A stretch of 64,000 nucleotides of DNA, from NCBI RefSeq assembly GCF_015040615.1, contig NZ_CP060402.1, forward strand, positions 1,488,001 to 1,552,000, written 5' to 3'. This document shows, in pieces, positions 1 to 64,000 of the stretch; the first letter of the stretch is position 1, and each line of letters starts with the position of its first letter. A model generated the notes under the pieces. The model was not told the DNA's origin. It saw only the letters and a program-made list of their open reading frames with translations, and searched no databases. This stretch comes from Microbacterium sp. YJN-G (GTDB taxonomy: Bacteria > Actinomycetota > Actinomycetes > Actinomycetales > Microbacteriaceae). The position numbers and the translations under genes are program-made.

Positions 1-2
1 CC

Positions 3-893
3 ATCCGCCAGCTGCTCGACAGCGGCGTGCACTTCGGACACCAGACCCGTCGCTGGAACCCGAAGGTGAAGCGCTTCATCCTCACCGAGCGCAGCGGCAT
101 CCACATCATCGACCTGCAGCAGTCGCTGTCGTACATCGACAAGGCCTACGACTTCGTCAAGGAGACCGTCGCCCGCGGCGGCACCATCCTCTTCGTCGGC
201 ACCAAGAAGCAGGCTCAGGAGATCCTCGCCGAGCAGGCCGCACGCGTCGGCCAGCCCTACGTCAACCAGCGCTGGCTCGGTGGACTCCTCACCAACTTCT
301 CCACCATCGCGAAGCGTCTCGCCCGCATGAAGGAGCTCGAGGAGCTCGACTACGAGAACCCGTCCGCCTCGGGCTTCACCAAGAAGGAACTGCTGCTCAA
401 GAAGCGCGAGCTCGACAAGCTGCACAAGTCGCTGGGCGGCATCCGCAACCTGTCGAAGACCCCGTCGGCCCTGTGGGTCGTCGACGCCAAGCGCGAGCAC
501 CTCGCCATCGACGAGGCCAAGAAGCTCGGCATCCCGGTGATCGGCATCCTCGACACCAACGCCGACCCGGACGACTTCCAGTACCCGATCCCCGGCAACG
601 ACGACGCGATCCGCTCGGTCTCGCTGCTGACGCGCATCATCGCCGACGCCGCCGCCGAGGGCCTGCAGCAGAAGCACAACCCCGAGGCCGGCGACGCCGA
701 GCCGCTCGCGGAGTGGGAGCGCGAGCTCCTCGAGGGTTCCGAGGCCCCCGCCGCCGAGGCTGAGACCGCTGAGGCCCCCGCAGCCGAGGCCGAGACCGCT
801 GAGGCCCCCGCCGCCGAGGCTCCGGCTGCCGACGAGGCTCCGGCTGCCGACGAGGCTCCGGCCGAGGCCGCTGCCGACGCAGACGCCAAGTAA
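3..893 (+). CDS. rpsB: 30S ribosomal protein S2 (5' truncated)
   Basis: Small-subunit ribosomal protein S2. The reading frame is open from base 3, so the N-terminus lies upstream of the window; the first visible residues ([20 protein letters not shown]) match the conserved S2 start region. Conserved blocks such as [10 protein letters not shown], the NQRWLGG motif and the [14 protein letters not shown] segment follow in order. After the S2 core there is a long Ala/Glu/Pro-rich acidic tail of about 60 residues built from tandem repeats; such tails are common in actinobacterial S2 but this one is strongly repetitive. tsf follows after 44 bases, the usual rpsB-tsf operon. Confidence 0.97.
741..863 (+). 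repeat. tandem repeats in the 3' end of rpsB
   Basis: Two 30-bp units (741-770 and 771-800) and a partial third unit encode the peptide repeat [10 protein letters not shown]. They are followed by an exact 18-bp repeat (816-833 and 834-851) with a partial third copy, encoding EAPAAD. All units keep the reading frame. They form the acidic S2 tail. Confidence 0.9.
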
Positions 894-937
894 GCCACCC
901 CACACACGCACAGACACGAAGCAAGGAGCCACCACAC

Positions 938-1765
938 ATGGCCAACTTCACCATCGCCGACATCAAGGCGCTGCGCGAGCAGCTCGGCACCGGAATGGTC
1001 GACACCAAGAAGGCGCTCGAGGAGGCTGACGGAGACGTCGAGAAGGCCACCGAGATCCTGCGTCTGAAGGGTGCGAAGGGCAACGCCAAGCGCGCCGACC
1101 GCTCCACCAGCGAGGGCCTCGTCGTCGCTCGTGAGTCCGACGGCGCCGTGACGCTGATCGAGCTCGCCTGCGAGACCGACTTCGTCGCCAAGAACGAGCG
1201 CTTCATCAAGCTGGCCGACAAGGTCGCCGACGCCGTCGCCGCCGTGGGTGCCGACTCGCTCGAGGCTGCGCTGGCCGCCCCCGCGGGCGACCAGACCGTC
1301 GAGCAGGTCATCTCCGACGAGGCCGCGATCATCGGCGAGAAGGTCGAACTGCGTCGCGTCCGCACCGTCAAGGGCGATGCGGTGACGGTGTACCTGCACC
1401 GCACCAGCAAGGACCTGCCGCCGCAGATCGGCGTCGTCGTCGCCTACCAGGGCACGGATGCCGAGACCGCGCGCAGCATCGCGCAGCACATCTCGTTCGC
1501 GAACCCCTCCTACCTCTCCCGCGAGGACGTCCCCGCGGACGAGGTCGAGAAGGAGCGCGAGATCGTCACCGAGATCTCCCGCAACGAGGGCAAGCCCGAG
1601 GCCGCCCTGCCGAAGATCGTCGAGGGTCGCGTGACCGCGTACTTCAAGCAGGTTGCCCTGCTCGAGCAGGACTACGCGAAGGACAACAAGCTGTCCGTGG
1701 CGCAGGTCGCGAAGGACGCCGGCATCACGGTCACCGACTTCGCGCGCTTCAAGGTCGGCGCGTAA
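938..1765 (+). CDS. tsf: elongation factor Ts
   Basis: EF-Ts, the guanine nucleotide exchange factor for EF-Tu. 275 residues, normal for the family. The N-terminal UBA-like domain begins MANFTIADIKALREQLGTGM and includes the DTKKALEEADGDVEKA block; the signature ELACETDFVAKNERF is intact. A GGAG Shine-Dalgarno sequence (aaggagcc) lies 10-15 bases upstream of the ATG. It is second in the rpsB-tsf operon, and a strong hairpin directly after the stop separates it from pyrH. Confidence 0.98.
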   Translation: MANFTIADIKALREQLGTGMVDTKKALEEADGDVEKATEILRLKGAKGNAKRADRSTSEGLVVARESDGAVTLIELACETDFVAKNERFIKLADKVADAVAAVGADSLEAALAAPAGDQTVEQVISDEAAIIGEKVELRRVRTVKGDAVTVYLHRTSKDLPPQIGVVVAYQGTDAETARSIAQHISFANPSYLSREDVPADEVEKEREIVTEISRNEGKPEAALPKIVEGRVTAYFKQVALLEQDYAKDNKLSVAQVAKDAGITVTDFARFKVGA

Positions 1766-1771
1766 CACCTG

Positions 1772-1808
1772 AGAAGGGGTTCGGATCCACACGATCCGGA
1801 CCCCTTCT
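1772..1808 (+). terminator. hairpin terminator after tsf
   Basis: A 16-bp stem (arms 1772-1787 and 1793-1808) with one G-U pair and a 5-nt loop starts six bases after the tsf stop codon. No long T tract follows, as is usual in high-GC actinobacteria. Confidence 0.75.
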
Positions 1809-1854
1809 GCATGCCCAGAACACCTTCCCAGACTTCTTCTGCATGCCCAGAACA
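1804..1854. repeat. 19-bp direct repeat between tsf and pyrH
   Basis: The 19-mer cttctgcatgcccagaaca occurs exactly at 1804-1822 and 1836-1854, a 32-bp period. The first copy starts inside the 3' arm of the tsf terminator. Both lie upstream of pyrH, whose start is 42 bases beyond the second copy. Function unknown. Confidence 0.85.
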
Positions 1855-1895
1855 TACTGAGGCACTATCTTGAAACCGGACGAGAGGATCCACCC

Positions 1896-2612
1896 ATGAT
1901 CGAATGCTCTGGACGCCGCCGCGTCCTCCTCAAGCTCTCCGGCGAGGCCTTCGGCGGGGGACAGCTCGGGGTCAACCCCGACGTCGTCAGCCAGATCGCC
2001 CGCGAGATCGCGGCGGCCGTCGATCGCGTCGAGATCGCGATCGTCGTCGGCGGTGGCAACTTCTTCCGCGGCGCCGAGCTCAGCCAGCGCGGCATGGACC
2101 GCGGTCGCGCCGACTACATGGGCATGCTCGGCACGGTCATGAACGCGCTCGCCCTGCAGGACTTCCTCGAGCAGGCAGGCGCCGCCACGCGGGTGCAGTC
2201 CGCCATCTCGATGACACAGGTCGCCGAGCCGTACATCCCGCTGCGCGCGGAGCGGCACATGGAGAAGGGCCGCGTCGTGATCTTCGGTGCCGGCGCCGGC
2301 CTGCCGTACTTCTCCACCGACACGGTCGCCGCGCAGCGCGCGCTCGAGATCGGTGCGCAGGAGGTGCTGGTGGCCAAGAACGGCGTCGACGGCGTCTACA
2401 CGGCCGACCCGAAGAAGGACTCCACCGCCGAGCGCATCGAGCGCGTCACCTACCTCGACGCGCTGCAGCGCGGACTGCGCGTGGTGGACTCGACCGCGTT
2501 CAGCCTGTGCATGGACAACAACATGGACATGCGGGTGTTCGGCATGGAGCCGTCGGGCAACGTCACTCGCGCCCTGCTCGGCGAGCCGATCGGCACGCTC
2601 GTCACCGCCTGA
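1896..2612 (+). CDS. pyrH: UMP kinase
   Basis: Uridylate kinase of the amino-acid-kinase fold, converting UMP to UDP with ATP. 238 residues. It shows [11 protein letters not shown] at the N-terminus, the glycine-rich [11 protein letters not shown] loop, [10 protein letters not shown], the [14 protein letters not shown] block and the [12 protein letters not shown] motif. The ATG at 1896 is preceded by a gagagg Shine-Dalgarno sequence at 1882-1887. It lies between tsf and frr, the usual bacterial order. Confidence 0.97.
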
Positions 2613-2684
2613 GCGCCCGGTCGCTCACGGCCCGGCGCACGACGCCGGATAGAATTGTTCAAACCTCTGACGTTAGGAGCCCCC

Positions 2685-3239
2685 GTGATCGCGGATGTCC
2701 TCGCCGAAACCACCGGACGCATGACGCGTGCGGTCGAAGCCGCCAAGGAGGACTTCGCCACGGTCCGCACCGGGCGTGCCAACCCGCAGCTGTTCCAGAA
2801 GGTGATGGTGGACTACTACGGCTCGCCGACCCCGCTCGCGCAGCTGGCCTCGCTCGCCAACCCCGAGGCGCGCTCGCTGATCGTCACGCCGTACGACAAG
2901 TCGGCGCTGAAGGCCATCGAGCAGGCGATCCGCGACATGCCCAACCTCGGCGCGAACCCCAGCAACGACGGCAACATCATCCGCGTCACCATGCCGGAGC
3001 TGACCCAGGAGCGTCGCAAGGAGTACGTCAAGCTCGTGCGCTCCAAGGGCGAGGACGCAAAGGTGCACGTGCGCGGCATCCGCCGCAAGGCGAAGGACGA
3101 GCTCGACGCGCTCAAGGCCGACGTCGGCGAGGACGAGATCGCTCGCGGTGAGAAGGAGTTGGATGCTCTCACCCGCCAGCACGTCGACGCCATCGACGAG
3201 GCGCTCAAGCGCAAAGAGGCAGAGCTTCTCGAGGTCTGA
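2685..3239 (+). CDS. frr: ribosome recycling factor
   Basis: Splits post-termination ribosomes together with EF-G. The GTG at 2685 was chosen because it has a taggag Shine-Dalgarno sequence just upstream and gives 184 residues beginning [13 protein letters not shown], the family's usual length; the frame is open ten codons further upstream but those codons are not conserved. [26 protein letters not shown] and the C-terminal helix with [15 protein letters not shown] are all recognisable. It lies 72 bases after pyrH and 5 bases before cdsA. Confidence 0.97.
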
Positions 3240-3244
3240 TCGGC

Positions 3245-4501
3245 ATGTCCGGCGACAACCACTCCGAGGAACGTCCGGGTGCGGAACCGCAGCCCGGTGG
3301 TGCGGACGCTGCGGCGCCCGACGCTGAGGACGTCCAGACCCCGGTCCGCGGCGTGCCGCGGGTCGGGGGGAGTGTCCCCGGCGTTCCGACTCCGTTGAGC
3401 GATCAGGCCTTCCCGCACTTCGATCCGTCCCAGGCGCCGCCGCGCCCTCAGCCGCCCGCGCCGACCCGGCGCTCGAGGCAGGCGTCCGCTGCGGCGTCGC
3501 ACGAGCCGCGGACCAGTACGGGCGACCACGCCGCGATCCGCGATCAGTGGCGCGCCAGGCGCGGCGAGATCGAGTCGCATGTGAACCAGGCGAGAGACCA
3601 GTTCGAGACGCACGTCAATCAGGCGCGCGACCACTTCGACCAGGCGAACGAGCGCATCAAGCAGCGCACCGGTCGTGATCTGATCCTCGCGATCGTCATC
3701 GGCGTCGCGATCGGCGGGGCGCTGGTGGCGTCGCTGCTGTTCGTCAAATGGCTCTTCCTGGTGTTCGCCCTGGCGGCAGGACTGCTCGGCACGTACGAGC
3801 TCTCGCGCGCACTGCGTGGCGGTGGGCGCCGCATCGACGTCGTCCCACAGCTCATCGCCGCGGCGAGCGTGCTGCTGGCGGCGGCATCCGGTGGGTTCTG
3901 GCTCAGCTGGGTGCTGCTGATCGTCGGCGTGGCGTTCGTCACCGTGTGGCGCATGGTCGCGCAGATGATCGCGAAGGACGGCCGCACCTACGGCGCTGTG
4001 CTCGGCGACATCCTCGTCGGCGCCTTCGTGCAGGTGTACGTGCCGTTCCTCACCTCGCTGGCGATCGTCCTGCTCAACCGTGACGAGGGCGAGTGGTGGG
4101 TGCTGTCGTTCATCGCCATCGCCGTCGCCGCCGACACCTGCGCGTACGCGGCGGGCCTCGCCTTCGGCAAGCACCCGATGGCCCCGCGCATCAGCCCGAA
4201 GAAGACCTGGGAGGGCTTCGCCGGTGCCGTCGCCGGGGCACTCGGTCTCGGTGTGCTGCTCGCGATCTTCCTGCTGCACCTGACCTGGTGGGGCGGTCTC
4301 ATCCTCGGAGCGTCGATCCTCCTCTCCGCGACCCTCGGCGACCTCGGGGAGTCGATGCTCAAGCGCGATCTGGGCATCAAGGACATGAGTTCGTGGCTGC
4401 CTGGCCACGGCGGCATCCTCGATCGGCTCGACAGCATCCTGCCCTCCACCGTGCCGGCTCTCGCGCTCTCGTTCCTGCTCGCTCCGTGGATTGGATCATG
4501 A
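3245..4501 (+). CDS. cdsA: phosphatidate cytidylyltransferase with N-terminal extension
   Basis: Makes CDP-diacylglycerol from phosphatidic acid and CTP at the membrane, the branch point of phospholipid synthesis. The C-terminal two thirds carries several membrane segments (from about residue 145) and the family signature around KRDLGIKDMSSWLPGHGGIL with the final DRLDS. The first 140 residues are unusual: a Pro/Ala/Asp-rich stretch, then a charged helical segment (about 105-140) with a duplicated HVNQARDxF unit. The stop codon overlaps the next start (ATGA), so the DivIVA-motif gene is probably translationally coupled. Confidence 0.95.
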   Translation: MSGDNHSEERPGAEPQPGGADAAAPDAEDVQTPVRGVPRVGGSVPGVPTPLSDQAFPHFDPSQAPPRPQPPAPTRRSRQASAAASHEPRTSTGDHAAIRDQWRARRGEIESHVNQARDQFETHVNQARDHFDQANERIKQRTGRDLILAIVIGVAIGGALVASLLFVKWLFLVFALAAGLLGTYELSRALRGGGRRIDVVPQLIAAASVLLAAASGGFWLSWVLLIVGVAFVTVWRMVAQMIAKDGRTYGAVLGDILVGAFVQVYVPFLTSLAIVLLNRDEGEWWVLSFIAIAVAADTCAYAAGLAFGKHPMAPRISPKKTWEGFAGAVAGALGLGVLLAIFLLHLTWWGGLILGASILLSATLGDLGESMLKRDLGIKDMSSWLPGHGGILDRLDSILPSTVPALALSFLLAPWIGS

Positions 4502-5085
4502 TGGCCGACGCAGGACTTGACGCGCTCGAGAACGGGCGGCAGGCCGCCGCCGCATTCCCGCTGACCGCGGGTCGCGAGCGCGGCTACCACCGCGCGGCGG
4601 TCGACACGTTCCTCGAGGCGGCTCGTGCCGCGTTCGAGGACGAGCGGTCAGACTTCGGTGCCGACGAGGTGCGCAGCGCATCCTTCCCGCTGGTGCGCGG
4701 TGGATACGAGATCGCCGCCGTCGATGCGGCACTCGGGCGGGTGGAGGACGCCTTCGCCGCCCGTGCCCGTGAGCGGGCGCTGCGCTCGGTCGGGGTGGAC
4801 GCGTGGGTCACCCGGGCGCGTTCGGAGGCGCAGGAGATCCTCGATCACCTCGGCCGCCCGGCCCATCACCGCTTCGGCCGCACCGGCCGGCTGACGTTCG
4901 GCTACCGCGTCGACGAGGTCGACCACGTCGCCGAGCGCATCTCGGCCTTCCTGCGCGACGGCGACGCACTGACCGTCGACCAGGTGCGCGGCGCGGCGTT
5001 CCGCATGCAGCGCGGCGGGTACCGCGAGGAGCAGGTGGATGCCCTGCTCGACGCGACCGTCGACGTCATGCTCGCTGTGCGCTGA
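4498..5085 (+). CDS. protein with four DivIVA-type GY-x4-VD motifs
   Basis: 195-residue soluble protein. The motif Gly-Tyr-x4-Val-Asp, typical of the membrane-binding N-terminus of DivIVA/Wag31, occurs four times: GYHRAAVD (29-36), GYEIAAVD (69-76), GYRVDEVD (135-142) and GYREEQVD (174-181), each preceded by a short Phe/Arg-containing strand and followed by a helix. Unlike DivIVA it lacks a long C-terminal coiled coil. The start ATG overlaps the cdsA stop by 4 bases (a second ATG follows at once), suggesting coupling to phospholipid synthesis. A link to polar membrane or cell envelope growth is inference. Confidence 0.8.
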   Translation: MMADAGLDALENGRQAAAAFPLTAGRERGYHRAAVDTFLEAARAAFEDERSDFGADEVRSASFPLVRGGYEIAAVDAALGRVEDAFAARARERALRSVGVDAWVTRARSEAQEILDHLGRPAHHRFGRTGRLTFGYRVDEVDHVAERISAFLRDGDALTVDQVRGAAFRMQRGGYREEQVDALLDATVDVMLAVR

Positions 5086-5132
5086 ATCGACGCACTCCGG
5101 TGGTTCTCATGGATGTCTCAGAGTCTTCTGCG

Positions 5133-5138
5133 TAGACT
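5133..5138 (+). promoter_or_regulatory. -10 box TAGACT
   Basis: TAGACT lies 9 bases before the GTG at 5148, so the transcript would have almost no leader. No Shine-Dalgarno sequence is seen. This is one instance of a motif repeated before many genes of the window. Confidence 0.6.
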
Positions 5139-5147
5139 GTGGCCATC

Positions 5148-5789
5148 GTGACTCCCGATGACGACATGACCTCGATCGTGCCGCGCCCCGAAGCGCCGCG
5201 CGCAACGGGGCGGAAGCCCTGGCGACGCCGGCTCAGTGCCGCGGCCGCCGGCCTCACCGTCGTCGGATTCTCCGCAGCCATGCTCGCGCCGGCCGGTATC
5301 GCCGCCGCCGATCCGAGTTCGACGGACGCACCGGTCACCGCGTTCTCGCTGGCCGCCGAGGAGACCCAGAACATCACCGTGACCGTCGAGGGCGCGAAGA
5401 TCGAGCCCGTCGAGCGCGGCTCGTACGAGGTGTACGTCAAGCCGAAGCCCAAGCCCAAGCCGAAGCCCGCGACGGCGAGCTCCGGCTCGGTGGGGGCGCC
5501 GCGCTACTCCGGCGGAGGTTCCAAGGAGCAGTGGATGGCAGCCGCGGGCATCGCCCAGAGCGACTGGGCGTACGTCGACTACATCGTCTCCAAGGAGAGC
5601 GGCTGGAACCCCAACGCGACCAACCGCTCCTCGGGTGCCTGCGGGCTCGTGCAGGTGTACCCCTGCTCCAAGCTCCCGAACGCGTACGACCCGGTCGTCA
5701 ACCTCGGCTGGGCCAACAACTACGCCACCGGCCGTTACGGAAGCTGGGCGGGCGCCTACGCGTTCTGGACCCGCAACCACTGGTGGTAA
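5148..5789 (+). CDS. secreted lytic transglycosylase-like protein
   Basis: 213-residue exported protein. Basic residues (KPWRRR) precede a hydrophobic segment ending near AAMLAPAGIAAA, a signal peptide. A short region and a KP(KP)n linker follow, then a C-terminal transglycosylase-like domain: the KESGWNPNATNRSSGACGLV core has the Glu expected of the catalytic acid, and the end is AYAFWTRNHWW. Similar small proteins in Microbacteriaceae are annotated as aggregation-promoting or transglycosylase-like factors acting on peptidoglycan. The GTG at 5148 was chosen from the -10 box spacing; a GTG at 5139 is in frame but abuts that box. Confidence 0.8.
   Translation: MTPDDDMTSIVPRPEAPRATGRKPWRRRLSAAAAGLTVVGFSAAMLAPAGIAAADPSSTDAPVTAFSLAAEETQNITVTVEGAKIEPVERGSYEVYVKPKPKPKPKPATASSGSVGAPRYSGGGSKEQWMAAAGIAQSDWAYVDYIVSKESGWNPNATNRSSGACGLVQVYPCSKLPNAYDPVVNLGWANNYATGRYGSWAGAYAFWTRNHWW
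5443..5471 (+). repeat. 6-bp tandem repeat encoding Lys-Pro
   Basis: Five near-identical hexamers (aagccg or aagccc) in tandem encode a KPKPKPKPKP linker between the signal-peptide region and the transglycosylase-like domain. Confidence 0.85.
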
Positions 5790-5798
5790 GCCTGCAGC

Positions 5799-6101
5799 AT
5801 GGCACGATCCCACCGGCGGCGCCCTGAGCGCTCCCGCCCTGAACGCTCTCACTCGGACGAATCCCTCGACCGGCTGATCGCGGGCTGGAAGCGCACCGAG
5901 TCGCGCCGCGGCAGGGAGTGGACGGTGCAGCCCGTTTCGGCGGCCCAGTCCGTCAAGGAGTACGTCTGCCCCGGATGCGGCGGCGCCATCGCACCGTCCA
6001 CTGCGCACGTGGTCGTGTGGCGCGCCGACGGCGTGATGGGGGAGCAGGCCGACCTCGCCGCGCGGCGGCACTGGCACACGCACTGCTGGCGGATCGCCTG
6101 A
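5799..6101 (+). CDS. small zinc-binding-like protein
   Basis: 100-residue protein starting nine bases after the preceding stop. The first 45 residues are very basic (MARSHRRRPERSRPERS). The C-terminal half has CPGCGG and ends with HWHTHCWRIA, a C-x2-C plus H-x-H-C arrangement that could bind one zinc ion, resembling an HNH or zinc-ribbon fragment. Homologues are usually labelled hypothetical or, without clear grounds, ATP/GTP-binding. The basic N-terminus suggests nucleic acid contact, which is inference only. Confidence 0.65.
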   Translation: MARSHRRRPERSRPERSHSDESLDRLIAGWKRTESRRGREWTVQPVSAAQSVKEYVCPGCGGAIAPSTAHVVVWRADGVMGEQADLAARRHWHTHCWRIA

Positions 6102-6110
6102 GCGCAGGCC

Positions 6111-7190
6111 TCAGCGCTCGTTCATCCGTGGGATAAGCACCTGGCGGTAGATGATCAGGATGCTCGCGGCGACCGGGATCGCGATGAGCGCCCCGAGCAG
6201 ACCGAGCAGCGCGCCGCCAGACAGCGCGGCGATCACGACCACGGCACCGGGGACCGCCACCGCCCGGCTCATGATGCGCGGCGCGACGAAGTACGCCTCG
6301 ACCTGCATGTAGATCAGGTAGTAGATCGCCGCGGCGAGGGCTGTGGCAGGTGAGCCGACGCCGGGCAGCAGGCAGGCGAGCACGATGATCGTCGAACCCG
6401 TGAGCGTGCCCACGAGCGGGATCAGCGAGAAGAAGAAGGCGATGACGGCGAGCACGGCGGTGAACGGCGCCCCGATGATCGACAGATAGATGAAGCTCAG
6501 CACGCCGTTGATCACGCCGAGCGTGACCTGTCCCATGACGTAGTGCCCGACGGAGTCGGTGATCTGGTCGGCGATGTCGATGAAGCGCTCCCGCCGGGAG
6601 GCGGGCACCAGCTGGTAGACCGCGCGCTTGAGGGAAGGCGTCGAGGCCGTCAGGTAGATGGTCAGGACGAGCACGATGAACGCACCGAACACACCCGCGA
6701 GTACGGCCCCGCCCAGCGCGAGGAAGCCCTGGCCGATCGACCCGGTCCACTCCGTGAGGTTCTTGGCCCAGTCCTCCTCCAGCATCCAGTTCTCGACGTA
6801 GTCGAAGACCTCGTCCACGCGCAGGTTGGGGAACGTGTCCGTCATCCAGTCCTTCAGGTTCTGGACGGTCGTCTCCCAGTTGGTGATGAGGAGGGTGATC
6901 TGCGATACCAGCTGCGTGATCTGCTCGATCACGACGGGGAGCACGATCAGGATGATCACGGTGAACACGCCCAGCACGCCGAGGATCGTGACCAGCACCG
7001 CCGCCCAGCGGGGGAGTCCGCGCTGCTCGAGGAAGGTCACGAGCGGATCGAGGCCCAGGCTCAGGAACAGCGCCGTGCCGATGTAGAGCATCACCGTCGA
7101 CAGCGACTGCACGCTGGTGAGCAGCACGACCCCGAGGCCGACGCCCAGCGTGGCCACCAGCGCGGTGCGGAAGGGACTGTGGATCTTCAT
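6111..7190 (-). CDS. AI-2E family transporter (PerM-like permease)
   Basis: 359-residue polytopic membrane protein of the AI-2E exporter/PerM family. It has two N-terminal hydrophobic segments (FRTALVATLGVGLGVVLL and onwards), a large amphipathic central part (about 105-185), then four to five membrane helices with the conserved GQVTLGVINGVLSF and FSLIPLVGTLTGS blocks. The ATG at 7190 is preceded by AGGAG at suitable spacing. It stands alone, convergent with the small zinc protein. Substrate cannot be told; family members export autoinducer-2, act as Na+/H+ antiporters or are uncharacterised. Confidence 0.85.
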   Translation of the reverse strand: MKIHSPFRTALVATLGVGLGVVLLTSVQSLSTVMLYIGTALFLSLGLDPLVTFLEQRGLPRWAAVLVTILGVLGVFTVIILIVLPVVIEQITQLVSQITLLITNWETTVQNLKDWMTDTFPNLRVDEVFDYVENWMLEEDWAKNLTEWTGSIGQGFLALGGAVLAGVFGAFIVLVLTIYLTASTPSLKRAVYQLVPASRRERFIDIADQITDSVGHYVMGQVTLGVINGVLSFIYLSIIGAPFTAVLAVIAFFFSLIPLVGTLTGSTIIVLACLLPGVGSPATALAAAIYYLIYMQVEAYFVAPRIMSRAVAVPGAVVVIAALSGGALLGLLGALIAIPVAASILIIYRQVLIPRMNER

Positions 7191-7214
7191 GGCTCTCCTG
7201 GTCGGCTGCGAGCA

Positions 7215-7220
7215 AGCCTA
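7215..7220 (-). promoter_or_regulatory. -10 box for the AI-2E permease gene
   Basis: TAGGCT on the minus strand, 24 bases before the ATG at 7190, leaving room for a short leader that carries the AGGAG ribosome binding site. Confidence 0.45.
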
Positions 7221-7370
7221 ATGGCCCGTCACCCCGGAACCCGGCGCGACGTGCGGGGAGTGGTTCGACGCTCGGCGGCTGCTCGTGGGCAATGCACAGG
7301 TGGTTTCGATAGTCTGAAACGTCGAGCGGAGACCCGGGCGGGCGCCCGAGGTCACGTAAGGAGTTGATTC

Positions 7371-9242
7371 GTGCGTTTCGTGTGGGCCATCGTGGCCTTG
7401 GTGCTGGCCACGGTTCTCATCGGAACCGGGATCGCCCAGCGAACCATCTTCATGGGGCCGTCAGACCAGCGCATGGAGCTCACGGTCGACGAGCCGTCAC
7501 CGTACGTGCTCGTGGATGCCGAGGTGCTGCGCGCCCACGACGGGCTGCAGACCCTGCTGGTGCGGGGCGAGGGCGACATCTTCGTCGCGTACGGCCGCAC
7601 CGACGACATGCGGGCATGGCTGTCCGACACCGCCTTCGACCACGTGTCCCTGGACAAGGAGGGCGAGCCTGTCGCCGAGCGCGTCGCGGCCGCGCAGCCG
7701 CCGGCCGACGGCGGGGAGACCTCGGGCCGCTCGCCGGTGGGCTCCGACCTGTGGCTGGACTCGTTCGCCGAGGAGGACTCCGTTGTCGCGAAGCTGCAGC
7801 TGCCGAAGGGGAACAGCGTCCTGATCTCCCGTGACGGCGTCGAGGCCGCGCCCGACGACATCCTCGTCTCGTGGGCGCTCGACACCCGCACGCCGTGGGC
7901 CGGTCCGCTGATGGTCGCCGGAGCCGTGCTGCTCCTGGCCGGCCTCGTGCTGTACGTGCTGGCCATCCGCTATCAGCGCCGCGGTCGCGGACCCCGCCGC
8001 AAGGGCCCCGGCCCGCTGCCGGAGACCCAGCCGATCAGCCTGCCGGAGCAGAAGCAGCTCGCCGCCGACACGGATGCCGAGAGCGCCCCGGATGCCGAAG
8101 CCGGACCGAGTGCCCCATCCGGACCGGATGCCCCATCCGGCCCGGACCGCCCTGGTCGCGCCCCGCGCGCCGCGCTGCGCCGTCGTCTGGGGCTGGCCGT
8201 CCCGGCCCTGGCGGTCACCGCCGCGCTGGTCACCGGATGCACGTCGGACTCGTGGCCGGAGTTCGGCGGGGAGTCGCCGACGCCGACGCCGACGCCGAGT
8301 GTGGTCGCCCCCGAGAACCAGAAGCAGCCGGTCGTCACCGAGAAGCAGGGTCAGCGGATCATCGGCGAGATCCGCTCCACCCTCGAGACGGCGGATGCCG
8401 AGCTGGATGCGGCGCTGGCGGAGACTCGGCTCTCGGGCATCGCTCTGACGACCAGGCAGACCGAGTACACGCTGCGCGGCAAGATCGCAGAGCGCGAGGG
8501 CGCGTTGGTCTCGCCCCTCGAGAAGGTGAACATCACCCTTCCCGAGGCGGCCTCGGGATGGCCGCGCACGGTGCTCGCACTGACCGTCTCCGAGAGCGAC
8601 GAGACCATTCCGCCGGTGCTGCTCACCATGACCCAGCAGGATCCGTGGTCGAACTACCGCGTCTCCGACATCGGCGTGATGCCCGCAGCCGGGGAGTTCC
8701 CCGATGTCGCACCCGCCTGGCTCGGAACGACGCGCGTGCCCGCCGAGTCCGCCTTCCTGTCGCTGCCGCCGGCGCAACTGGCCGACGCCTTCGCCGACTT
8801 CGTCGACGCCGGAGACAAGAGCGAGTTCGCCGGGAGCTTCGACGAGGGCGCGCAGAAGTTCGCGCAGTCGGTGCGCGACAGCCGTGCCGCCGTCGTGCAG
8901 GGGCTGGCGGACAGCAACGCGTCGACGACCTCGAAGGCGAGCTTCGACATGGTCGCCAGTGACTACGAGCCGCTATCCATGGCGACCCTCGACAGCGGCG
9001 CGGTGGTGACCGTGAGTCTGCTCGACACCGAGACGATCACGCCCACGAACGCCGACGCCGTGATCCGTTTCGGCAACAACGCCGAGGCGAAGGCCCTCAC
9101 CGGGGTCTCCGAGGCAGCCAAGGGCATCACGACGACCTACGGTCTGCAGCTGTTCTTCGCGGTGCCCGCGCAGGGCTCCAACGAGCAGATCCGGCTGCTG
9201 GCCTACCACCAGGACATCCTCAACGCGAAGGTGATCAAGTGA
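7371..9242 (+). CDS. composite membrane protein with internal lipobox
   Basis: 623 residues, function unknown. Order: membrane helix (3-24), extracytoplasmic region (25-177), second helix (178-199), cytosolic linker rich in Pro, Asp, Ala and Arg (200-270), then a segment that looks like a complete lipoprotein signal, RAALRRRLG followed by a hydrophobic stretch and VTGC with Cys290, and a 330-residue C-terminal domain. It reads like a membrane protein gene joined in frame to a lipoprotein gene. GTG start at 7371 with aaggag at 7358-7363. The stop overlaps the next start (GTGA), so it is coupled to the thioredoxin-TPR gene. Homologues in Microbacteriaceae carry uninformative labels. Confidence 0.75.
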   Translation: MRFVWAIVALVLATVLIGTGIAQRTIFMGPSDQRMELTVDEPSPYVLVDAEVLRAHDGLQTLLVRGEGDIFVAYGRTDDMRAWLSDTAFDHVSLDKEGEPVAERVAAAQPPADGGETSGRSPVGSDLWLDSFAEEDSVVAKLQLPKGNSVLISRDGVEAAPDDILVSWALDTRTPWAGPLMVAGAVLLLAGLVLYVLAIRYQRRGRGPRRKGPGPLPETQPISLPEQKQLAADTDAESAPDAEAGPSAPSGPDAPSGPDRPGRAPRAALRRRLGLAVPALAVTAALVTGCTSDSWPEFGGESPTPTPTPSVVAPENQKQPVVTEKQGQRIIGEIRSTLETADAELDAALAETRLSGIALTTRQTEYTLRGKIAEREGALVSPLEKVNITLPEAASGWPRTVLALTVSESDETIPPVLLTMTQQDPWSNYRVSDIGVMPAAGEFPDVAPAWLGTTRVPAESAFLSLPPAQLADAFADFVDAGDKSEFAGSFDEGAQKFAQSVRDSRAAVVQGLADSNASTTSKASFDMVASDYEPLSMATLDSGAVVTVSLLDTETITPTNADAVIRFGNNAEAKALTGVSEAAKGITTTYGLQLFFAVPAQGSNEQIRLLAYHQDILNAKVIK

Positions 9243-10186
9243 CCGAGATCTCTGCTGCCGCGCTGCGCGGCGCCGTCGACCTGTCCTCGCTGCGCGGACG
9301 CTCTGCTCAGCCGGCATCCGCTCCCGCCACCGGCGCAGCCGCGCCGGCCGCCGGTGGGTCCGGGGGAGTGGTCGTCGACGTCACGGATGCGACCTTCGGT
9401 GAGATCGTCGAGCTGTCGCGCTCCGTGCCGGTCGTCGTCGACCTGTGGGCCGAGTGGTGCGGGCCGTGCAAGCAGCTCAGCCCGATCATCGAGAAGGTGA
9501 CCCGCGAGCAGAACGGCCGTGTCGTGCTCGCCAAGGTCGACGTCGACGCCAACCCGCAGATCGCGCAGGCGTTCCGCGCGCAGTCGATCCCGATGGTCGT
9601 CGCCCTGATCGGTGGTCAGCCCGTGCCGATGTTCACCGGCGCCGTTCCCGAGGAGCAGGTGCGCGAGGTCTTCGCACGCCTGCTCGAGGTCGCGGCGCAG
9701 AACGGCATCACCGGTGCGGTTCCCGTCGACGGCGCCCAGGAGGCCACCGACGCCGAACCGCAGGAGGCCCCCCTCCCGCCGCTGCACGCCGAGGCTTTCG
9801 AGGCCATCGAGGCGGGCGACTACGCCCGCGCGATCGTCGCCTACGAGAAGGCGCTGGCCGAGAACCCGCGCGACGAGGATGCCAAGGCCGGCCTCGGACA
9901 GGTGCGGCTGCTCGATCGCGTGCAGGGCCTCGACCTGCAGCAGGTGCGGGCGGCAGCGGCCGCGGCACCGGGCGACATCGACGCCCAATTCCAGGTCGCC
10001 GACCTCGATCTCGCCGGCGGTCATGTCGACGACGCGTTCGGTCGGCTGCTCGACCTCTTCGCCGCCACGGCCACGGACGAGCGCACCCGGGTGCGGGAAC
10101 GGCTCGTCGAGCTGTTCGACCTGATCGGGCCGGCCGACCCGCGTGTCGCGTCCGCGCGCACGCGCCTCGCCTCACTGCTCTTCTGA
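9239..10186 (+). CDS. thioredoxin-TPR co-chaperone, YbbN/CnoX-like
   Basis: 315 residues. A thioredoxin domain (about 40-140) holds the intact active site WAEWCGPCKQL, with both cysteines and the distal cis-Pro region QSIPMVV. A C-terminal part (about 175-315) of TPR-like helices follows (FEAIEAGDYARAIVAYEKAL), as in YbbN. Family proteins are holdases or redox co-chaperones working with DnaK and GroEL. The N-terminal 35 residues are Ala/Pro-rich. The start GTG overlaps the stop of the composite membrane protein gene by 4 bases. Confidence 0.88.
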   Translation: MTEISAAALRGAVDLSSLRGRSAQPASAPATGAAAPAAGGSGGVVVDVTDATFGEIVELSRSVPVVVDLWAEWCGPCKQLSPIIEKVTREQNGRVVLAKVDVDANPQIAQAFRAQSIPMVVALIGGQPVPMFTGAVPEEQVREVFARLLEVAAQNGITGAVPVDGAQEATDAEPQEAPLPPLHAEAFEAIEAGDYARAIVAYEKALAENPRDEDAKAGLGQVRLLDRVQGLDLQQVRAAAAAAPGDIDAQFQVADLDLAGGHVDDAFGRLLDLFAATATDERTRVRERLVELFDLIGPADPRVASARTRLASLLF

Positions 10187-10241
10187 CGCGACCGCCGCTC
10201 CGCACGTCGCGTCGGCGACGCGCGGCGCGGCCGGACGTGGA

Positions 10242-12449
10242 TCAGTACCGGCTCGGCGTCGGGACGTGCGGATCCGGCTGGTGCCGGAACCAGATCGTCG
10301 ACAGCGCGGGCAGGGTCATCACGGCGATCGCCGGCGCGTCATCCGTCTCCCGATGGGCCTCGACCATGCCGAGGTTGCCGGTGTCGCTGCCGCCGTAGTC
10401 CGCGGCATCCGTGTTGAGGACCTCCTGCCAGGCACCCTCCTCCGACAGCGCCAGGCGGTAGCCGGTGCGCGTGACGCCGGCGAAGTTGGTCACGACCACC
10501 AGGCGCCCGCCGTGGGCGTCGCGGCGCTCGAACGCGACGACACTCGGATCCCACGTGGGACCGCCCAGCCTCGTGAACGATGAGCTGTCGTTGTCGCGCT
10601 CCCACAGCGGCGCCTGCCGCCGGTAGACCTCGTTGAGGGCACCGACGAAGTGCTGCAGCTGCGCGTGCGCGGGCTGGTCGAGCAGCCACCAGTCCAGTTC
10701 GCGGTCGACCGACCATTCCCCGATCTGCCCGAACTCCTGGCCCATGAACAGCAACTTCTTGCCCGGGTGGCCCCACATGTAGCCGAGGTACGCACGGACG
10801 TTCGCGAGCTTGTGGTGGTGATCGCCCGGCATCCGCGCGATCAGACTGCCCTTGCCGTGCACGACCTCGTCATGGCTGATCGGCAGCATGTAGTTCTCAC
10901 CGAAGCCGTACACGAACGAGAAGGTGATCTCGCCCTCGTGGTGCGCTCGATGCACCGGGTCGCGCTTGATGTAGACCAGGGAGTCGTTCATCCACCCCAT
11001 GTTCCACTTGAAGCCGAAGCCGAGACCGGCGCGATCCGTCGGAGCGGTCACCCCGGGGAACGCCGTGGACTCCTCGGCGATCATGACGATGCCCTTGTGC
11101 AGGCGGTACGCGGTGGCGTTGACCTCCTGCAGGAAGCGGATCGCCTCGAGGTTCTCGCGCCCGCCGTGGATGTTCGGCTCCCACTCGCCGTCACCGCGCG
11201 AGTAGTCCAGATACAGCATCGAGGCCACCGCGTCGACGCGCAGACCGTCGACGTGGAACTCGCTGAACCAGTACAGCGCGTTCGCCACGAGGAAGTTGCG
11301 CACCTCGGTGCGCCCGTAGTCGAAGATCAGCGTGCCCCAGTCCTGATGCTCACCGCGACGGGGGTCGGCGTGCTCGTACAGCGGGGCGCCGTCGAACCGC
11401 GCCAGCGCGAACTCGTCGCGGGGGAAGTGCCCCGGCACCCAGTCGAGGATCACGCCGATACCGGCCTGGTGCAGCCGGTCGATCAGGTAGCGCAGATCGT
11501 CGGGGGAGCCGTATCGGCTGGTGGGCGCGTAGTAGCCGGTGACCTGGTATCCCCACGAGCCGCCGAACGGATGCTCCGCCAGCGGCATGAACTCGACGTG
11601 GGTGAACCCGAGTTCCTGCACGTGCTCGATCAGCGGGTCCGCGGCTTCGCGGTAGCCGAGGCCTCCTCGCCAGGAGCCGAGGTGCACCTCGTACACCGAC
11701 ATCGGGTGGGCGACCGTGTGGGTGGCGGCCCGGCGAGTGAGCCAGGCTGCGTCGCTCCAGCGGTAGGCGCTGAGGGTGACGACGGATGCCGTGGCCGGCG
11801 GGACCTCCGCTGCCTGCGCCATCGGGTCGGCCTTGAGGATCCACTTCCCGTCGGGAGTGAGCAGCTCGAACTTGTAGCGGCTGCCCACGGCGACGTCGGG
11901 GATGAACAGCTCCCAGATGCCGCTCGCGCCCATCGAGCGCATGGCGTGCCCCTCACCGTTCCAGTCGTTCCAGTCGCCGCACACGCGCACCGCCTGCGCG
12001 TTCGGGGCCCACACTGCGAAATCGACTCCGGTGTCGCCGTCGAGCACACGCGGGTGCGCGCCCAGCACCTGCCACAGCCGCTCGTGCCTGCCCTCGCCGA
12101 TGAGGTGCAGATCCAGTTCGCCGACGGCGGGGAGGTGCCGGTACGGGTCGCCGGCGAGGTGTTCGTTCTCACCGCTGTACACGGTGGCGAGCCGATACGG
12201 CACCGGCGGGCCGGCATGCCGGCCCTCCCAGATGCCGTGCGCGACGTGCTCGAGGCTGATGCGGTCGCCGTCGGCGAACACGGCGGTGACCGATTCGGCA
12301 AGCGGACGGCGGGTGCGGATCACGGTGACGGTGCGTCCGACGGCATCCGTATGCGGATGCGCGCCGAGAAGCATGTGCGGGTCGTGATGCTCTCCGCTGG
12401 CGGCCTTCTGCCACTCGCGCGACAGGGAGACGTCCTCGATGTAGCTCAT
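10242..12449 (-). CDS. glgB: 1,4-alpha-glucan branching enzyme
   Basis: GH13 branching enzyme making alpha-1,6 branches in glycogen. 735 residues, the usual length. The N-terminal CBM48-like modules (HHDPHMLLGAHPH; FAVWAPNAQAVRVCGDWNDW) are followed by the GH13 barrel with DWVPGHFPRDEFAL, GLRVDAVASMLYLDY (nucleophile Asp), IAEESTAFP (acid Glu) and the LPISHDEVVHGKGS region. The ATG at 12449 has an AGGAG ribosome binding site and overlaps the glgE stop by 4 bases. The same frame stays open far upstream inside glgE, but that part is not coding. Confidence 0.96.
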   Translation of the reverse strand: MSYIEDVSLSREWQKAASGEHHDPHMLLGAHPHTDAVGRTVTVIRTRRPLAESVTAVFADGDRISLEHVAHGIWEGRHAGPPVPYRLATVYSGENEHLAGDPYRHLPAVGELDLHLIGEGRHERLWQVLGAHPRVLDGDTGVDFAVWAPNAQAVRVCGDWNDWNGEGHAMRSMGASGIWELFIPDVAVGSRYKFELLTPDGKWILKADPMAQAAEVPPATASVVTLSAYRWSDAAWLTRRAATHTVAHPMSVYEVHLGSWRGGLGYREAADPLIEHVQELGFTHVEFMPLAEHPFGGSWGYQVTGYYAPTSRYGSPDDLRYLIDRLHQAGIGVILDWVPGHFPRDEFALARFDGAPLYEHADPRRGEHQDWGTLIFDYGRTEVRNFLVANALYWFSEFHVDGLRVDAVASMLYLDYSRGDGEWEPNIHGGRENLEAIRFLQEVNATAYRLHKGIVMIAEESTAFPGVTAPTDRAGLGFGFKWNMGWMNDSLVYIKRDPVHRAHHEGEITFSFVYGFGENYMLPISHDEVVHGKGSLIARMPGDHHHKLANVRAYLGYMWGHPGKKLLFMGQEFGQIGEWSVDRELDWWLLDQPAHAQLQHFVGALNEVYRRQAPLWERDNDSSSFTRLGGPTWDPSVVAFERRDAHGGRLVVVTNFAGVTRTGYRLALSEEGAWQEVLNTDAADYGGSDTGNLGMVEAHRETDDAPAIAVMTLPALSTIWFRHQPDPHVPTPSRY

Positions 12450-14518
12450 GATCGCTCCTTCACCTTGAGGATGTGCACTGGCTCGGCGAAGGCGTCGAGC
12501 CGCACATAGTTGTGGTCCGTCCACGTCCATTCGGAACCGGTGAGCAGATCCTCCACCTCGAACGCATCGCCGGGCTCGACACCCCAGATGCGCGTGTCGA
12601 GATGCACGGTGGTCTCCCGCACGGAGTGCGGGTCGAGGTTCACGACGACGATGAGGGTGTCCGCTTCTCCGGTGCCGGTGAAGGCGGCGTCGAGGTGCTT
12701 CGAATAGACCAGCACCGCGTCGTCGTCGCTCCAGTGGAACGAGATGTTCCGCAGCTGCCGCAGGGCCGGGTGGACGCGGCGGATGTCGTTGAGCCGGCGC
12801 AGCAGCGGGGCGAGCGATTCGCCGCGCTGCTCGGCCCCGTCCCAGTCGCGGAACTTGTATTCGTACTTCTCGTTGTCGATGTTCTCCTCGGAGCCGGGCC
12901 TGGCCACGTTCTCGATCAGCTCGTAGCCCGCGTACACACCCCAGACCGGGCCCGCGGTCGCGGCGATGCAGGCGCGGATGCGGTACGCCGCCCTGCCGCC
13001 GAACTGCAGGTACTCGGTGAGGATGTCGTGCGTGTTCACGAACAGGTTCGGCCGCATGTAGTCCGCGGTCTCCTGCGAGACGTCGGTGAGGAACTCCTCG
13101 AGCTCGGCCTTCGTGTTGCGCCAGGTGAAGTACGAGTAGCTCTGCTGGAACCCCACCGCGGCGAGCGCCCGCATGATCGCCGGCCGTGTGAACGCCTCGG
13201 CGAGGAAGATCACGTCGGGGTCGGCCGCGTTGACCTCTGCGATGAGCCACTCCCAGAACTGCAGCGGCTTGGTGTGCGGGTTGTCGACGCGGAAGATCTT
13301 CACACCCAGCCCCACCCAGTGCATGACCACGCGCCGCATCTCCGCGTAGATGCCCTCGGGATCGTTGTCGAAGTTCAGCGGGTAGATGTCCTGATACTTC
13401 TTCGGCGGGTTCTCGGCGTAGGCGATCGTGCCGTCGGGAAGGGTCGTGAACCACTCCGGATGCTCGCGCACCCACGGATGGTCGGGAGAGGCCTGCAGGG
13501 CGAGATCGAGGGCGACCTCGAGGCCCTCCTTCTGTGCGGCGCGCACGAAGGCGCGGAAGTCCTTCTCGGTGCCGAGGTCCGCGTGGATCGCATCGTGGCC
13601 GCCGTCGGCCGCTCCGATCGCGTACGGCGACCCGGGGTCGCCCGGTTCGGTCACGAGGGTGTTGTTGCGTCCCTTGCGGTTGGTCGCCCCGATCGGGTGG
13701 ATCGGCACGAGGTAGAGCACGTCGAACCCCATGCCTGCCACCCCGGGCAGCCGCTTGGCGGCGCTGCGGAAGGTTCCGCTGCGCACGGTGCCGTCCTTGC
13801 GTCGCACGGCGCCCTCCGAGCGGGGGAAGAACTCGTACCAGGCACCGACCCCTGCGCGCTCGCGCTCCACGCGCAGGGTGAGCCACGACGTGACCGAGCC
13901 GAGGGAGGAGACGGGCCGGACGGCGAGCGCGGCCGCCACAGCGGCATCCGTGGCCACCGCGGCGAGATCGGCGGCATCCGCGTTCTTCAGCCGCTTCGAG
14001 GCGGCACGCAGCATCGTCCGATCAGCGGACGGGCGGTCCTTCTCCGCTGCGGCCGTGGCGAGCAGATCCACGCCGAGCGCACTCATCACGGCGATGTCGA
14101 CGCCGGCCTCGGCCTTCACCGCCGCTGCGTGCGCCCAGGTGGCGAAGTCATCGGCGAAGCCCTCGAACCGGTACTTCCATTCGCCGGTCGTCGCGGGTGC
14201 GACGTCGACCTGCCAGCGGTCGGTGCCGTCGGCCATCGCCGTCAGGCGATGCAGCGACTCGGTCCCGGCGGGGTCGACGAGCCTCAGGTGCACCCCGATG
14301 CGGTCGTGCCCCTCGCGGAACGAGACCACCCGGAACGGCACCACCTCACCGGCGAACGCCTTGGCCGGGTGGCCGTGCGGGACGTTCGGCGCCGGCTCGA
14401 AGAGCGGAATGCGCCCGGTGAGGACGGCCGGGTCGGATGCGGTGTCCGCGGCAGGCCGCAGAGGAATCCAGGCGGAGCTCGTCAGCCCCGCGGGTCCGTG
14501 AGCGGTGTGTGCAGCCAC
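12446..14518 (-). CDS. glgE: alpha-1,4-glucan:maltose-1-phosphate maltosyltransferase
   Basis: Extends alpha-1,4-glucan from maltose-1-phosphate, the GlgE route known in actinobacteria. 690 residues. Features: FEPAPNVPHGHPAKAF N-terminal domain, VLYLVPIHPIGATNRKGRNN, LGVKIFRVDNPHTKPL (nucleophile Asp), IFLAEAFTRP (acid Glu) and FVNTHDILTEYLQF. A GTG at 14518 lies 6 bases after a TACATT -10 box and starts MAAHTAHGPAG. It forms an operon with glgB (ATGA overlap). Partners TreS and Pep2, which supply maltose-1-phosphate, are not in the window. Confidence 0.95.
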   Translation of the reverse strand: MAAHTAHGPAGLTSSAWIPLRPAADTASDPAVLTGRIPLFEPAPNVPHGHPAKAFAGEVVPFRVVSFREGHDRIGVHLRLVDPAGTESLHRLTAMADGTDRWQVDVAPATTGEWKYRFEGFADDFATWAHAAAVKAEAGVDIAVMSALGVDLLATAAAEKDRPSADRTMLRAASKRLKNADAADLAAVATDAAVAAALAVRPVSSLGSVTSWLTLRVERERAGVGAWYEFFPRSEGAVRRKDGTVRSGTFRSAAKRLPGVAGMGFDVLYLVPIHPIGATNRKGRNNTLVTEPGDPGSPYAIGAADGGHDAIHADLGTEKDFRAFVRAAQKEGLEVALDLALQASPDHPWVREHPEWFTTLPDGTIAYAENPPKKYQDIYPLNFDNDPEGIYAEMRRVVMHWVGLGVKIFRVDNPHTKPLQFWEWLIAEVNAADPDVIFLAEAFTRPAIMRALAAVGFQQSYSYFTWRNTKAELEEFLTDVSQETADYMRPNLFVNTHDILTEYLQFGGRAAYRIRACIAATAGPVWGVYAGYELIENVARPGSEENIDNEKYEYKFRDWDGAEQRGESLAPLLRRLNDIRRVHPALRQLRNISFHWSDDDAVLVYSKHLDAAFTGTGEADTLIVVVNLDPHSVRETTVHLDTRIWGVEPGDAFEVEDLLTGSEWTWTDHNYVRLDAFAEPVHILKVKERS

Positions 14519-14524
14519 ACCTTG

Positions 14525-14530
14525 AATGTA
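14525..14530 (-). promoter_or_regulatory. -10 box TACATT before glgE
   Basis: TACATT on the minus strand with exactly 6 bases to the GTG start of glgE, which implies a leaderless glgE-glgB transcript. Confidence 0.55.
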
Positions 14531-14552
14531 CCGCGCCCCGGTGGCGTTCCAT

Positions 14553-14567
14553 ACCCCGCCGCGGGGT
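14553..14567 (-). terminator. hairpin after glgX
   Basis: ACCCCG/CGGGGT stem with a 3-base loop, four bases after the glgX stop on the minus strand and before the glgE promoter. Confidence 0.55.
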
Positions 14568-14570
14568 CAC

Positions 14571-16640
14571 TCACTCCACGCGGAACAGGCGCATCGAGGT
14601 GCCCTGCACGGGCAGCACGTCGCCGGGCGCGTACCTCCGCTGTTCGTCCGACGGGGTCTCGTCGGCGCTCGACCAGAGCTGCACGAAGGCCGTGGCACCC
14701 TCGATCGACTCGGGCAGTCGCACGTCGATCGGCGCCTCGGTGCCGTGCACGATGAGCAGGATGCGGTTGGTCTCGCCGTTCTCGGGAACGCTGGCGGCCA
14801 CGTACTGCAGCGTGCGGTGCGCGGCGTCGGTCCACTGCTCGACCTCCATGGTGCCGCCGTCCTGGTCGAACCAGTCCATGACAGATGCCTCGGGCACGTG
14901 TTCGCCCAGACGCGCGAAGCGGCTCGGACGCAGAGCGGGATTCTCGGCGCGCAGCCGGGTGAGCAGGGCGACGTGGGAGGTGAGGTCCTTCTGCCAGGGC
15001 TCGTGATCCCAGTTCAGCCAGGTCAGGGTCGAGTCCTGGCAGTAGGCGTTGTTGTTGCCGCGCTGCGTGCGCCCGAACTCGTCGCCGGCCGTGATCATCG
15101 GGATGCCGGCCGAGAGCAGCAGCGTGCCCATGAGGTTTCGCATCGCCTTGCGGCGAACGGTCAGCACGGCAGGGTCGTCCGTCGGCCCCTCGGCGCCGTG
15201 GTTGAACGAGCGATTCATGTCGGCGCCGTCGTGGTTGTTCTCGCCGTTGGCCTCGTTGTGCTTGAAATCGTACGAGACGAGGTCGTGCAGCGTGAACCCG
15301 TCGTGCGCGGTGACGAAGTTGATGCTCGCCAGCGGGCCGCGGTCGTCACTGTAGGTCTTCGCCGACCCGGCCAGCCGGTTGGCGAAGCCGCCGATGCCCA
15401 CCGGGGTGGATGCCCGGCGCGCGTAGTCGATGTCGCTCAGCCAGAAGTTGCGCACCCGGTCGCGGTAGCGGTCGTTCCACTCGCTCCATCCGGCGGGGAA
15501 GTTGCCGGTCTGCCAGCCGCCCAGTCCCACATCCCACGGTTCGGCGATGATCTTCACGTCCTGCAGGGCGGGATCCTCCCTGATCGCGGTCAGCAGCGGA
15601 TGCTCGCGGTCGTACTCGTGGTTCGCATCCCGTCCGAGGGCGGTGGCGAGATCGAACCGGAAGCCGTCGATCTGCATGTCGTTGGCCCAGTACCGCAGCG
15701 AATCGAGCACCAGCCGGGCGGCGGCATCCGTGGCGGTGTTCAGCGTGTTGCCGACCCCCGTCGTGTCGATGTAGGTGCCGTCGGGCTGCTGGCGGTAATA
15801 CGAGGCGTTGTCGATCCCGCGCAGGCTGGAGGCGGGTCCGCCGCGGCCCTCCTCGCTGGTGTGGTTGTAGACCACGTCGAGGATGACCTCCAGGCCCGCC
15901 TCGTGCAGCAGCCGCACCATGCCCTTGAACTCGGCGAGCACGGCCTCGGGCCCGCCCTTTCGGGCGGCCTCGCTGGCGTAGGCAGTGTGCGGGGTGAAGA
16001 AGTTCAGCGTGTTGTAGCCCCAGTAGTTGGTGAGGCCGCGATCGAGCAGGCGCGGCTCGGTCACGAACGCGTGGACCGGCAGCAGTTCGATGGAGGTGAC
16101 GCCGATCGAGTGGAAGTACTCGATCATCGCTGGATGCGCGAGGCCCGCGTAGGTGCCGTGCAGGGCCGGGGTGACCCCGGGGTGCCGTTTGGTGAGCCCC
16201 TTGATGTGACCCTCGTAGATGACGGTGCGATCGAGCGGGATCCGCGGCTTGGCGATCCCGCCCCAGTCGAAGCCGTCCTCGATGACGACCGAGCGCCATT
16301 CCTCGTATCCCTCGCCCTGCGCGAGTCCGCGGGCGTACGGGTCGAGCAGTAGGGTCTCGGGGTTGAACACGTGGCCGGGGCCGTGCGGGCCGTCCACGCG
16401 CAGCGCGTACCGGGTACCTGGCTGCAGCAGGTCGGTGGTGACCTCCCAGACGCCGCCTGGCCGCCGTTCGAGCGGCACCTGCGCGGTCTCCCAGTCGAGG
16501 TCGTCCGCGTCGAAGATGACCAGCTGCATCGAGGCCGCGTTGCGCGACCACACCCGCAGCGTGCCGACGCCGTCGTGCAGGCGGATGCCGAGGTCGTCGA
16601 GGGCGGGACCACCGAGCGGCGGTGTGGTCGGGTCGGGCAT
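14571..16640 (-). CDS. glgX: glycogen debranching enzyme GlgX
   Basis: GH13/CBM48 isoamylase-type enzyme that removes side chains from limit glycogen. 689 residues. The N-terminal beta domain contains LRVWSRNAASMQLVIFD; the barrel shows ELLPVHAFV, DVVYNHTSEEG, DGFRFDLATALGRD (nucleophile Asp), KIIAEPWDVG (acid Glu) and the FVTAHDGFTLHDLVSY motif with GENNHDG. The ATG at 16640 lies 7 bases after a TAGGCT -10 box, which selects it over upstream in-frame starts. It is transcribed separately from glgE-glgB, with a hairpin between. Confidence 0.94.
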   Translation of the reverse strand: MPDPTTPPLGGPALDDLGIRLHDGVGTLRVWSRNAASMQLVIFDADDLDWETAQVPLERRPGGVWEVTTDLLQPGTRYALRVDGPHGPGHVFNPETLLLDPYARGLAQGEGYEEWRSVVIEDGFDWGGIAKPRIPLDRTVIYEGHIKGLTKRHPGVTPALHGTYAGLAHPAMIEYFHSIGVTSIELLPVHAFVTEPRLLDRGLTNYWGYNTLNFFTPHTAYASEAARKGGPEAVLAEFKGMVRLLHEAGLEVILDVVYNHTSEEGRGGPASSLRGIDNASYYRQQPDGTYIDTTGVGNTLNTATDAAARLVLDSLRYWANDMQIDGFRFDLATALGRDANHEYDREHPLLTAIREDPALQDVKIIAEPWDVGLGGWQTGNFPAGWSEWNDRYRDRVRNFWLSDIDYARRASTPVGIGGFANRLAGSAKTYSDDRGPLASINFVTAHDGFTLHDLVSYDFKHNEANGENNHDGADMNRSFNHGAEGPTDDPAVLTVRRKAMRNLMGTLLLSAGIPMITAGDEFGRTQRGNNNAYCQDSTLTWLNWDHEPWQKDLTSHVALLTRLRAENPALRPSRFARLGEHVPEASVMDWFDQDGGTMEVEQWTDAAHRTLQYVAASVPENGETNRILLIVHGTEAPIDVRLPESIEGATAFVQLWSSADETPSDEQRRYAPGDVLPVQGTSMRLFRVE

Positions 16641-16647
16641 GGAGAAC

Positions 16648-16653
16648 AGCCTA
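16648..16653 (-). promoter_or_regulatory. -10 box TAGGCT before glgX
   Basis: TAGGCT on the minus strand, 7 bases from the glgX ATG; leaderless arrangement. Confidence 0.6.
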
Positions 16654-16711
16654 AACGCCGAAGGTGCATGAGGTTGAATCCCGGTGCCGCCGTTTGTGAG
16701 CCCCGGTCCCG

Positions 16712-16740
16712 CCGGCTTGCGATCGAGTACCGGAAGCCGG
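16712..16740. repeat. inverted repeat in the glgX / cysteine desulfurase gap
   Basis: CCGGCTT (16712-16718) and AAGCCGG (16734-16740) form 7-bp arms around 15 bases in the divergent promoter region. It may be an operator or a hairpin; no regulator is obvious nearby. Confidence 0.4.
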
Positions 16741-16760
16741 GTGCGGGGGAGAATGGGAGC

Positions 16761-17915
16761 ATGCGCTTCTACCTCGATCATGCGGCGACCTCCCCGCTGC
16801 GCCACGAGGCTCGTGCGGCGTGGCTGCGGGCCGGCGAGGTCGTCGGCAACGCCTCGTCGACGCACGGCGCTGGCCAGGATGCCCGGCGGGTGCTCGAGGA
16901 ATCCCGCGAGAGCGCCGCCGCGTCACTCGCCTGCGACCCCATCGAAGTCGTCTTCACCTCGGGCGGGACCGAGTCGATCAACACGGCGCTGCACGGCCTG
17001 TGGCGCGCGCGTGCGCAGGGAACGACGGCGATCGTCCTGCCGGACGCCGAGCATCACGCCACGATGGACACGGTCGCCGCTCTCGCCGCCGACGGAGCCG
17101 TCATCCGCGCAGTGCCGGTCGACGCACAGGCGCGGATCGAGCCGGCGGTGTTCACGGAGTCTCTGGAGGAGGCCGCACTGGCCACCGCGCTGATCGCGAA
17201 CAACGAGGCCGGCACCGTCAACGACGCGGCGGGGCTGTCGCGGGCCGCGGCGGAGGCGGGGGTGCCCCTGCACCTGGATGCGGTGGCGGCGTGGGGGCAC
17301 CTGCCGCTGTCTTTCCGGATGCTGCGCGGTGATGCGCCGCCCGCTGCAGGCCTGGTCGCGCTGAGCGTGGCCGGCCACAAGATCGGAGCGCCGGTCGGCA
17401 CCGGCGCCCTCGTCGTCGCCCGCTCGGCGCGGATGGCACCGCTGCTGCACGGCGGCGCCCAGCAGCGCGGCCTGCGCGCGGGCACCCAGGACGTCGCGGG
17501 GGCTGCGGCGTTCGCGGCGGCACTGGCGGCCGCCGCCAGCGAGCAGGATGCCGAGAACGCGCGGCTGTCCGCGTTGCGCGACCGGCTCGTCGACGGCATC
17601 CTGCGGGCCGTCCCCGAGGCCGAGCTGCTCGGCGACCCGGTGCGCCGGCTGCCCGGAAACGCGCACCTGCTCTTCCCGGGAGCTGTGGGGGAGAGCCTGC
17701 TGTTCCTGCTCGACATGGCCGGCATTGCGGCATCCACCGGCTCCGCGTGCCAGGCGGGCGTCGCCGAGCCCTCGCACGTCGTCATGGCGATGGGACGCAG
17801 TGAGCAGGACGCCCGCAGCGCCCTGCGCTTCACGCTCGGGCGCACCTCGTCCGACGCCGACGTCGACGCCGTCCTGGGCGTGATCGCCGACGTGTACGCG
17901 CGGGCGTCGCACTGA
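16761..17915 (+). CDS. cysteine desulfurase (NifS/IscS type)
   Basis: PLP enzyme that takes sulfur from cysteine to form a persulfide. 384 residues starting [17 protein letters not shown] motifs: [27 protein letters not shown] and the Schiff-base lysine in [12 protein letters not shown]. The catalytic cysteine is in [17 protein letters not shown]. The gene lies 49 bases before mnmA, so it probably supplies sulfur for tRNA 2-thiolation. The ATG is 6 bases after a GAGAAT hexamer; upstream in-frame codons overlap the glgX promoter and were rejected. Confidence 0.93.
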
Positions 17916-17951
17916 CGCAGCCTTTGAGACCCCCGGTCAGGTGCGCGCTCG

Positions 17952-17957
17952 TAGACT
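17952..17957 (+). promoter_or_regulatory. -10 box TAGACT before mnmA
   Basis: TAGACT with 7 bases to the mnmA ATG and no ribosome binding site between; leaderless arrangement. Confidence 0.65.
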
Positions 17958-17964
17958 GGACGTC

Positions 17965-19062
17965 ATGCGTGTTCTTGCGGCGATGAGCGGGGGAGTGGAC
18001 TCCGCGGTGGCCGCCGCGCGCGCCGTCGAGGCCGGCCACGACGTGGTCGGCGTGCACCTGGCGCTCTCGCGTGCCGGCGGCACGCTGCGCACCGGCAGCC
18101 GCGGATGCTGCACGATCGAAGACGCGCTGGATGCCAGACGGGCGGCCGATCTGCTCGGCATCCCGTTCTACGTCTGGGACTTCTCCGAGCGCTTCCGCGA
18201 CGACGTCATCGAAGACTTCATCTCCGAGTACAAGGCCGGGCGCACCCCGAATCCGTGCCTGCGCTGCAACGAGAAGATCAAGTTCGCCGCCCTGCTTGAG
18301 CGGGCGATCGAGCTCGGCTTCGACGCCGTGTGCACCGGGCACTACGCCACTCTCGTCGACGGCGACGGCGGCCTCGAACTGCACCGCGCCTCGGATGCCG
18401 CGAAGGACCAGTCCTACGTGCTGGGCGTGCTGAACGCCGAGCAGCTCGCGCACACCTACTTCCCGCTCGGCTCGACCCCGTCCAAGGCGATCGTGCGCGC
18501 CGAGGCCGAGCAGCGCGGACTGAGCGTCGCGCAGAAACCCGACAGCCACGACATCTGCTTCATCCCCGACGGCGACACCCGCAGCTGGCTGGCTGAGAAG
18601 GTCGGCGCCGAGCAGGGCGAGGTCGTCGACCGCACGGGTGCCGTCGTCGGCACGCATGAGGGGGCGCACGCCTTCACAGTCGGCCAGCGTCGCGGCCTGC
18701 GCCTGGGCGTGCCGGCGCCCGACGGCAAGCCGCGATTCGTGCTCGAGGTCCGCCCGGTGACGAACACGGTCGTCGTGGGCCCGAAAGAGGCCCTGGCGAT
18801 CGCCGAGATCTCGGGGGAGCGGTTCTCCTGGGCGGGGGCTGCGCCTGCGGCATCCGAGTTCGACTGCGAGGTGCAGATCCGCGCCCATGCCGATCCGGTT
18901 CGCGCACGCGCGTTCGTGACGGACGCGGGGGTGCGCGTGGTGCCGGACGAGCCGCTGAACGGCGTCGCACCCGGCCAGAGCGCGGTGCTCTACGTCGGCA
19001 CCCGCGTGCTCGGCCAGTTCACGATCGACACGACCGTCTCGGCCGTCCCCGTAGAAACCTGA
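17965..19062 (+). CDS. mnmA: tRNA-specific 2-thiouridylase
   Basis: Thiolates uridine 34 of Lys, Glu and Gln tRNAs. 365 residues. The PP-loop [10 protein letters not shown] is at the N-terminus. The two catalytic cysteines are in [13 protein letters not shown] and [12 protein letters not shown], followed by FTVGQRRGL and the C-terminal beta-barrel. The actinobacterial segment [15 protein letters not shown] is present. The ATG at 17965 is set by the -10 box 7 bases upstream. The adjacent cysteine desulfurase is the likely sulfur donor. Confidence 0.96.
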
Positions 19063-19071
19063 CCCGCACTT

Positions 19072-19157
19072 CCGCCGAAACCCCTCGTGGTTGCCCACAC
19101 CCCTCGTGATTGACGTCATTCAGCGGGGGTTTCGACGCTCATGAGGGGTTTCGGCGG
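19072..19157. repeat. long-loop inverted repeat between mnmA and ligA
   Basis: A perfect 15-bp inverted repeat: ccgccgaaacccctc at 19072-19086 and its complement at 19143-19157, with 56 bases between. The loop contains further cccctcgtg and gggggtttcg partial copies. It fills most of the mnmA-ligA gap, starts ten bases after the mnmA stop and ends 28 bases before the ligA -10 box. It could be a terminator or a mobile palindromic repeat. Confidence 0.8.
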
Positions 19158-19184
19158 GGGCGGGTGGATGTCGGAGGGCGCTCG

Positions 19185-21515
<2,331 letters not shown>

Positions 21516-21553
21516 GCGGCGGCCAGCCGCGACCGACTCTAGGGTGGGGAGAT

Positions 21554-22543
21554 ATGGACTACCGCATTCTCGGACGCACCGGCCGACGCGTCTCGGCACT
21601 GGCACTGGGCACCTGGCAGTTCGGAGGTGACTGGGGCGAGGTCTCGCGCGAGGACGCGTTCTCGGTGCTCGACGCGTCGTATGACGCGGGCGTGACCCTC
21701 TTCGACACCGCCGATGTGTACGGCGACGGCCGCAGCGAACAGCTCATCGGCGAGTGGCTGAAGGCCAACCCGGCTGCCGACGTCTTCGTGGCGACGAAGA
21801 TGATCCGTCGATCCAGCGGCCATGACCTCGCCGCCGCGACGCTCGAGAACTTCCGGGAGTGGACCGACCGCTCCCGCAGCAACCTCGGCGTCGACACGCT
21901 CGATCTCGTGCAGCTGCACTGTCCGACCTCCGAGGTGTACGACGCCGACCGGGTGTTCGACGACCTCGACACGCTCGTGGCAGAGGGCGCCATCGCGCAC
22001 TACGGCGTCAGCGTCGAGACGGTGGATGAGGCGCTGCGCGCCATCCGGCGCCCCGGCGTCGCCAGCGTGCAGATCATCCTCAACGCGTTCCGCCAGAAGC
22101 CCCTCGAGCGGGCGCTGCCCGCCGCCGTCGAGGCCGGTGTCGGCATCCTCGCGCGCGTGCCGCTGGCCAGCGGCCTGCTGAGCGGCCGCTACACGCGCGA
22201 CACGAGCTTCCCCGCCGGTGATCACCGCAGCTACAACCGGCACGGCGAGGCCTTCGACGTCGGAGAGACCTTCTCGGGTGTGCCGTTCGAGATCGGGGTC
22301 GACGCCGCCGCGCGCTTCACCGCGATCGCCCGCGACGCGGGCCTCGAACCCGCTGCCGCAGCACTCGCCTGGGTGGCGCAGCAGCAAGGCGTCAGCGCAG
22401 TGATCCCCGGCGTACGCAACGCCGGCCAGGCCAGGGCGAATGCCGCGGCCGGTGCGATCGGCGCGCTGACGCAGGAGTTCTCCGACGCGGTGCGTGCGCT
22501 CTACGACGAGGCGATCCGGCCGAGCGTGCACGAACGCTGGTGA
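21554..22543 (+). CDS. aldo/keto reductase
   Basis: NADPH-dependent oxidoreductase of the AKR superfamily, TIM-barrel type. 329 residues starting MDYRILGRTGRRVSALALGTW. The catalytic Asp and Tyr are in FDTADVYGDGRSEQLIGEW, the Lys in FVATKM, and the His in VQLHCPTSEVYD. The C-terminus has the nucleotide-binding block VIPGVRNAGQARANAAA. TAGGGT lies 8 bases before the ATG, and a ggggag run could also serve as ribosome binding site. It ends six bases before the convergent acylphosphatase gene. Substrate unknown. Confidence 0.9.
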   Translation: MDYRILGRTGRRVSALALGTWQFGGDWGEVSREDAFSVLDASYDAGVTLFDTADVYGDGRSEQLIGEWLKANPAADVFVATKMIRRSSGHDLAAATLENFREWTDRSRSNLGVDTLDLVQLHCPTSEVYDADRVFDDLDTLVAEGAIAHYGVSVETVDEALRAIRRPGVASVQIILNAFRQKPLERALPAAVEAGVGILARVPLASGLLSGRYTRDTSFPAGDHRSYNRHGEAFDVGETFSGVPFEIGVDAAARFTAIARDAGLEPAAAALAWVAQQQGVSAVIPGVRNAGQARANAAAGAIGALTQEFSDAVRALYDEAIRPSVHERW

Positions 22544-22549
22544 GCGCGC

Positions 22550-22828
22550 TCACACCGTCGGGCGGATCTCCAGCCCGCGCGAGCGGGTCGGGCTGTCGGT
22601 CTCCTCGACGGTGAGCTCGTCGACCCGGGCGGCGGGCGGACCGGCACGCATCGCGTCCAGCACCGCCTCGAGCTGCGCGGCCTCGCCCTGCAGCTCGGCC
22701 TCCACCGATCCGTCGCGACGGTTGCGCACCCACCCGGTCACGCCCGCCTGCTCGGCCTCATCACGGACGAACCAGCGGTAGCCGACGCCCTGCACGCCTC
22801 CGCGAACCACCACGCGCAGGGCGCGCAT
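22550..22828 (-). CDS. acyP: acylphosphatase
   Basis: Small enzyme hydrolysing acyl phosphates. 92 residues, normal size. The family motif VRGGVQGVGYRWFVRDEA contains the substrate-binding Arg, and GWVRNRRDGSVEAELQG carries the catalytic Asn. The ATG overlaps the stop of the DEAD-box helicase gene by one base (TGATG), so the two are co-transcribed and translationally coupled. Confidence 0.93.
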   Translation of the reverse strand: MRALRVVVRGGVQGVGYRWFVRDEAEQAGVTGWVRNRRDGSVEAELQGEAAQLEAVLDAMRAGPPAARVDELTVEETDSPTRSRGLEIRPTV

Positions 22829-24681
22829 CAGAACTCGCGCTTGTGCCGCGGCTTCCTGGCCGGGCGGTCATCCCGCGCGTACCCGCGCCCGCCACGGTCA
22901 TCCCATCCGCCACGGTCATCTCGTCCGCCACGGCGGTCGTCGTCGTGCGGTGCGCGACGGTTGGGCACACCGCGGTCGGGCTTGATCTCGATGAGACGAC
23001 CCGAGATGCGGGTGTCGCGCAGCTTGTCGAGCACCGACGGGTCGAGATTGACCGGCAGTTCGACGATCGAGAAGTCGGGCTTGATGGCGATGGCGCCGAA
23101 GTCGTCGCGGCCCAGCCCGCCCTCGTTCGCCAGCGCGCCGACGATCTGGCGCGGCTCCACGCGGTGCCGGCGGCCCACCTCGATGCGGTACGGCGTGTAG
23201 TCGCCGCGCCCGCGGCGCTCACGCGGAGCGCGGTCGGGGCGGTCCTGGCGCTCGCGCGGAGGACGGTTGTCGCGCTCGACGGCCCTCGACAGCTCATCGC
23301 GCTCGGGATCGAGCAGCAGGGGAGTGTCACCCTGCGCGACCACGGCGAGGGCGGCGGCGACATCCGTCTCGGGCACGTCGTGGTTGCGGACGTAGTGCGC
23401 GATGATGTCGCGGAAGCTCTCGATCCGAGACGACTCCTGCAGCGCCGAGGTGATCGCGTCGTCGAAGCGTGCCAGGCGCGTGGAGTTCACGTCCTCGGTG
23501 GTGGGCAGTTGCATCTGCGCCGGCTGCTGCCTGGTGGCCTTCTCGATGTGCTTGAGCAGGTAGCGCTCACGCGGGGTGATGAAGCTGATCGCGTCACCGG
23601 TGCGGCCCGCGCGGCCGGTGCGGCCGATGCGGTGCACGTACGACTCGGTGTCGGTGGGGATGTCGAAGTTCACGACGTGGCTGATGCGCTCCACGTCCAG
23701 GCCACGTGCGGCCACATCGGTGGCGACGAGGATGTCGAGCTTGCCGTCCTTGAGCTGATTGACGCTGCGCTCGCGCTGCACCTGCGGCACGTCGCCGTTG
23801 ATCGCCGCGGCCGAGTATCCGCGGGCGCGCAGCTTCTCGGCCAGCGTCTCGGTCTCGTTCTTGGTGCGGACGAACACGATCATGCCGTCGAAGTTCTCGA
23901 CCTCGAGGATGCGGGTGAGCGCGTCGACCTTCTGCGCGTACGAGACGACCAGGTAGCGCTGCGTGATGTTCTGGTTCGTGGTGGTCTTCGCCTTGATGGC
24001 GATCTCCTCCGGCGCGTTCAGATACTGCTGCGCCAGACGACGGATCGCCGGGGGCATCGTCGCCGAGAAGAGTGCGACCTGCTTGTCCTCGGGGGTCTGC
24101 GCGAGGATCTGCTCGACGTCCTCGGCGAAGCCCATCTTCAGCATCTCGTCGGCCTCGTCGAGCACGAGGTACTTCAGCTCGGAGAGATCGAGCGTGCCCT
24201 TGGCCTGGTGGTCCATGATCCGGCCGGGGGTGCCCACGACGATGTGCACGCCGCGCCGCAGCGCCGACAGCTGCACGCCGTAGCCCTGGCCGCCGTACAC
24301 CGGCAGCACCCGAACATCCTTCATCCGCGCCGCGTACGCCTCGAACGCCTCACAGACCTGCAGCGCCAGCTCGCGGGTGGGGGCGAGCACGAGCGCCTGC
24401 GGCGTCTTCTGCGACAGGTCGAGGTTCTCGAGCACCGGCAGCGCGAACGCGGCGGTCTTGCCCGTGCCGGTCTGCGCGGTGCCGAGCACGTCGCGTCCCT
24501 GCAGCAGCAGCGGGATGGTCGCCGCCTGGATCGGGGAGGGGGTCTCGTATCCGAGGTCGCGGATGGCCTTCAGCACCGGCCCGGTGATGCCGAGTTCGTC
24601 GAAGCCCGGCTTCACGGTCTCCTCGGCGGTCTCGGCGGAGGAGTCGGCAGGCTCAGCGGCGGCGATATCGTCAGCAGTCAC
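22828..24681 (-). CDS. DEAD-box RNA helicase, DeaD/CsdA type
   Basis: ATP-dependent RNA helicase. 617 residues. Motifs in order: Q motif with F at FDELGITGPVLKAI, AQTGTGKT (Walker A), PTRELALQ, TPGRIMDH, VLDEADEML, FSATMP, and HRIGRTGRAGRTGDAI. A DbpA-type RNA-binding domain follows (YRIEVGRRHRVEPRQIVGAL), then a disordered Arg/Gly/Asp tail ending KPRHKREF. These are hallmarks of the DeaD group involved in ribosome assembly and cold adaptation. A GTG at 24681 lies 6 bases after a TATCGT -10 box. acyP is coupled downstream. Confidence 0.93.
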   Translation of the reverse strand: MTADDIAAAEPADSSAETAEETVKPGFDELGITGPVLKAIRDLGYETPSPIQAATIPLLLQGRDVLGTAQTGTGKTAAFALPVLENLDLSQKTPQALVLAPTRELALQVCEAFEAYAARMKDVRVLPVYGGQGYGVQLSALRRGVHIVVGTPGRIMDHQAKGTLDLSELKYLVLDEADEMLKMGFAEDVEQILAQTPEDKQVALFSATMPPAIRRLAQQYLNAPEEIAIKAKTTTNQNITQRYLVVSYAQKVDALTRILEVENFDGMIVFVRTKNETETLAEKLRARGYSAAAINGDVPQVQRERSVNQLKDGKLDILVATDVAARGLDVERISHVVNFDIPTDTESYVHRIGRTGRAGRTGDAISFITPRERYLLKHIEKATRQQPAQMQLPTTEDVNSTRLARFDDAITSALQESSRIESFRDIIAHYVRNHDVPETDVAAALAVVAQGDTPLLLDPERDELSRAVERDNRPPRERQDRPDRAPRERRGRGDYTPYRIEVGRRHRVEPRQIVGALANEGGLGRDDFGAIAIKPDFSIVELPVNLDPSVLDKLRDTRISGRLIEIKPDRGVPNRRAPHDDDRRGGRDDRGGWDDRGGRGYARDDRPARKPRHKREF

Positions 24682-24687
24682 CAGCCC

Positions 24688-24693
24688 ACGATA
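24688..24693 (-). promoter_or_regulatory. -10 box TATCGT before the DEAD-box helicase gene
   Basis: TATCGT on the minus strand, 6 bases from the GTG at 24681; leaderless arrangement. Confidence 0.6.
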
Positions 24694-24732
24694 GTGCCTG
24701 CACCTGTACGGCCGCAGGGCGACCGCACCGGG

Positions 24733-26433
24733 TCAGGCGCCGGTGGTGAGCGTGAGCAGCCTTTCGCGCACCTGACGGCGCAGCACCTTGCCGATCAGCG
24801 ACTTGGGCAGTTCGTCGACGATGAAGACGCGTCGCGGCACCTTGTACGGGGTCAGGATGCCGCGGGCGAACTCCCGTATCGCCTCGACGTCGACCTCGCG
24901 GTCGCCGTCGACGACGATCGCGGCGACGACCTCTTCGCCGGATCGTTCGCTGGGCAGACCGACCACGGCGGCATCCTCGACATCCGGATGCTGGCGCAGC
25001 GCCACCTCGACCTCGGTCGGCGCCACGTTGAAGCCGCCGGTGATGATGAGCTCCTTGATGCGGTCGACGATCCGCACGAAGCCGGCGTCGTCGATGGTGA
25101 CGATGTCGCCGGTGCGGAACCAGCCGTCGACGAAGACCGCCTCGGTCTCCTCGGGCTTTCCGTAGTACCCCGAGAACACCTGCGGGCCGCGCACGATCAG
25201 CTCGCCCGGCTCACCCGGCCGCACATCCTGCGTGGGGTGCTCCGGGTCGACGACCCGGCACTCGGTGCCGGGCAGCGGCAGACCGACGGTACCCGCCACG
25301 CGGCTGTCGGCCACCGGGTTCGCCATCAGCACGGGGGAGCACTCGCTCAGCCCGTATCCCTCGACGAGGAACCCGCCGGTGGCGTCCTCGAAGGGCACCA
25401 CGAGGTCGTGCGACAGCGCCATGGCGCCCGAGATCGCGACCTCGGTGCCGGCGAGCGACACGCCTTTCTCGTTCGCCGCAGCCAGCAGCCGCTCGGCGAT
25501 CGGCGGCACCAGCGGCAGGAACGTGGCGGGATGCTTCTTCGCGACGTCGAGCACCAGGTCGGGGTCGAACTTGGGGAACAGCACGAGCCGCGCGCCCATC
25601 GACATCGCGAACGTCAGGCACAGCGTGAGTCCGTAAGCGTGGAACATCGGGAGCACCGCGTAGACGACGCAGCCGTCGCCCCGTGTGATCGAGGGCACCC
25701 AGGCCTGCGCCTGCGCGGCGTTCGAGAGCAGATTGCGGTGGGTGAGCGCTGCGCCCTTGGGCGTGCCTGTCGTGCCGGAGGTGTACTGGATGATCGCGAG
25801 GTCGTCGGTCGCCGGGCGCGGGTGCGACGCCGGCAGGGTCTCGGATGCCACCAGCGAGTCCCAGCTGATCGCGCCGCGCACCTTCGCGGTCAGCGCCTGA
25901 CGCGACTCGCGGGCCTTCGCGATCGGAAGCCGAAGCAGCATCCGGGTCAGCAGGGGCATCGCCGTGGTGACGTCCACCGAGATCAGGCTCGTCACGGCGA
26001 GGTCGGCGGGGAACTCCTGCACGGTCTCGACGACCTTGCTCCACACGATCGCGTGCTTGGCGCCGTGATCCTCGAACTGCTTGCGCAGCTCGCGCGGCGT
26101 GTAGAGCGGGTTGTGCTCGACCACGACGGCGCCCAGGCGCAGCACGGCGTAGAACGCCACGATGTGCTGCGGGCAGTTCGGCAGCACGATCGCGACCGGG
26201 TCGCCCGCCTTCACTCCCAGGTCGCGCAGACCGGCAGCGGCGCGGTCGATCGCCTCCTGCAGCTCGCGGTAGGTCGTCTCGCGGCCGAAGAACTGCAGTG
26301 CAGGAGCATCGGGGTAGTCGCGGGCTGATGCCGCCACGATGTCGACCAGCGAACCGGACACCGGTGCGAGATCCTCGGGCACGCCGTCGGCGTAGCTGGC
26401 GGTCCAGGGGCGCGGTGGGACGAACTCTGTCAC
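24733..26433 (-). CDS. long-chain acyl-CoA ligase (FadD-type)
   Basis: AMP-forming enzyme activating fatty acids to acyl-CoA. 566 residues. The P-loop-like motif IIQYTSGTTGTPKGAALTH, the GYGLSECSPV motif, GWFRTGDIVTIDDAGF and the C-terminal lysine region (KVPRRVFIVDELPKSLIGKVLRRQ) are present. Length and motif types fit long-chain or medium-chain ligases; the exact substrate cannot be read. GTG at 26433 with a TAAGCT -10 box 6 bases upstream, divergent from gatC. Confidence 0.88.
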   Translation of the reverse strand: MTEFVPPRPWTASYADGVPEDLAPVSGSLVDIVAASARDYPDAPALQFFGRETTYRELQEAIDRAAAGLRDLGVKAGDPVAIVLPNCPQHIVAFYAVLRLGAVVVEHNPLYTPRELRKQFEDHGAKHAIVWSKVVETVQEFPADLAVTSLISVDVTTAMPLLTRMLLRLPIAKARESRQALTAKVRGAISWDSLVASETLPASHPRPATDDLAIIQYTSGTTGTPKGAALTHRNLLSNAAQAQAWVPSITRGDGCVVYAVLPMFHAYGLTLCLTFAMSMGARLVLFPKFDPDLVLDVAKKHPATFLPLVPPIAERLLAAANEKGVSLAGTEVAISGAMALSHDLVVPFEDATGGFLVEGYGLSECSPVLMANPVADSRVAGTVGLPLPGTECRVVDPEHPTQDVRPGEPGELIVRGPQVFSGYYGKPEETEAVFVDGWFRTGDIVTIDDAGFVRIVDRIKELIITGGFNVAPTEVEVALRQHPDVEDAAVVGLPSERSGEEVVAAIVVDGDREVDVEAIREFARGILTPYKVPRRVFIVDELPKSLIGKVLRRQVRERLLTLTTGA

Positions 26434-26439
26434 CAGTTC

Positions 26440-26445
26440 AGCTTA
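26440..26445 (-). promoter_or_regulatory. -10 box TAAGCT before the acyl-CoA ligase gene
   Basis: TAAGCT on the minus strand, 6 bases from the GTG start. It sits back to back with the gatC -10 box in a gap of only 39 bases. Confidence 0.55.
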
Positions 26446-26460
26446 GGTGCACCCGTTTCG

Positions 26461-26466
26461 TAGACT
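26461..26466 (+). promoter_or_regulatory. -10 box TAGACT before gatC
   Basis: TAGACT with 6 bases to the GTG at 26473; leaderless arrangement heading the gatCAB operon. Confidence 0.65.
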
Positions 26467-26472
26467 GGGGTG

Positions 26473-26772
26473 GTGTCTGAAATCACCCCTGATCTTGTGC
26501 GCCATCTCGGCGTGCTCGCGCGCATCCAGCTCTCCGACGACGAGGTGACTCAGCTGACCGGTCAGCTCGACGCCATCGTCGACAACATCGCGAAGGTGTC
26601 GGAGGTGGCCACCCCCGACGTGGCCGCCACCAGCCACCCGATCGCCATGAGCAACGTCTTCCGGGCTGACGAGGTCGGCCAGACCCTCACGCTCGAGCAG
26701 ACTCTGCAGAATGCTCCGGATGCCGCCGACGGCCGGTTCCGCGTGACCGCGATCCTCGGAGAAGAACAATGA
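26473..26772 (+). CDS. gatC: Asp/Glu-tRNA amidotransferase subunit C
   Basis: Small subunit stabilising the GatCAB complex, which converts Glu-tRNA(Gln) and Asp-tRNA(Asn) to the correct amide forms. 99 residues: [24 protein letters not shown], then a C-terminal part with [30 protein letters not shown], typical of GatC. Two adjacent in-frame GTG codons exist (26470, 26473); the second was chosen by the 6-base spacing from the -10 box. Its stop overlaps the gatA ATG. Confidence 0.94.
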
Positions 26773-28325
26773 CGCAGGGAAGAGCAGTGAGCGACATCAT
26801 CCGCCTGACCGCCGCCGAGCTCGGCGAGAAGCTCGCCGCCCGCGAGATCTCCAGCGTCGAGGCCGCGCAGGCGCACCTCGACCGCATCGCCGCCGTCGAC
26901 CGCGACGTGCACGCGTTCCTGCACGTGAACGAGCACGCGCTGGCTGCCGCTGCCGAGGTCGACGCACGCCGCGCCGCGGGCGAGGAGCTCGGCCCGATCG
27001 CCGGTGTGCCGCTCGCGGTCAAGGACGTGCTCGTCACCACCGACCAGCCCTCCACGAGCGGCTCCAAGATCCTCGAGGGGTACATGTCGCCCTTCGACGC
27101 CACGGTCGTCGCCCGCTCGCGCGCGGCAGGGCTCGTGCCGCTGGGCAAGACCAACATGGACGAGTTCGCCATGGGGTCCTCCACCGAGTTCTCCGCGTAC
27201 GGCCCCACCCGCAACCCGTGGGACCTCGACCGCATCCCAGGCGGTTCCGGCGGTGGATCCGCCGCGGCGGTCGCCGCGTTCGAGGCGCCGCTCGCGCTGG
27301 GCTCCGACACGGGCGGTTCGATCCGCCAGCCCGCGCACGTCACCGGCACCGTCGGCATCAAGCCGACCTACGGCGGCGTCAGCCGCTACGGTGCGATCGC
27401 CCTGGCATCCAGCCTCGACCAGGTCGGCCCGGTGACCAGGACCGTCCTCGACGCGGGACTCCTGCACGACGTCATCGGCGGGCACGACCCGAAGGACTCC
27501 ACCTCGCTGGATCAGCAGTGGCCCTCGTTCGCCGCCGCGGCCCGTGAGGGCGCCACCGGGCAGGTGCTGAAGGGCCTGAAGGTCGGCGTCGTCAAGGAGC
27601 TGCCCGACTCGGGCTTCCAGGCCGGCGTCGCAGCATCCTTCCGCGAGTCGCTCGCCGTCATGGAGGCGCAGGGCGCCGAGATCGTCGAGATCTCCGCCCC
27701 GCACTTCGAGTACGGTGTGGCCGCGTACTACCTGATCCTGCCGGCGGAGGCGTCCAGCAACCTCGCGAAGTTCGACTCCGTGCGCTTCGGCCTGCGGGTC
27801 ACACCCGACGGCAACCCGACGGTCGAGGACGTGATGTCCGCCACGCGTGACGCGGGCTTCGGTCCCGAGGTCAAGCGCCGCATCATCCTCGGCACCTACG
27901 CGCTGTCCGCCGGCTACTACGACGCCTACTACGGCAGCGCCCAGAAGGTCCGCACGCTCATCCAGCGCGACTTCGACCAGGCGTTCGCACAGGTCGACGT
28001 CATCGCCACGCCCTCCGCGCCCACCACGGCGTTCCGCATCGGCGAGAAGATCGACGACCCGCTGCAGATGTACCTGAACGACCTGACCACCATCCCGGCG
28101 AACCTCGCCGGCGTCCCGGGCATCTCGGTCCCCTCCGGCCTCGCCGCCGAGGACGGCCTGCCCGTCGGCATCCAGTTCCTCGCGCCCGCTCGCGAGGACG
28201 CGCGCCTGTACCGGGTCGGCGCCGCCCTCGAGGCGCTGCTGCTGGACGCGTGGGGCGCACCGCTGCTCGAGAAGGCACCCGCCCTTCGACAGGCTCAGGG
28301 ACCCAGCAAGGAAGAAGGACGCTGA
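26769..28325 (+). CDS. gatA: Asp/Glu-tRNA amidotransferase subunit A
   Basis: Amidase subunit liberating ammonia from glutamine. 518 residues. The catalytic triad of the amidase-signature family is present: Lys in [12 protein letters not shown], cis-Ser and nucleophile Ser in [14 protein letters not shown] and [12 protein letters not shown]. The ATG at 26769 overlaps the gatC stop and has a ggag sequence upstream; a GTG at 26787 with its own AGGGA is an alternative start. The last 25 residues beyond the usual C-terminus include LRQAQGPSK, encoded by a palindromic repeat. The stop overlaps gatB (TGATG). Confidence 0.95.
28283..28304 (+). repeat. REP-like palindrome inside the gatA 3' end
   Basis: The stretch containing cttcgacaggctcaggg belongs to a widely scattered interspersed repeat type (ttcgac-n-agctcagg) known from many high-GC bacteria. 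Here it is read through in frame as LRQAQG near the GatA C-terminus, where it lengthens the protein. Confidence 0.55.
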
Positions 28326-29839
28326 TGGCCGCCGCAAAGCTCATGGACTACGACAAGGCGCTCGAGCTGTACGAGCCCGTCCTCGGCTTCGAGGTGCACG
28401 TCGAGCTGAACACCCGCACCAAGATGTTCTCCGACGCGCCCAACCCCGCGAACGATGAGTTCCACGGCGCCGAGCCGAACACGCTCATCGCCCCGGTCGA
28501 TCTGGGTCTGCCCGGATCGCTCCCGGTCGTCAACGCCACGGCGGTGCGCTCGTCGATCAGCCTGGGTCTGGCGCTGGGCTGCGAGATCGCCGAGTCGAGC
28601 CGCTTCGCGCGGAAGAACTACTTCTACCCCGACCTCGGCAAGAACTATCAGATCTCGCAGTACGACGAGCCGATCGCGTTCGAGGGGTCGGTCGAGGTCG
28701 AGCTCGAGGACGGCACGCTCGTGACGATCCCGGTCGAGCGGGCCCACATGGAGGAGGACGCCGGCAAGCTCACCCACATGGGCGGCGCGACCGGTCGCAT
28801 CCAGGGTGCCGAGTACTCGCTGGTCGACTACAACCGCGCCGGCGTCCCACTGGTCGAGATCGTCACGAAGCCGATCATCGGCGCCGAGCACCGTGCACCC
28901 GAGTACGCCAAGGCGTACATCGCCGCCATCCGCGACATCGTGCGCGGCCTGGGCATCTCCGAGGCGCGGCTGGAGCGCGGCAACCTGCGCTGCGACGCCA
29001 ACGTCTCGCTGCGTCCGCGCGGTCAGGAGAAGCTCGGCACCCGCACCGAGACGAAGAACGTCAACTCCATGCGGTCGGTCGAGCGGGCGGTGCGCTACGA
29101 GATCCAGCGCCAGGCGCAGATCCTCGCCGACGGAGGCACGATCATCCAGGAGACCCGCCACTGGCATGAGGACACCGGCACCACCTCGCCCGGACGCCCG
29201 AAGTCGGATGCCGACGACTACCGCTACTTCCCCGAGCCCGACCTGCTGCCCGTGCAGCCGTCCCGGGAGCTGGTCGAAGAGCTTCGCGCCGCACTGCCCG
29301 AGCAGCCCGTGGCTCGCCGTCGCCGGCTGAAGGCCGACTGGGGCTTCACCGACCTGGAGTTCCAGGATGTGCGCAACGGCGGCCTGCTCGACGAGGTCGA
29401 GGCGACCATTGCCGCCGGCGCCTCTCCCGCGGCCGCCCGCAAGTGGTGGACCGGCGAGATCACCCGCGTCGCCAACGCGCAGGAGCGGGACGCTGCCACG
29501 CTGGTCTCGCCCGCGGATGTCGCGGCGCTGCAGCAGCTGGTCGACGCCGGCACGCTCACCGACAAGCTGGCCCGCCAGGTGCTCGAGGGTGTCATCGCCG
29601 GCGAGGGCACCCCTCAACAGGTCGTCGACGCGCGCGGTCTTGCCGTGGTCTCGGACGACGGCGCGCTGATCGCCGCGATCGACGACGCCTTCGCCGCCCA
29701 GCCCGACGTGCTCGCCAAGATCAAGGACGGCAAGGTGCAGGCCGCCGGTGCGGTGATCGGCGCCGTGATGAAGGCGATGAAGGGACAGGCGGATGCCGCT
29801 CGCGTGCGCGAGCTGATCCTGGAGCGCGCCGCGCAGTAG
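28325..29839 (+). CDS. gatB: Asp/Glu-tRNA amidotransferase subunit B
   Basis: tRNA-binding and kinase subunit of GatCAB. 504 residues. It begins [20 protein letters not shown], then [15 protein letters not shown], the [10 protein letters not shown] motif, the [19 protein letters not shown] signature and [12 protein letters not shown]. The C-terminal YqeY-like domain ends with [21 protein letters not shown]. The ATG at 28325 shares a base with the gatA stop, so the three gat genes form one coupled operon. A GC-rich hairpin follows. Confidence 0.96.
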
Positions 29840-29857
29840 ATCGCGGACGCACGGGAA

Positions 29858-29881
29858 GGGCTGGGGCGCGAACCCCGGCCC
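29858..29881 (+). terminator. hairpin after gatB
   Basis: GGGCTGGGG / CCCCGGCCC stem (one G-U pair) with a 6-base loop, 18 bases after the gatB stop. Confidence 0.6.
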
Positions 29882-29910
29882 TCCCCATCCAGTGCGAGTA
29901 CGGATGCGGA

Positions 29911-30285
29911 TCAGGCGTGTGCCGTGCGGTGTCCGCCGCCCAGCTCCTTGTGCGCCTTCATCGCGGGGATGATCGCCCACAGCCCGACGATCACTCCGAC
30001 GGCACCGCAGATCCACGCGGTCCACGCGGAGCTCGGGTCGCCGGCGAAACCGCCGATCCAGGGGGAGATGAACAGCAGCACACCGATCGCGGCGATGACC
30101 CATTCCATCGACACGACACCGGGTGCCGCCAGGCTCCACACCCCTGCGGCGATCATCAGGACGCCCAGGATGAGCAGCATGTACATCGCCGCGCCGGCGC
30201 GCGGTGCCATCCAGATGCTCACCAGGGCCGCGTACAGGCCGGCGGCCACAGCCACCCAGTCCTGCCAGCGTGTCCACCTCTTCAT
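29911..30285 (-). CDS. SPW-repeat membrane protein
   Basis: Small integral membrane protein with four hydrophobic helices. It carries an SPW-type repeat: one copy at WQDWVAVAAGLYAALVSIWM and one at MEWVIAAIGVLLFISPWIGG. Function of the family is unknown. An AGGAGG ribosome binding site (30295-30300) directly touches an ATG at 30294, too close for use; the ATG at 30285 has correct spacing and was chosen, giving 124 residues (MKRWTRWQDW). It is divergent from dinB, and the gap contains an 18-bp perfect palindrome. Confidence 0.75.
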   Translation of the reverse strand: MKRWTRWQDWVAVAAGLYAALVSIWMAPRAGAAMYMLLILGVLMIAAGVWSLAAPGVVSMEWVIAAIGVLLFISPWIGGFAGDPSSAWTAWICGAVGVIVGLWAIIPAMKAHKELGGGHRTAHA

Positions 30286-30350
30286 TGAACTCATCCTCCT
30301 TGCAGTCAGATGGCTCCCGAATCGGGGGTCGAGGAGATTCTACGCCTGCA

Positions 30351-30368
30351 ACTGACCGCTCGGTCAGT
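30351..30368. promoter_or_regulatory. 18-bp palindromic operator candidate (TetR-like)
   Basis: ACTGACCGCTCGGTCAGT: two 8-bp arms around two central bases, perfect. The shape and the TGACCG half-sites resemble operators of TetR-family repressors. It lies between the SPW gene and dinB and abuts a TATTCT hexamer at 30368-30373 that could be a -10 box. No TetR gene is adjacent. Confidence 0.6.
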
Positions 30369-30408
30369 ATTCTTCGTCGATGTCCCCGGCCTCGGCGAGA
30401 ATGTTCTC

Positions 30409-31665
30409 ATGGGACGCGGTGATGGATCGGGGCGCCTCGTCTCGCCAGTAGGGGCGGACGACAGCGGCACCGGAATCCTGCATGTCGACATGGATGCCTT
30501 CTACGCGTCCGTCGAGGTGCTGCACGACCCGTCGCTGCGCGGGCTGCCGCTGATCATCGGCGGCCCCGACGGACGCTCGGTGGTCTCCAGCGCCTCGTAC
30601 GAGGCGCGTCGTTTCGGTGTGCGCAGCGCCATGCCGGTGTCGCAGGCGCTGCGGCTGTGCCCGACCGCTCGCGTCGTGCCGCCGGACTTCACCCGTTACC
30701 GGGCCGTCTCGGCGGCGGTGATGGAGATCTTCCACAGCATCACACCGCTGGTCGAGCCGCTCTCGATCGATGAGGCGTTCCTCGACGTGCGCGGCGTCCG
30801 CCGGCTGTGGGGGAGCCCGGGTGAGATCGCGGCCCTGCTTCGTCGCCGGGTGCAGCAGGAGGTCGGCATCACGTGCAGCGTCGGCGTGGCCGCCACCAAG
30901 CACGTCGCGAAGATGGCATCCACGATCTCCAAACCCGACGGGATGCTGATCGTGCCCGCCGCGCGTACCCAGGAGTTCCTCGACCCGCGGCCGGTCGGCG
31001 CGATGTGGGGTGTCGGGCCGAAGGCCGTGGAGGCGCTGACGCGCCGCGGCATCCGCCTCATCCGGGACGTGCGGGAGTCGCCTGCCGACGCGCTCGCACG
31101 CGCGGTCGGGCCCGCCCTCGCACAGCGGATGCAGCAGCTCGCACGCGGTGAGGATGCGAGGACCGTCGAGACCGAGCGGGTCGAGAAGAGCATCGGGCAC
31201 GAGGAGACCTTCGAGCGCGACATTCTCGACCTCGAGCTGCTGCGGTCCGAGCTGCTGCGGCTCGCCGATCGGGTCGGGGTGCGGCTGCGGTCCTCGGGGT
31301 GGGAGGCGGGCGCTGTCGCGATCAAGATCCGCTTCGCCGACTTCACCACCGTCAGCCGTACGGTCTCACTGCCGGAGGCGACGGATGTGGGGCAGCGCAT
31401 CGGCGAGACCGCGGTCTCGCTGTTCGGGCAGATCGAACGGCGCGACCCGGTGCGGCTGGTGGGCGTGCGTGCGGAGCGGCTGCGCGCGTCGGGGGGTGGC
31501 GCGCTGGCGCTGTGGGATGACGACGAGGACCGGCGGCGGCTGGAGGGTGCCCTCGACGACGCCCGTGCGCGGTTCGGTGTCGGGACGATCACCCGCGCCC
31601 GCCATGTGGGCAGGAACGGCGATCGCGGCACGGCGGAGCAGCCGCGCCCGTTCGGGAGGGAATGA
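30409..31665 (+). CDS. dinB: DNA polymerase IV (Y family)
   Basis: Error-prone translesion polymerase. 418 residues. The catalytic acidic residues lie in HVDMDAFYASVEV and SIDEAFLDVRGV, with SYEARRFGVRSAMP and the YRAVSAAVMEIF finger region; helix-hairpin-helix (WGVGPKAVEALTRRGI) and little-finger domains follow. The ATG at 30409 is 6 bases after GAGAAT, a leaderless pattern; the frame stays open upstream through the palindrome. A clear LexA box is not seen. A beta-clamp motif near the C-terminus was not identified with certainty. Confidence 0.93.
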   Translation: MGRGDGSGRLVSPVGADDSGTGILHVDMDAFYASVEVLHDPSLRGLPLIIGGPDGRSVVSSASYEARRFGVRSAMPVSQALRLCPTARVVPPDFTRYRAVSAAVMEIFHSITPLVEPLSIDEAFLDVRGVRRLWGSPGEIAALLRRRVQQEVGITCSVGVAATKHVAKMASTISKPDGMLIVPAARTQEFLDPRPVGAMWGVGPKAVEALTRRGIRLIRDVRESPADALARAVGPALAQRMQQLARGEDARTVETERVEKSIGHEETFERDILDLELLRSELLRLADRVGVRLRSSGWEAGAVAIKIRFADFTTVSRTVSLPEATDVGQRIGETAVSLFGQIERRDPVRLVGVRAERLRASGGGALALWDDDEDRRRLEGALDDARARFGVGTITRARHVGRNGDRGTAEQPRPFGRE

Positions 31666-31685
31666 GCGGTCGCTCGTGACTCGGC

Positions 31686-31691
31686 TAGCGT
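31686..31691 (+). promoter_or_regulatory. -10 box TAGCGT before the P-loop kinase gene
   Basis: TAGCGT with 6 bases to the ATG at 31698; leaderless arrangement. Confidence 0.55.
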
Positions 31692-31697
31692 GGAGGG

Positions 31698-32273
31698 ATG
31701 CCGAGTCCTGATCCGTTCGACGCCCAGCTCTCCGAGGCCACCGAGCGCATCCGGAGCGCGGTGCGCGCGGTCTCGGCATCGAACCCCGTCGTCGTCATCG
31801 ACGGACGCAGCGGAGCGGGCAAGAGCAGCCTGGCCGCACGACTGGCACGCGCGTGGCCGCTGCGCACGCCCGTGCAGCTTCTCGGGCTCGACTCGGTCTA
31901 TCCCGGCTGGGACGGGCTCGAACAGGGCGGGGAGATCGTCCGCGAACGCGTCCTGGTGCCGCACGGTCGCGGGCTCATCGGCACCTGGCGGCGCTGGGAC
32001 TGGGAGCACGAAGAAGAGGCCGAGGCGCATGCCGTCGACCCGGCCCTCGGACTCATCGTCGAGGGATGCGGCGCCCTCACCACGGCATCCGCCCGCCTCG
32101 CCGATGTGACGGTGTGGGTCGATGGGCCCGCCGAGACGCGGCGCAGGCGCGCGATCGCGCGGGACGGCGAGACCTTCCGGGCGCACTGGGACATGTGGTC
32201 GGCGCAGGAGGAGGCGCACATCGCCCGCCACGATCCCGCGGCACTGGCCGGGATCTCGGTCGTCGTACCGTAG
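31698..32273 (+). CDS. P-loop NTPase, uridine kinase-like
   Basis: 191 residues. Walker A is IDGRSGAGKSSLAARLA; a possible Walker B Asp is in LLGLDSVYPGWDGLE, and LIVEGCGALT and VWVDGPAETRRRRAIARDG resemble the lid of nucleoside or shikimate-type kinases. Actinobacterial homologues are labelled AAA family ATPase or uridine kinase-like. Substrate not determinable. It stands alone between dinB and the convergent DUF2017 gene. Confidence 0.75.
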   Translation: MPSPDPFDAQLSEATERIRSAVRAVSASNPVVVIDGRSGAGKSSLAARLARAWPLRTPVQLLGLDSVYPGWDGLEQGGEIVRERVLVPHGRGLIGTWRRWDWEHEEEAEAHAVDPALGLIVEGCGALTTASARLADVTVWVDGPAETRRRRAIARDGETFRAHWDMWSAQEEAHIARHDPAALAGISVVVP

Positions 32274-32280
32274 CTTCGGC

Positions 32281-32817
32281 TCAGCCGGTGTTTCGGTCGG
32301 CGAGGCCGATGAGGTGATCCAGCCGGTACCCCAGCCAGTCGTACGTGCTGAACCGCGGGTCGTCCGCGGCGTGGGTGTCGTGCACCCCGATCCCCAGGCG
32401 CGATGCGAGCACGAGTCTGATGGCGGCCAGCGTGCGCAGCCAGGCGTCGAGGTGCGCCGGATCGATCGAAATGGGGCGCGTGGCCAGGGGATCCGCCTCA
32501 CTCGATTCGGCGTCACCCGATTCCGCATCGACCGATTCCGCGTCGTGCTCGATCGTGTCGTGCTCGAAGATCTCGAGCGTGGTGCGCACCTCCAGGGCAT
32601 CCGCCAGGCGCTGGTCGAACAGATCGTCGCGCGTCGCCCGCCGGTAATCCCTGGCGGCCTCGGCATCGTCGGGGTAAGGATCGGGGGCGAGCCGGTTCAG
32701 GGCTGCGTCGCCGGCGTCGCGGGGTCCATCCAGCAGGGCGATGAACTCGTCGACCAGCCCGAGCAGGTGGTGGCCCTCCACGATCGCGAGGGCGAGCAGC
32801 AGGGGAGAGGCGGTCAC
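32281..32817 (-). CDS. DUF2017 family protein
   Basis: 178-residue helical protein of the DUF2017 family, which commonly follows clpS in actinobacteria. It begins MTASPLLLALAIVEGHHLLGLVDEF; the middle has a 25-residue acidic run of Asp-Ala-Glu-Ser repeats (DAESVDAESGDAESSEAD), and the C-terminus includes LDAWLRTLAAIRLVLASRLGI. The GTG at 32817 overlaps the clpS stop by 4 bases (GTGA), so it is translationally coupled. Biochemical role unknown; association with ClpS-dependent proteolysis is inferred from constant linkage. Confidence 0.8.
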   Translation of the reverse strand: MTASPLLLALAIVEGHHLLGLVDEFIALLDGPRDAGDAALNRLAPDPYPDDAEAARDYRRATRDDLFDQRLADALEVRTTLEIFEHDTIEHDAESVDAESGDAESSEADPLATRPISIDPAHLDAWLRTLAAIRLVLASRLGIGVHDTHAADDPRFSTYDWLGYRLDHLIGLADRNTG

Positions 32818-33104
32818 TGCGGCGCCCGCCTGACCGTGGCCCACAGACCGAACCCGTGCATCGCCTGCGCGTGCACTTCCATCGTCTCGCGCGGACCCGT
32901 CGCGACGATCGCGTGCCCGTCGTTGTGCACGGCGAGCATCAGCCGGGTGGCCTTCTCCTCGGGGTATCCGAAGTAGGTGCGGAACACCCGCACCACGTAG
33001 CTCATCAGGTTGACGGGGTCATCCCACACGATCAGCTGCCACGGCACGAGCGGCGCCGAGGTGAGCTGCTCGTCCGCGACGGGGACGGATGCCGGGGTGC
33101 TCAT
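32814..33104 (-). CDS. clpS: ATP-dependent Clp protease adaptor ClpS
   Basis: Adaptor delivering N-degron substrates to the ClpAP/ClpCP protease. 96 residues. The core PWQLIVWDDPVNLMSYVVRVF includes the Asp-Asp-Pro-Asn substrate pocket region, followed by KATRLMLAVHNDGHAIVATG with the conserved His, and the C-terminal MHGFGLWATV. The ATG overlaps the stop of the acetyltransferase-metallopeptidase gene by 4 bases (ATGA), and clpS overlaps DUF2017 in turn, forming a tightly coupled three-gene operon. Confidence 0.95.
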   Translation of the reverse strand: MSTPASVPVADEQLTSAPLVPWQLIVWDDPVNLMSYVVRVFRTYFGYPEEKATRLMLAVHNDGHAIVATGPRETMEVHAQAMHGFGLWATVRRAPQ

Positions 33105-33952
33105 GCCCACCCCAGTTCGTGCAGCTGCGCGTCGTCCATTCCGTAGAAGTGGGCGATCTCGTGCACGAGGGTGGTGTGGATCTCCTCGCGGAGCTCTCCC
33201 TCGTTGCGGCAGGCCGCGAGATGCGTGTGCCGGTACACGACGATGCGGTCGGGCAGTTCTCCGAGCCCGTAGGTGCCGCGCTCTGTGAGCGCGAATCCCT
33301 CGTACAGCCCGAACAGCTTCTCGCCGTCCTCGGCGGCATCCTCGACGACGAAGACCACGTTCTCGAGGCCGTCGACCATGTCGTCGGGCAGGCGGTCGAG
33401 CTCGTCGATGACGAGCTGTTCGAAGGCTTCGGCATCCATCTCCATGCCGAGGCGCAACTGCATGTGAACCCGTCGCCCGTGCCGGGCCAGGTCCAGCCGC
33501 TGCTCGGCATCCGTCAGGGCCCGCTGGAAGTCGCTGTCCGGCACGGGATGCTCCTCGAAGCCGGCCGAGGTGTAGAACGGCGCGTTCCACGGCACGTCGG
33601 CATAGGTGCGCAGCGTCACGACCCTCGCGCCGTGCTCGGCGGCCTCGTCGACCGCGGCGTCCAGCAGCGCGCGGCCGTGCCCCCGCCGGGTGTGCTCCGG
33701 CAGCACGGAGAGCTGTTCGATGTGCGCCGAGTCGTCGTGCTCGATGACATGCACGAAGCCGACAGGCGGCCCGTCGTGCTCCTCAGCCACGACGAGCACG
33801 AACCCCGGTTCGTCGATTCGCGTCTGCCCGGAAGTGGGAGCACCCCAGCCCGTCATCCCGAAGAGCGGCTCGAACAGCCCGTCCGCGGCAGCCTCGATCG
33901 CTGGGAGCCGATCCAGGTCGGACTCGGAGGCAGGGCGGACGTGCGAGCGCAT
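33101..33952 (-). CDS. GNAT acetyltransferase fused to a minimal zinc metallopeptidase
   Basis: 283 residues with two enzymes in one chain. The N-terminal 150 residues form a GNAT fold: PPVGFVHVI strand, IEQLSVLPEHTRRGHGRALL with the acetyl-CoA loop RRGHGR (89-94), and WNAPFYTSAGF. The C-terminal 115 residues match the small zincin-like metallopeptidase family: FEQLVIDELDRLPDDMVDGLENVVFVVED, then HEIAHFYGMDD with H264, E265, H268 and Asp. In most genomes the latter is a separate protein of about 115-120 residues. The ATG is 6 bases after TAGCAT. It heads the clpS-DUF2017 operon. Confidence 0.88.
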   Translation of the reverse strand: MRSHVRPASESDLDRLPAIEAAADGLFEPLFGMTGWGAPTSGQTRIDEPGFVLVVAEEHDGPPVGFVHVIEHDDSAHIEQLSVLPEHTRRGHGRALLDAAVDEAAEHGARVVTLRTYADVPWNAPFYTSAGFEEHPVPDSDFQRALTDAEQRLDLARHGRRVHMQLRLGMEMDAEAFEQLVIDELDRLPDDMVDGLENVVFVVEDAAEDGEKLFGLYEGFALTERGTYGLGELPDRIVVYRHTHLAACRNEGELREEIHTTLVHEIAHFYGMDDAQLHELGWA

Positions 33953-33958
33953 ACCTCG

Positions 33959-33964
33959 ATGCTA
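33959..33964 (-). promoter_or_regulatory. -10 box TAGCAT for the GNAT-metallopeptidase/clpS operon
   Basis: TAGCAT on the minus strand, 6 bases from the ATG at 33952; leaderless arrangement. Confidence 0.55.
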
Positions 33965-34003
33965 TCCGCGTTCACCTGCGTCGCAGCGGGAGGGGAAAGA
34001 GGG

Positions 34004-34036
34004 AACGCCCCGGAATCCTTGGGAATCCGGGACGTT
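34004..34036 (-). terminator. hairpin after tRNA-His
   Basis: Imperfect 15-bp stem (two mismatches) with a 3-base loop, four bases beyond the tRNA 3' end on the minus strand. Confidence 0.5.
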
Positions 34037-34040
34037 CTGC

Positions 34041-34117
34041 TGGGGTGAGTAACGGGGCTTGAACCCGCGACCTCCTGGACCACAACCAGGCGCTCTACCG
34101 ACTGAGCTATACCCACC
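34041..34117 (-). tRNA. tRNA-His(GTG)
   Basis: Complete cloverleaf on the minus strand: acceptor GTGGGTA pairs with TACTCAC (one G-U). Anticodon GTG lies in a CTGGTTGTGGTCCAG arm; the T arm contains GGTTCAA. The discriminator is C73 and the base before position 1 is G, giving the G-1:C73 pair characteristic of histidine tRNA. CCA is encoded (34041-34043). Confidence 0.95.
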
Positions 34118-34146
34118 ATGCGCCCGCCGAAGCAGGCAACTCCACG

Positions 34147-34152
34147 AGTCTA
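34147..34152 (-). promoter_or_regulatory. possible -10 box for tRNA-His
   Basis: TAGACT on the minus strand directly after the orn stop codon and 29 bases before the tRNA 5' end, as part of TAATAGACT. Confidence 0.4.
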
Positions 34153-34779
34153 TTACATGTTGGAGGTGAACTCTGACACGGTGCGCGCTGCGAGTTCCTT
34201 CGCCTCATCCGAGGACGGGCCGGGCTCGGCGACGAACACCGCTTCGCGGTAGTACCGCAGCTCACGGATCGACTCGAGGATGTCGGCCAGGGCGCGGTGG
34301 CCGCCGTTCTTCTCGGGGGCCTGGAAGAAGACGCGCGGGTACCAGCGGCGGGAGAGCTCCTTGACGCTGGAGACGTCGACGTTGCGATAGTGCAGGTACT
34401 GATCGATGCGGGGCATGTACTTCGCCAGGAACATGCGATCGGTGCCGATCGTGTTGCCGGCGAGCGGAGCCTTGCGCTCGAGCGGCACGAACCGCCTGAT
34501 GTAGGCGAGGGTCTGCTCCTCCGCGTCGGCCAGGCTCACCCCATGGGGGATCTCCTCGATCAATCCCGAGGTGCTGTGCATGTTCGTCACGAACTCGTTC
34601 ATGTTCGCCAGCGAGGCGGCACTCGGCTTGATGACGATCTGGAATCCGGGATCCGCCGGACGCAGCTCGAAGTCGGTGATGACGACCGCGATCTCGACCA
34701 GCTCGTCGACCGCCAGGTCGAGACCGGTCATCTCGCAGTCGATCCAGACGAGCCGATCGTTCTCAGACGCAGAAACCAT
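34153..34779 (-). CDS. orn: oligoribonuclease
   Basis: DEDDh 3'-5' exoribonuclease degrading short oligoribonucleotides and linear cyclic-dinucleotide products. 208 residues. Exo I: LVWIDCEMTGLDLAVDELVEIA; Exo II around NEFVTNMHSTSGL; Exo III: HRALADILESIRELRYYR, with the conserved His and Asp. YRNVDVSSVKELSRRWYP is typical of Orn. The ATG at 34779 lies 6 bases after TAGGAT. It is divergent from tRNA-Arg. Confidence 0.95.
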   Translation of the reverse strand: MVSASENDRLVWIDCEMTGLDLAVDELVEIAVVITDFELRPADPGFQIVIKPSAASLANMNEFVTNMHSTSGLIEEIPHGVSLADAEEQTLAYIRRFVPLERKAPLAGNTIGTDRMFLAKYMPRIDQYLHYRNVDVSSVKELSRRWYPRVFFQAPEKNGGHRALADILESIRELRYYREAVFVAEPGPSSDEAKELAARTVSEFTSNM

Positions 34780-34785
34780 GAGTCG

Positions 34786-34791
34786 ATCCTA
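34786..34791 (-). promoter_or_regulatory. -10 box TAGGAT before orn
   Basis: TAGGAT on the minus strand, 6 bases from the orn ATG; leaderless arrangement. Confidence 0.6.
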
Positions 34792-34810
34792 GCGACGGGG
34801 TGCGACACGG

Positions 34811-34816
34811 TAATCT
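34811..34816 (+). promoter_or_regulatory. -10 box TAATCT for tRNA-Arg
   Basis: TAATCT nine bases before the mature 5' end of tRNA-Arg, a suitable distance for transcription start. Confidence 0.5.
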
Positions 34817-34825
34817 TGAGAGAGC

Positions 34826-34897
34826 GCCTCCTTAGCTCAGAGGAAGAGCATCGGCTTTCTAATCCGTTGGTCGCAGGTTCGAATCCTGCAGGGGGCA
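34826..34897 (+). tRNA. tRNA-Arg(TCT)
   Basis: 72-base cloverleaf: acceptor GCCTCCT with AGGGGGC (one G-U), D stem GCTC/GAGC, T stem GCAGG/CCTGC with TTCGAAT loop, discriminator A, CCA not encoded. The anticodon loop TTTCTAA gives TCT (Arg). The anticodon stem is weak: only three Watson-Crick pairs (28-42, 29-41, 30-40), with a T-T at 27-43 and a C-T at 31-39. Confidence 0.82.
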
Positions 34898-34913
34898 CCG
34901 GCTGCCGGGTGGG

Positions 34914-35177
34914 TCAGAAGCGCAGTGCTGCGACCGCGTCGTCGGCATCCCAGAACTCGCCGACCAGGCGGAACACGCCCGAAGCCAGGTGCAGGCGCTC
35001 GGCGCGATAGCGGATGCCGAGCGGATCGGCGATGACGCGCAGATGACCGCGGATGCTGCCGCGCTCGTCGATCACGCGCCACAGGTGGTCGCCCGCCCGC
35101 TCGAGGTGTTCGTGCGTGGAGCGCAGTGTCGGCGTCTCCCAGAGGACGGCGGGAAGACGATCGGTGAACGTGTTCAT
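34914..35177 (-). CDS. conserved hypothetical protein
   Basis: 87-residue soluble protein with no recognised family. An AAGGAG ribosome binding site sits six bases before the ATG at 35177. The sequence alternates predicted strands (HLWRVIDERGSIRGHLRVIAD, IRYRAERLHL) and ends with WDADDAVAALRF. It lies between tRNA-Arg and the divergent hydrolase gene. It has the codon use of its neighbours and a good ribosome site, so it is likely real; function unknown. Confidence 0.6.
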   Translation of the reverse strand: MNTFTDRLPAVLWETPTLRSTHEHLERAGDHLWRVIDERGSIRGHLRVIADPLGIRYRAERLHLASGVFRLVGEFWDADDAVAALRF

Positions 35178-35230
35178 GACGGCTCCTTTCCTTCTTCGAA
35201 CATATGGACGGCCACCGACATCACGTCCCG

Positions 35231-35236
35231 TAGACT
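35231..35236 (+). promoter_or_regulatory. -10 box TAGACT before the alpha/beta hydrolase gene
   Basis: TAGACT with 6 bases to the ATG at 35243; leaderless arrangement. Confidence 0.65.
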
Positions 35237-35242
35237 CGGGCC

Positions 35243-36154
35243 ATGCCCGTCGCCTCGCCGTACGCCGCCCGACTCGGGGAGATCCCCGTCGAACGACGCG
35301 AAGCGCAGATCCTCGGATCCACGACGGCGTACTGGGTCTACGGCGACGACGGCGATGACGGTCGGGCCGTTCCGACGGTCATCACGGTGCACGGCTTCCG
35401 CGGCGAGCACCACGGTCTCGAGCCCGTGGTGGCGTATCTCCCCGGCGTGCGGGTCATCTCACCGGATCTGCCCGGATTCGGTGAGACGCCCCCGATTCCC
35501 GGACGCGCGCACGACCTCTCGCTCTACTCCGGCTGGTTGAGCGAATTCGCCCGCACCGTCGCGCCGGATGCCGTCATTCTCGGCCACTCGTTCGGCTCGA
35601 TCGTGTGCGCCGCCGCGGTGGCCGGCGGGCTGCGCACACCGCGGCTCATCCTCATCAACCCGATCGGCGCTCCCGCACTCGAAGGCCACAAGGGTGTGCT
35701 CACGCGGCTGGCGGTGCTGTACTACTCCCTCGGCGCCAAGCTGCCCGAGCGGATCGGCACGCTGCTGCTGCGCAACCCGCTGATCGTGAGGGTCATGAGC
35801 ATCGCCATGGCCAAGACGCGCGACCCCGCGCTGCGCCGGTTCATCCACGACCAGCACGACACGTACTTCTCGCGCTTCGCGGACCGTGACGTGCTGCACG
35901 ACGCGTTCGTCACGAGCGTCTCGCACGACGTGCGCGCGTTCGCCGGCGTGATCGACGTGCCGACGCTCCTGATCGCGGCACAGCGCGACGACATCACCCC
36001 GATCGAGGCGGAACGGCGCCTGGCGACGATGTTCCCGGATGCCGAACTCGTCGAGATCGCCGACGTCGGGCATCTCATCCACTACGAGACGCCGGCCGAG
36101 GCCGCCGGTGCGATCCGGCGCTTCCTCAGGCTTCCCGTCGCGCCAGCCCGATGA
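35243..36154 (+). CDS. alpha/beta hydrolase
   Basis: 303 residues, alpha/beta-hydrolase fold. Oxyanion region TVITVHGFRGEHHG, nucleophile elbow GHSFGS (Ser), acid in LLIAAQRDDITPIEA and His in VGHLIHYETPAEAAG, so the triad is complete. Esterase, epoxide hydrolase or C-C hydrolase activity cannot be told apart. The 3' end overlaps the convergent AsnC-type regulator gene by 29 bases. Confidence 0.85.
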   Translation: MPVASPYAARLGEIPVERREAQILGSTTAYWVYGDDGDDGRAVPTVITVHGFRGEHHGLEPVVAYLPGVRVISPDLPGFGETPPIPGRAHDLSLYSGWLSEFARTVAPDAVILGHSFGSIVCAAAVAGGLRTPRLILINPIGAPALEGHKGVLTRLAVLYYSLGAKLPERIGTLLLRNPLIVRVMSIAMAKTRDPALRRFIHDQHDTYFSRFADRDVLHDAFVTSVSHDVRAFAGVIDVPTLLIAAQRDDITPIEAERRLATMFPDAELVEIADVGHLIHYETPAEAAGAIRRFLRLPVAPAR

Positions 36155-36599
36155 GGCCCGCCACGCGGTAGGGGATCACCTCGCCCATGGCCAGTGACGT
36201 CTCGGTGCGCTCGACCCCGTCGATGGACAGGATCCGCGCATCCGTGTCGAACAGGTGCCTGGCATCGCGGCAGGCCACCCGGGCGAGCAGGTCGATCGAG
36301 CCACTCAGCCCGTGCGCCTGCACGATCTCGGGCACGCGCGCCAATTCGGCGATGATGCGGGGAAGCTCGGTCTGACGCAGGCCGATGCTGATGAACGCCT
36401 GCAGCGGGAAGCCGAGCACCTCGGTCGAGAACGAGCGCTCGTAGGCCTCGAACACGCCGGTCTGCTCGAGTCTGGCCATGCGTGCCTGGATGGTGTTGCG
36501 TGACAGGCGCAGTCGATCCGCCAGTGAGACGACAGTCATTCGCGGGTCTTCCGACAGGGCGGTGAGCAGTTCGAGGTCGACGCGGTCAAGGGCGGGCAT
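36126..36599 (-). CDS. Lrp/AsnC family transcriptional regulator
   Basis: 157 residues: N-terminal helix-turn-helix (MPALDRVDLELLTALSEDPRMTVVSLADRLRLSRNTIQARMARLE) and C-terminal RAM effector domain (FPLQAFISIGLRQTELPRIIAELARVPEIVQAHGLSGSIDLL). Such regulators sense amino acids. It is divergent from the branched-chain 2-oxoacid dehydrogenase operon, like BkdR in Pseudomonas, so control of that operon is likely. The ATG at 36599 was chosen over an upstream start since a TATCGT box lies 8 bases before it. Confidence 0.9.
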   Translation of the reverse strand: MPALDRVDLELLTALSEDPRMTVVSLADRLRLSRNTIQARMARLEQTGVFEAYERSFSTEVLGFPLQAFISIGLRQTELPRIIAELARVPEIVQAHGLSGSIDLLARVACRDARHLFDTDARILSIDGVERTETSLAMGEVIPYRVAGLIGLARREA

Positions 36600-36607
36600 A
36601 GTGCCAC

Positions 36608-36613
36608 ACGATA
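36608..36613 (-). promoter_or_regulatory. -10 box TATCGT before the AsnC-type regulator gene
   Basis: TATCGT on the minus strand, 8 bases from the ATG at 36599. Confidence 0.45.
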
Positions 36614-36645
36614 GCAGGGTGACAGGGGCGCTGACCATGCAACAT

Positions 36646-36672
36646 GCTCAACGGTCGCAGACATGCTTGAGC
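36646..36672. promoter_or_regulatory. possible Lrp/AsnC binding region
   Basis: GCTCAA (36646-36651) and TTGAGC (36667-36672) form an inverted pair inside two acatgct-containing half copies in the regulator/bkd divergent gap. Spacing and weak symmetry would suit an Lrp-type octamer; evidence is slight. Confidence 0.3.
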
Positions 36673-36766
36673 GAGGTGTCAGGCAGACGTACGCTTCCCT
36701 TAGGCCGACGAAGCCGTCGGTCAGCCGTGCACACCCCACAAGGGACGCCACGTCAGGAGGACGCCG

Positions 36767-37879
36767 ATGTCACCGCACAACTCACCGATCATCGACACCG
36801 AGAGCGATCTCGAGCTCACCGAGCGCATCATCGCGCCGGACGGCACACGCGTGCCGAACCCGCAGCTCGACCGGTACCTCCAGGATGTCGACTTCTCGAT
36901 GCTGCGAGATCTGCACCGCGACATGGTGGTGCTGCGACGCATCGATTCCGAGGGCATCGCGCTGCAGCGGCAGGGGCAGCTCGGTCTGTGGGCGCCCTGC
37001 AACGGCCAGGAGGCGGCGCAGATCGGCACGGCCCGTGCCCTCGAGCAGCGCGACTTCGTCTTCCCGAGCTACCGCGAGACCGGGGTGATGTACAGCCGGG
37101 GCGCGCAGCCCGCCGACTTCGTGCGCATGTGGCGCGGTGAGGAGGGCGCCGCCTACGATCCGGCCGCCCTGCGCATCGCGCCGCTGCAGATCATCATCGG
37201 CGCTCAGACCCTGCATGCGGTGGGCTATGCCCTCGGCATCCAGCACGACGGGGCCGACGAGGTCGCCGTGACCTACTTCGGCGACGGGGCGACCAGCCAG
37301 GGCGACGTGAACGAGGCCATGGTGTTCGCCTCGTCGTACCGCGCACCCGTGGTCTTCATCTGCCAGAACAACCACTGGGCGATCTCCGAGCCGGTCGGCC
37401 TGCAGTCGCAGTACCCGCTCGCCGGCCGGGCACCCGGCTTCGGCATCCCGAGCATGCGCATCGACGGCAACGACGTGCTGGCCGGACTCGCCGCGATGCG
37501 CTGGGCCCTCGAGCACGCGCGCTCCGGCAAGGGGCCCGCCTACCTGGAGGCGGTCACCTACCGGATGGGCCCGCACACCACCGCCGACGACCCCAAGCGC
37601 TACCGCGACGAGGCCGAGCTGGAGCAGTGGCGCCGGCGCGACCCGATCGCCCGGATCGAGGCGCACCTGCGCGCGGCCGGCGAGCTCCCGCAGGAGCACC
37701 TGGATGCGGTGCAGGCCCAGGCCGACGAGATGGCGCGCGAGATGCGCGCCGCCTGCCTCGGGATGCAGACCCGCCCCGCGATGGCCGTGTTCGACCGGGT
37801 CTACGCCGAGCCGCACTCGGGACTGAAGCGCCAGCGCGACGAGTACGCCGCGTACCTGGCCGGGTTCGAGGAGGCGTGA
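36767..37879 (+). CDS. bkdA: 2-oxoacid dehydrogenase E1 component, alpha subunit (branched-chain type)
   Basis: Thiamine-diphosphate subunit decarboxylating branched-chain 2-oxoacids. 370 residues. The ThDP motif runs from TYFGDGATSQGDVNEAMVFA to QNNHWAIS. The heterodimeric E1 arrangement and the downstream leucine genes favour the branched-chain complex over pyruvate dehydrogenase, but both share this architecture. AGGAGG at 36755-36760 precedes the ATG. It leads an E1alpha-E1beta-E2 operon; no E3 gene is in the window. Confidence 0.88.
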   Translation: MSPHNSPIIDTESDLELTERIIAPDGTRVPNPQLDRYLQDVDFSMLRDLHRDMVVLRRIDSEGIALQRQGQLGLWAPCNGQEAAQIGTARALEQRDFVFPSYRETGVMYSRGAQPADFVRMWRGEEGAAYDPAALRIAPLQIIIGAQTLHAVGYALGIQHDGADEVAVTYFGDGATSQGDVNEAMVFASSYRAPVVFICQNNHWAISEPVGLQSQYPLAGRAPGFGIPSMRIDGNDVLAGLAAMRWALEHARSGKGPAYLEAVTYRMGPHTTADDPKRYRDEAELEQWRRRDPIARIEAHLRAAGELPQEHLDAVQAQADEMAREMRAACLGMQTRPAMAVFDRVYAEPHSGLKRQRDEYAAYLAGFEEA

Positions 37880-37881
37880 CG

Positions 37882-38901
37882 ATGACGCAGATGACACTGG
37901 GCAAGGCCCTGAACGCGGGTCTGCGCCAGGCGATGCGCGACGACGAGAAGGTCGTGCTCCTCGGAGAGGACATCGGAACCCTCGGAGGAGTGTTCCGCAT
38001 CACCGACGGCCTGCTCGACGAGTTCGGTGCGAAGCGCGTGATCGATACGCCCCTGGCAGAGTCGGGAATCGTCGGCACCGCCGTCGGTCTCGCCTTCCGC
38101 GGGTACCGGCCGGTCGTCGAGATCCAGTTCGACGGGTTCATCTACCCGGCCTTCGACCAGATCGTCTCCCAGGTCGCGAAGCTGCACTACCGCACCCAGG
38201 GGCGGGTGAAGATGCCGATCACGATCCGCGTGCCCTGGGCGGGCGGCATCGGGGCGGCCGAGCACCACTCCGAGTCGCCCGAGGCGTACTTCGTGCACAC
38301 CGCGGGCCTCCGCGTGATCGCCGTCTCAGACCCGCAGGACGCCTACCGCTGCCTGCGCCAGGCCATCGCCAGCGACGACCCCGTGCTCTTCTTCGAGCCG
38401 AAGCGGCTGTACCACCACAAGGGCGAGGTCGACTTGGAGGCGCCGCTGGCCGACGCCCCGCCGATGGGGCTCGCCCGCGTCGTGCGCCCCGGCACCGATG
38501 CCACCGTCATCACCTACGGGGCGATGGTGCGAACGGCGCTGGATGCCGCGGATGCCGCCGAGGACGAGGGGATCTCGCTCGAGGTCATCGACCTGCGGTC
38601 GCTGTCGCCGATCGACTACGACACCGTCAACGCGGCCGTGCGGCGCACCGGTCGCGTCGTGGTCGCCCACGAGGCCTCCCGCGAGGCGGGGGTCGCCGCC
38701 GAGGTCATCGCGAGCATCACCGAGTACTGCTTCGAGTACCTCGAGGCAGCGCCGGTGCGCGTCACCGGCCACGACATCCCGTACCCGCCGGCCAAACTCG
38801 AGAAGCACCACCTGCCCGACCTCGACCGCATCCTCGACGCGGTCGACCGGGTGATGGATCGGCCGAACAGCCTGAGCGACATGAAGGGAGCTCACCAGTG
38901 A
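37882..38901 (+). CDS. bkdB: 2-oxoacid dehydrogenase E1 component, beta subunit (branched-chain type)
   Basis: Transketolase-like beta subunit completing the E1 heterotetramer. 339 residues beginning MTQMTLGKALNAGLRQAMRDD; the ThDP-binding Glu region LLGEDIGTLGGVFRIT and the swivelling C-terminal domain (VVVAHEASREAGVAAEVIASI) are present. GGAGG upstream of the ATG at 37882, 2 bases after the alpha-subunit stop. Its stop overlaps the E2 start (GTGA). Confidence 0.9.
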   Translation: MTQMTLGKALNAGLRQAMRDDEKVVLLGEDIGTLGGVFRITDGLLDEFGAKRVIDTPLAESGIVGTAVGLAFRGYRPVVEIQFDGFIYPAFDQIVSQVAKLHYRTQGRVKMPITIRVPWAGGIGAAEHHSESPEAYFVHTAGLRVIAVSDPQDAYRCLRQAIASDDPVLFFEPKRLYHHKGEVDLEAPLADAPPMGLARVVRPGTDATVITYGAMVRTALDAADAAEDEGISLEVIDLRSLSPIDYDTVNAAVRRTGRVVVAHEASREAGVAAEVIASITEYCFEYLEAAPVRVTGHDIPYPPAKLEKHHLPDLDRILDAVDRVMDRPNSLSDMKGAHQ

Positions 38902-40310
38902 TCGCGGAGTTCCGCCTGCCCGACCTCGGCGAGGGTCTGACCGAGGCCGAAGTCGTGCAGTGGCTGGTCAAGCCCGGTGACACGGTCGCGCTCAACCAGA
39001 CGCTCGCCGAGGTGGAGACCGCCAAGGCCGTCGTCGAGCTCCCCTCGCCGTACGAGGGAACCGTCTCCAGTCTGCACGCGGATGCCGGCGAGACCGTGGC
39101 CGTCGGCGCGCCGCTGATCGCGTTCGACATCGGCGGCGACACCCCCGACTCCGAACCGGACGGTGACGAGGCGGCCACGGGCGAGGCCGCAGACGGCGGT
39201 TCCGCAGAGAAGGATGCCGCACCGGATGCTGAGAAGGCGCAGCCCAACCTGGTCGGGTACGGCGCACAGCCCGCGTCATCCGGTCGTCCCGCCCGGCGGG
39301 TGCGCCGCGGCGGTGCCGGCGCGACGGCGACAGCGGATGCCGCGGTCATCGAGGCCGCCCCGCACGACGCCCTGCCCCCGTCCGCGGCGGAACCCGCGGT
39401 GGGGGAGCGACCCCGCTCGACGCCGCCCGTGCGGGCGCACGCGAAGCGCCTGGGCATCGACCTCGTCCTCGTCGCGGCGCAGGTCGGCGATCGGGTGATC
39501 ACCCGAGCCGACGTGGATGCCTACGCCGAGCGTGTGGGTGCCGCTGCACCGGTCGGAACGGAGCAGGACGCCGAGATGGTGCCGGCCGCGCCGCCGGCTC
39601 CGCGCGGCGAGCGCGCACAGACGCGCATCCCCATCAAGGGGGTGCGCAAGCACACCGCTCAGGCGATGGTGCGCAGCGCCTTCACGGCCCCGCATGTGAC
39701 CACCTTCCACACGGTCGATGTCACGGCGACGATGGAGCTGATCGAGCAGCTGCGCGCCGACCGTTCCCTGGCCGAGCACCGCATCGGACCGCTGGTGGTC
39801 GTCGCCAGGGCGGTCTGCCTGGCTCTCGGGCGGAACCCGTCGCTGAACGCCACCTGGGACGAGGATGCCGGGGAGATCATCCAGAACCACTTCGTGGACC
39901 TCGGGATCGCCGCGGCGACCGAGCGGGGACTGATCGTGCCGATCATCCGCGACGCGGAACGGATGTCGCTGCCCGAGCTGGCGGATGCGCTGCAGCAGCT
40001 CACGCAGACCGTGCGAGCCGGGAAGACGGGGCCTGCGGACCTCGCGGGCGGAAACTTCTCGATCACGAACATCGGTGTGTTCGGCATCGACGCGGGTACG
40101 CCCATCCTTCCCCCCGGCCAGTCCGGCATCCTCGCGGTCGGCGCGGTGCGCCGCCAGCCGTGGGAGCATCGTGGCGAGATCGCGCTGCGTCAGGTAATGA
40201 CGTTGAGCGTCTCGTTCGACCACCGCCTCGTCGACGGCGCGGAGGGTGCCCGGTTCCTCAAAGACATCGCCGACCTGCTGGAGCAGCCGGGTCGGGCGAT
40301 GCTCTTCTGA
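38898..40310 (+). CDS. bkdC: 2-oxoacid dehydrogenase E2 component (dihydrolipoamide acyltransferase)
   Basis: 470 residues. One N-terminal lipoyl domain with the modified lysine in EVETAKAVVELPSPYEGTV; an Ala/Pro-rich linker; a peripheral-subunit-binding domain (PPVRAHAKRLGIDLVLVAAQ); and the catalytic domain with HRLVDGAEGARFLKD and the SFD motif. The GTG at 38898 overlaps the E1beta stop by 4 bases. A single lipoyl domain is typical of branched-chain E2. Matches bkdC of the Mycobacterium tuberculosis cluster. Confidence 0.92.
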   Translation: MIAEFRLPDLGEGLTEAEVVQWLVKPGDTVALNQTLAEVETAKAVVELPSPYEGTVSSLHADAGETVAVGAPLIAFDIGGDTPDSEPDGDEAATGEAADGGSAEKDAAPDAEKAQPNLVGYGAQPASSGRPARRVRRGGAGATATADAAVIEAAPHDALPPSAAEPAVGERPRSTPPVRAHAKRLGIDLVLVAAQVGDRVITRADVDAYAERVGAAAPVGTEQDAEMVPAAPPAPRGERAQTRIPIKGVRKHTAQAMVRSAFTAPHVTTFHTVDVTATMELIEQLRADRSLAEHRIGPLVVVARAVCLALGRNPSLNATWDEDAGEIIQNHFVDLGIAAATERGLIVPIIRDAERMSLPELADALQQLTQTVRAGKTGPADLAGGNFSITNIGVFGIDAGTPILPPGQSGILAVGAVRRQPWEHRGEIALRQVMTLSVSFDHRLVDGAEGARFLKDIADLLEQPGRAMLF

Positions 40311-40342
40311 CCATCCGCGGCATCACTCGCGGTCGGCTGCGA

Positions 40343-40936
40343 TCAGCCGGCCGCGAGCAGCGCTGCGATCGCCATCGCGGTGAGCAGCCGTGCGGTGTCC
40401 ACGCGCCCGCGCAGTGCGCTGCTCGTGCTGTGCGGGGTGGAGTTGATCAGTCCGAAGCACGCCTGCACACGCAGGCGCAGAGCGTCCCGGTCGTCGCCGA
40501 GCACCTGGGCGAGGCTGTCGATCCACAGTTCGATGTACGCGCGCTGCAGCCGCCGGACGTCCGACCGGCCCTCGGAGGAGAGATGCGAGAGGTCCCTGTC
40601 CTGCACCCGGATGACATCCGCGTTGCCGACGGCGAAGTCCACGTGATACGCGACCAGGCGCCGCATCCGCTCCTCGGGAGTGGCGTCGGCACGGGCGACC
40701 TCGAGGCCGCCCGCCACGAGCCGTTCGCTCACGCCGATCAGCAGAGCGCCCAGCAGCGCCTGTTTTCCGGCGAAGTGGCGGTAGACGGCGGGGCCGGAGA
40801 TCCCCACGGCGGCCCCGATCTCCTCGAGGCTCGCACCGGAGTAGCCACGGGCGGCGAAGAGCGACGCTGCCGCGGCGAGGATCGCGTCGGTGCGTTCGGC
40901 CTTCGCGCGGTCGCGCGCCGTTCCGGGCGTTGTCAT
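40343..40936 (-). CDS. TetR family regulator of the leucine catabolic genes
   Basis: 197 residues with an N-terminal helix-turn-helix (TDAILAAAASLFAARGYSGASLEEIGAAVGISGPAVYRHFAGKQ) and a ligand-binding C-terminal domain. It lies divergent from the methylcrotonyl-CoA carboxylase operon, and a perfect 20-bp palindrome is in the gap. In M. tuberculosis a TetR gene (Rv2506) holds the same place and controls the equivalent genes. It probably represses both directions until an acyl-CoA ligand binds; the ligand is inferred, not visible. Confidence 0.9.
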   Translation of the reverse strand: MTTPGTARDRAKAERTDAILAAAASLFAARGYSGASLEEIGAAVGISGPAVYRHFAGKQALLGALLIGVSERLVAGGLEVARADATPEERMRRLVAYHVDFAVGNADVIRVQDRDLSHLSSEGRSDVRRLQRAYIELWIDSLAQVLGDDRDALRLRVQACFGLINSTPHSTSSALRGRVDTARLLTAMAIAALLAAG

Positions 40937-40940
40937 TTCA

Positions 40941-40956
40941 GTTAATCCCCGCTAAC
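40941..40956. promoter_or_regulatory. degenerate second operator
   Basis: gttaatccccgctaac keeps the GTTA...TAAC outer half-sites of the perfect operator at 40968-40987 but is imperfect in the centre. It lies just upstream of the TetR start, suggesting autoregulation. Confidence 0.4.
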
Positions 40957-40967
40957 CTGAATTGTCC

Positions 40968-40987
40968 TGGTTAGTGAACACTAACCA
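40968..40987. promoter_or_regulatory. 20-bp palindromic operator of the TetR regulator
   Basis: TGGTTAGTGAACACTAACCA: two perfect 9-bp arms around AA, midway between the TetR gene and the carboxylase operon. Perfect symmetry, length and place make it the likely binding site of the adjacent TetR protein. Confidence 0.82.
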
Positions 40988-41034
40988 ATCGGGCGCGAAA
41001 ATACAGCACCAGAAGTGAGTCGAGGAGGACCACG

Positions 41035-42587
<1,553 letters not shown>

Positions 42588-42588
<1 letters not shown>

Positions 42589-44486
42589 TGACCATGACCT
42601 TCCCCGACACCGTCCTGGTCGCGAACCGCGGAGAGATCGCGCGCCGCATCATCCGCACGCTGCGCGAACTCGGCATCCGCAGCGTCGCGGTGTACAGCGA
42701 TGCCGACGCGCAGGCCCCGCACGTGCGGGAGGCCGACCAGGGTGTGCACATCGGCGGCTCCGCCGCCGCGGACTCGTACCTGAACGTCGACGCCATCATG
42801 GCCGCCGCGGCCGCCACGGGCGCGCAGGCGATCCACCCCGGATACGGGTTCCTGTCCGAGAGCGTCGCCCTGGCGCGCGCCTGCGCGGCGGCGGGGGTGA
42901 TCTTCATCGGGCCGGACGAGCGCGCCCTCGAGATCATGGGCGACAAGGCGCGCGCCCGCAGTCATGTGTCGCAGCACGGTGTGCCCGTCGTCCCCGGCTT
43001 CGACGCCTCAGGGCTCGATGATGAGCAGATCCGCGCCAGGGCCGACGAGGTCGGCTACCCCCTGCTGGTCAAGCCCAGCGCGGGCGGCGGCGGCAAGGGC
43101 ATGGAGATCGTGCGCTCCGGCGACGATCTCGCCACGGCCCTGGCCACCGCGCGCCGTGTGGCTACCGCCGCATTCGGCGACGACTCGATGGTGCTCGAGC
43201 GTCTCGTGCAGCGTCCGCGACACATCGAGGTGCAGGTCTTCGGCGACACGCACGGCACCGTCATCGCGCTCGGCGAGCGCGAGTGCACGCTGCAGCGACG
43301 CCACCAGAAGGTCATCGAAGAAGCGCCGGCCGCACGCCTGCCGGACGAGGTGCGCCGCCGTCTGCTCGACGCCGCCGTCGCGGCCGCGAAGAGCGTGGAC
43401 TACGTCGGTGCCGGCACGGTCGAGTTCCTGGTCGAGGCGGATGCCGTCGACGAGGTGTTCTTCATCGAGATGAACACCCGGCTGCAGGTCGAGCATCCGG
43501 TCACCGAGGAGGTCACCGGACTCGACCTGGTCGCCCTGCAGCTGCATGTCGCCACCGGCGGCGCGCTGGACCCGGCGCCGGAGGTCCGCGGCCACGCGGT
43601 CGAGGCGCGCGTGTACGCCGAGGCGCCCGAGCGCGGCTTCCTGCCCTCCACCGGCCGGGTGCTGCTGTTCGATCCGCCCCGCGACGTGCGGGTGGACGCC
43701 GCGATCGAGACCGGGTCCGAGATCAGCGGCTTCTACGACCCGATGATCGCGAAGGTGATCGCCTCGGGTCCCGACCGCCGGACGGCGCTGCGCCGCCTGG
43801 ATGCCGCTCTCGCCCGCACCGTGGTGCTGGGCGTCGAGACCAACATCGCGTTCCTGCGAGCCCTCATCCGCGACGAGCGGGTGACGAGCGGTGATCTCGA
43901 CACGGGCATCATCGAGACGATGCTGCCTTTCCCCGCAGCGGACCCGACGGCCCCGATGCTCGCCGCCGCGGCGCGGTCGGTGAACGGCCGGCGCCACGCC
44001 GGGGCGGCGGACATCTGGCACGAGCTGCCCGGCTGGCGGCTGGGCGCCCCGGCGTCCCCGCCGCGGACGGTGTTCCTCACCGACGAGGACGAGATCGTCG
44101 AGGCGCCGGCGGCGTACGTGCACGGCATCCCGACGGCCACGGATGCGCACGGCGCGGTCTGGGTCTTCGCAGACGGGACGACGGCCCGGCTGCGTCCGCT
44201 CTCGCGACGGGCGCGTATGGAGCGCCGCCTCGCCGAATGCGCGGCGGAATCCGGTCCGCGCGACCCCGAGGGCCGGGCGCCCATGCCCGGTGCTGTCGTG
44301 GCCGTGCACGTCGCCGATGGGGATGCCGTCCGCGAAGGCGACCCCCTCGTCTCGATCGAGGCGATGAAGATGGAGCATCCGGTGCTGGCGCCGCACGACG
44401 GCACCGTGCACCTGCTGGTCGCCGTCGGCGACCAGGTGCGGCGCGACCAACCCGTCGCCCGCGTCAGCGAACAGGAGACAGCATGA
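42588..44486 (+). CDS. methylcrotonyl-CoA carboxylase, alpha subunit (biotin carboxylase-BCCP)
   Basis: 632 residues. Biotin carboxylase domain (VLVANRGEIARRIIRTLRELGI; ATP-grasp KPSAGGGGKGMEIV; EMNTRLQVEHPVTE) and a C-terminal biotinyl domain with the modified lysine in IEAMKMEHPVLAPHDG. It works with the upstream beta subunit and corresponds to mycobacterial accA1. The ATG at 42588 shares a base with the preceding stop; an ATG at 42594 is equally possible. Stop overlaps the dehydrogenase start (ATGA). Confidence 0.93.
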
Positions 44487-45664
44487 CCGACGACCTCAGC
44501 ACGATCGGACTGGACGATGACCAGCGCGAACTCGCCGGGATGGTGCGCGACTTCGCCGAGCAGGTGGTCGCCCCGCAGGCCTACGAGGCCGACCGGACGC
44601 ACACCCTGAATCTCGACGTCGTCCGTCAGATGGGCGAGATGGGCCTGTTCGGGCTGCCCTTCCCCGAGGAGCACGGCGGCCAGGGCGGCGACTACCTGGC
44701 GCTCGGCATCGCCATCGAGGCGCTCGCCCGGGTCGACCAGTCGATCGCGATCACGCTGGAAGCCGCGGTGAGCCTCGGCGCGATGCCGATCCACCGATTC
44801 GGCACCGACGCCCAGCGCGCCGAGTACCTGCCCTCGCTGCTGGCGGGGGAGCAGCTCGCCGGCTTCGGACTCACCGAGCCCGAGGCGGGCAGCGACGCGG
44901 GTGCCACGCGCACCACGGCGCGTCTCGAGGACGGCGAATGGGTGATCGACGGCAGCAAGCAGTTCATCACCAACTCCGGCACCGCCATCACGCGTTTCGT
45001 CACGGTCACCGCCGTCACGGGAGCCGGCGGGCAGGGGGCCCGTGAGGAGGGCAAGGAGATCTCGACGATCATCGTGCCCAACAGCACCCCCGGTTTCACC
45101 GTCGAACCCGCCTACGACAAGGTCGGCTGGCGCGCATCCGACACCCACCCGCTGAGCCTGCAGGGTGTGCGGGTTCCCGAGGAGAACCTGCTCGGCGGGC
45201 GAGGGCAGGGGTTCCGCAACTTCCTCAGCATCCTCGACGAGGGCCGCATCGCGATCGCCGCCCTCGCCACCGGTGCCGCCGAGGGCTGCCTCGAGGCGGC
45301 AGTCGACTATGCGAAGCAGCGCACCGTGTTCGGCGCGGCGCTGAGTACCAGGCAGAACGCCCAGTTCACCCTGGCGCGCATGCGCGCCCGCGTGCACACG
45401 GCACGACTCGCCTGGCACCACGCCGCAAGGCTACGCGACGCAGGCAAGCCGTTCGCCGAGGCGGCGGCAATTGCCAAGCTCGTCGCCGGGGACGCCGCGA
45501 TGGACAACGCCCGCGACGCCACGCAGATCTTCGGCGGCAACGGATTCATGAACGAGTACGCCGTGGGGCGGCACTACCGCGACTCGAAGATCCTCGAGAT
45601 CGGCGAGGGCACCACCGAGGTGCAGCTGCTGGTCATCGCCCGCGCGCTGGGTCTGGCGGGGTAG
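44483..45664 (+). CDS. acyl-CoA dehydrogenase (isovaleryl-CoA dehydrogenase candidate)
   Basis: FAD enzyme, 393 residues. Conserved blocks: LPFPEEHGGQGGDYLALGIAIEAL, GFGLTEPEAGSDAGATRTTA, DGSKQFITNSGTA and the C-terminal RDATQIFGGNGFMNEYAVGRHYRDSKILEIGEGTTEVQ. In context it should oxidise isovaleryl-CoA to methylcrotonyl-CoA, the substrate of the carboxylase just upstream; the equivalent mycobacterial gene is fadE19. A short-branched-chain role cannot be excluded. aggaga precedes the ATG. Confidence 0.88.
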   Translation: MTDDLSTIGLDDDQRELAGMVRDFAEQVVAPQAYEADRTHTLNLDVVRQMGEMGLFGLPFPEEHGGQGGDYLALGIAIEALARVDQSIAITLEAAVSLGAMPIHRFGTDAQRAEYLPSLLAGEQLAGFGLTEPEAGSDAGATRTTARLEDGEWVIDGSKQFITNSGTAITRFVTVTAVTGAGGQGAREEGKEISTIIVPNSTPGFTVEPAYDKVGWRASDTHPLSLQGVRVPEENLLGGRGQGFRNFLSILDEGRIAIAALATGAAEGCLEAAVDYAKQRTVFGAALSTRQNAQFTLARMRARVHTARLAWHHAARLRDAGKPFAEAAAIAKLVAGDAAMDNARDATQIFGGNGFMNEYAVGRHYRDSKILEIGEGTTEVQLLVIARALGLAG

Positions 45665-45667
45665 GGT
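45662..45667 (+). promoter_or_regulatory. possible internal -10 box TAGGGT
   Basis: TAGGGT overlaps the stop codon of the acyl-CoA dehydrogenase gene and lies 6 bases before the ATG at 45674. It may be an internal leaderless promoter or chance. Confidence 0.3.
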
Positions 45668-45673
45668 GCGGGC

Positions 45674-46150
45674 ATGACAGATATCGTCCAGCGCGGCCTC
45701 TACTACGAGGAGTTCGAGCTCGGCGCGCGGTACCTGCACCGGCCGGGCCGCACGGCGACCGAAGCCGACAACGTGCTGTTCACGACGCTCACGATGAACA
45801 CGCAGGCACTGCATCTCGACGCTGCATTCGCCGAGGGCCGGCAGCCCTTCGGCCAGCGGCTGATGAACTCGATGTGGACCCTCTCGACCATGGTGGGCGC
45901 GTCGGTCGCACAGCTGACCCAGGGCACTCTGGTCGCTCAGCTGGGCCTGGGCGACATCGCCTTCCCGCATCCGGTGTTCCACGGCGACACCCTGTACACC
46001 GAGAGCGTGATCGCCGACAAGAGGCTGTCATCGTCGCGTCCGGGTCAGGGGATCTGCACCATCGCGCACACCGGCCGCAATCAGGACGGCACGGTGGTGG
46101 CGACCGCCACCCGCACCGTGCTGGTGCACTGCCTGCCACAGGAGGGATGA
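45674..46150 (+). CDS. MaoC-like (R)-specific enoyl-CoA hydratase
   Basis: 158-residue hot-dog-fold protein. YYEEFELGARYLHRPGRTATEADNVLFTTLTMNTQALHLDAAFAE shows the hydratase region with the Asn and His-containing segment. It corresponds to Rv2499c of M. tuberculosis in the same gene order; that enzyme hydrates branched unsaturated acyl-CoAs such as itaconyl-CoA. Here it probably hydrates 3-methylglutaconyl-CoA to an (R)-hydroxy product. Its stop is 2 bases before the CitE start. Confidence 0.85.
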   Translation: MTDIVQRGLYYEEFELGARYLHRPGRTATEADNVLFTTLTMNTQALHLDAAFAEGRQPFGQRLMNSMWTLSTMVGASVAQLTQGTLVAQLGLGDIAFPHPVFHGDTLYTESVIADKRLSSSRPGQGICTIAHTGRNQDGTVVATATRTVLVHCLPQEG

Positions 46151-46152
46151 CC

Positions 46153-46965
46153 ATGGACTTCCACATGGGACCGGCGCTGCTGTTCTGTCCCGCCGACCGG
46201 CCCGAGCGGTTCGCCGGTGCACTGGCGAAGGCCGATGCCGTGATCCTCGACCTCGAGGATGCCGTGCTGCCGGCGGCGAAAGCGCAGGCCAGGCAGAACC
46301 TCATGGACGCCGACCTCGACCCGGCCCGCGTGATCGTGCGGGTCAACGACCCGGCGTCGGTGGCGTTTCCGCTCGATCTGGAGGCGATCTCCCGCACGCC
46401 CTATCGCACTGTCATGGTCGCCAAGGCGGAGGATGCCGCGACGCTGGACGCATTCGGTGACGAGTACCGGGTCATCGCGCTGTGCGAGACCGCGCGCGGC
46501 GTGCTGAACGCGGGGGAGATCGCCGCGCACCCGCGGGTGACCGCACTGATGTGGGGCGCCGAGGATCTCGTCGCCTCGATCGGCGGACTGGCGAGCCGGT
46601 TCCCCGACGGACGCTACCGCGACGTGGCACGCCACGCGCGGGCGAGCGTGCTGATCGCCGCGGCGGCGCACGGGAAGGCCGCCATCGACGCGGTGCATCT
46701 CGACATCGACGACGAGCAGGGGCTCGCGGACGAGGCGGCGGATGCCGTGGCATCCGGATTCCGTGCCACCGCCTGCATCCATCCCAAGCAGGTGCCGGCC
46801 ATCCGCGCCGCCTACCGGCCCGATGCCGCGACGATCGAGTGGGCCCGTGCGGTGCTGTCGGCGGCCGAGCACGAGCGGGGCGTCTTCCGCTTCGAGGGTC
46901 GCATGGTCGATGAGCCCGTGCTGCGGCACGCGCGTGCGGTGATCGAACGCGGCCAGGTCGGCTGA
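46153..46965 (+). CDS. CitE-like beta-hydroxyacyl-CoA lyase
   Basis: 270 residues, HpcH/HpaI-type TIM barrel. VILDLEDAVLPAAKAQAR carries the magnesium-binding acidic residues; RVND, GAEDLVASIGG and the CIHPKQVPAI motif complete the CitE pattern. In M. tuberculosis the equivalent (Rv2498c) is reported as a bifunctional enzyme of leucine and itaconate breakdown, cleaving (R)-HMG-CoA and citramalyl-CoA. No citrate lyase alpha or gamma subunits are nearby, so it is not a citrate lyase. An AGGAGGG site at 46140-46146 fits the ATG at 46153 better than the one at 46147. Confidence 0.88.
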   Translation: MDFHMGPALLFCPADRPERFAGALAKADAVILDLEDAVLPAAKAQARQNLMDADLDPARVIVRVNDPASVAFPLDLEAISRTPYRTVMVAKAEDAATLDAFGDEYRVIALCETARGVLNAGEIAAHPRVTALMWGAEDLVASIGGLASRFPDGRYRDVARHARASVLIAAAAHGKAAIDAVHLDIDDEQGLADEAADAVASGFRATACIHPKQVPAIRAAYRPDAATIEWARAVLSAAEHERGVFRFEGRMVDEPVLRHARAVIERGQVG

Positions 46966-46991
46966 CGGGCGAGTTCGCCTGACGGGCGATG

Positions 46992-47576
46992 TCAGCTGAC
47001 GATCGGCTCGACCAGCCTGAGGGTGCCGCGTTCGGCGACGAAGCGGTGCGCCGATCCGTTGCGCAGCGCCTCGCCCTCGCGGGGCAGTGTTCCGCCCGAG
47101 GCGTGCAGCAGCAACGCTCGGATCACGCCGCCGTGCGTGACGACGATGATCGATTCCGCCGTGGGTGAGGAGCGACGGCGCGAGGCGCGCACGATGCGAT
47201 CGAGCGAGTCGAGCGCGCGGTCACGGACCTGCTCGAGCGTCTCGGCGCCGGGGACCTCGGCATGCCAGCCGCCGTACTGGGCGATGTAGTCGGCGACGCT
47301 CGTGCCCTCGGCAACCCCGAACTCGCGCTCACGCAGACCGCGGGTGATCGCCGGCTCTGCGAGCCCGAGATGCGAGGCGATGATGCGGCCGGTCTCGTGT
47401 GCGCGCACGAGCGGGCTGGCGTAGACGGCGTGGTGCGCGCCCGCGGCGAGCGCCTGGGCTGCAGCGAGGGCGTCGGCCCGTCCGGTCTCGTTCAGCGGGA
47501 TGTCGGTGGAGCCCTGAATGCGCCTGGCGAGGTTCCAGTCGGTCTGCCCGTGGCGCACGAGGGTTATGAGAGTCAC
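46992..47576 (-). CDS. histidine phosphatase family protein
   Basis: 194 residues, phosphoglycerate-mutase-like fold. It has the RHGQTDWN motif with the catalytic His, YASPLVRAHETGRIIA, the REREFGVAEG acid region, and VVTHGGVIRALLLHA with the second His. Substrate unknown; such proteins act on sugar phosphates, cobalamin intermediates or others. The GTG at 47576 follows a TAAGCT -10 box by 6 bases. Convergent with the CitE gene. Confidence 0.88.
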   Translation of the reverse strand: MTLITLVRHGQTDWNLARRIQGSTDIPLNETGRADALAAAQALAAGAHHAVYASPLVRAHETGRIIASHLGLAEPAITRGLREREFGVAEGTSVADYIAQYGGWHAEVPGAETLEQVRDRALDSLDRIVRASRRRSSPTAESIIVVTHGGVIRALLLHASGGTLPREGEALRNGSAHRFVAERGTLRLVEPIVS

Positions 47577-47582
47577 CCTTCG

Positions 47583-47588
47583 AGCTTA
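47583..47588 (-). promoter_or_regulatory. -10 box TAAGCT before the phosphatase gene
   Basis: TAAGCT on the minus strand, 6 bases from the GTG at 47576. It lies inside the gap after the sirtuin gene's end region. Confidence 0.5.
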
Positions 47589-47596
47589 CGTCGAGT

Positions 47597-48463
47597 TCAG
47601 TGAGCGAGCCGTCCGGCGAGTGCGGTGAGCACCTCACTGGTGCCGCCGGTGACCACCGCGTCGGCCCAGCCGTCGGCGCGGGTGGGCTCGCGGTTGACGA
47701 TCACGAGCGGGATGCCGCGGCGCCGGGCGCGTTCGATGATGCGGATGCCGGAGTTCACGGTAAGCGAGGTGCCCGCCACCAGAAGCGCGTCGGAGGCGTG
47801 CATCAGCGCCTCGGCGGCGCGGAAGCGCGCGGCCGGCACGAACTCGCCGAAGAACACCACCTCGGGCTTGAGCATCCCGCCGCAGACCGTGCAGGGCGGG
47901 ATGACGAAGCCCTCGGTGCTCTCGGGCGTGACGTCGCCGTCCGGGTTGAGCCGGATGTTCTCGGGCACGCGCACCCATGGGTTCAGCCGCTCCAGGCGGT
48001 CGGCGACGGATCGTCGGTCGAGCACCTGGCCGCAGTCCAGGCAGAGCACGCGATGCATGGTGCCGTGCAGCTCGACCACCCGGGTGCTGCCGGCGCGCAG
48101 GTGCAGGCCGTCGACGTTCTGCGTCACGATCCCGCTGACGGCGCCTGCCTGCTCGAGCCGCGACAGGGCACGGTGTCCCGGGTTGGGGTCGGGCGCCGAG
48201 AACGCACGCCAGCCGAGGTGGCCGCCGAGCCAGTACCGTCGCCGTGCCGCCTCGTCCTCCAGGTAGGTCTGGATGGTCATGGGCCTGGCGCGGGTGCGTG
48301 CCCCGATCCCGCGATAGGCGGGGATGCCCGAGTCGGTGGAGATCCCGGCCCCGGTGAGCACCGCCACCCGCCGTCCGCGCAGCAGTCCGGCCATGCGGTC
48401 GATGTCCGCGGGCAGGGGTTCGGATTCCCCGATGGCCGCATCCGTCTGCTCGCTCGCCTGCAC
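47597..48463 (-). CDS. cobB: NAD-dependent protein deacylase (sirtuin)
   Basis: 288 residues. NAD-binding motif TGAGISTDSGIPAYRG, the TQNVDGLH catalytic segment with VVELHGTMH (catalytic His), a zinc site of two cysteine pairs (CLDC and CTVC), and GTSLTVNSG. It removes acyl groups from lysines with NAD+. A GTG at 48463 was chosen because TAGACT lies 7 bases upstream on the minus strand; a longer frame upstream has no support. It is divergent from the RNA methyltransferase. Confidence 0.9.
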   Translation of the reverse strand: MQASEQTDAAIGESEPLPADIDRMAGLLRGRRVAVLTGAGISTDSGIPAYRGIGARTRARPMTIQTYLEDEAARRRYWLGGHLGWRAFSAPDPNPGHRALSRLEQAGAVSGIVTQNVDGLHLRAGSTRVVELHGTMHRVLCLDCGQVLDRRSVADRLERLNPWVRVPENIRLNPDGDVTPESTEGFVIPPCTVCGGMLKPEVVFFGEFVPAARFRAAEALMHASDALLVAGTSLTVNSGIRIIERARRRGIPLVIVNREPTRADGWADAVVTGGTSEVLTALAGRLAH

Positions 48464-48470
48464 GCTCCGC

Positions 48471-48476
48471 AGTCTA
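48471..48476 (-). promoter_or_regulatory. -10 box TAGACT before the sirtuin gene
   Basis: TAGACT on the minus strand, 7 bases from the GTG at 48463; it decides the start. Confidence 0.6.
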
Positions 48477-48565
48477 CGACCCGGGCGGGCGCACCGGGGC
48501 CGCTCGCTCGCCTGCCGGAGCCGCGTCGACCTGCCAGGGCTCCGCCTACCTGCCAGAGTGGAGCG

Positions 48566-49366
48566 ATGCGACTCGTGCACGTCTCGGACCCCGCCGATGC
48601 CCGGCTGGACGACTACCGCTCACTCACCGACGTGGCTCTGCGACGCAAGCACGAGCCGGAGGGCGGGCTGTACATGGCCGAGTCGGCGAAGGTGATCGCT
48701 CGGGCGGTCGGCGCCGGACACCGACCGCGGTCGGTGCTGACCCAGGCGAAGTGGGTGGATGCCGTCGGCGAGGCGCTCGACGGTGCCGATGTGCCGGTGT
48801 ACGTCACCTCCGACGAGGTGTCCGAGCAGGTCACCGGCTTCGCGATCCACCGCGGCCCGCTCGCGGCGATGCATCGCCCCGCCGAGCCCGCCCTCGCCGA
48901 TGTGCTCCGCGACGCCCGGCTGGTGCTGGCTCTCGAGGACGTGTCCGACCACACCAACGTCGGCGCCGCCTTCCGCGCCGCCGCGGCACTCGGGGCGGAT
49001 GCCGTGCTCGTCTCGCCGCGCTGCGCCGACCCGCTCTACCGCCGCAGCGTGCGCGTCAGTATGGGTACGGTGTTCCAGGTGCCGTGGACCCGCATCGGGG
49101 AGTGGGCCGATGCCGGGCCCGCCCTGCACGAGCTGGGATTCGAGCTGGCCGCCCTCGCGCTCAGCGACGACGCCGTCGGCCTGGACGCCTACGCGCAGGC
49201 CAGACCGGAGCGCGTCGTGCTGCTGCTGGGCACCGAGGGCGACGGGCTCACCGACCGTGCGCTCGAGGCCGCGGATGCCGTCGTGACGATCCCGATGCAC
49301 GGCGGGGTCGACTCCCTGAACGTCGCATCCGCTGCGGCCGTCGCCCTCTGGGCGCTGACGCACTGA
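48566..49366 (+). CDS. TrmH/SpoU family RNA methyltransferase
   Basis: 266 residues. N-terminal substrate-binding part (YRSLTDVALRRKHEPEGGLYMAESAKVI) and the C-terminal SPOUT domain: ALEDVSDHTNVGAAFRAAAALGADAV, VLLLGTEGDGL, and PMHGGVDSLNVASAAAVALW, which form the SAM-binding knot. It methylates tRNA or rRNA ribose 2'-O; the exact target is not readable. The ATG at 48566 gives the family's natural start; the frame is open upstream only because it runs antisense to the sirtuin gene. Confidence 0.9.
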   Translation: MRLVHVSDPADARLDDYRSLTDVALRRKHEPEGGLYMAESAKVIARAVGAGHRPRSVLTQAKWVDAVGEALDGADVPVYVTSDEVSEQVTGFAIHRGPLAAMHRPAEPALADVLRDARLVLALEDVSDHTNVGAAFRAAAALGADAVLVSPRCADPLYRRSVRVSMGTVFQVPWTRIGEWADAGPALHELGFELAALALSDDAVGLDAYAQARPERVVLLLGTEGDGLTDRALEAADAVVTIPMHGGVDSLNVASAAAVALWALTH

Positions 49367-49376
49367 CGAAGACCGG

Positions 49377-49396
49377 GCCGGGTGAGCCTGCCCGGC
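49377..49396. terminator. bidirectional hairpin
   Basis: GCCGGG/CCCGGC stem with an 8-base loop between the convergent methyltransferase and SGNH hydrolase genes. Confidence 0.5.
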
Positions 49397-49401
49397 GTGG
49401 A

Positions 49402-50232
49402 TCAGACCTCGATGTCGGGCAGCCGCACCGGTACGGCATCCGGCCGCTTGGCGGCGATGTGGTCGCCCGAGGACTGGTGGCGCAGGCGCCGCAGCACCCA
49501 GGGCACCAGGTGCTCGCGCGCCCAGCCGATGTCGCCGGCGCGGGCTTCGCGCCACGTGCGCACCGGCACCGCCTCGGGCTGCATGGCCTGCAGATCGTTC
49601 GGCACATTCAGCGCCCTCAGCACCATGCGCGCGACCTCGTGGTGGCCGAGCGCGTTGTAGTGCAGTCGGTCATCGTCGAAGAAGCGCGGGTCCTGCACCA
49701 CCTTGAGCGCCCACTGATCGGCCACGATGCAGTCGTGCCGGTCGGCGATGGCACGCACGTTCTCGTTGTAGATCGCGACCTTGCCGCGGAACGGGCGGAA
49801 GACCGGCGTGAAGCCGGTGTCGATCCCGGTGAACAGCACGACCGCAGCGCCGGTCGACGACAGGCGGGCGACGGCATCCTCGAGCTGTGAGGCGATCTCG
49901 TCGGGGTCGGTGCCGGGGCGGATGACGTCGTTGCCGCCCGCGCAGATCGAGATGAGGTCGGGGTTCAGCGCGACGGCGGGCTCGATCTGGGTCGCGACGA
50001 TCTGCCCGATGAGCTTGCCGCGCACGGCGAGGTTCGCGTACGCGAAGTCGTCGACGTCCTGCGCGAGCACGGCGGCCACGCGATCGGCCCAGCCGCGGTG
50101 GCCGCCCGGCATGGCCGGGTCGGGGTCGCCGATGCCCTCAGTGAACGAGTCGCCCACCGCGACGAAGCGCCGCCACGGGTGCGGACCCTCGTTCGCGACG
50201 AACGGGGTGCGTGACGATTCCTGGTCGACCAT
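49402..50232 (-). CDS. SGNH/GDSL-family hydrolase
   Basis: 276 residues. Block I AVGDSFTEGIGD (nucleophile Ser), block III CAGGNDVIRPG, and block V near DDRLHYNALGHHEVARM with Asp and His. No signal peptide. The C-terminal 60 residues beyond the SGNH fold (RTWREARAGDIGWAREHLVPWVLRRLRHQ) are typical of the actinobacterial version. Esterase or lipase-like; substrate unknown. The ATG at 50232 follows an AAGGAGAA ribosome binding site. Confidence 0.88.
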   Translation of the reverse strand: MVDQESSRTPFVANEGPHPWRRFVAVGDSFTEGIGDPDPAMPGGHRGWADRVAAVLAQDVDDFAYANLAVRGKLIGQIVATQIEPAVALNPDLISICAGGNDVIRPGTDPDEIASQLEDAVARLSSTGAAVVLFTGIDTGFTPVFRPFRGKVAIYNENVRAIADRHDCIVADQWALKVVQDPRFFDDDRLHYNALGHHEVARMVLRALNVPNDLQAMQPEAVPVRTWREARAGDIGWAREHLVPWVLRRLRHQSSGDHIAAKRPDAVPVRLPDIEV

Positions 50233-50334
50233 CGGGTTCTCCTTCGGCGGTGCCGGCGCCCTCTGGTTCGGGCGCCGGTGAGAGCCTACCGGCGCGCGGG
50301 CGGGGCAGTGCAGACCTCTGTCGGCGGGCTGGAT

Positions 50335-50340
50335 TATCGT
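50335..50340 (+). promoter_or_regulatory. -10 box TATCGT before the SF2 helicase gene
   Basis: TATCGT with 7 bases to the ATG at 50348; leaderless arrangement. Confidence 0.5.
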
Positions 50341-50347
50341 AGATCTG

Positions 50348-52093
50348 ATGCTCTCTCCGTCCTTTCCTCAGCGCGCCCCGTGGGGAACCGCAGACAAGCT
50401 GAGGGCATGGCAGCGTGAGGCGCTGGAGCAGTACTTCCAGGCCGATCAGCGCGACTTCCTCGTCGCCGCGACCCCTGGCGCGGGAAAGACCACCTTCGCG
50501 CTCACCCTCGCCGTCGAGCTGCTCCGCATGGGCGAGGTGAACCGCGTGATCGTGGTCGCCCCGACGGAGCACCTCAAGACCCAGTGGGCGGATGCCGCGG
50601 CGCGCGTGCACATCCGCCTCGACCCGCGCTTCCGCAACAGCCACTGGGCACCCGCCCGGCACTACCACGGCGTGGTCGTCACGTACGCGCAGGTGGCGGC
50701 GAAGTCGAGCGTGCACCGTCACCTCACCGAGGACGCCCGCACCCTCGTGATCCTCGACGAGGTGCATCACGGCGGCGACGCGCTCAGCTGGGGTGACGCG
50801 ATCCGCGATGCATACGGCCCCGCCCGTCGCCGGCTGCTGCTCTCGGGCACCCCGTTCCGCAGCGACACCGCGCCCATCCCGTTCGTGGAGTACCTGCCCG
50901 ACGAGTCGGGCGCACGGGTGTCGAGCACCGACTACGCCTACGGCTATGGTCGCGCCCTCGCCGACGGTGTCGTGCGGCCGGTGCTGTTCCACATGTACGC
51001 CGGCAAGATGCGCTGGCGCACCAGCGCGGGCGACGAGCTCGAGGCGCATCTGGGGCAGGACAACACCAAGGACGTCACCTCGCAGGCCTGGCGCACGGCG
51101 CTGGATCCCGAGGGGGAGTGGATGCCGGCGGTGCTCTCGGCCGCCGACCGGCGTCTCAGCGAGATCCGTCACCACGTGCCCGATGCCGGCGGGCTCGTGC
51201 TGGCCACCGATCAGACCGTGGCGCGGGCGTACGCGAAGATCCTGCACAGCCTGACGGGGGAGCAGCCCACCGTCGTGCTCTCGGACGACGCCTCGGCATC
51301 CGAGCGGATCGAGAGGTTCTCCGGCGACAACCGGCGGTGGATGGTCGCCGTGCGCATGGTGTCCGAGGGGGTCGACGTGCCCCGCCTGGCGGTCGGCGTG
51401 TACGCGACCTCGTCATCCACGCCGCTGTTCTTCGCCCAGGCCATCGGCCGCTTCGTGCGTGCCCGGCGCCGCGGCGAGGCCGCCAGTGTGTTCCTGCCCA
51501 ACGTGCCGGTGCTGATGACTCTCGCGAACGAGATGGAGAAGCAGCGCGATCACGCACTGGACCGCCAGAGCAAGGACGATGACGGCCTCGAGGATTCGCT
51601 GCTGGAGAGCGCGAACCGCGAGGAGGAGGCATCCGACGCGCTGACACAGGAGTTCAGCTACCAGGCGATCTCGTCGCTGGCGCACTTCGACCGTGTCGTC
51701 TTTGAGGGGCAGGAGTTCGGACAGCTCGCCGAACCCGGCACTCCGGAGGAGGAGGAGTTCATCGGCCTGCCGGGACTGCTCGAACCCGAGCACGTGCACG
51801 ACCTGCTTATGCAGCGTCAGGCGCGGCAGAGCCGGCTGCGCGAGGCGCGGGAGGCGGCGACTCCGCCCGAGGCGGCGACGACGACCCTGCCGGCGCCGTT
51901 GCACCGCACGCTGCGCGAGCAGCGGCAGCTGCTGAACAGCCTCGTCGGCCTGTACGCGCGCCAGACCGGTGAACCCCATGGTGCCGTGCATGCGGAGCTG
52001 CGCCGGGTGTGCGGAGGCCCGGCGGTCGCGCAGGCCACGGTCACCCAGCTGCAGTCGCGCATCGACGTGCTCCGCAAGCGCGTGCGCTCCTGA
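50348..52093 (+). CDS. superfamily 2 DEAD/DEAH helicase
   Basis: 581 residues. Walker A ATPGAGKTTFAL, VVAPTEHLKTQW, DEVH box ILDEVHHGGDA, LSGTPFRSDT, and motif VI region FFAQAIGRFVRARRRG; the core resembles type III restriction / UvrB-like helicases. The C-terminal 150 residues (from about 430) are acidic and helical with no known domain. It is conserved in actinobacteria as a stand-alone gene; no methyltransferase or nuclease partner is adjacent, so a restriction role is unsupported. DNA repair or RNA turnover is possible. Confidence 0.85.
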   Translation: MLSPSFPQRAPWGTADKLRAWQREALEQYFQADQRDFLVAATPGAGKTTFALTLAVELLRMGEVNRVIVVAPTEHLKTQWADAAARVHIRLDPRFRNSHWAPARHYHGVVVTYAQVAAKSSVHRHLTEDARTLVILDEVHHGGDALSWGDAIRDAYGPARRRLLLSGTPFRSDTAPIPFVEYLPDESGARVSSTDYAYGYGRALADGVVRPVLFHMYAGKMRWRTSAGDELEAHLGQDNTKDVTSQAWRTALDPEGEWMPAVLSAADRRLSEIRHHVPDAGGLVLATDQTVARAYAKILHSLTGEQPTVVLSDDASASERIERFSGDNRRWMVAVRMVSEGVDVPRLAVGVYATSSSTPLFFAQAIGRFVRARRRGEAASVFLPNVPVLMTLANEMEKQRDHALDRQSKDDDGLEDSLLESANREEEASDALTQEFSYQAISSLAHFDRVVFEGQEFGQLAEPGTPEEEEFIGLPGLLEPEHVHDLLMQRQARQSRLREAREAATPPEAATTTLPAPLHRTLREQRQLLNSLVGLYARQTGEPHGAVHAELRRVCGGPAVAQATVTQLQSRIDVLRKRVRS

Positions 52094-52196
52094 TCGGCGT
52101 CGACGGCTCCTGATCGGCGCCGTCGGCCACGCTGGTTAGGGGCTCCGAAAAGCTGTCAATCCCCGTTCTGATGCGGTCTGGAGGGGTGCCGCTCGA

Positions 52197-52202
52197 TAGC
52201 GT
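52197..52202 (+). promoter_or_regulatory. -10 box TAGCGT for the VIT1-type gene
   Basis: TAGCGT 28 bases before the ATG at 52231; this transcript would have a short leader with the GGAGG ribosome site. Confidence 0.45.
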
Positions 52203-52230
52203 GGAATGTTCCCACGAGCACGGAGGATTC

Positions 52231-53325
52231 ATGACCGCGCCCGCATTGCCCACGCCCGCCGACCGGCGGCAGTGGGCCCGTTATCTGGTCGAAGAGCGCG
52301 CCGAAGGCGCGGTGTACTCGCGCCTCGCCGCGCGCAAACAGGGGGAGGAGCGGGAGATCCTGCTCTCCCTCGCGGATGCCGAACGGCGTCACGAGCAGCA
52401 CTGGCTCGAGATGCTCGGCGGCGAGCCGGATCGTCTGCCCCGGGCGGGCCTGCGCTCGCGTCTGCTGGGCTGGATGGCCGGCCGATTCGGATCGATCTTC
52501 GTGCTCGCCCTCGCCCAGAGTGCGGAGGCCCGCTCGCCGTACGACGCCGAGAAGCACGCCACACCCGCCATGCGCGCCGACGAGAAGGTGCACTACGAGG
52601 TCGTGCGCGGGCTCGCCGCCCGGGGCAGGCGGCGGCTGTCGGGTTCGTTCCGGGCCGCGGTGTTCGGTGCGAACGACGGACTCGTGTCGAACCTGGCGCT
52701 GGTGCTCGGCATCGGCGCCACCGGCGTGAGCGGGTCGTTCGTGCTGTTCAGCGGCATCGCGGGTCTGCTCGCCGGCGCCCTGTCGATGGGCGCGGGGGAG
52801 TTCGTCTCGGTGCGCTCCCAGCGCGAGCTGCTGGCCGCGACAGAGGCCAACAACGACGCGGATGCCGCAGCCGGCGACCTCGACATCGACGCCAACGAAC
52901 TCGCTCTGGTCTACCGTGCCCGCGGGATGAGCGAGACCGAGTCTCTGGCCCGCGCGGAGCGCGTGGTCACCGCAGCCCGCGCCGGTGTGCGCCGGGCGGC
53001 GACCGGCCCGATCGGCACGCACGCCGGGCACTCCGATCACGACATCATCGGCAGCGACTGGACCGCCGCGCTCTCGAGCTTCCTGCTGTTCGCATCCGGC
53101 GCGATCGTGCCCGTGCTGCCGTGGATCTTCGGCCTGTCCGGATTCTCGGCGATACTCGTCGCACTCCTGCTGGTGGGCATCGCCCTGCTCGTCACGGGCG
53201 CCATGGTGGGTGTGCTCTCCGGAGGACCGCCGCTGCGCAGGGCGCTGCGTCAGCTCGCGATCGGCTTCGGCGCCGCGGCGATCACCTACGCCCTGGGGCT
53301 CGTCTTCGGCGTCAGCGCGGTATGA
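52231..53325 (+). CDS. VIT1/CCC1-family transporter with ferritin-like N-terminal domain
   Basis: 364 residues. The N-terminal 140 residues are a ferritin/rubrerythrin-like helical domain (RYLVEERAEGAVYSRLAARKQGEEREILLSLADAERRHEQHW) with Glu and ExxH residues for a metal site. The C-terminal VIT1 domain begins AAVFGANDGLVSNLALVLGI, with GLLAGALSMGAGEFVSVRSQRELL and three more membrane helices. Family members move iron or manganese out of the cytosol. GGAGG precedes the ATG. It ends just upstream of the tRNA-derived left edge of the putative element. Confidence 0.9.
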   Translation: MTAPALPTPADRRQWARYLVEERAEGAVYSRLAARKQGEEREILLSLADAERRHEQHWLEMLGGEPDRLPRAGLRSRLLGWMAGRFGSIFVLALAQSAEARSPYDAEKHATPAMRADEKVHYEVVRGLAARGRRRLSGSFRAAVFGANDGLVSNLALVLGIGATGVSGSFVLFSGIAGLLAGALSMGAGEFVSVRSQRELLAATEANNDADAAAGDLDIDANELALVYRARGMSETESLARAERVVTAARAGVRRAATGPIGTHAGHSDHDIIGSDWTAALSSFLLFASGAIVPVLPWIFGLSGFSAILVALLLVGIALLVTGAMVGVLSGGPPLRRALRQLAIGFGAAAITYALGLVFGVSAV

Positions 53326-53388
53326 GCGGTAGGGGTCTCTGCGGCAGCGCAGGGGCCCCGGGCTTCAAGAGGCCAGCCTCGGCACACG

Positions 53389-53435
53389 AGAATGAGCAAG
53401 GCCCCGAATCTCCGATCCGGGGCCTTGCTCATTCT
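53389..53435. terminator. strong hairpin at the left element edge
   Basis: Perfect 18-bp stem (53389-53406 with 53418-53435). It directly adjoins the tRNA-Leu 3' fragment on its 3' side, where the terminator of the original tRNA gene would be, and also serves the convergent VIT1-type gene. Confidence 0.75.
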
Positions 53436-53456
53436 GTGCGCGAGGGGGACTTGAAC
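53435..53456 (-). repeat. tRNA-Leu 3'-end fragment (left attachment site candidate)
   Basis: The 22 bases match the 3' end of the intact tRNA-Leu(GAG) at 58423-58445, covering the acceptor 3' strand and part of the T arm, except for one missing G in a run of six. The match stops after gaac and no 5' part of a tRNA follows, so this is a remnant and not a gene. Confidence 0.7.
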
Positions 53457-53618
53457 TGACCTCGACCCCCGCGCGCCACGAAACTGTGTAGGGCGTTCTG
53501 CCGCACAAAATCAACGATCTGCGGCATGTGCCCTGTGGATAACTCCACCGCGATACCCCGACCTACAGGTTGCTTAGCACTTTCGTTAACACTTTTCTCG
53601 GCGCGAGGCGTGCAGGAG
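53457..53618. other. gene-free left end of the element
   Basis: No gene is seen. It holds an inverted repeat (TGCCGCA at 53499-53505 with TGCGGCA at 53520-53526, extended by GGGC/GCCC) and the arm-like repeat at 53572-53594. Confidence 0.5.
53572..53594. repeat. left arm-like repeat
   Basis: 23-bp sequence starting GCTTAGCACTTT and ending TAACACTT. It matches the right copy at 58340-58362 at 19 of 23 positions in the same orientation, and is itself made of two TARCACTT units, like integrase arm-binding sites. Confidence 0.65.
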
Positions 53619-54026
53619 TTACCTCTCTGGAATGGCCTGCGTTGCGGCCCTCTGTCCGATGGCGGCGCCCCTCAGCGTCCAAACGAGCAGCCATGTCGTC
53701 GCGCCGAGCGCGATCAGGGTGAAAGTCGTGACTGCGATGGAGAAGGGAACGCCGACGAGCGTGAGTAGGCTGCTCGCTGCGGCCATCTCCCACCTTGCTA
53801 TGAGCCCTAGTGCGCCACGCACACTGTCCCTTTCCGCTGCGACGTGCGCTGCCCGCCAGGCGGTGTCCGACGAGACGGTCACGCTGGTCCGGATTCCGGC
53901 GACCTGGTTGCGTTTGAGTGTTCCAGCGGCTGCCCGTCGTGCGACACGGACGAGAACCCATCCCGCTACGACAAGAACCACGCCAGTCCCGGCAGCCGTC
54001 AGAAGAAGCGCCAGCTGTTCGTTCAT
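53619..54026 (-). CDS. SdpI-family membrane protein
   Basis: 135 residues with a first membrane helix (6-26), a conserved cytosolic segment RNQVAGIRTSVTVSSDTAWRAAH (39-61) and two further helices. The GIRT-x-T-x3-S-x2-W-x3-H pattern is the hallmark of SdpI-like proteins, whose founding member gives Bacillus subtilis immunity to the SdpC toxin. No toxin gene is adjacent. It may be immunity, or a general membrane protein. ATG at 54026 with a weak ggggga ribosome site. Confidence 0.7.
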   Translation of the reverse strand: MNEQLALLLTAAGTGVVLVVAGWVLVRVARRAAAGTLKRNQVAGIRTSVTVSSDTAWRAAHVAAERDSVRGALGLIARWEMAAASSLLTLVGVPFSIAVTTFTLIALGATTWLLVWTLRGAAIGQRAATQAIPER

Positions 54027-54529
54027 CAGTTCCCCCCATTCGTCGGAGCGTCCGCCGACTGCCTATCCGGCAGATCAAGAGCCACGAGCATGGATCGGCT
54101 CGGCTCGATCCTGACACTCACGCGTCATCCCTTTGCGCTGCGGGAACGAACCCATCCGCGGCGATGCTCGTGCGTAGGAAGTCCACGAGCGTGCTCGTAA
54201 GACCTATGGTCGTGCGTCGGCATCGCAACGCTAAAGGGATCCTGTCGTCGCCGATACGGGACGCCGTTGATCTCCGGGCGTCCAAATGACGCAGCCGCGC
54301 TGGTAACCCGCTTGACTCCGAGCCTCTCATAACACGGAAGACGTCATGCCATGCATGAGCCGCATGATTCCGGTCACCTTCTAGTCTCCGAGAGCGTCTC
54401 GGCCTGTAGCCGAATGGCGCGAAAACAGTTAGCCTCTCGCAATGTCCCGAGGTGGCGTCGGCGTCAGCATGAAGAGTCGCCCGGCCAGCCCCGGCTACGA
54501 GAGACTGCCGCGGGAATATCATTTCGGAG
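54027..54529. other. 503-bp region without a supported gene
   Basis: Only short or antisense-like open frames occur, none with a ribosome site, -10 box or recognisable protein. Base use is less GC-biased than in flanking core genes. It may hold decayed genes of the element; nothing specific can be named. Confidence 0.4.
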
Positions 54530-54958
54530 TCACGGATGATCGGAGCGCTCGAGAGTGTTCGCGAGCGTCTGGATGAACTTGCCGACCGCGTCCGGAGTGG
54601 GCAGGTCGATTCGGAGTCGGATGCTTCCCGGTTTCGGTCCGGTGCCGTTGACGATTGCCGCTCCGCCGAGTTGGTCGAGAAGCGGGCCCATGGCGTCTGC
54701 TGCATCGGCGGGCAGATGGCCGACGCCGCGTCCGTTGGAGGTGACGGCGACCCCGGCTGGGGATCTTCGCGTGCGGGGCTGGGTGCGGAGGACATATATG
54801 CGAGGCGCTTGGCTGTCGCGTTCGCGATCGTTCACGAGGTAGTGGGTCCGTTCCAGGGCGACAGGCCGTGTCGGCAGGTGCCGGAGATCGGGGAGTTCGT
54901 GGTGGCGGCTGATGCGACCGGTCGTGATGTGTAGAAGTTGTTCCCACCATGCGGGCAT
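54530..54958 (-). CDS. HIRAN-domain-like protein
   Basis: 142 residues. After MPAWWEQLLHI the pattern THYLVNDRERDSQAPRIYVLRTQP...GVAVTSNGRGVGHLPADAADAMGPLL resembles the HIRAN fold (x-AV-x-V-x-G-x2-VG-x-L-x3-A-x2), found alone or with helicases and nucleases in damaged-DNA binding and in mobile elements. The match is by eye and tentative. The ATG at 54958 has a GGAGAAGG ribosome site; a GTG at 55006 would add 16 residues. Confidence 0.5.
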   Translation of the reverse strand: MPAWWEQLLHITTGRISRHHELPDLRHLPTRPVALERTHYLVNDRERDSQAPRIYVLRTQPRTRRSPAGVAVTSNGRGVGHLPADAADAMGPLLDQLGGAAIVNGTGPKPGSIRLRIDLPTPDAVGKFIQTLANTLERSDHP

Positions 54959-55127
54959 GAGCGCCCCTTCTCCTCGGATCGGTATGCCATCACCGAGGCG
55001 GAGCACTCTTCTACTATGTCAGCCCGTGCTGTGAATCCTCCGGTCAGCCGCAGGCCCGAACAGATCGCGCAGAGGCAATGTCGTTGATCACCGGTATTCT
55101 CGGGCGATTGAGCGTAGCGTGAGGAGC

Positions 55128-55292
55128 ATGTGGACAGTTCTTCTCATCTTGCTTGTGGCCTGGGCGGTGCTGTCGATCGTGGGATTCGTGTTCGAGGGCC
55201 TGCTCTGGTTGGCCATCATCGGAATCGTGCTCTTCATCGGCACCCTGATCTTCGGGATACTCCGGCAGCGCGCCAAGCGAGCCAAGGCGTAG
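55128..55292 (+). CDS. small membrane protein (54 residues)
   Basis: Begins MWTVLLILLVAWAVLSIVGF, has a second hydrophobic stretch (GLLWLAIIGIVLFIGTLIFG) and ends with a basic cytosolic tail RQRAKRAKA. A GAGGAG ribosome site is four bases before the ATG, and TAGCGT lies 13 bases upstream. Similar two-helix peptides are common in Microbacteriaceae; function unknown. It runs toward the convergent lipid kinase gene. Confidence 0.7.
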   Translation: MWTVLLILLVAWAVLSIVGFVFEGLLWLAIIGIVLFIGTLIFGILRQRAKRAKA

Positions 55293-55351
55293 TCACCCCG
55301 CGCGGGACGCACGGGGCGCGGTCCACCTCCCTAGCCGTGGCGCCGAGGTTT

Positions 55352-56389
55352 CTAAAGGCGTGACGGCCGCTGCCGGGCGGCGGTGCCCTTCTCCACCGAG
55401 TTCGTTTCGGCCGCCACGCGCACATGCAGGGCGCCTGGGCGGACACTGACACGAACACGGGCGATGTGACCGAAGCTGTCGCCGTCGAGTTCGATGAGGT
55501 GAGGGGCGTCGAACCGGGCTTCGAACCGGATTCCTTGAACGTAGGCGAGCGCGTGGAGGTCGGGTTTCTGCTGGAGGATCTTGCGGCTGAGCGGGGAACG
55601 GCGGGCGAGGCCTTGCAGGGTGAGGCGGGTTCCGATCCGCGCCCACCCGAAGCGTCCTGTCGGGCGCATCATCACGACGTCCAGCAGCCCGTCGTCGATG
55701 ATCGCAGCGGGGATCAGGAGCATGTTCCCGGTGAGGGTTCCGCAGTTGCCGACGATCACCGTGTGCGCCCGCGTCGACCTCACCCGCCCTCCGTCGATTC
55801 GGTAGTCGAGATGGAAGAGCTTGTTCACGATGACCGATCGGGCGATCGGTGTGACGTACGCGAACCAGCCGAGGTGCTTTTTCGCGATGGTGCTTGTGCT
55901 CTCCGCCATCTCCGCATCCAGTCCGATGCCGGCCATGACCATGAACGTGTGCGAACGCCGGGCGCCGCTCTCGTCCTCGAGCTCAGCCACCCCGACATCC
56001 ACGGACCGGTCCTCACCTGCGAAGGCAACGGAGACGCAGGCGGCGATGTCGTTGAGCGGCGCACCGATATCACGTGCGAGGAGATTGCCGGTGCCCAGGG
56101 GAACCAGCGCGACCGGGATGCCCGTCCCTTGCATCACCTCCGCGACGGCTCGGACCGTGCCGTCGCCGCCCGCGACCATCACCACCGCCGGAGCAGCAGC
56201 GAGAGCGTGCTCCGCGGCGGCCCGGCCCGCGTCGTCGCTGCGGGTCTCGTACCAGCGCGTCTGCGCCCACCCGTGCTGGGCCTCATACTCCGCGACCACG
56301 GGGCGAAGCCGCTCCAGCGGGGTCTTCACAGGGTTGTAGACGACGGCGGCGTGCCGTCGCCCGGCTGCCGTGTGGTCGTGCGTGCTCAC
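55352..56389 (-). CDS. diacylglycerol kinase-family lipid kinase
   Basis: 345 residues, DAGK catalytic fold. AVVYNPVKTPLERLRPVV, the nucleotide loop VVMVAGGDGTVRAVAEVM, and PLGTGNLLARDIGAPL are conserved, and the C-terminal domain has FEARFDAPHLIELDGDSFG. Members phosphorylate diacylglycerol or related lipids, such as phosphatidylinositol mannoside precursors or undecaprenol. The ATG at 56389 overlaps the desaturase stop (ATGA). Third gene of a three-gene operon inside the element, so lipid remodelling is the likely cargo theme. Confidence 0.88.
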   Translation of the reverse strand: MSTHDHTAAGRRHAAVVYNPVKTPLERLRPVVAEYEAQHGWAQTRWYETRSDDAGRAAAEHALAAAPAVVMVAGGDGTVRAVAEVMQGTGIPVALVPLGTGNLLARDIGAPLNDIAACVSVAFAGEDRSVDVGVAELEDESGARRSHTFMVMAGIGLDAEMAESTSTIAKKHLGWFAYVTPIARSVIVNKLFHLDYRIDGGRVRSTRAHTVIVGNCGTLTGNMLLIPAAIIDDGLLDVVMMRPTGRFGWARIGTRLTLQGLARRSPLSRKILQQKPDLHALAYVQGIRFEARFDAPHLIELDGDSFGHIARVRVSVRPGALHVRVAAETNSVEKGTAARQRPSRL

Positions 56390-57498
56390 TGCGGGGCTGC
56401 GGTGAAGTAGCGGCGCTGCTCGACCAGGGGGCAGGTGAACACGTCGCGCTCCCCGAGCCCGACACGGTTGATGTACCGCACGATGATCGCATAGGACGCC
56501 AGCAGCCCGGTCTGCACATAGGGCACATCATGGCTCCGGCAGTAGGCGGCGATGATGGGCGCTGCCTTGCGCAGGTGAGGGCGCGGCATGGACGGAAAGA
56601 GGTGATGCTCGATCTGATAATTCAACCCGCCCATCGCGGTGTCGAGCAGACGTCCGCCGCGGACGTTTCGGCTCATCATCGCCTGGCGGCGCAGGAAGTC
56701 GAAGCTCGCATCGCTCGGCACGATCGGCATCCCCTTGTGGTTCGGGGCGAACGAGACGCCCATGTAGAACCCGAAGAGCCCGAGCTGCACCGCGAGGAAC
56801 ACGAACGCGATGCCCGGCGACAGCACGAGGAAGACGAGCACCGGGAAACCGACCAGCCGGACCAAGAGGAACCCGATCTCGACCCATCGCCTGCTCAACG
56901 AACCGCGCGTGACCACCCGACGCACCCCGGACGCATGCAGCGAGACGCCCTCCAGGAGCAGGATCGGGAAGAAGGAGATCCCCTGATGCGAGCGCAACCA
57001 CGACAGAACCCGCCCTCTCGGCGCGGCACGCTCCGGAGCCACGACGACCACCGGCAGCTCGATGTCTGGATCAGACCCCAGCTTGTTCGGATTCGCGTGG
57101 TGACGGGTGTGCTTGTGCTGCCACCATCCATAGCTCATCCCCACCAGCAGGTCGCCGAGCACGAGACTTGTCCAGTCATTCCACTTGCCCGAAACGAAGA
57201 TCTGCCGGTGCGCCGAATCATGCCCGAGAAAGGCGATCTGCGTGAACACCACCGCCAGGAACACCGCCGTGAACAACTGCCACCACGTGTCACCGATCCA
57301 CACGAACACCAACAGCCCGCCGGCGAGCACGAGCGGCAGACCGATCAGCTTCGACCAGTAATACCCATACCGGCGACGCAGCAACCCCCGATCCCGGATC
57401 GTCTTCGCCAGGGCCGTGAACTCACTCCCAGCCCTGCCGCTCCGCCGATCCACCGAGCGCGGTGTGGTCGAACGAAACCCACCCATGATGCGCCCCAC
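56386..57498 (-). CDS. membrane fatty acid desaturase (acyl-CoA/acyl-lipid type)
   Basis: 370 residues. Three histidine boxes: HDSAHRQ, HKHTRHH, and IEHHLFP, which bind the di-iron centre; four membrane helices alternate with them. It resembles DesA3-type actinobacterial desaturases that introduce a double bond into acyl chains. An electron donor (ferredoxin or reductase) is not nearby. GTG at 57498 or ATG at 57486 may be the start; no strong ribosome site is seen. It is coupled to the lipid kinase by a 4-base overlap. Confidence 0.9.
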   Translation of the reverse strand: MGRIMGGFRSTTPRSVDRRSGRAGSEFTALAKTIRDRGLLRRRYGYYWSKLIGLPLVLAGGLLVFVWIGDTWWQLFTAVFLAVVFTQIAFLGHDSAHRQIFVSGKWNDWTSLVLGDLLVGMSYGWWQHKHTRHHANPNKLGSDPDIELPVVVVAPERAAPRGRVLSWLRSHQGISFFPILLLEGVSLHASGVRRVVTRGSLSRRWVEIGFLLVRLVGFPVLVFLVLSPGIAFVFLAVQLGLFGFYMGVSFAPNHKGMPIVPSDASFDFLRRQAMMSRNVRGGRLLDTAMGGLNYQIEHHLFPSMPRPHLRKAAPIIAAYCRSHDVPYVQTGLLASYAIIVRYINRVGLGERDVFTCPLVEQRRYFTAAPQ

Positions 57499-57519
57499 AT
57501 CCCACGGCCACGGACGCCA

Positions 57520-58059
57520 TCAACGCCCGTGACCACCCTCGTCAGTCCAGTCGTCGATACGGGCACGATCGTCGGTCGCCGCGACACGCCGATCCGGCTC
57601 AGGCACTCGTGTCTCGGAGGTGCGGAACGTCACCGACTCCGCGAGAGCCGCGACAGAGGCCGCTCTGTCATGCTCACCTGCAGCCGCCTCGCGGAACCGG
57701 ACCGCCGCCGCATCCTGCTTCGCACGGACACCCTCGCTGATCTCCGCCAGGCGGTCAGCGAGCACGCCGCCGAGACCGTCGCGCAACTCCTCAAGATTCG
57801 TGTTCGCGATCTCCAAGCGACGATCCGAGATCGTCACCTCGACAGTCGAGTACCCTGCCTTCGCGAGACGTTCGCGCGTCTCGCTCCCCAGGATCTCCGT
57901 GATCTCGTCCCGTTCGGGGCGGCGCGTGAACACCGCCTCCACCGTGTAACGATCCGGGGCCTCATCAGTCATCAGCGCCGCAGGCAACGAACCCACCAGC
58001 ACCGATCCCAGGCCCAGCGTTGCGGTATCTGCACCGCTCGTTCGTGTCTGCGTATCCAT
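57520..58059 (-). CDS. hypothetical protein, first gene of the desaturase operon
   Basis: 179 residues, no family recognised. The middle (TVEAVFTRRPERDEITEILGSETRERLAKAGYSTVEVTISDRRLEI) looks like an alpha/beta domain; a long charged helix (LEELRDGLGGVLADRLAEISEGVRAKQDAAAVRFREAAAGEHD) follows, and the end is polar and probably disordered. No signal peptide. The ATG at 58059 is 6 bases after TAACGT. It is 21 bases from the desaturase, so one transcript is likely. Confidence 0.65.
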   Translation of the reverse strand: MDTQTRTSGADTATLGLGSVLVGSLPAALMTDEAPDRYTVEAVFTRRPERDEITEILGSETRERLAKAGYSTVEVTISDRRLEIANTNLEELRDGLGGVLADRLAEISEGVRAKQDAAAVRFREAAAGEHDRAASVAALAESVTFRTSETRVPEPDRRVAATDDRARIDDWTDEGGHGR

Positions 58060-58065
58060 AACCCG

Positions 58066-58071
58066 ACGTTA
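58066..58071 (-). promoter_or_regulatory. -10 box TAACGT of the desaturase operon
   Basis: TAACGT on the minus strand, 6 bases from the ATG at 58059; the element's operon uses the same leaderless layout as host genes. Confidence 0.5.
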
Positions 58072-58339
58072 CGCCCCCAACATGTACGCCTCACAGGTTC
58101 AACCAAACCCGCGCGCGCCGCAGAAAACTCCAGGAAACAACCGACCCCAGCACAGCGGTCGCACTCGCACCGGGGCTCGACACCGTCACATGTCTACGCA
58201 TGGCACCGTGACCTGCACCACGCGCAGGGGACGAGCCGATGAACCGCCCCTTCAACGCGCGAAGGACAAATCTCCACCTCAGCCCGAGGAAGCCCTGAAT
58301 GTCACCGTCGTTGGCGTCTTACGATCCTTCCGGATCCGC

Positions 58340-58362
58340 GCTTAGCACTTTTTCTAGCACTT
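58340..58362. repeat. right arm-like repeat
   Basis: Starts GCTTAGCACTTT and ends TAGCACTT. Same orientation as the left copy at 53572-53594, 19 of 23 identical, with two TAGCACTT units. Confidence 0.65.
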
Positions 58363-58365
58363 CCA

Positions 58366-58425
58366 ACACGAATGGCCCCCGACCCGAGAGATAGAATCCC
58401 AGGTCAGGGGCCATTTCATTCGTGT
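58366..58425 (-). terminator. hairpin after tRNA-Leu
   Basis: Long bulged stem: 58366-58384 pairs with 58402-58425 around 17 bases, directly downstream of the tRNA on the minus strand. Confidence 0.6.
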
Positions 58426-58509
58426 GCGCGAGGGGGGACTTGAACCCCCACGCCCTATTCGGGCACTAGCACCTCAAGCTAGCGCGTCTACCTATTCCGC
58501 CACCCGCGC
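58425..58509 (-). tRNA. tRNA-Leu(GAG)
   Basis: 85-base class II tRNA on the minus strand. Acceptor GCGCGGG pairs with CTCGCGC (one G-U); the anticodon arm GCTAGCTTGAGGTGCTAG gives GAG; a long variable arm (GCCCGAATAGGGC) and T arm with GGTTCAA follow; discriminator A. CCA is not encoded. The 3' end lies at the element junction. Confidence 0.95.
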
Positions 58510-58625
58510 AGGTGATGAATGTCGTTGCCGACCGAAGAATGACTCTAGCACGGTCGGAACGGTGTCACGAACCGGGGCGACACCCGGGCGTGGCTCGTGG
58601 AGAGAGAGCCCGCACGGGCCTTCGA

Positions 58626-58631
58626 TAGCCT
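58626..58631 (+). promoter_or_regulatory. -10 box TAGCCT before the M20 peptidase gene
   Basis: TAGCCT with 6 bases to the ATG at 58638; leaderless arrangement. Confidence 0.55.
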
Positions 58632-58637
58632 GGGAGC

Positions 58638-59933
58638 ATGTCCGAGTCGTCACTGCCCGAGGTCGTCGCGATCGCGCGGGATCTGATCCGCATCGACACC
58701 ACGAACTTCGGAGGTGGACGAGCCAACGGCGAACGTGAGGCCGCCGAGTACGTCGGAGCCTTCCTGGAGTCCATCGGACTCGTGCCCGAGTACTACGAGC
58801 CCATCCCGCGCCGCACCAACGTGATGGCGCGCGTACCTGGTCGCAACCCCGATCGTTCGGCGCTGGTCGTGCACGGTCATCTCGACGTCGTCCCCGCCAT
58901 GGCGGAGGACTGGAGCGTCGACCCGTTCGAGGGCCTCATCCGCGACGGGATGCTGTGGGGCCGCGGCGCGGTCGACATGAAGAACATGGATGCGATGATC
59001 CTCGCCTCCGTCGCCGAGATGCTACGGGCGGGGGAGCAGCCCGACCGCGACCTGATCCTCGCCTTCTTCGCCGACGAGGAGAACGGCGGCGTCGAGGGCT
59101 CCGCGCTGGTCGTGCGCGACCGCCCGGAGTGGTTCTCCGGAGCGACCGAGGCGATCAGCGAGGTCGGCGGGTACTCGATCACGGTCGACGACCGGCGCGC
59201 CTATCTGCTGCAGGTGGGGGAGAAGGCCCTGCTGTGGCTGCGACTGGTCGCCAAGGGCCGCGCCGGGCACGGCAGCCGCTTCCACGAGCAGAACGCCGTC
59301 ACCCGTCTCGCTGAGGCGGTCGCGGCGATCGGGCGCACGCGCTGGCCGATCCGGCTCACCCCGACCACGAAGGCGCTGCTGGAAGGCCTCAGCGACCTCA
59401 CCGGACGCCCGGTCGACGACCCCGACGCCCTGGCTGCGGCCGCGGGCCCCGCCGAGGCGTTCCTGCGCTCCACATTCCGGACGACGGCGAACCCGACCGT
59501 GCTCGAGGCCGGCTACAAGCACAACGTGATCCCCGAGACCGCCACCGCCCTCATCGATGTGCGCGTCATCCCCGGCACCGAGGACGACGTGCTCGCCGAG
59601 CTGCAGCGCATCGTGGGCGACGACATCGAGATCCAGACCGTCGTGCGCGACATCGGCATGGAGACGCCGTTCGAAGGCGATCTCGTCGACGCCATGGTCG
59701 CCGCCCTCGGCCGCCACGACCCCGGCGTGCCGGTGATCCCGTACCTGCTCGGAGCGGGCACCGACAACAAGTCGCTGGCCTCGATCGGCATCACCGGCTA
59801 CGGGTTCGCGCCCCTGCGGCTGCCCGCCGATCTCGACTTCACAGGCATGTTCCACGGAGTCGACGAGCGCGTCCCCGTAGAATCGCTTGTCTTCGGTCAG
59901 CGGGTGCTGACCGACCTGCTGCGCTCGTGCTGA
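58638..59933 (+). CDS. M20/M25/M40 family metallo-hydrolase
   Basis: 431 residues. Zinc ligands in [12 protein letters not shown] and [13 protein letters not shown], the general-base Glu pair in [13 protein letters not shown], a dimerisation domain in the middle ([16 protein letters not shown]) and the final HGVDERV segment. It resembles DapE/ArgE/dipeptidase-type enzymes; Glu-Glu and overall length suit a peptidase or acetyl-amino-acid deacetylase, but the substrate is not clear. It is the first core gene to the right of the tRNA-Leu element; uppP follows after 49 bases. Confidence 0.9.
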
Positions 59934-59982
59934 CCGGCATCCGGTCCCGCGACGACGGCGCACGATCCTCAGAAAGCACCGC

Positions 59983-60813
59983 ATGAATCTGCTCGAAGCC
60001 CTCTTCCTCGGCGTGCTCCAGGGACTCACCGAGTTCCTCCCGATCTCCTCTAGCGCGCACCTGCGCATCGCCGGCGCGCTGCTGCCGTCCGGCGAGGACC
60101 CGGGCGCGGCATTCACCGCGATCACCCAGATCGGCACCGAGGCCGCGGTCGTGGTGTTCTTCTGGCGCGACATCGTCCGGATCATCGGCCAGTGGTTCCG
60201 TTCGCTGAGCGGCAAGGTGCCGCGCTCCGACCCGGATGCTCGGATGGGATGGCTGATCATCCTCGGCAGCATCCCGATCGTCGTGCTGGGCCTGCTGTTC
60301 CAGGACGACATCGAGACCGTGCTGCGATCGCTCTGGGTCGTCGCGATCATGCTGATCGTCTTCGGCGTGCTGCTCGGCATCGCCGACTACGTGGGTGCGA
60401 AGAAGCGGCGCCTGAACGATCTGACCTACCCGCACGGCGTCGCCTACGGGTTCGCCCAGGCGCTTGCCCTCGTCCCCGGCGTATCGCGCTCGGGCGGAAC
60501 CATCACGATGGGTCTGTTCCTGGGGTACGAGCGTGCGGCCGCGGCGCGGTACGCGTTCCTGCTCGCGATCCCCGCGGTCTTCGGCAGCGGCTTCTACCAG
60601 CTGTTCAAGCACGGCGGCGACGCGCAGCAGTACTTCACGCTCGGTGAGACCTTCGCCGCGACGGGCATCGCCTTCGTCGTCGCCCTCGGGGTGATCGCGT
60701 TCTTCATGAACTGGATCTCCCGCCGCAGCTTCCTGCCGTTCGTGATCTACCGCGTCCTGCTGGGCGTGGTGATCATCGTGCTGCTCACCACCGGGGTCAT
60801 CCCGGCGCTCTGA
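59983..60813 (+). CDS. uppP: undecaprenyl-diphosphatase
   Basis: Membrane phosphatase (BacA) that recycles undecaprenyl pyrophosphate for peptidoglycan synthesis. 276 residues, eight helices. The active-site motifs are [14 protein letters not shown] with the catalytic Glu, and [17 protein letters not shown] with the Arg. An agaaag sequence and ATG at 59983 define the start ([10 protein letters not shown]). It ends before the convergent PAC2-family gene. Confidence 0.95.
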
Positions 60814-60850
60814 CGGCCGATCGCGCCCGCGGTGCGGGGCCGGCAGCCGA

Positions 60851-61693
60851 TCAGCGCTTGTCGGGTCCGTCGCCGCGGCGGCGCAGGTAGCGCTCGAAGG
60901 CCTGGGCGATGGCATCCCCCGACGCATCAGGGGAGTCCCAGGTGTCCCGAGTGCGCTCGAGCTGGCGGATGTACTCCGTCATGTCCTCGTCATCCGCCGC
61001 AGCCGCATCGATCGACGCCTCCCAGGCGGCCGCCTCGGTGCGCAGATGCTCACGGGCGGGACCCACACCGGTGAGTTCCTCGAGGCGGTCGAGCAGCGCG
61101 AGCGTCGCCTTCGGGGAGGGCGCGGCGGATGCCACATAGTGCGGCACGCTCGCCCAGAGGCTCGCCGCCGGGATCTCGGCCCGCTCGGCGAAGTGCTCGA
61201 AGACGCTGAGGATGCCGACCGGGCCCTCGTAGGTCGACTTCTCGAGACCGTGCGCCTCTCGCACCCGCTCGTTCTGGCTGGCGGCGAAGACCGAGATCGG
61301 CCGCGTGTGCGGCACATCCGAGAGCATCGCCCCGAGGGTGATGAAACCGGTCACATCGTCACGCAGCGCCACGTCGATGAACTCCGTGGCGAACGCCTGC
61401 CAGGCGCGTGCAGGCTCGGAGCCCGTGAGCAGCCACAGTTCCGGGCCCGTCACCGGCGCCGCAGGCCGCCACAGCGTCGCCTCCGGCCACTGCAGCTCCC
61501 GCCGGCCTGTGAGGTCCATCCGGGTGGAGGGGCGTGTGTATTGGTAGTCGAAGTACAGCTCGGGGTCCACGGAATGCACCCGCTCGTAGTCGACGGCGCC
61601 GCGCAGCGCCGCGATGGCACCGCTGGCGGCTTCGCCGGCGTCGTTCCAGCCATCGAAGGCCGCGACGATGATGCGTGAGCCGAGAACGTCCAC
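60851..61693 (-). CDS. PAC2 family protein
   Basis: 280 residues. The PAC2 fold is recognised by MDVLGSRIIVAAFDGWNDAGEAASGAIAAL, the VLSVF-like central part and ASLWASVPHYVASAAPSPKATLALLDRLEEL. Homologues of proteasome assembly chaperone 2 are common in actinobacteria, also where no 20S proteasome exists; function unclear. The GTG at 61693 follows an AGGAAGG ribosome site. It is divergent from the HAD-trmI operon, which in many actinobacteria lies near the pupylation genes. Confidence 0.88.
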   Translation of the reverse strand: MDVLGSRIIVAAFDGWNDAGEAASGAIAALRGAVDYERVHSVDPELYFDYQYTRPSTRMDLTGRRELQWPEATLWRPAAPVTGPELWLLTGSEPARAWQAFATEFIDVALRDDVTGFITLGAMLSDVPHTRPISVFAASQNERVREAHGLEKSTYEGPVGILSVFEHFAERAEIPAASLWASVPHYVASAAPSPKATLALLDRLEELTGVGPAREHLRTEAAAWEASIDAAAADDEDMTEYIRQLERTRDTWDSPDASGDAIAQAFERYLRRRGDGPDKR

Positions 61694-61770
61694 CGGACCC
61701 CTTCCTGTCCACCCCGAGGGGATCCCTCCAGGCTAGTCGTCCTCGGAGGAGACGGGGTGGCGGTCCCGGC

Positions 61771-61776
61771 TAGCAT
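61771..61776 (+). promoter_or_regulatory. -10 box TAGCAT before the HAD hydrolase gene
   Basis: TAGCAT with 7 bases to the GTG at 61784; selects that start over an in-frame GTG at 61757. Confidence 0.6.
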
Positions 61777-61783
61777 GGGTTCA

Positions 61784-62461
61784 GTGAGCAGCAAGCCCAG
61801 CGCGGTCCTGTGGGACATGGATGGAACACTCGTCGACACCGAGCCCTACTGGATGGACGCCGAGACGGCGCTCGTCCAGTCGTACGGCGGCACCTGGAGC
61901 CATGAGGACGCCCTTCAGCTCGTCGGCAGCGGCCTGATCGACAGCGCGCTGATCCTGCAGCGCTACGGCGTCGACATGGCGCCCGAGGCCATCGTCGACC
62001 ACCTGACCGACGAGGTGGCCGCGCGGCTGCGTGCGGACGGGGTGCCGTTCCGGCCGGGCGCGCGTGAGCTGCTGGCCGACCTGCGTGAGCAGGGCATCCC
62101 CACGGCGCTGGTGACGATGTCCATGAAGCGGATGGCCCTCGACGTCGTCTCCCTCATCGACTTCACCGCGTTCGACCTGGTGCTCGGCGGCGACGAGGTC
62201 GCCCGCCCCAAGCCGTTCCCCGAGCCGTATCTGCACGCCGCCGAGCTGCTGGGCGTCGACATCCTCGACGCGGTCGTCATCGAGGACTCGCTGACCGGCG
62301 TCCGCGCCGGACGGGCATCCGGTGCCGTCACGCTCGGCGTGCCGCACATCATCTCCCTGGACGGTTCGGACGCGCACGAGCTGTGGCCGACCCTGGACGG
62401 CAGGCTCACCGACGACATCCGGGATCTGCACAGCCGCTTCGCGAAGGAGAGCACACGATGA
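61784..62461 (+). CDS. HAD family hydrolase (beta-phosphoglucomutase-like)
   Basis: 225 residues. Motif I WDMDGTLVDTEPYW with both Asp residues, motif II in ALVTMSMKRM, the Lys in ARPKPFPEPYL, and motif IV in VVIEDSLTGVRAG. The cap domain is the helical C1 type, as in beta-phosphoglucomutase and phosphoglycolate phosphatases. Substrate unknown. It overlaps trmI by 4 bases (ATGA), a gene pair kept in many actinobacteria. Confidence 0.9.
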   Translation: MSSKPSAVLWDMDGTLVDTEPYWMDAETALVQSYGGTWSHEDALQLVGSGLIDSALILQRYGVDMAPEAIVDHLTDEVAARLRADGVPFRPGARELLADLREQGIPTALVTMSMKRMALDVVSLIDFTAFDLVLGGDEVARPKPFPEPYLHAAELLGVDILDAVVIEDSLTGVRAGRASGAVTLGVPHIISLDGSDAHELWPTLDGRLTDDIRDLHSRFAKESTR

Positions 62462-63468
62462 ACGCGAAACGACCCAGCGGTCCGTTCCGTGAGGGCGACC
62501 GGGTGCAGCTGACCGGCCCGAAGGGCCGCCTGCACACGATCACGCTCCGCGCCGACGGCGAGCTGCACACCCATCACGGCGTGCTCAGGCACAGCGACCT
62601 GATCGGCCAGCCCGACGGTTCGGTGGCCACCAACAGCTCCGGGCACGACTACCTCGCCCTGCGTCCCCTGCTGCGGGACTTCGCGATGTCGATGCCGCGC
62701 GGCGCGGCGATCGTGTACCCGAAGGACTCGGCTCAGATCGTCATGCAGGCCGACATCTTCCCGGGTGCGGTCGTCGTCGAGGCGGGCGTGGGCTCCGGGG
62801 CGCTGTCGCTCGCTTTGCTGCGCGCCATCGGCGCCGAGGGCCGGCTGACCTCGTTCGAGCGCCGTGACGACTTCGCCGAGGTGGCCAGGGCGAACGTCGA
62901 GACCTTCTTCGGCGAGTCGCCGGCGACCTGGGAGGTCGTGGTGGGAGACCTCGCCGAGGAGCTTCCCGCGCAGTTCCCGCAGGGCACCGTCGACCGGGTC
63001 GTGCTCGACATGCTGGCACCGTGGGAGTGCATCGACGTCGTCGCAGACGCTCTCACGCCCGGCGGCGTGGTGATCTGCTACATCGCCACCGCCACCCAGC
63101 TCTCCCGCGTCGCGGAATACATCCGCGGCACCGGGCTGTTCACCGAGCCGGACGCCTCCGAGACGATGGTGCGCGGCTGGCACGTCGAAGGGCTCGCCGT
63201 GCGCCCCGACCACCGGATGGTCGCCCACACCGGGTTCCTTCTCACCGCCCGCCGGCTCGCACCCGGCGCGATCCCGCCCGAGGTGCGGCGGCGCGCGTCG
63301 AAGTCGAGCTACGGCGACGAGGACGTCGAGCTGTGGACCCCCGGTGCGGTCGGAGACCGCGAGATCACCGACAAGAACCTGCGCAAGCGGGTGCGCGAGG
63401 CGCAGAAGGCGGCGGGCGGCGCGCGGGCCGCAGCGGCTTCGCGCGAGGGTGACACGGCTTCGGAATAG
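62458..63468 (+). CDS. trmI: tRNA (adenine-N1)-methyltransferase TrmI
   Basis: Makes m1A58 in the T loop of tRNAs. 336 residues. N-terminal beta domain (FREGDRVQLTGPKGRLHTITL), then the Rossmann methyltransferase with VVEAGVGSGALSLALLRAIG (SAM loop), LTSFERRDDFAEVARANVE and VDRVVLDMLAPWECID. The C-terminal 60 residues are charged and probably disordered. It corresponds to Rv2118c of M. tuberculosis. Translationally coupled to the HAD gene. Confidence 0.94.
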   Translation: MNAKRPSGPFREGDRVQLTGPKGRLHTITLRADGELHTHHGVLRHSDLIGQPDGSVATNSSGHDYLALRPLLRDFAMSMPRGAAIVYPKDSAQIVMQADIFPGAVVVEAGVGSGALSLALLRAIGAEGRLTSFERRDDFAEVARANVETFFGESPATWEVVVGDLAEELPAQFPQGTVDRVVLDMLAPWECIDVVADALTPGGVVICYIATATQLSRVAEYIRGTGLFTEPDASETMVRGWHVEGLAVRPDHRMVAHTGFLLTARRLAPGAIPPEVRRRASKSSYGDEDVELWTPGAVGDREITDKNLRKRVREAQKAAGGARAAAASREGDTASE

Positions 63469-63471
63469 ACT
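63466..63471 (+). promoter_or_regulatory. -10 box TAGACT before the lipoprotein gene
   Basis: TAGACT begins before the trmI stop (TAG at 63466-63468) and leaves 7 bases to the GTG at 63479; leaderless arrangement. Confidence 0.55.
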
Positions 63472-63478
63472 GGGGCGC

Positions 63479-64000
63479 GTGCGTAAGACGACCGCAGCCT
63501 TCTCGGCTCTCGCCCTGTCCGCCCTCGTTCTGACCGGATGCTCCACCGCATCCGGAACTGCGGAGGCGTGTGAGCGCGCCGACTCCGCCACGCTCGAAGA
63601 CTCCCTGAAGGTCTCGGGTGAGATCGGCACGCCCGACGTGAGCGTCACCTCTCCGGTGGCCACGGGCAAGGCCGTGTACGACGACCTCGTCGTCGGCGAC
63701 GGTCCCGTCGTGTCGGATGCCGACCAGAGCCTCATCATGACCCGGGTCGTGCTCAACGGTGCGACCGGCCAGCAGATCGATTCCGCGGTGGGTGTGTGGA
63801 GCCCCGAAACCGCCGCCGAGCAGGTACCGGGCAGCCAGGACGCGCTCGAGTGCGCCACCGAGGGCAGCCGCGTCGCCGTGGCGGTCCCGGCGACGGATCT
63901 CCCGGAGGGACTGGCCTCGCAGGTCGGTCTCGGCGAGAGGCAGAGCCTCGTCGTGGTCTACGACATCCAGTACGCGGCACTGGCGAAGGCCCAGGGTCGC
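63479..64000 (+). CDS. lipoprotein, probable FKBP-type peptidyl-prolyl isomerase (3' truncated)
   Basis: Open to the end of the window, 174 residues visible. The signal ends with a lipobox, VLTGCS, so the protein is lipid-anchored outside the membrane. The visible part is a beta-rich region (VGDGPVVSDADQSLIMTRVVLNGATGQQIDS; ERQSLVVVYDIQYAAL) resembling the extra N-terminal domain of actinobacterial lipoprotein FKBP isomerases that follow trmI in Microbacteriaceae. The FKBP domain itself would lie beyond the window, so the enzyme name is inference. GTG at 63479 set by the -10 box. Confidence 0.65.
   Translation, partial: MRKTTAAFSALALSALVLTGCSTASGTAEACERADSATLEDSLKVSGEIGTPDVSVTSPVATGKAVYDDLVVGDGPVVSDADQSLIMTRVVLNGATGQQIDSAVGVWSPETAAEQVPGSQDALECATEGSRVAVAVPATDLPEGLASQVGLGERQSLVVVYDIQYAALAKAQGR

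Follow-up and report, generated by a model that had tools for sequence, protein, structure and literature searches.

The locus and its gene order

The window analysed here is a stretch of 64,000 nucleotides from Microbacterium sp. YJN-G. It contains a minus-strand operon of three genes, the first of which encodes a GNAT acetyltransferase and a mini-zincin metallopeptidase joined in one chain, the second the adaptor ClpS and the third a DUF2017 protein [Table 1]. The initial annotation had described a GNAT domain and a HEIAHFYGMDD peptidase in a single chain of 283 residues, followed by clpS and DUF2017 with 4-base overlaps at both junctions, and this is borne out in full: both Pfam domains score above their cut-offs, the fusion stop and clpS start overlap in ATGA, and clpS and DUF2017 overlap in GTGA. 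The overlaps are valid for starts at 33104 (clpS) and 32817 (DUF2017), the entries 32814-33590 and 32281-32844 of the ORF list being over-extended.

Table 1. Features of the GNAT-zincin/clpS locus (positions in the window)
Feature	Position	Strand	Remarks
GNAT-Zincin_1 fusion gene	33101-33952	minus	ATG start, 283 aa
GNAT domain, residues 1-165 of fusion	33458..33952	minus	Pfam Acetyltransf_1, 9cr5, motif conservation
Mini-zincin domain, residues 166-283 (HEIAHFYGMDD), with stop codon	33101..33457	minus	Zincin_1, 3e11
clpS	32814-33104	minus	96 aa; PF02617 70 bits (cut-off 23)
DUF2017 gene	32281-32817	minus	GTG start, 178 aa; PF09438 107.9 bits (cut-off 25)
Promoter-like TAGCAT	33959-33964 (feature 33953..33964)	minus	6 bases 5' of fusion ATG; putative function
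Convergent P-loop-like gene	31698..32273	plus	3' of operon, not an operon member; conserved neighbour
Oligoribonuclease-like (RNase_T) gene	34153..34779	minus	Upstream; PF00929 98.5 bits

The single reading frame is no accident of assembly, since both domains are matched in 44 of the 120 listed homologues (of 513 found) and, among the matches listed, 10 of 198 genomes of the genus match residues 1-283 without a stop. In all 10 of these fused genomes, the gap between the GNAT and zincin domain matches is 5-8 residues. An AlphaFold2 model of the fusion, made from an 18-row alignment, has a mean pLDDT of 85.5 and a pTM of 0.67, with residues 209-217 below 50. Of the flanking genes, the convergent one scores below cut-off with Pfam AAA models (22.6 versus 32.6), and the RNase_T gene lies near the zincin or the clpS block in most of the family stretches compared.

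The acetyltransferase domain

The N-terminal domain belongs to the GNAT superfamily (Acetyltransf_1, 55.4 bits against a cut-off of 20.7), in which the acetyl-CoA loop has the form Q/R-x-x-G-x-G/A. The loop glycines of the fusion, G91 and G93, are invariant across the 18 alignment rows. When the loop is aligned on GxG, T88 takes the place of the Q/R residue, and the plain loop pattern matches 7 of the 10 fused domains, not those of L006, L008 and L010. The motif WNxxFY, which we take to be the site of the usual GNAT catalytic tyrosine, is present in all 10 fused GNATs of the genus.

The closest solved relative of this domain is the acetyltransferase PA2271 [pdb:9cr5], aligned over fusion residues 4-169 with E 1.6e-20. 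The two have the motif WNAPFY in common, although the matched chain is a single GNAT of 174 aa; a literature search found no paper on the PA2271 substrate. The top-scoring NCBIfam model is that of another GNAT, the ribosomal protein S18-alanine N-acetyltransferase RimI (TIGR01575), but the domain reaches only 33 bits, far below the equivalog cut-off of 86.4, and RimI identity is therefore ruled out.

The zincin domain

The C-terminal part of the chain is a Zincin_1 domain at residues 196-282 (89.6 bits, cut-off 22.4), and its closest solved relative is the mini-zincin Acel_2062 [pdb:3e11; residues 172-282, E 2.7e-28]. As in Acel_2062 and TTHA0227, mini-zincins of the Zincin_1 (DUF1025) family, the motif HExxHxxGxxD lies near the C-terminus. 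This zinc motif is intact in all 57 zincin domains from the genus and in all 54 from other genera. We know of no substrate for any mini-zincin. Extracts of the structural work on this family report that the active site of 3e11 holds a water in one monomer and is empty in the other, and that Acel_2062 forms a dimer in solution (PMC3890501). The architectures that those extracts describe are the domain alone, with TPR, in transmembrane or septum-type proteins and with a signal peptide; neither a GNAT fusion nor a link to clpS is among them.

ClpS and DUF2017

Besides its Pfam match, the ClpS protein scores 120.3 bits with NCBIfam NF000668 (cut-off 86) and aligns with ClpS relatives in the PDB. 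Across the genus loci [WN][DN]D is found in 56 of 57 sequences and VHxxG in all 57; we assume DD and VHxxG to be the positions of the ClpS pocket. Leu/Phe-transferase (PF03588) has no match in this genome, as opposed to 4 matches in 14 control genomes, and N-degrons would therefore have to arise by cleavage. This zincin may be the enzyme that makes them. Extracts of PMC5515868 state that E. coli ClpS substrates start with Leu, Phe, Tyr or Trp, and that in mycobacterial ClpS some pocket residues differ, its role being called open in 2017.

In the phylum sample, all 30 ClpS loci have a DUF2017 gene no more than 1.5 kb from clpS. A search for a solved relative of the DUF2017 protein found none. 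The oxidative-stress regulator AosR is a possible relative that presumably requires a CxxxC cysteine pair. CxxxC is absent from the DUF2017 domains checked (57, 20 and 30), and the DUF2017 protein scores 19.8 bits with the AosR model (NF051854) against a cut-off of 260.

Linkage of the zincin to clpS

The 57 loci compared within the genus were the best-scoring ones and those of some chosen genomes rather than a random draw. Zincin, clpS and DUF2017 follow one another in this order in all of them, with or without a GNAT, and the zincin stop lies inside ATGA or GTGA in 52; 47 of these operons are unfused. For other genera of the family, stretches of about 12 kb (some shortened by contig ends) were taken from one genome each of 54 genera with a listed zincin position. 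The order is clpS-DUF2017-zincin in 19, mostly with orn upstream (e.g. L124, L127, L130, L132 and L137), one locus (L165) has the zincin first and clpS about 770 bases further, and 34 have a zincin without clpS in the stretch (up to 6 kb). There are thus two linkage orders within Microbacteriaceae, zincin first in the genus and zincin last in these 19 genera, and the zincin is linked to clpS-DUF2017 in this family but also exists unlinked.

At the level of whole genomes, the fusion query finds a match in 212 of the 249 from the family, in a few cases perhaps by way of the GNAT only; ClpS is present in 176. Inspection by eye finds only two ClpS-bearing genomes, G397 and G441, without a fusion-query match, and about 38 genomes with such a match and without ClpS. 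Five small genomes of 0.9-1.5 Mb (G202, G207, G209, G210 and G212) have neither match. Outside the family a wider linkage was sought and rejected, as none of the 30 phylum ClpS loci has a zincin within 1.5 kb. By eye, zincin and clpS are adjacent in a single genome (G000) of the phylum sample (119 genomes, 73 with ClpS), the next closest spacing being ~6-25 kb in one family (f16). In the order sample (79 genomes, 69 with ClpS) the two are adjacent, again by eye, in three genomes, each a member of the genus of the window.

Distribution of the fusion and of stand-alone GNATs

The fusion is real and unusual. Nearly all genomes of the genus (196 of 198) match the query, and nearly all of the matches listed, apart from the 10 full-length ones, cover the zincin part alone. 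Among the matches listed for the 249 family genomes, from 85 genera, the window's own is the only full-length one. A scan of named genomes with GNAT sequences confirmed at least 540 relatives, of which the best 80 loci were analysed. Fifteen are fused, 13 titled Microbacterium and two titled only Actinomycetota; they include M. esteraromaticum, M. azadirachtae and M. resistens. As four of the 15 lie on contigs already represented among the fusions of the genus sample, the GNAT tree holds 21 distinct fused rows. The fusion, which the initial annotation had proposed to look for elsewhere, is not confined to this strain. The two domains are already named jointly in database protein names, and a literature search found no publication naming a GNAT-zincin fusion.

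The remaining 65 of the best 80 are stand-alone GNATs, from Microbacterium, Arthrobacter, Brachybacterium, Clavibacter, Cryobacterium, Knoellia, Nocardioides and others. The flanking sequence of these 65, covered for up to 4 kb on either side, contains neither clpS nor a zincin nor DUF2017 in any case. Eight ORFs neighbouring stand-alone GNATs, searched with Pfam, gave two cytochrome b matches, a piece of an ABC transporter and five without a match, which offers no hint of function.

Fused and stand-alone GNATs appear to exclude one another. A search with the GNAT part in 40 chosen genomes of the genus (E up to 1e-15) found a stand-alone copy in 0 of 10 fused versus 18 of 30 unfused genomes (Fisher p 0.0008). 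One of the 18, in G184, is matched over half its length only; the 17 full copies fall with the stand-alone rather than the fused forms in a tree that includes 21 fused rows and 24 of the 65 stand-alone ones. More than one query match was seen by eye in 0 of 10 fused against 58 of 186 unfused genomes (p 0.035), most of the extra matches not being among those listed. This exclusivity does not survive phylogenetic control, which leaves no more than 5-6 independent pairs and has no power (median p of 0.5 by sign test); in 200 random pairings a fusion and a stand-alone copy never occurred together.

Selection was compared by the Nei-Gojobori method over 45 pairs of fused genomes, with synonymous sites near saturation. 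Median dN/dS is 0.33 for the GNAT, 0.18 for the zincin, 0.11 for ClpS and 0.47 for DUF2017. The GNAT is thus under purifying selection where present, which argues that it has some role while fused.

Probable gain and loss of the fusion

The fused genes have a promoter-like element in common. TAGCATCG or TACGATCG stands just 5' of the start codon in 10 of 10 fused but 8 of 46 unfused loci of the genus, and in all 15 fused named loci; the other unfused loci have TAGGCT (16) or neither motif (22). A motif directly before the start codon is the layout expected of leaderless transcripts, and the fusion gene is likely to have a leaderless start. The eight unfused loci that bear the motif are near kin of the fused ones on a locus tree. 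Because TAGCATCG precedes none of the 65 stand-alone GNATs (a generic leaderless-type pattern, TAnnnT, precedes 26), the idea that the promoter arrived together with the GNAT was rejected as unproven.

The locus tree was built from the zincin, ClpS, DUF2017 and the convergent P-loop-like gene of 56 genus loci and four outgroups. Fused loci are scattered over it, requiring 5 Fitch changes, or one gain and six losses, the six losses then falling inside a clade of 35 loci with a support of 95. A 39-row tree gives 6 changes.

Three of the eight motif-bearing unfused loci likely carry a remnant of the GNAT start, as judged from their first codons. The first 33 nt of L012, L013 and L014 are identical to fused GNAT starts at 23, 21 and 22 positions, respectively, and 0, 25 and 10 of 2000 codon shuffles did equally well. 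L018 and L019 have no significant remnant in this test (278 and 846 of 2000 as good), and in L015, L017 and L025, also without a remnant, the start leads straight into the zincin. This start-anchored DNA test was made after two others: a tblastn search, which was weak (best E 0.006), and a local peptide test with 300 shuffles, in which L013 (0) and L014 (12) stand out and L012 (85), L018 (121) and L019 (135) do not. Three database proteins (P0043, P0045 and P0046) have parts of the GNAT missing and an intact zincin; these are few, mostly from short contigs, and could be assembly errors.

On a free tree of GNATs the fused forms do not make one clade (3 changes), although a single clade is not rejected (p-AU 0.18). 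The L011 GNAT lies beside stand-alone forms from Knoellia and Nocardioides, and one Brachybacterium stand-alone falls among the fused, placements that make a second fusion possible. One further protein, P0047, is a stand-alone GNAT of 170 aa from an 'Arachnia' bin that groups among fused Microbacterium GNATs; it is possibly mis-binned or a split fusion, and was placed only in the first GNAT tree, which contains one wrongly cut row (P0007).

A peptidase linked to ClpS and a probably grafted acetyltransferase

The reading that best accounts for these data, and which we think probable, is that of a ClpS-linked peptidase carrying an exchangeable, grafted acetyltransferase. The functional unit would be zincin-clpS-DUF2017, in which a small, probably cytosolic, zinc metallopeptidase is co-made with the ClpS adaptor. 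The peptidase most likely cleaves proteins or peptides, whose new N-termini or remains would then pass to the Clp protease and the adaptor ClpS. Within a single branch of Microbacterium, a GNAT gene that had stood alone would have come to be fused, in frame, to the zincin gene at its 5' end. As the spacing of the junction is alike to within a few residues, this most likely happened once, and the fused copies seen have the one leaderless-type promoter motif. The GNAT would afterwards have been lost by in-frame deletion, or have decayed, several times; it has the look of a graft peculiar to one lineage and lost again from some close relatives. Where it persists, its substrate is most likely still the one acetylated by its stand-alone relatives, either a small molecule or a peptide, and it would be carried along rather than serve ClpS.

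The initial annotation had read the operon as a module that writes, trims and reads N-degrons. This is supported in part, in that a putative peptidase with an intact zinc motif occurs beside clpS-DUF2017 in two different arrangements; a place of the acetyltransferase in the ClpS pathway is not supported, and GNAT, peptidase and ClpS are not conserved together. Such a module, in which the zincin would expose N-termini, the GNAT cap some of them against ClpS by acetylation and ClpS deliver the rest, would fit a single chain whose stop overlaps the clpS start, the glycines and WNxxFY kept in the fused genomes, and a genome in which cleavage would be the source of N-degrons. We nevertheless hold it to be very unlikely: among the matches listed the fusion occurs in 10 of 198 genomes of the genus, the same operon is found without a GNAT at 47 loci, repeated loss or decay in close kin is likely, none of the 65 stand-alone relatives among the best 80 of at least 540 lies near clpS, and the RimI model is not reached. 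A one-chain switch, in which capping by the GNAT would decide which products of the zincin ClpS can read and lineages without the GNAT would be ungated, seems to us very improbable. A grafted, exchangeable enzyme accounts better for the acetyltransferase than a writer of N-degrons does, and the association of the peptidase with ClpS is better supported than that of the GNAT.

Three other explanations bear on separate parts of the reading. The GNAT might be an acetyl-CoA sensor or a dimer scaffold controlling the zincin rather than an enzyme with a substrate of its own, which would accord with the short, similar junctions, with the dimer that Acel_2062 forms according to the extracts of PMC3890501 and with the faster evolution of the GNAT; given that WNxxFY is retained in every fused genome and that most genomes of the genus keep the zincin without a GNAT, we consider this distinctly unlikely. 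That the same GNAT family was fused several times to the same zincin, instead of once with subsequent losses, is suggested by the 5 Fitch changes, the fused taxa on separate branches and the grouping of the L011 GNAT with stand-alone forms, but the similar junction, the common promoter motif, the likely remnants in unfused kin and a single origin that the AU test does not reject make it quite unlikely. As to the operon itself, zincin, clpS and DUF2017 could be co-expressed by accident and have no shared function. The restriction, as judged by eye, of adjacent zincin and clpS genes to the window's genus in both the phylum and the order sample, the 34 of 54 other genera with a zincin and no clpS within up to 6 kb, and the ~38 family genomes with a query match and no ClpS would all be expected of this, yet the linkage is retained in two gene orders, the zincin stop lies in ATGA or GTGA in most genus loci and, by eye, only two of the 176 ClpS-bearing family genomes are without a query match, so that an accident is in our view unlikely.

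The linkage of a zincin with clpS-DUF2017 in two orders within Microbacteriaceae is a testable lead that mini-zincins may supply or assist degradation through ClpS in bacteria which, as in the case studied here, show no Leu/Phe-transferase. The apparently exchangeable and repeatedly lost GNAT also urges caution in taking domain fusion as a guide to function.

Related operons and further observations

Extracts of a paper of 2006 describe an actinobacterial operon of ClpS, an uncharacterized helical protein, a JAB metallopeptidase, a ThiS/MoaD-like protein and cysteine synthase (PMC1779556). It resembles the operon of the window in having clpS and the helical protein, most likely DUF2017, beside a metallopeptidase gene, and differs in that the peptidase is JAB there and a mini-zincin here. 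Prok-JAB matches occur in 5 of 120 family genomes, not including that of the window, and a Pfam scan of seven ORFs that follow DUF2017 at five phylum loci found no JAB. Replacement of JAB by the zincin is therefore a suggestion only, JAB being rare in the family but also missing from these seven phylum ORFs. In the 19 genera with the zincin last, it occupies the place of other genes, the JAB peptidase among them, of the operon in the extracts of PMC1779556.

Database sequences in which zincin and ClpS (P0057) or DUF2017 and zincin (P0084, P0103 and P0104) are fused were discounted as Rosetta-stone evidence, since P0057 and P0104 appear to be frame-shifted and each of the four is represented by one sequence only. 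In the order sample, many genomes have another Zincin_1 match of lower score, which in several of them lies, by eye, ~60-115 kb from clpS. The DUF2017 protein, which has no cysteine, carries an acidic insert with DAES-type repeats (EHDAESVDAESGDAESSEAD) encoded at 32491-32550 of the window. A tRNA-His gene at 34041-34116 lies between orn and the fusion gene, and a tRNA-like sequence was seen by eye directly 5' of the zincin in about ten unfused loci of the genus.
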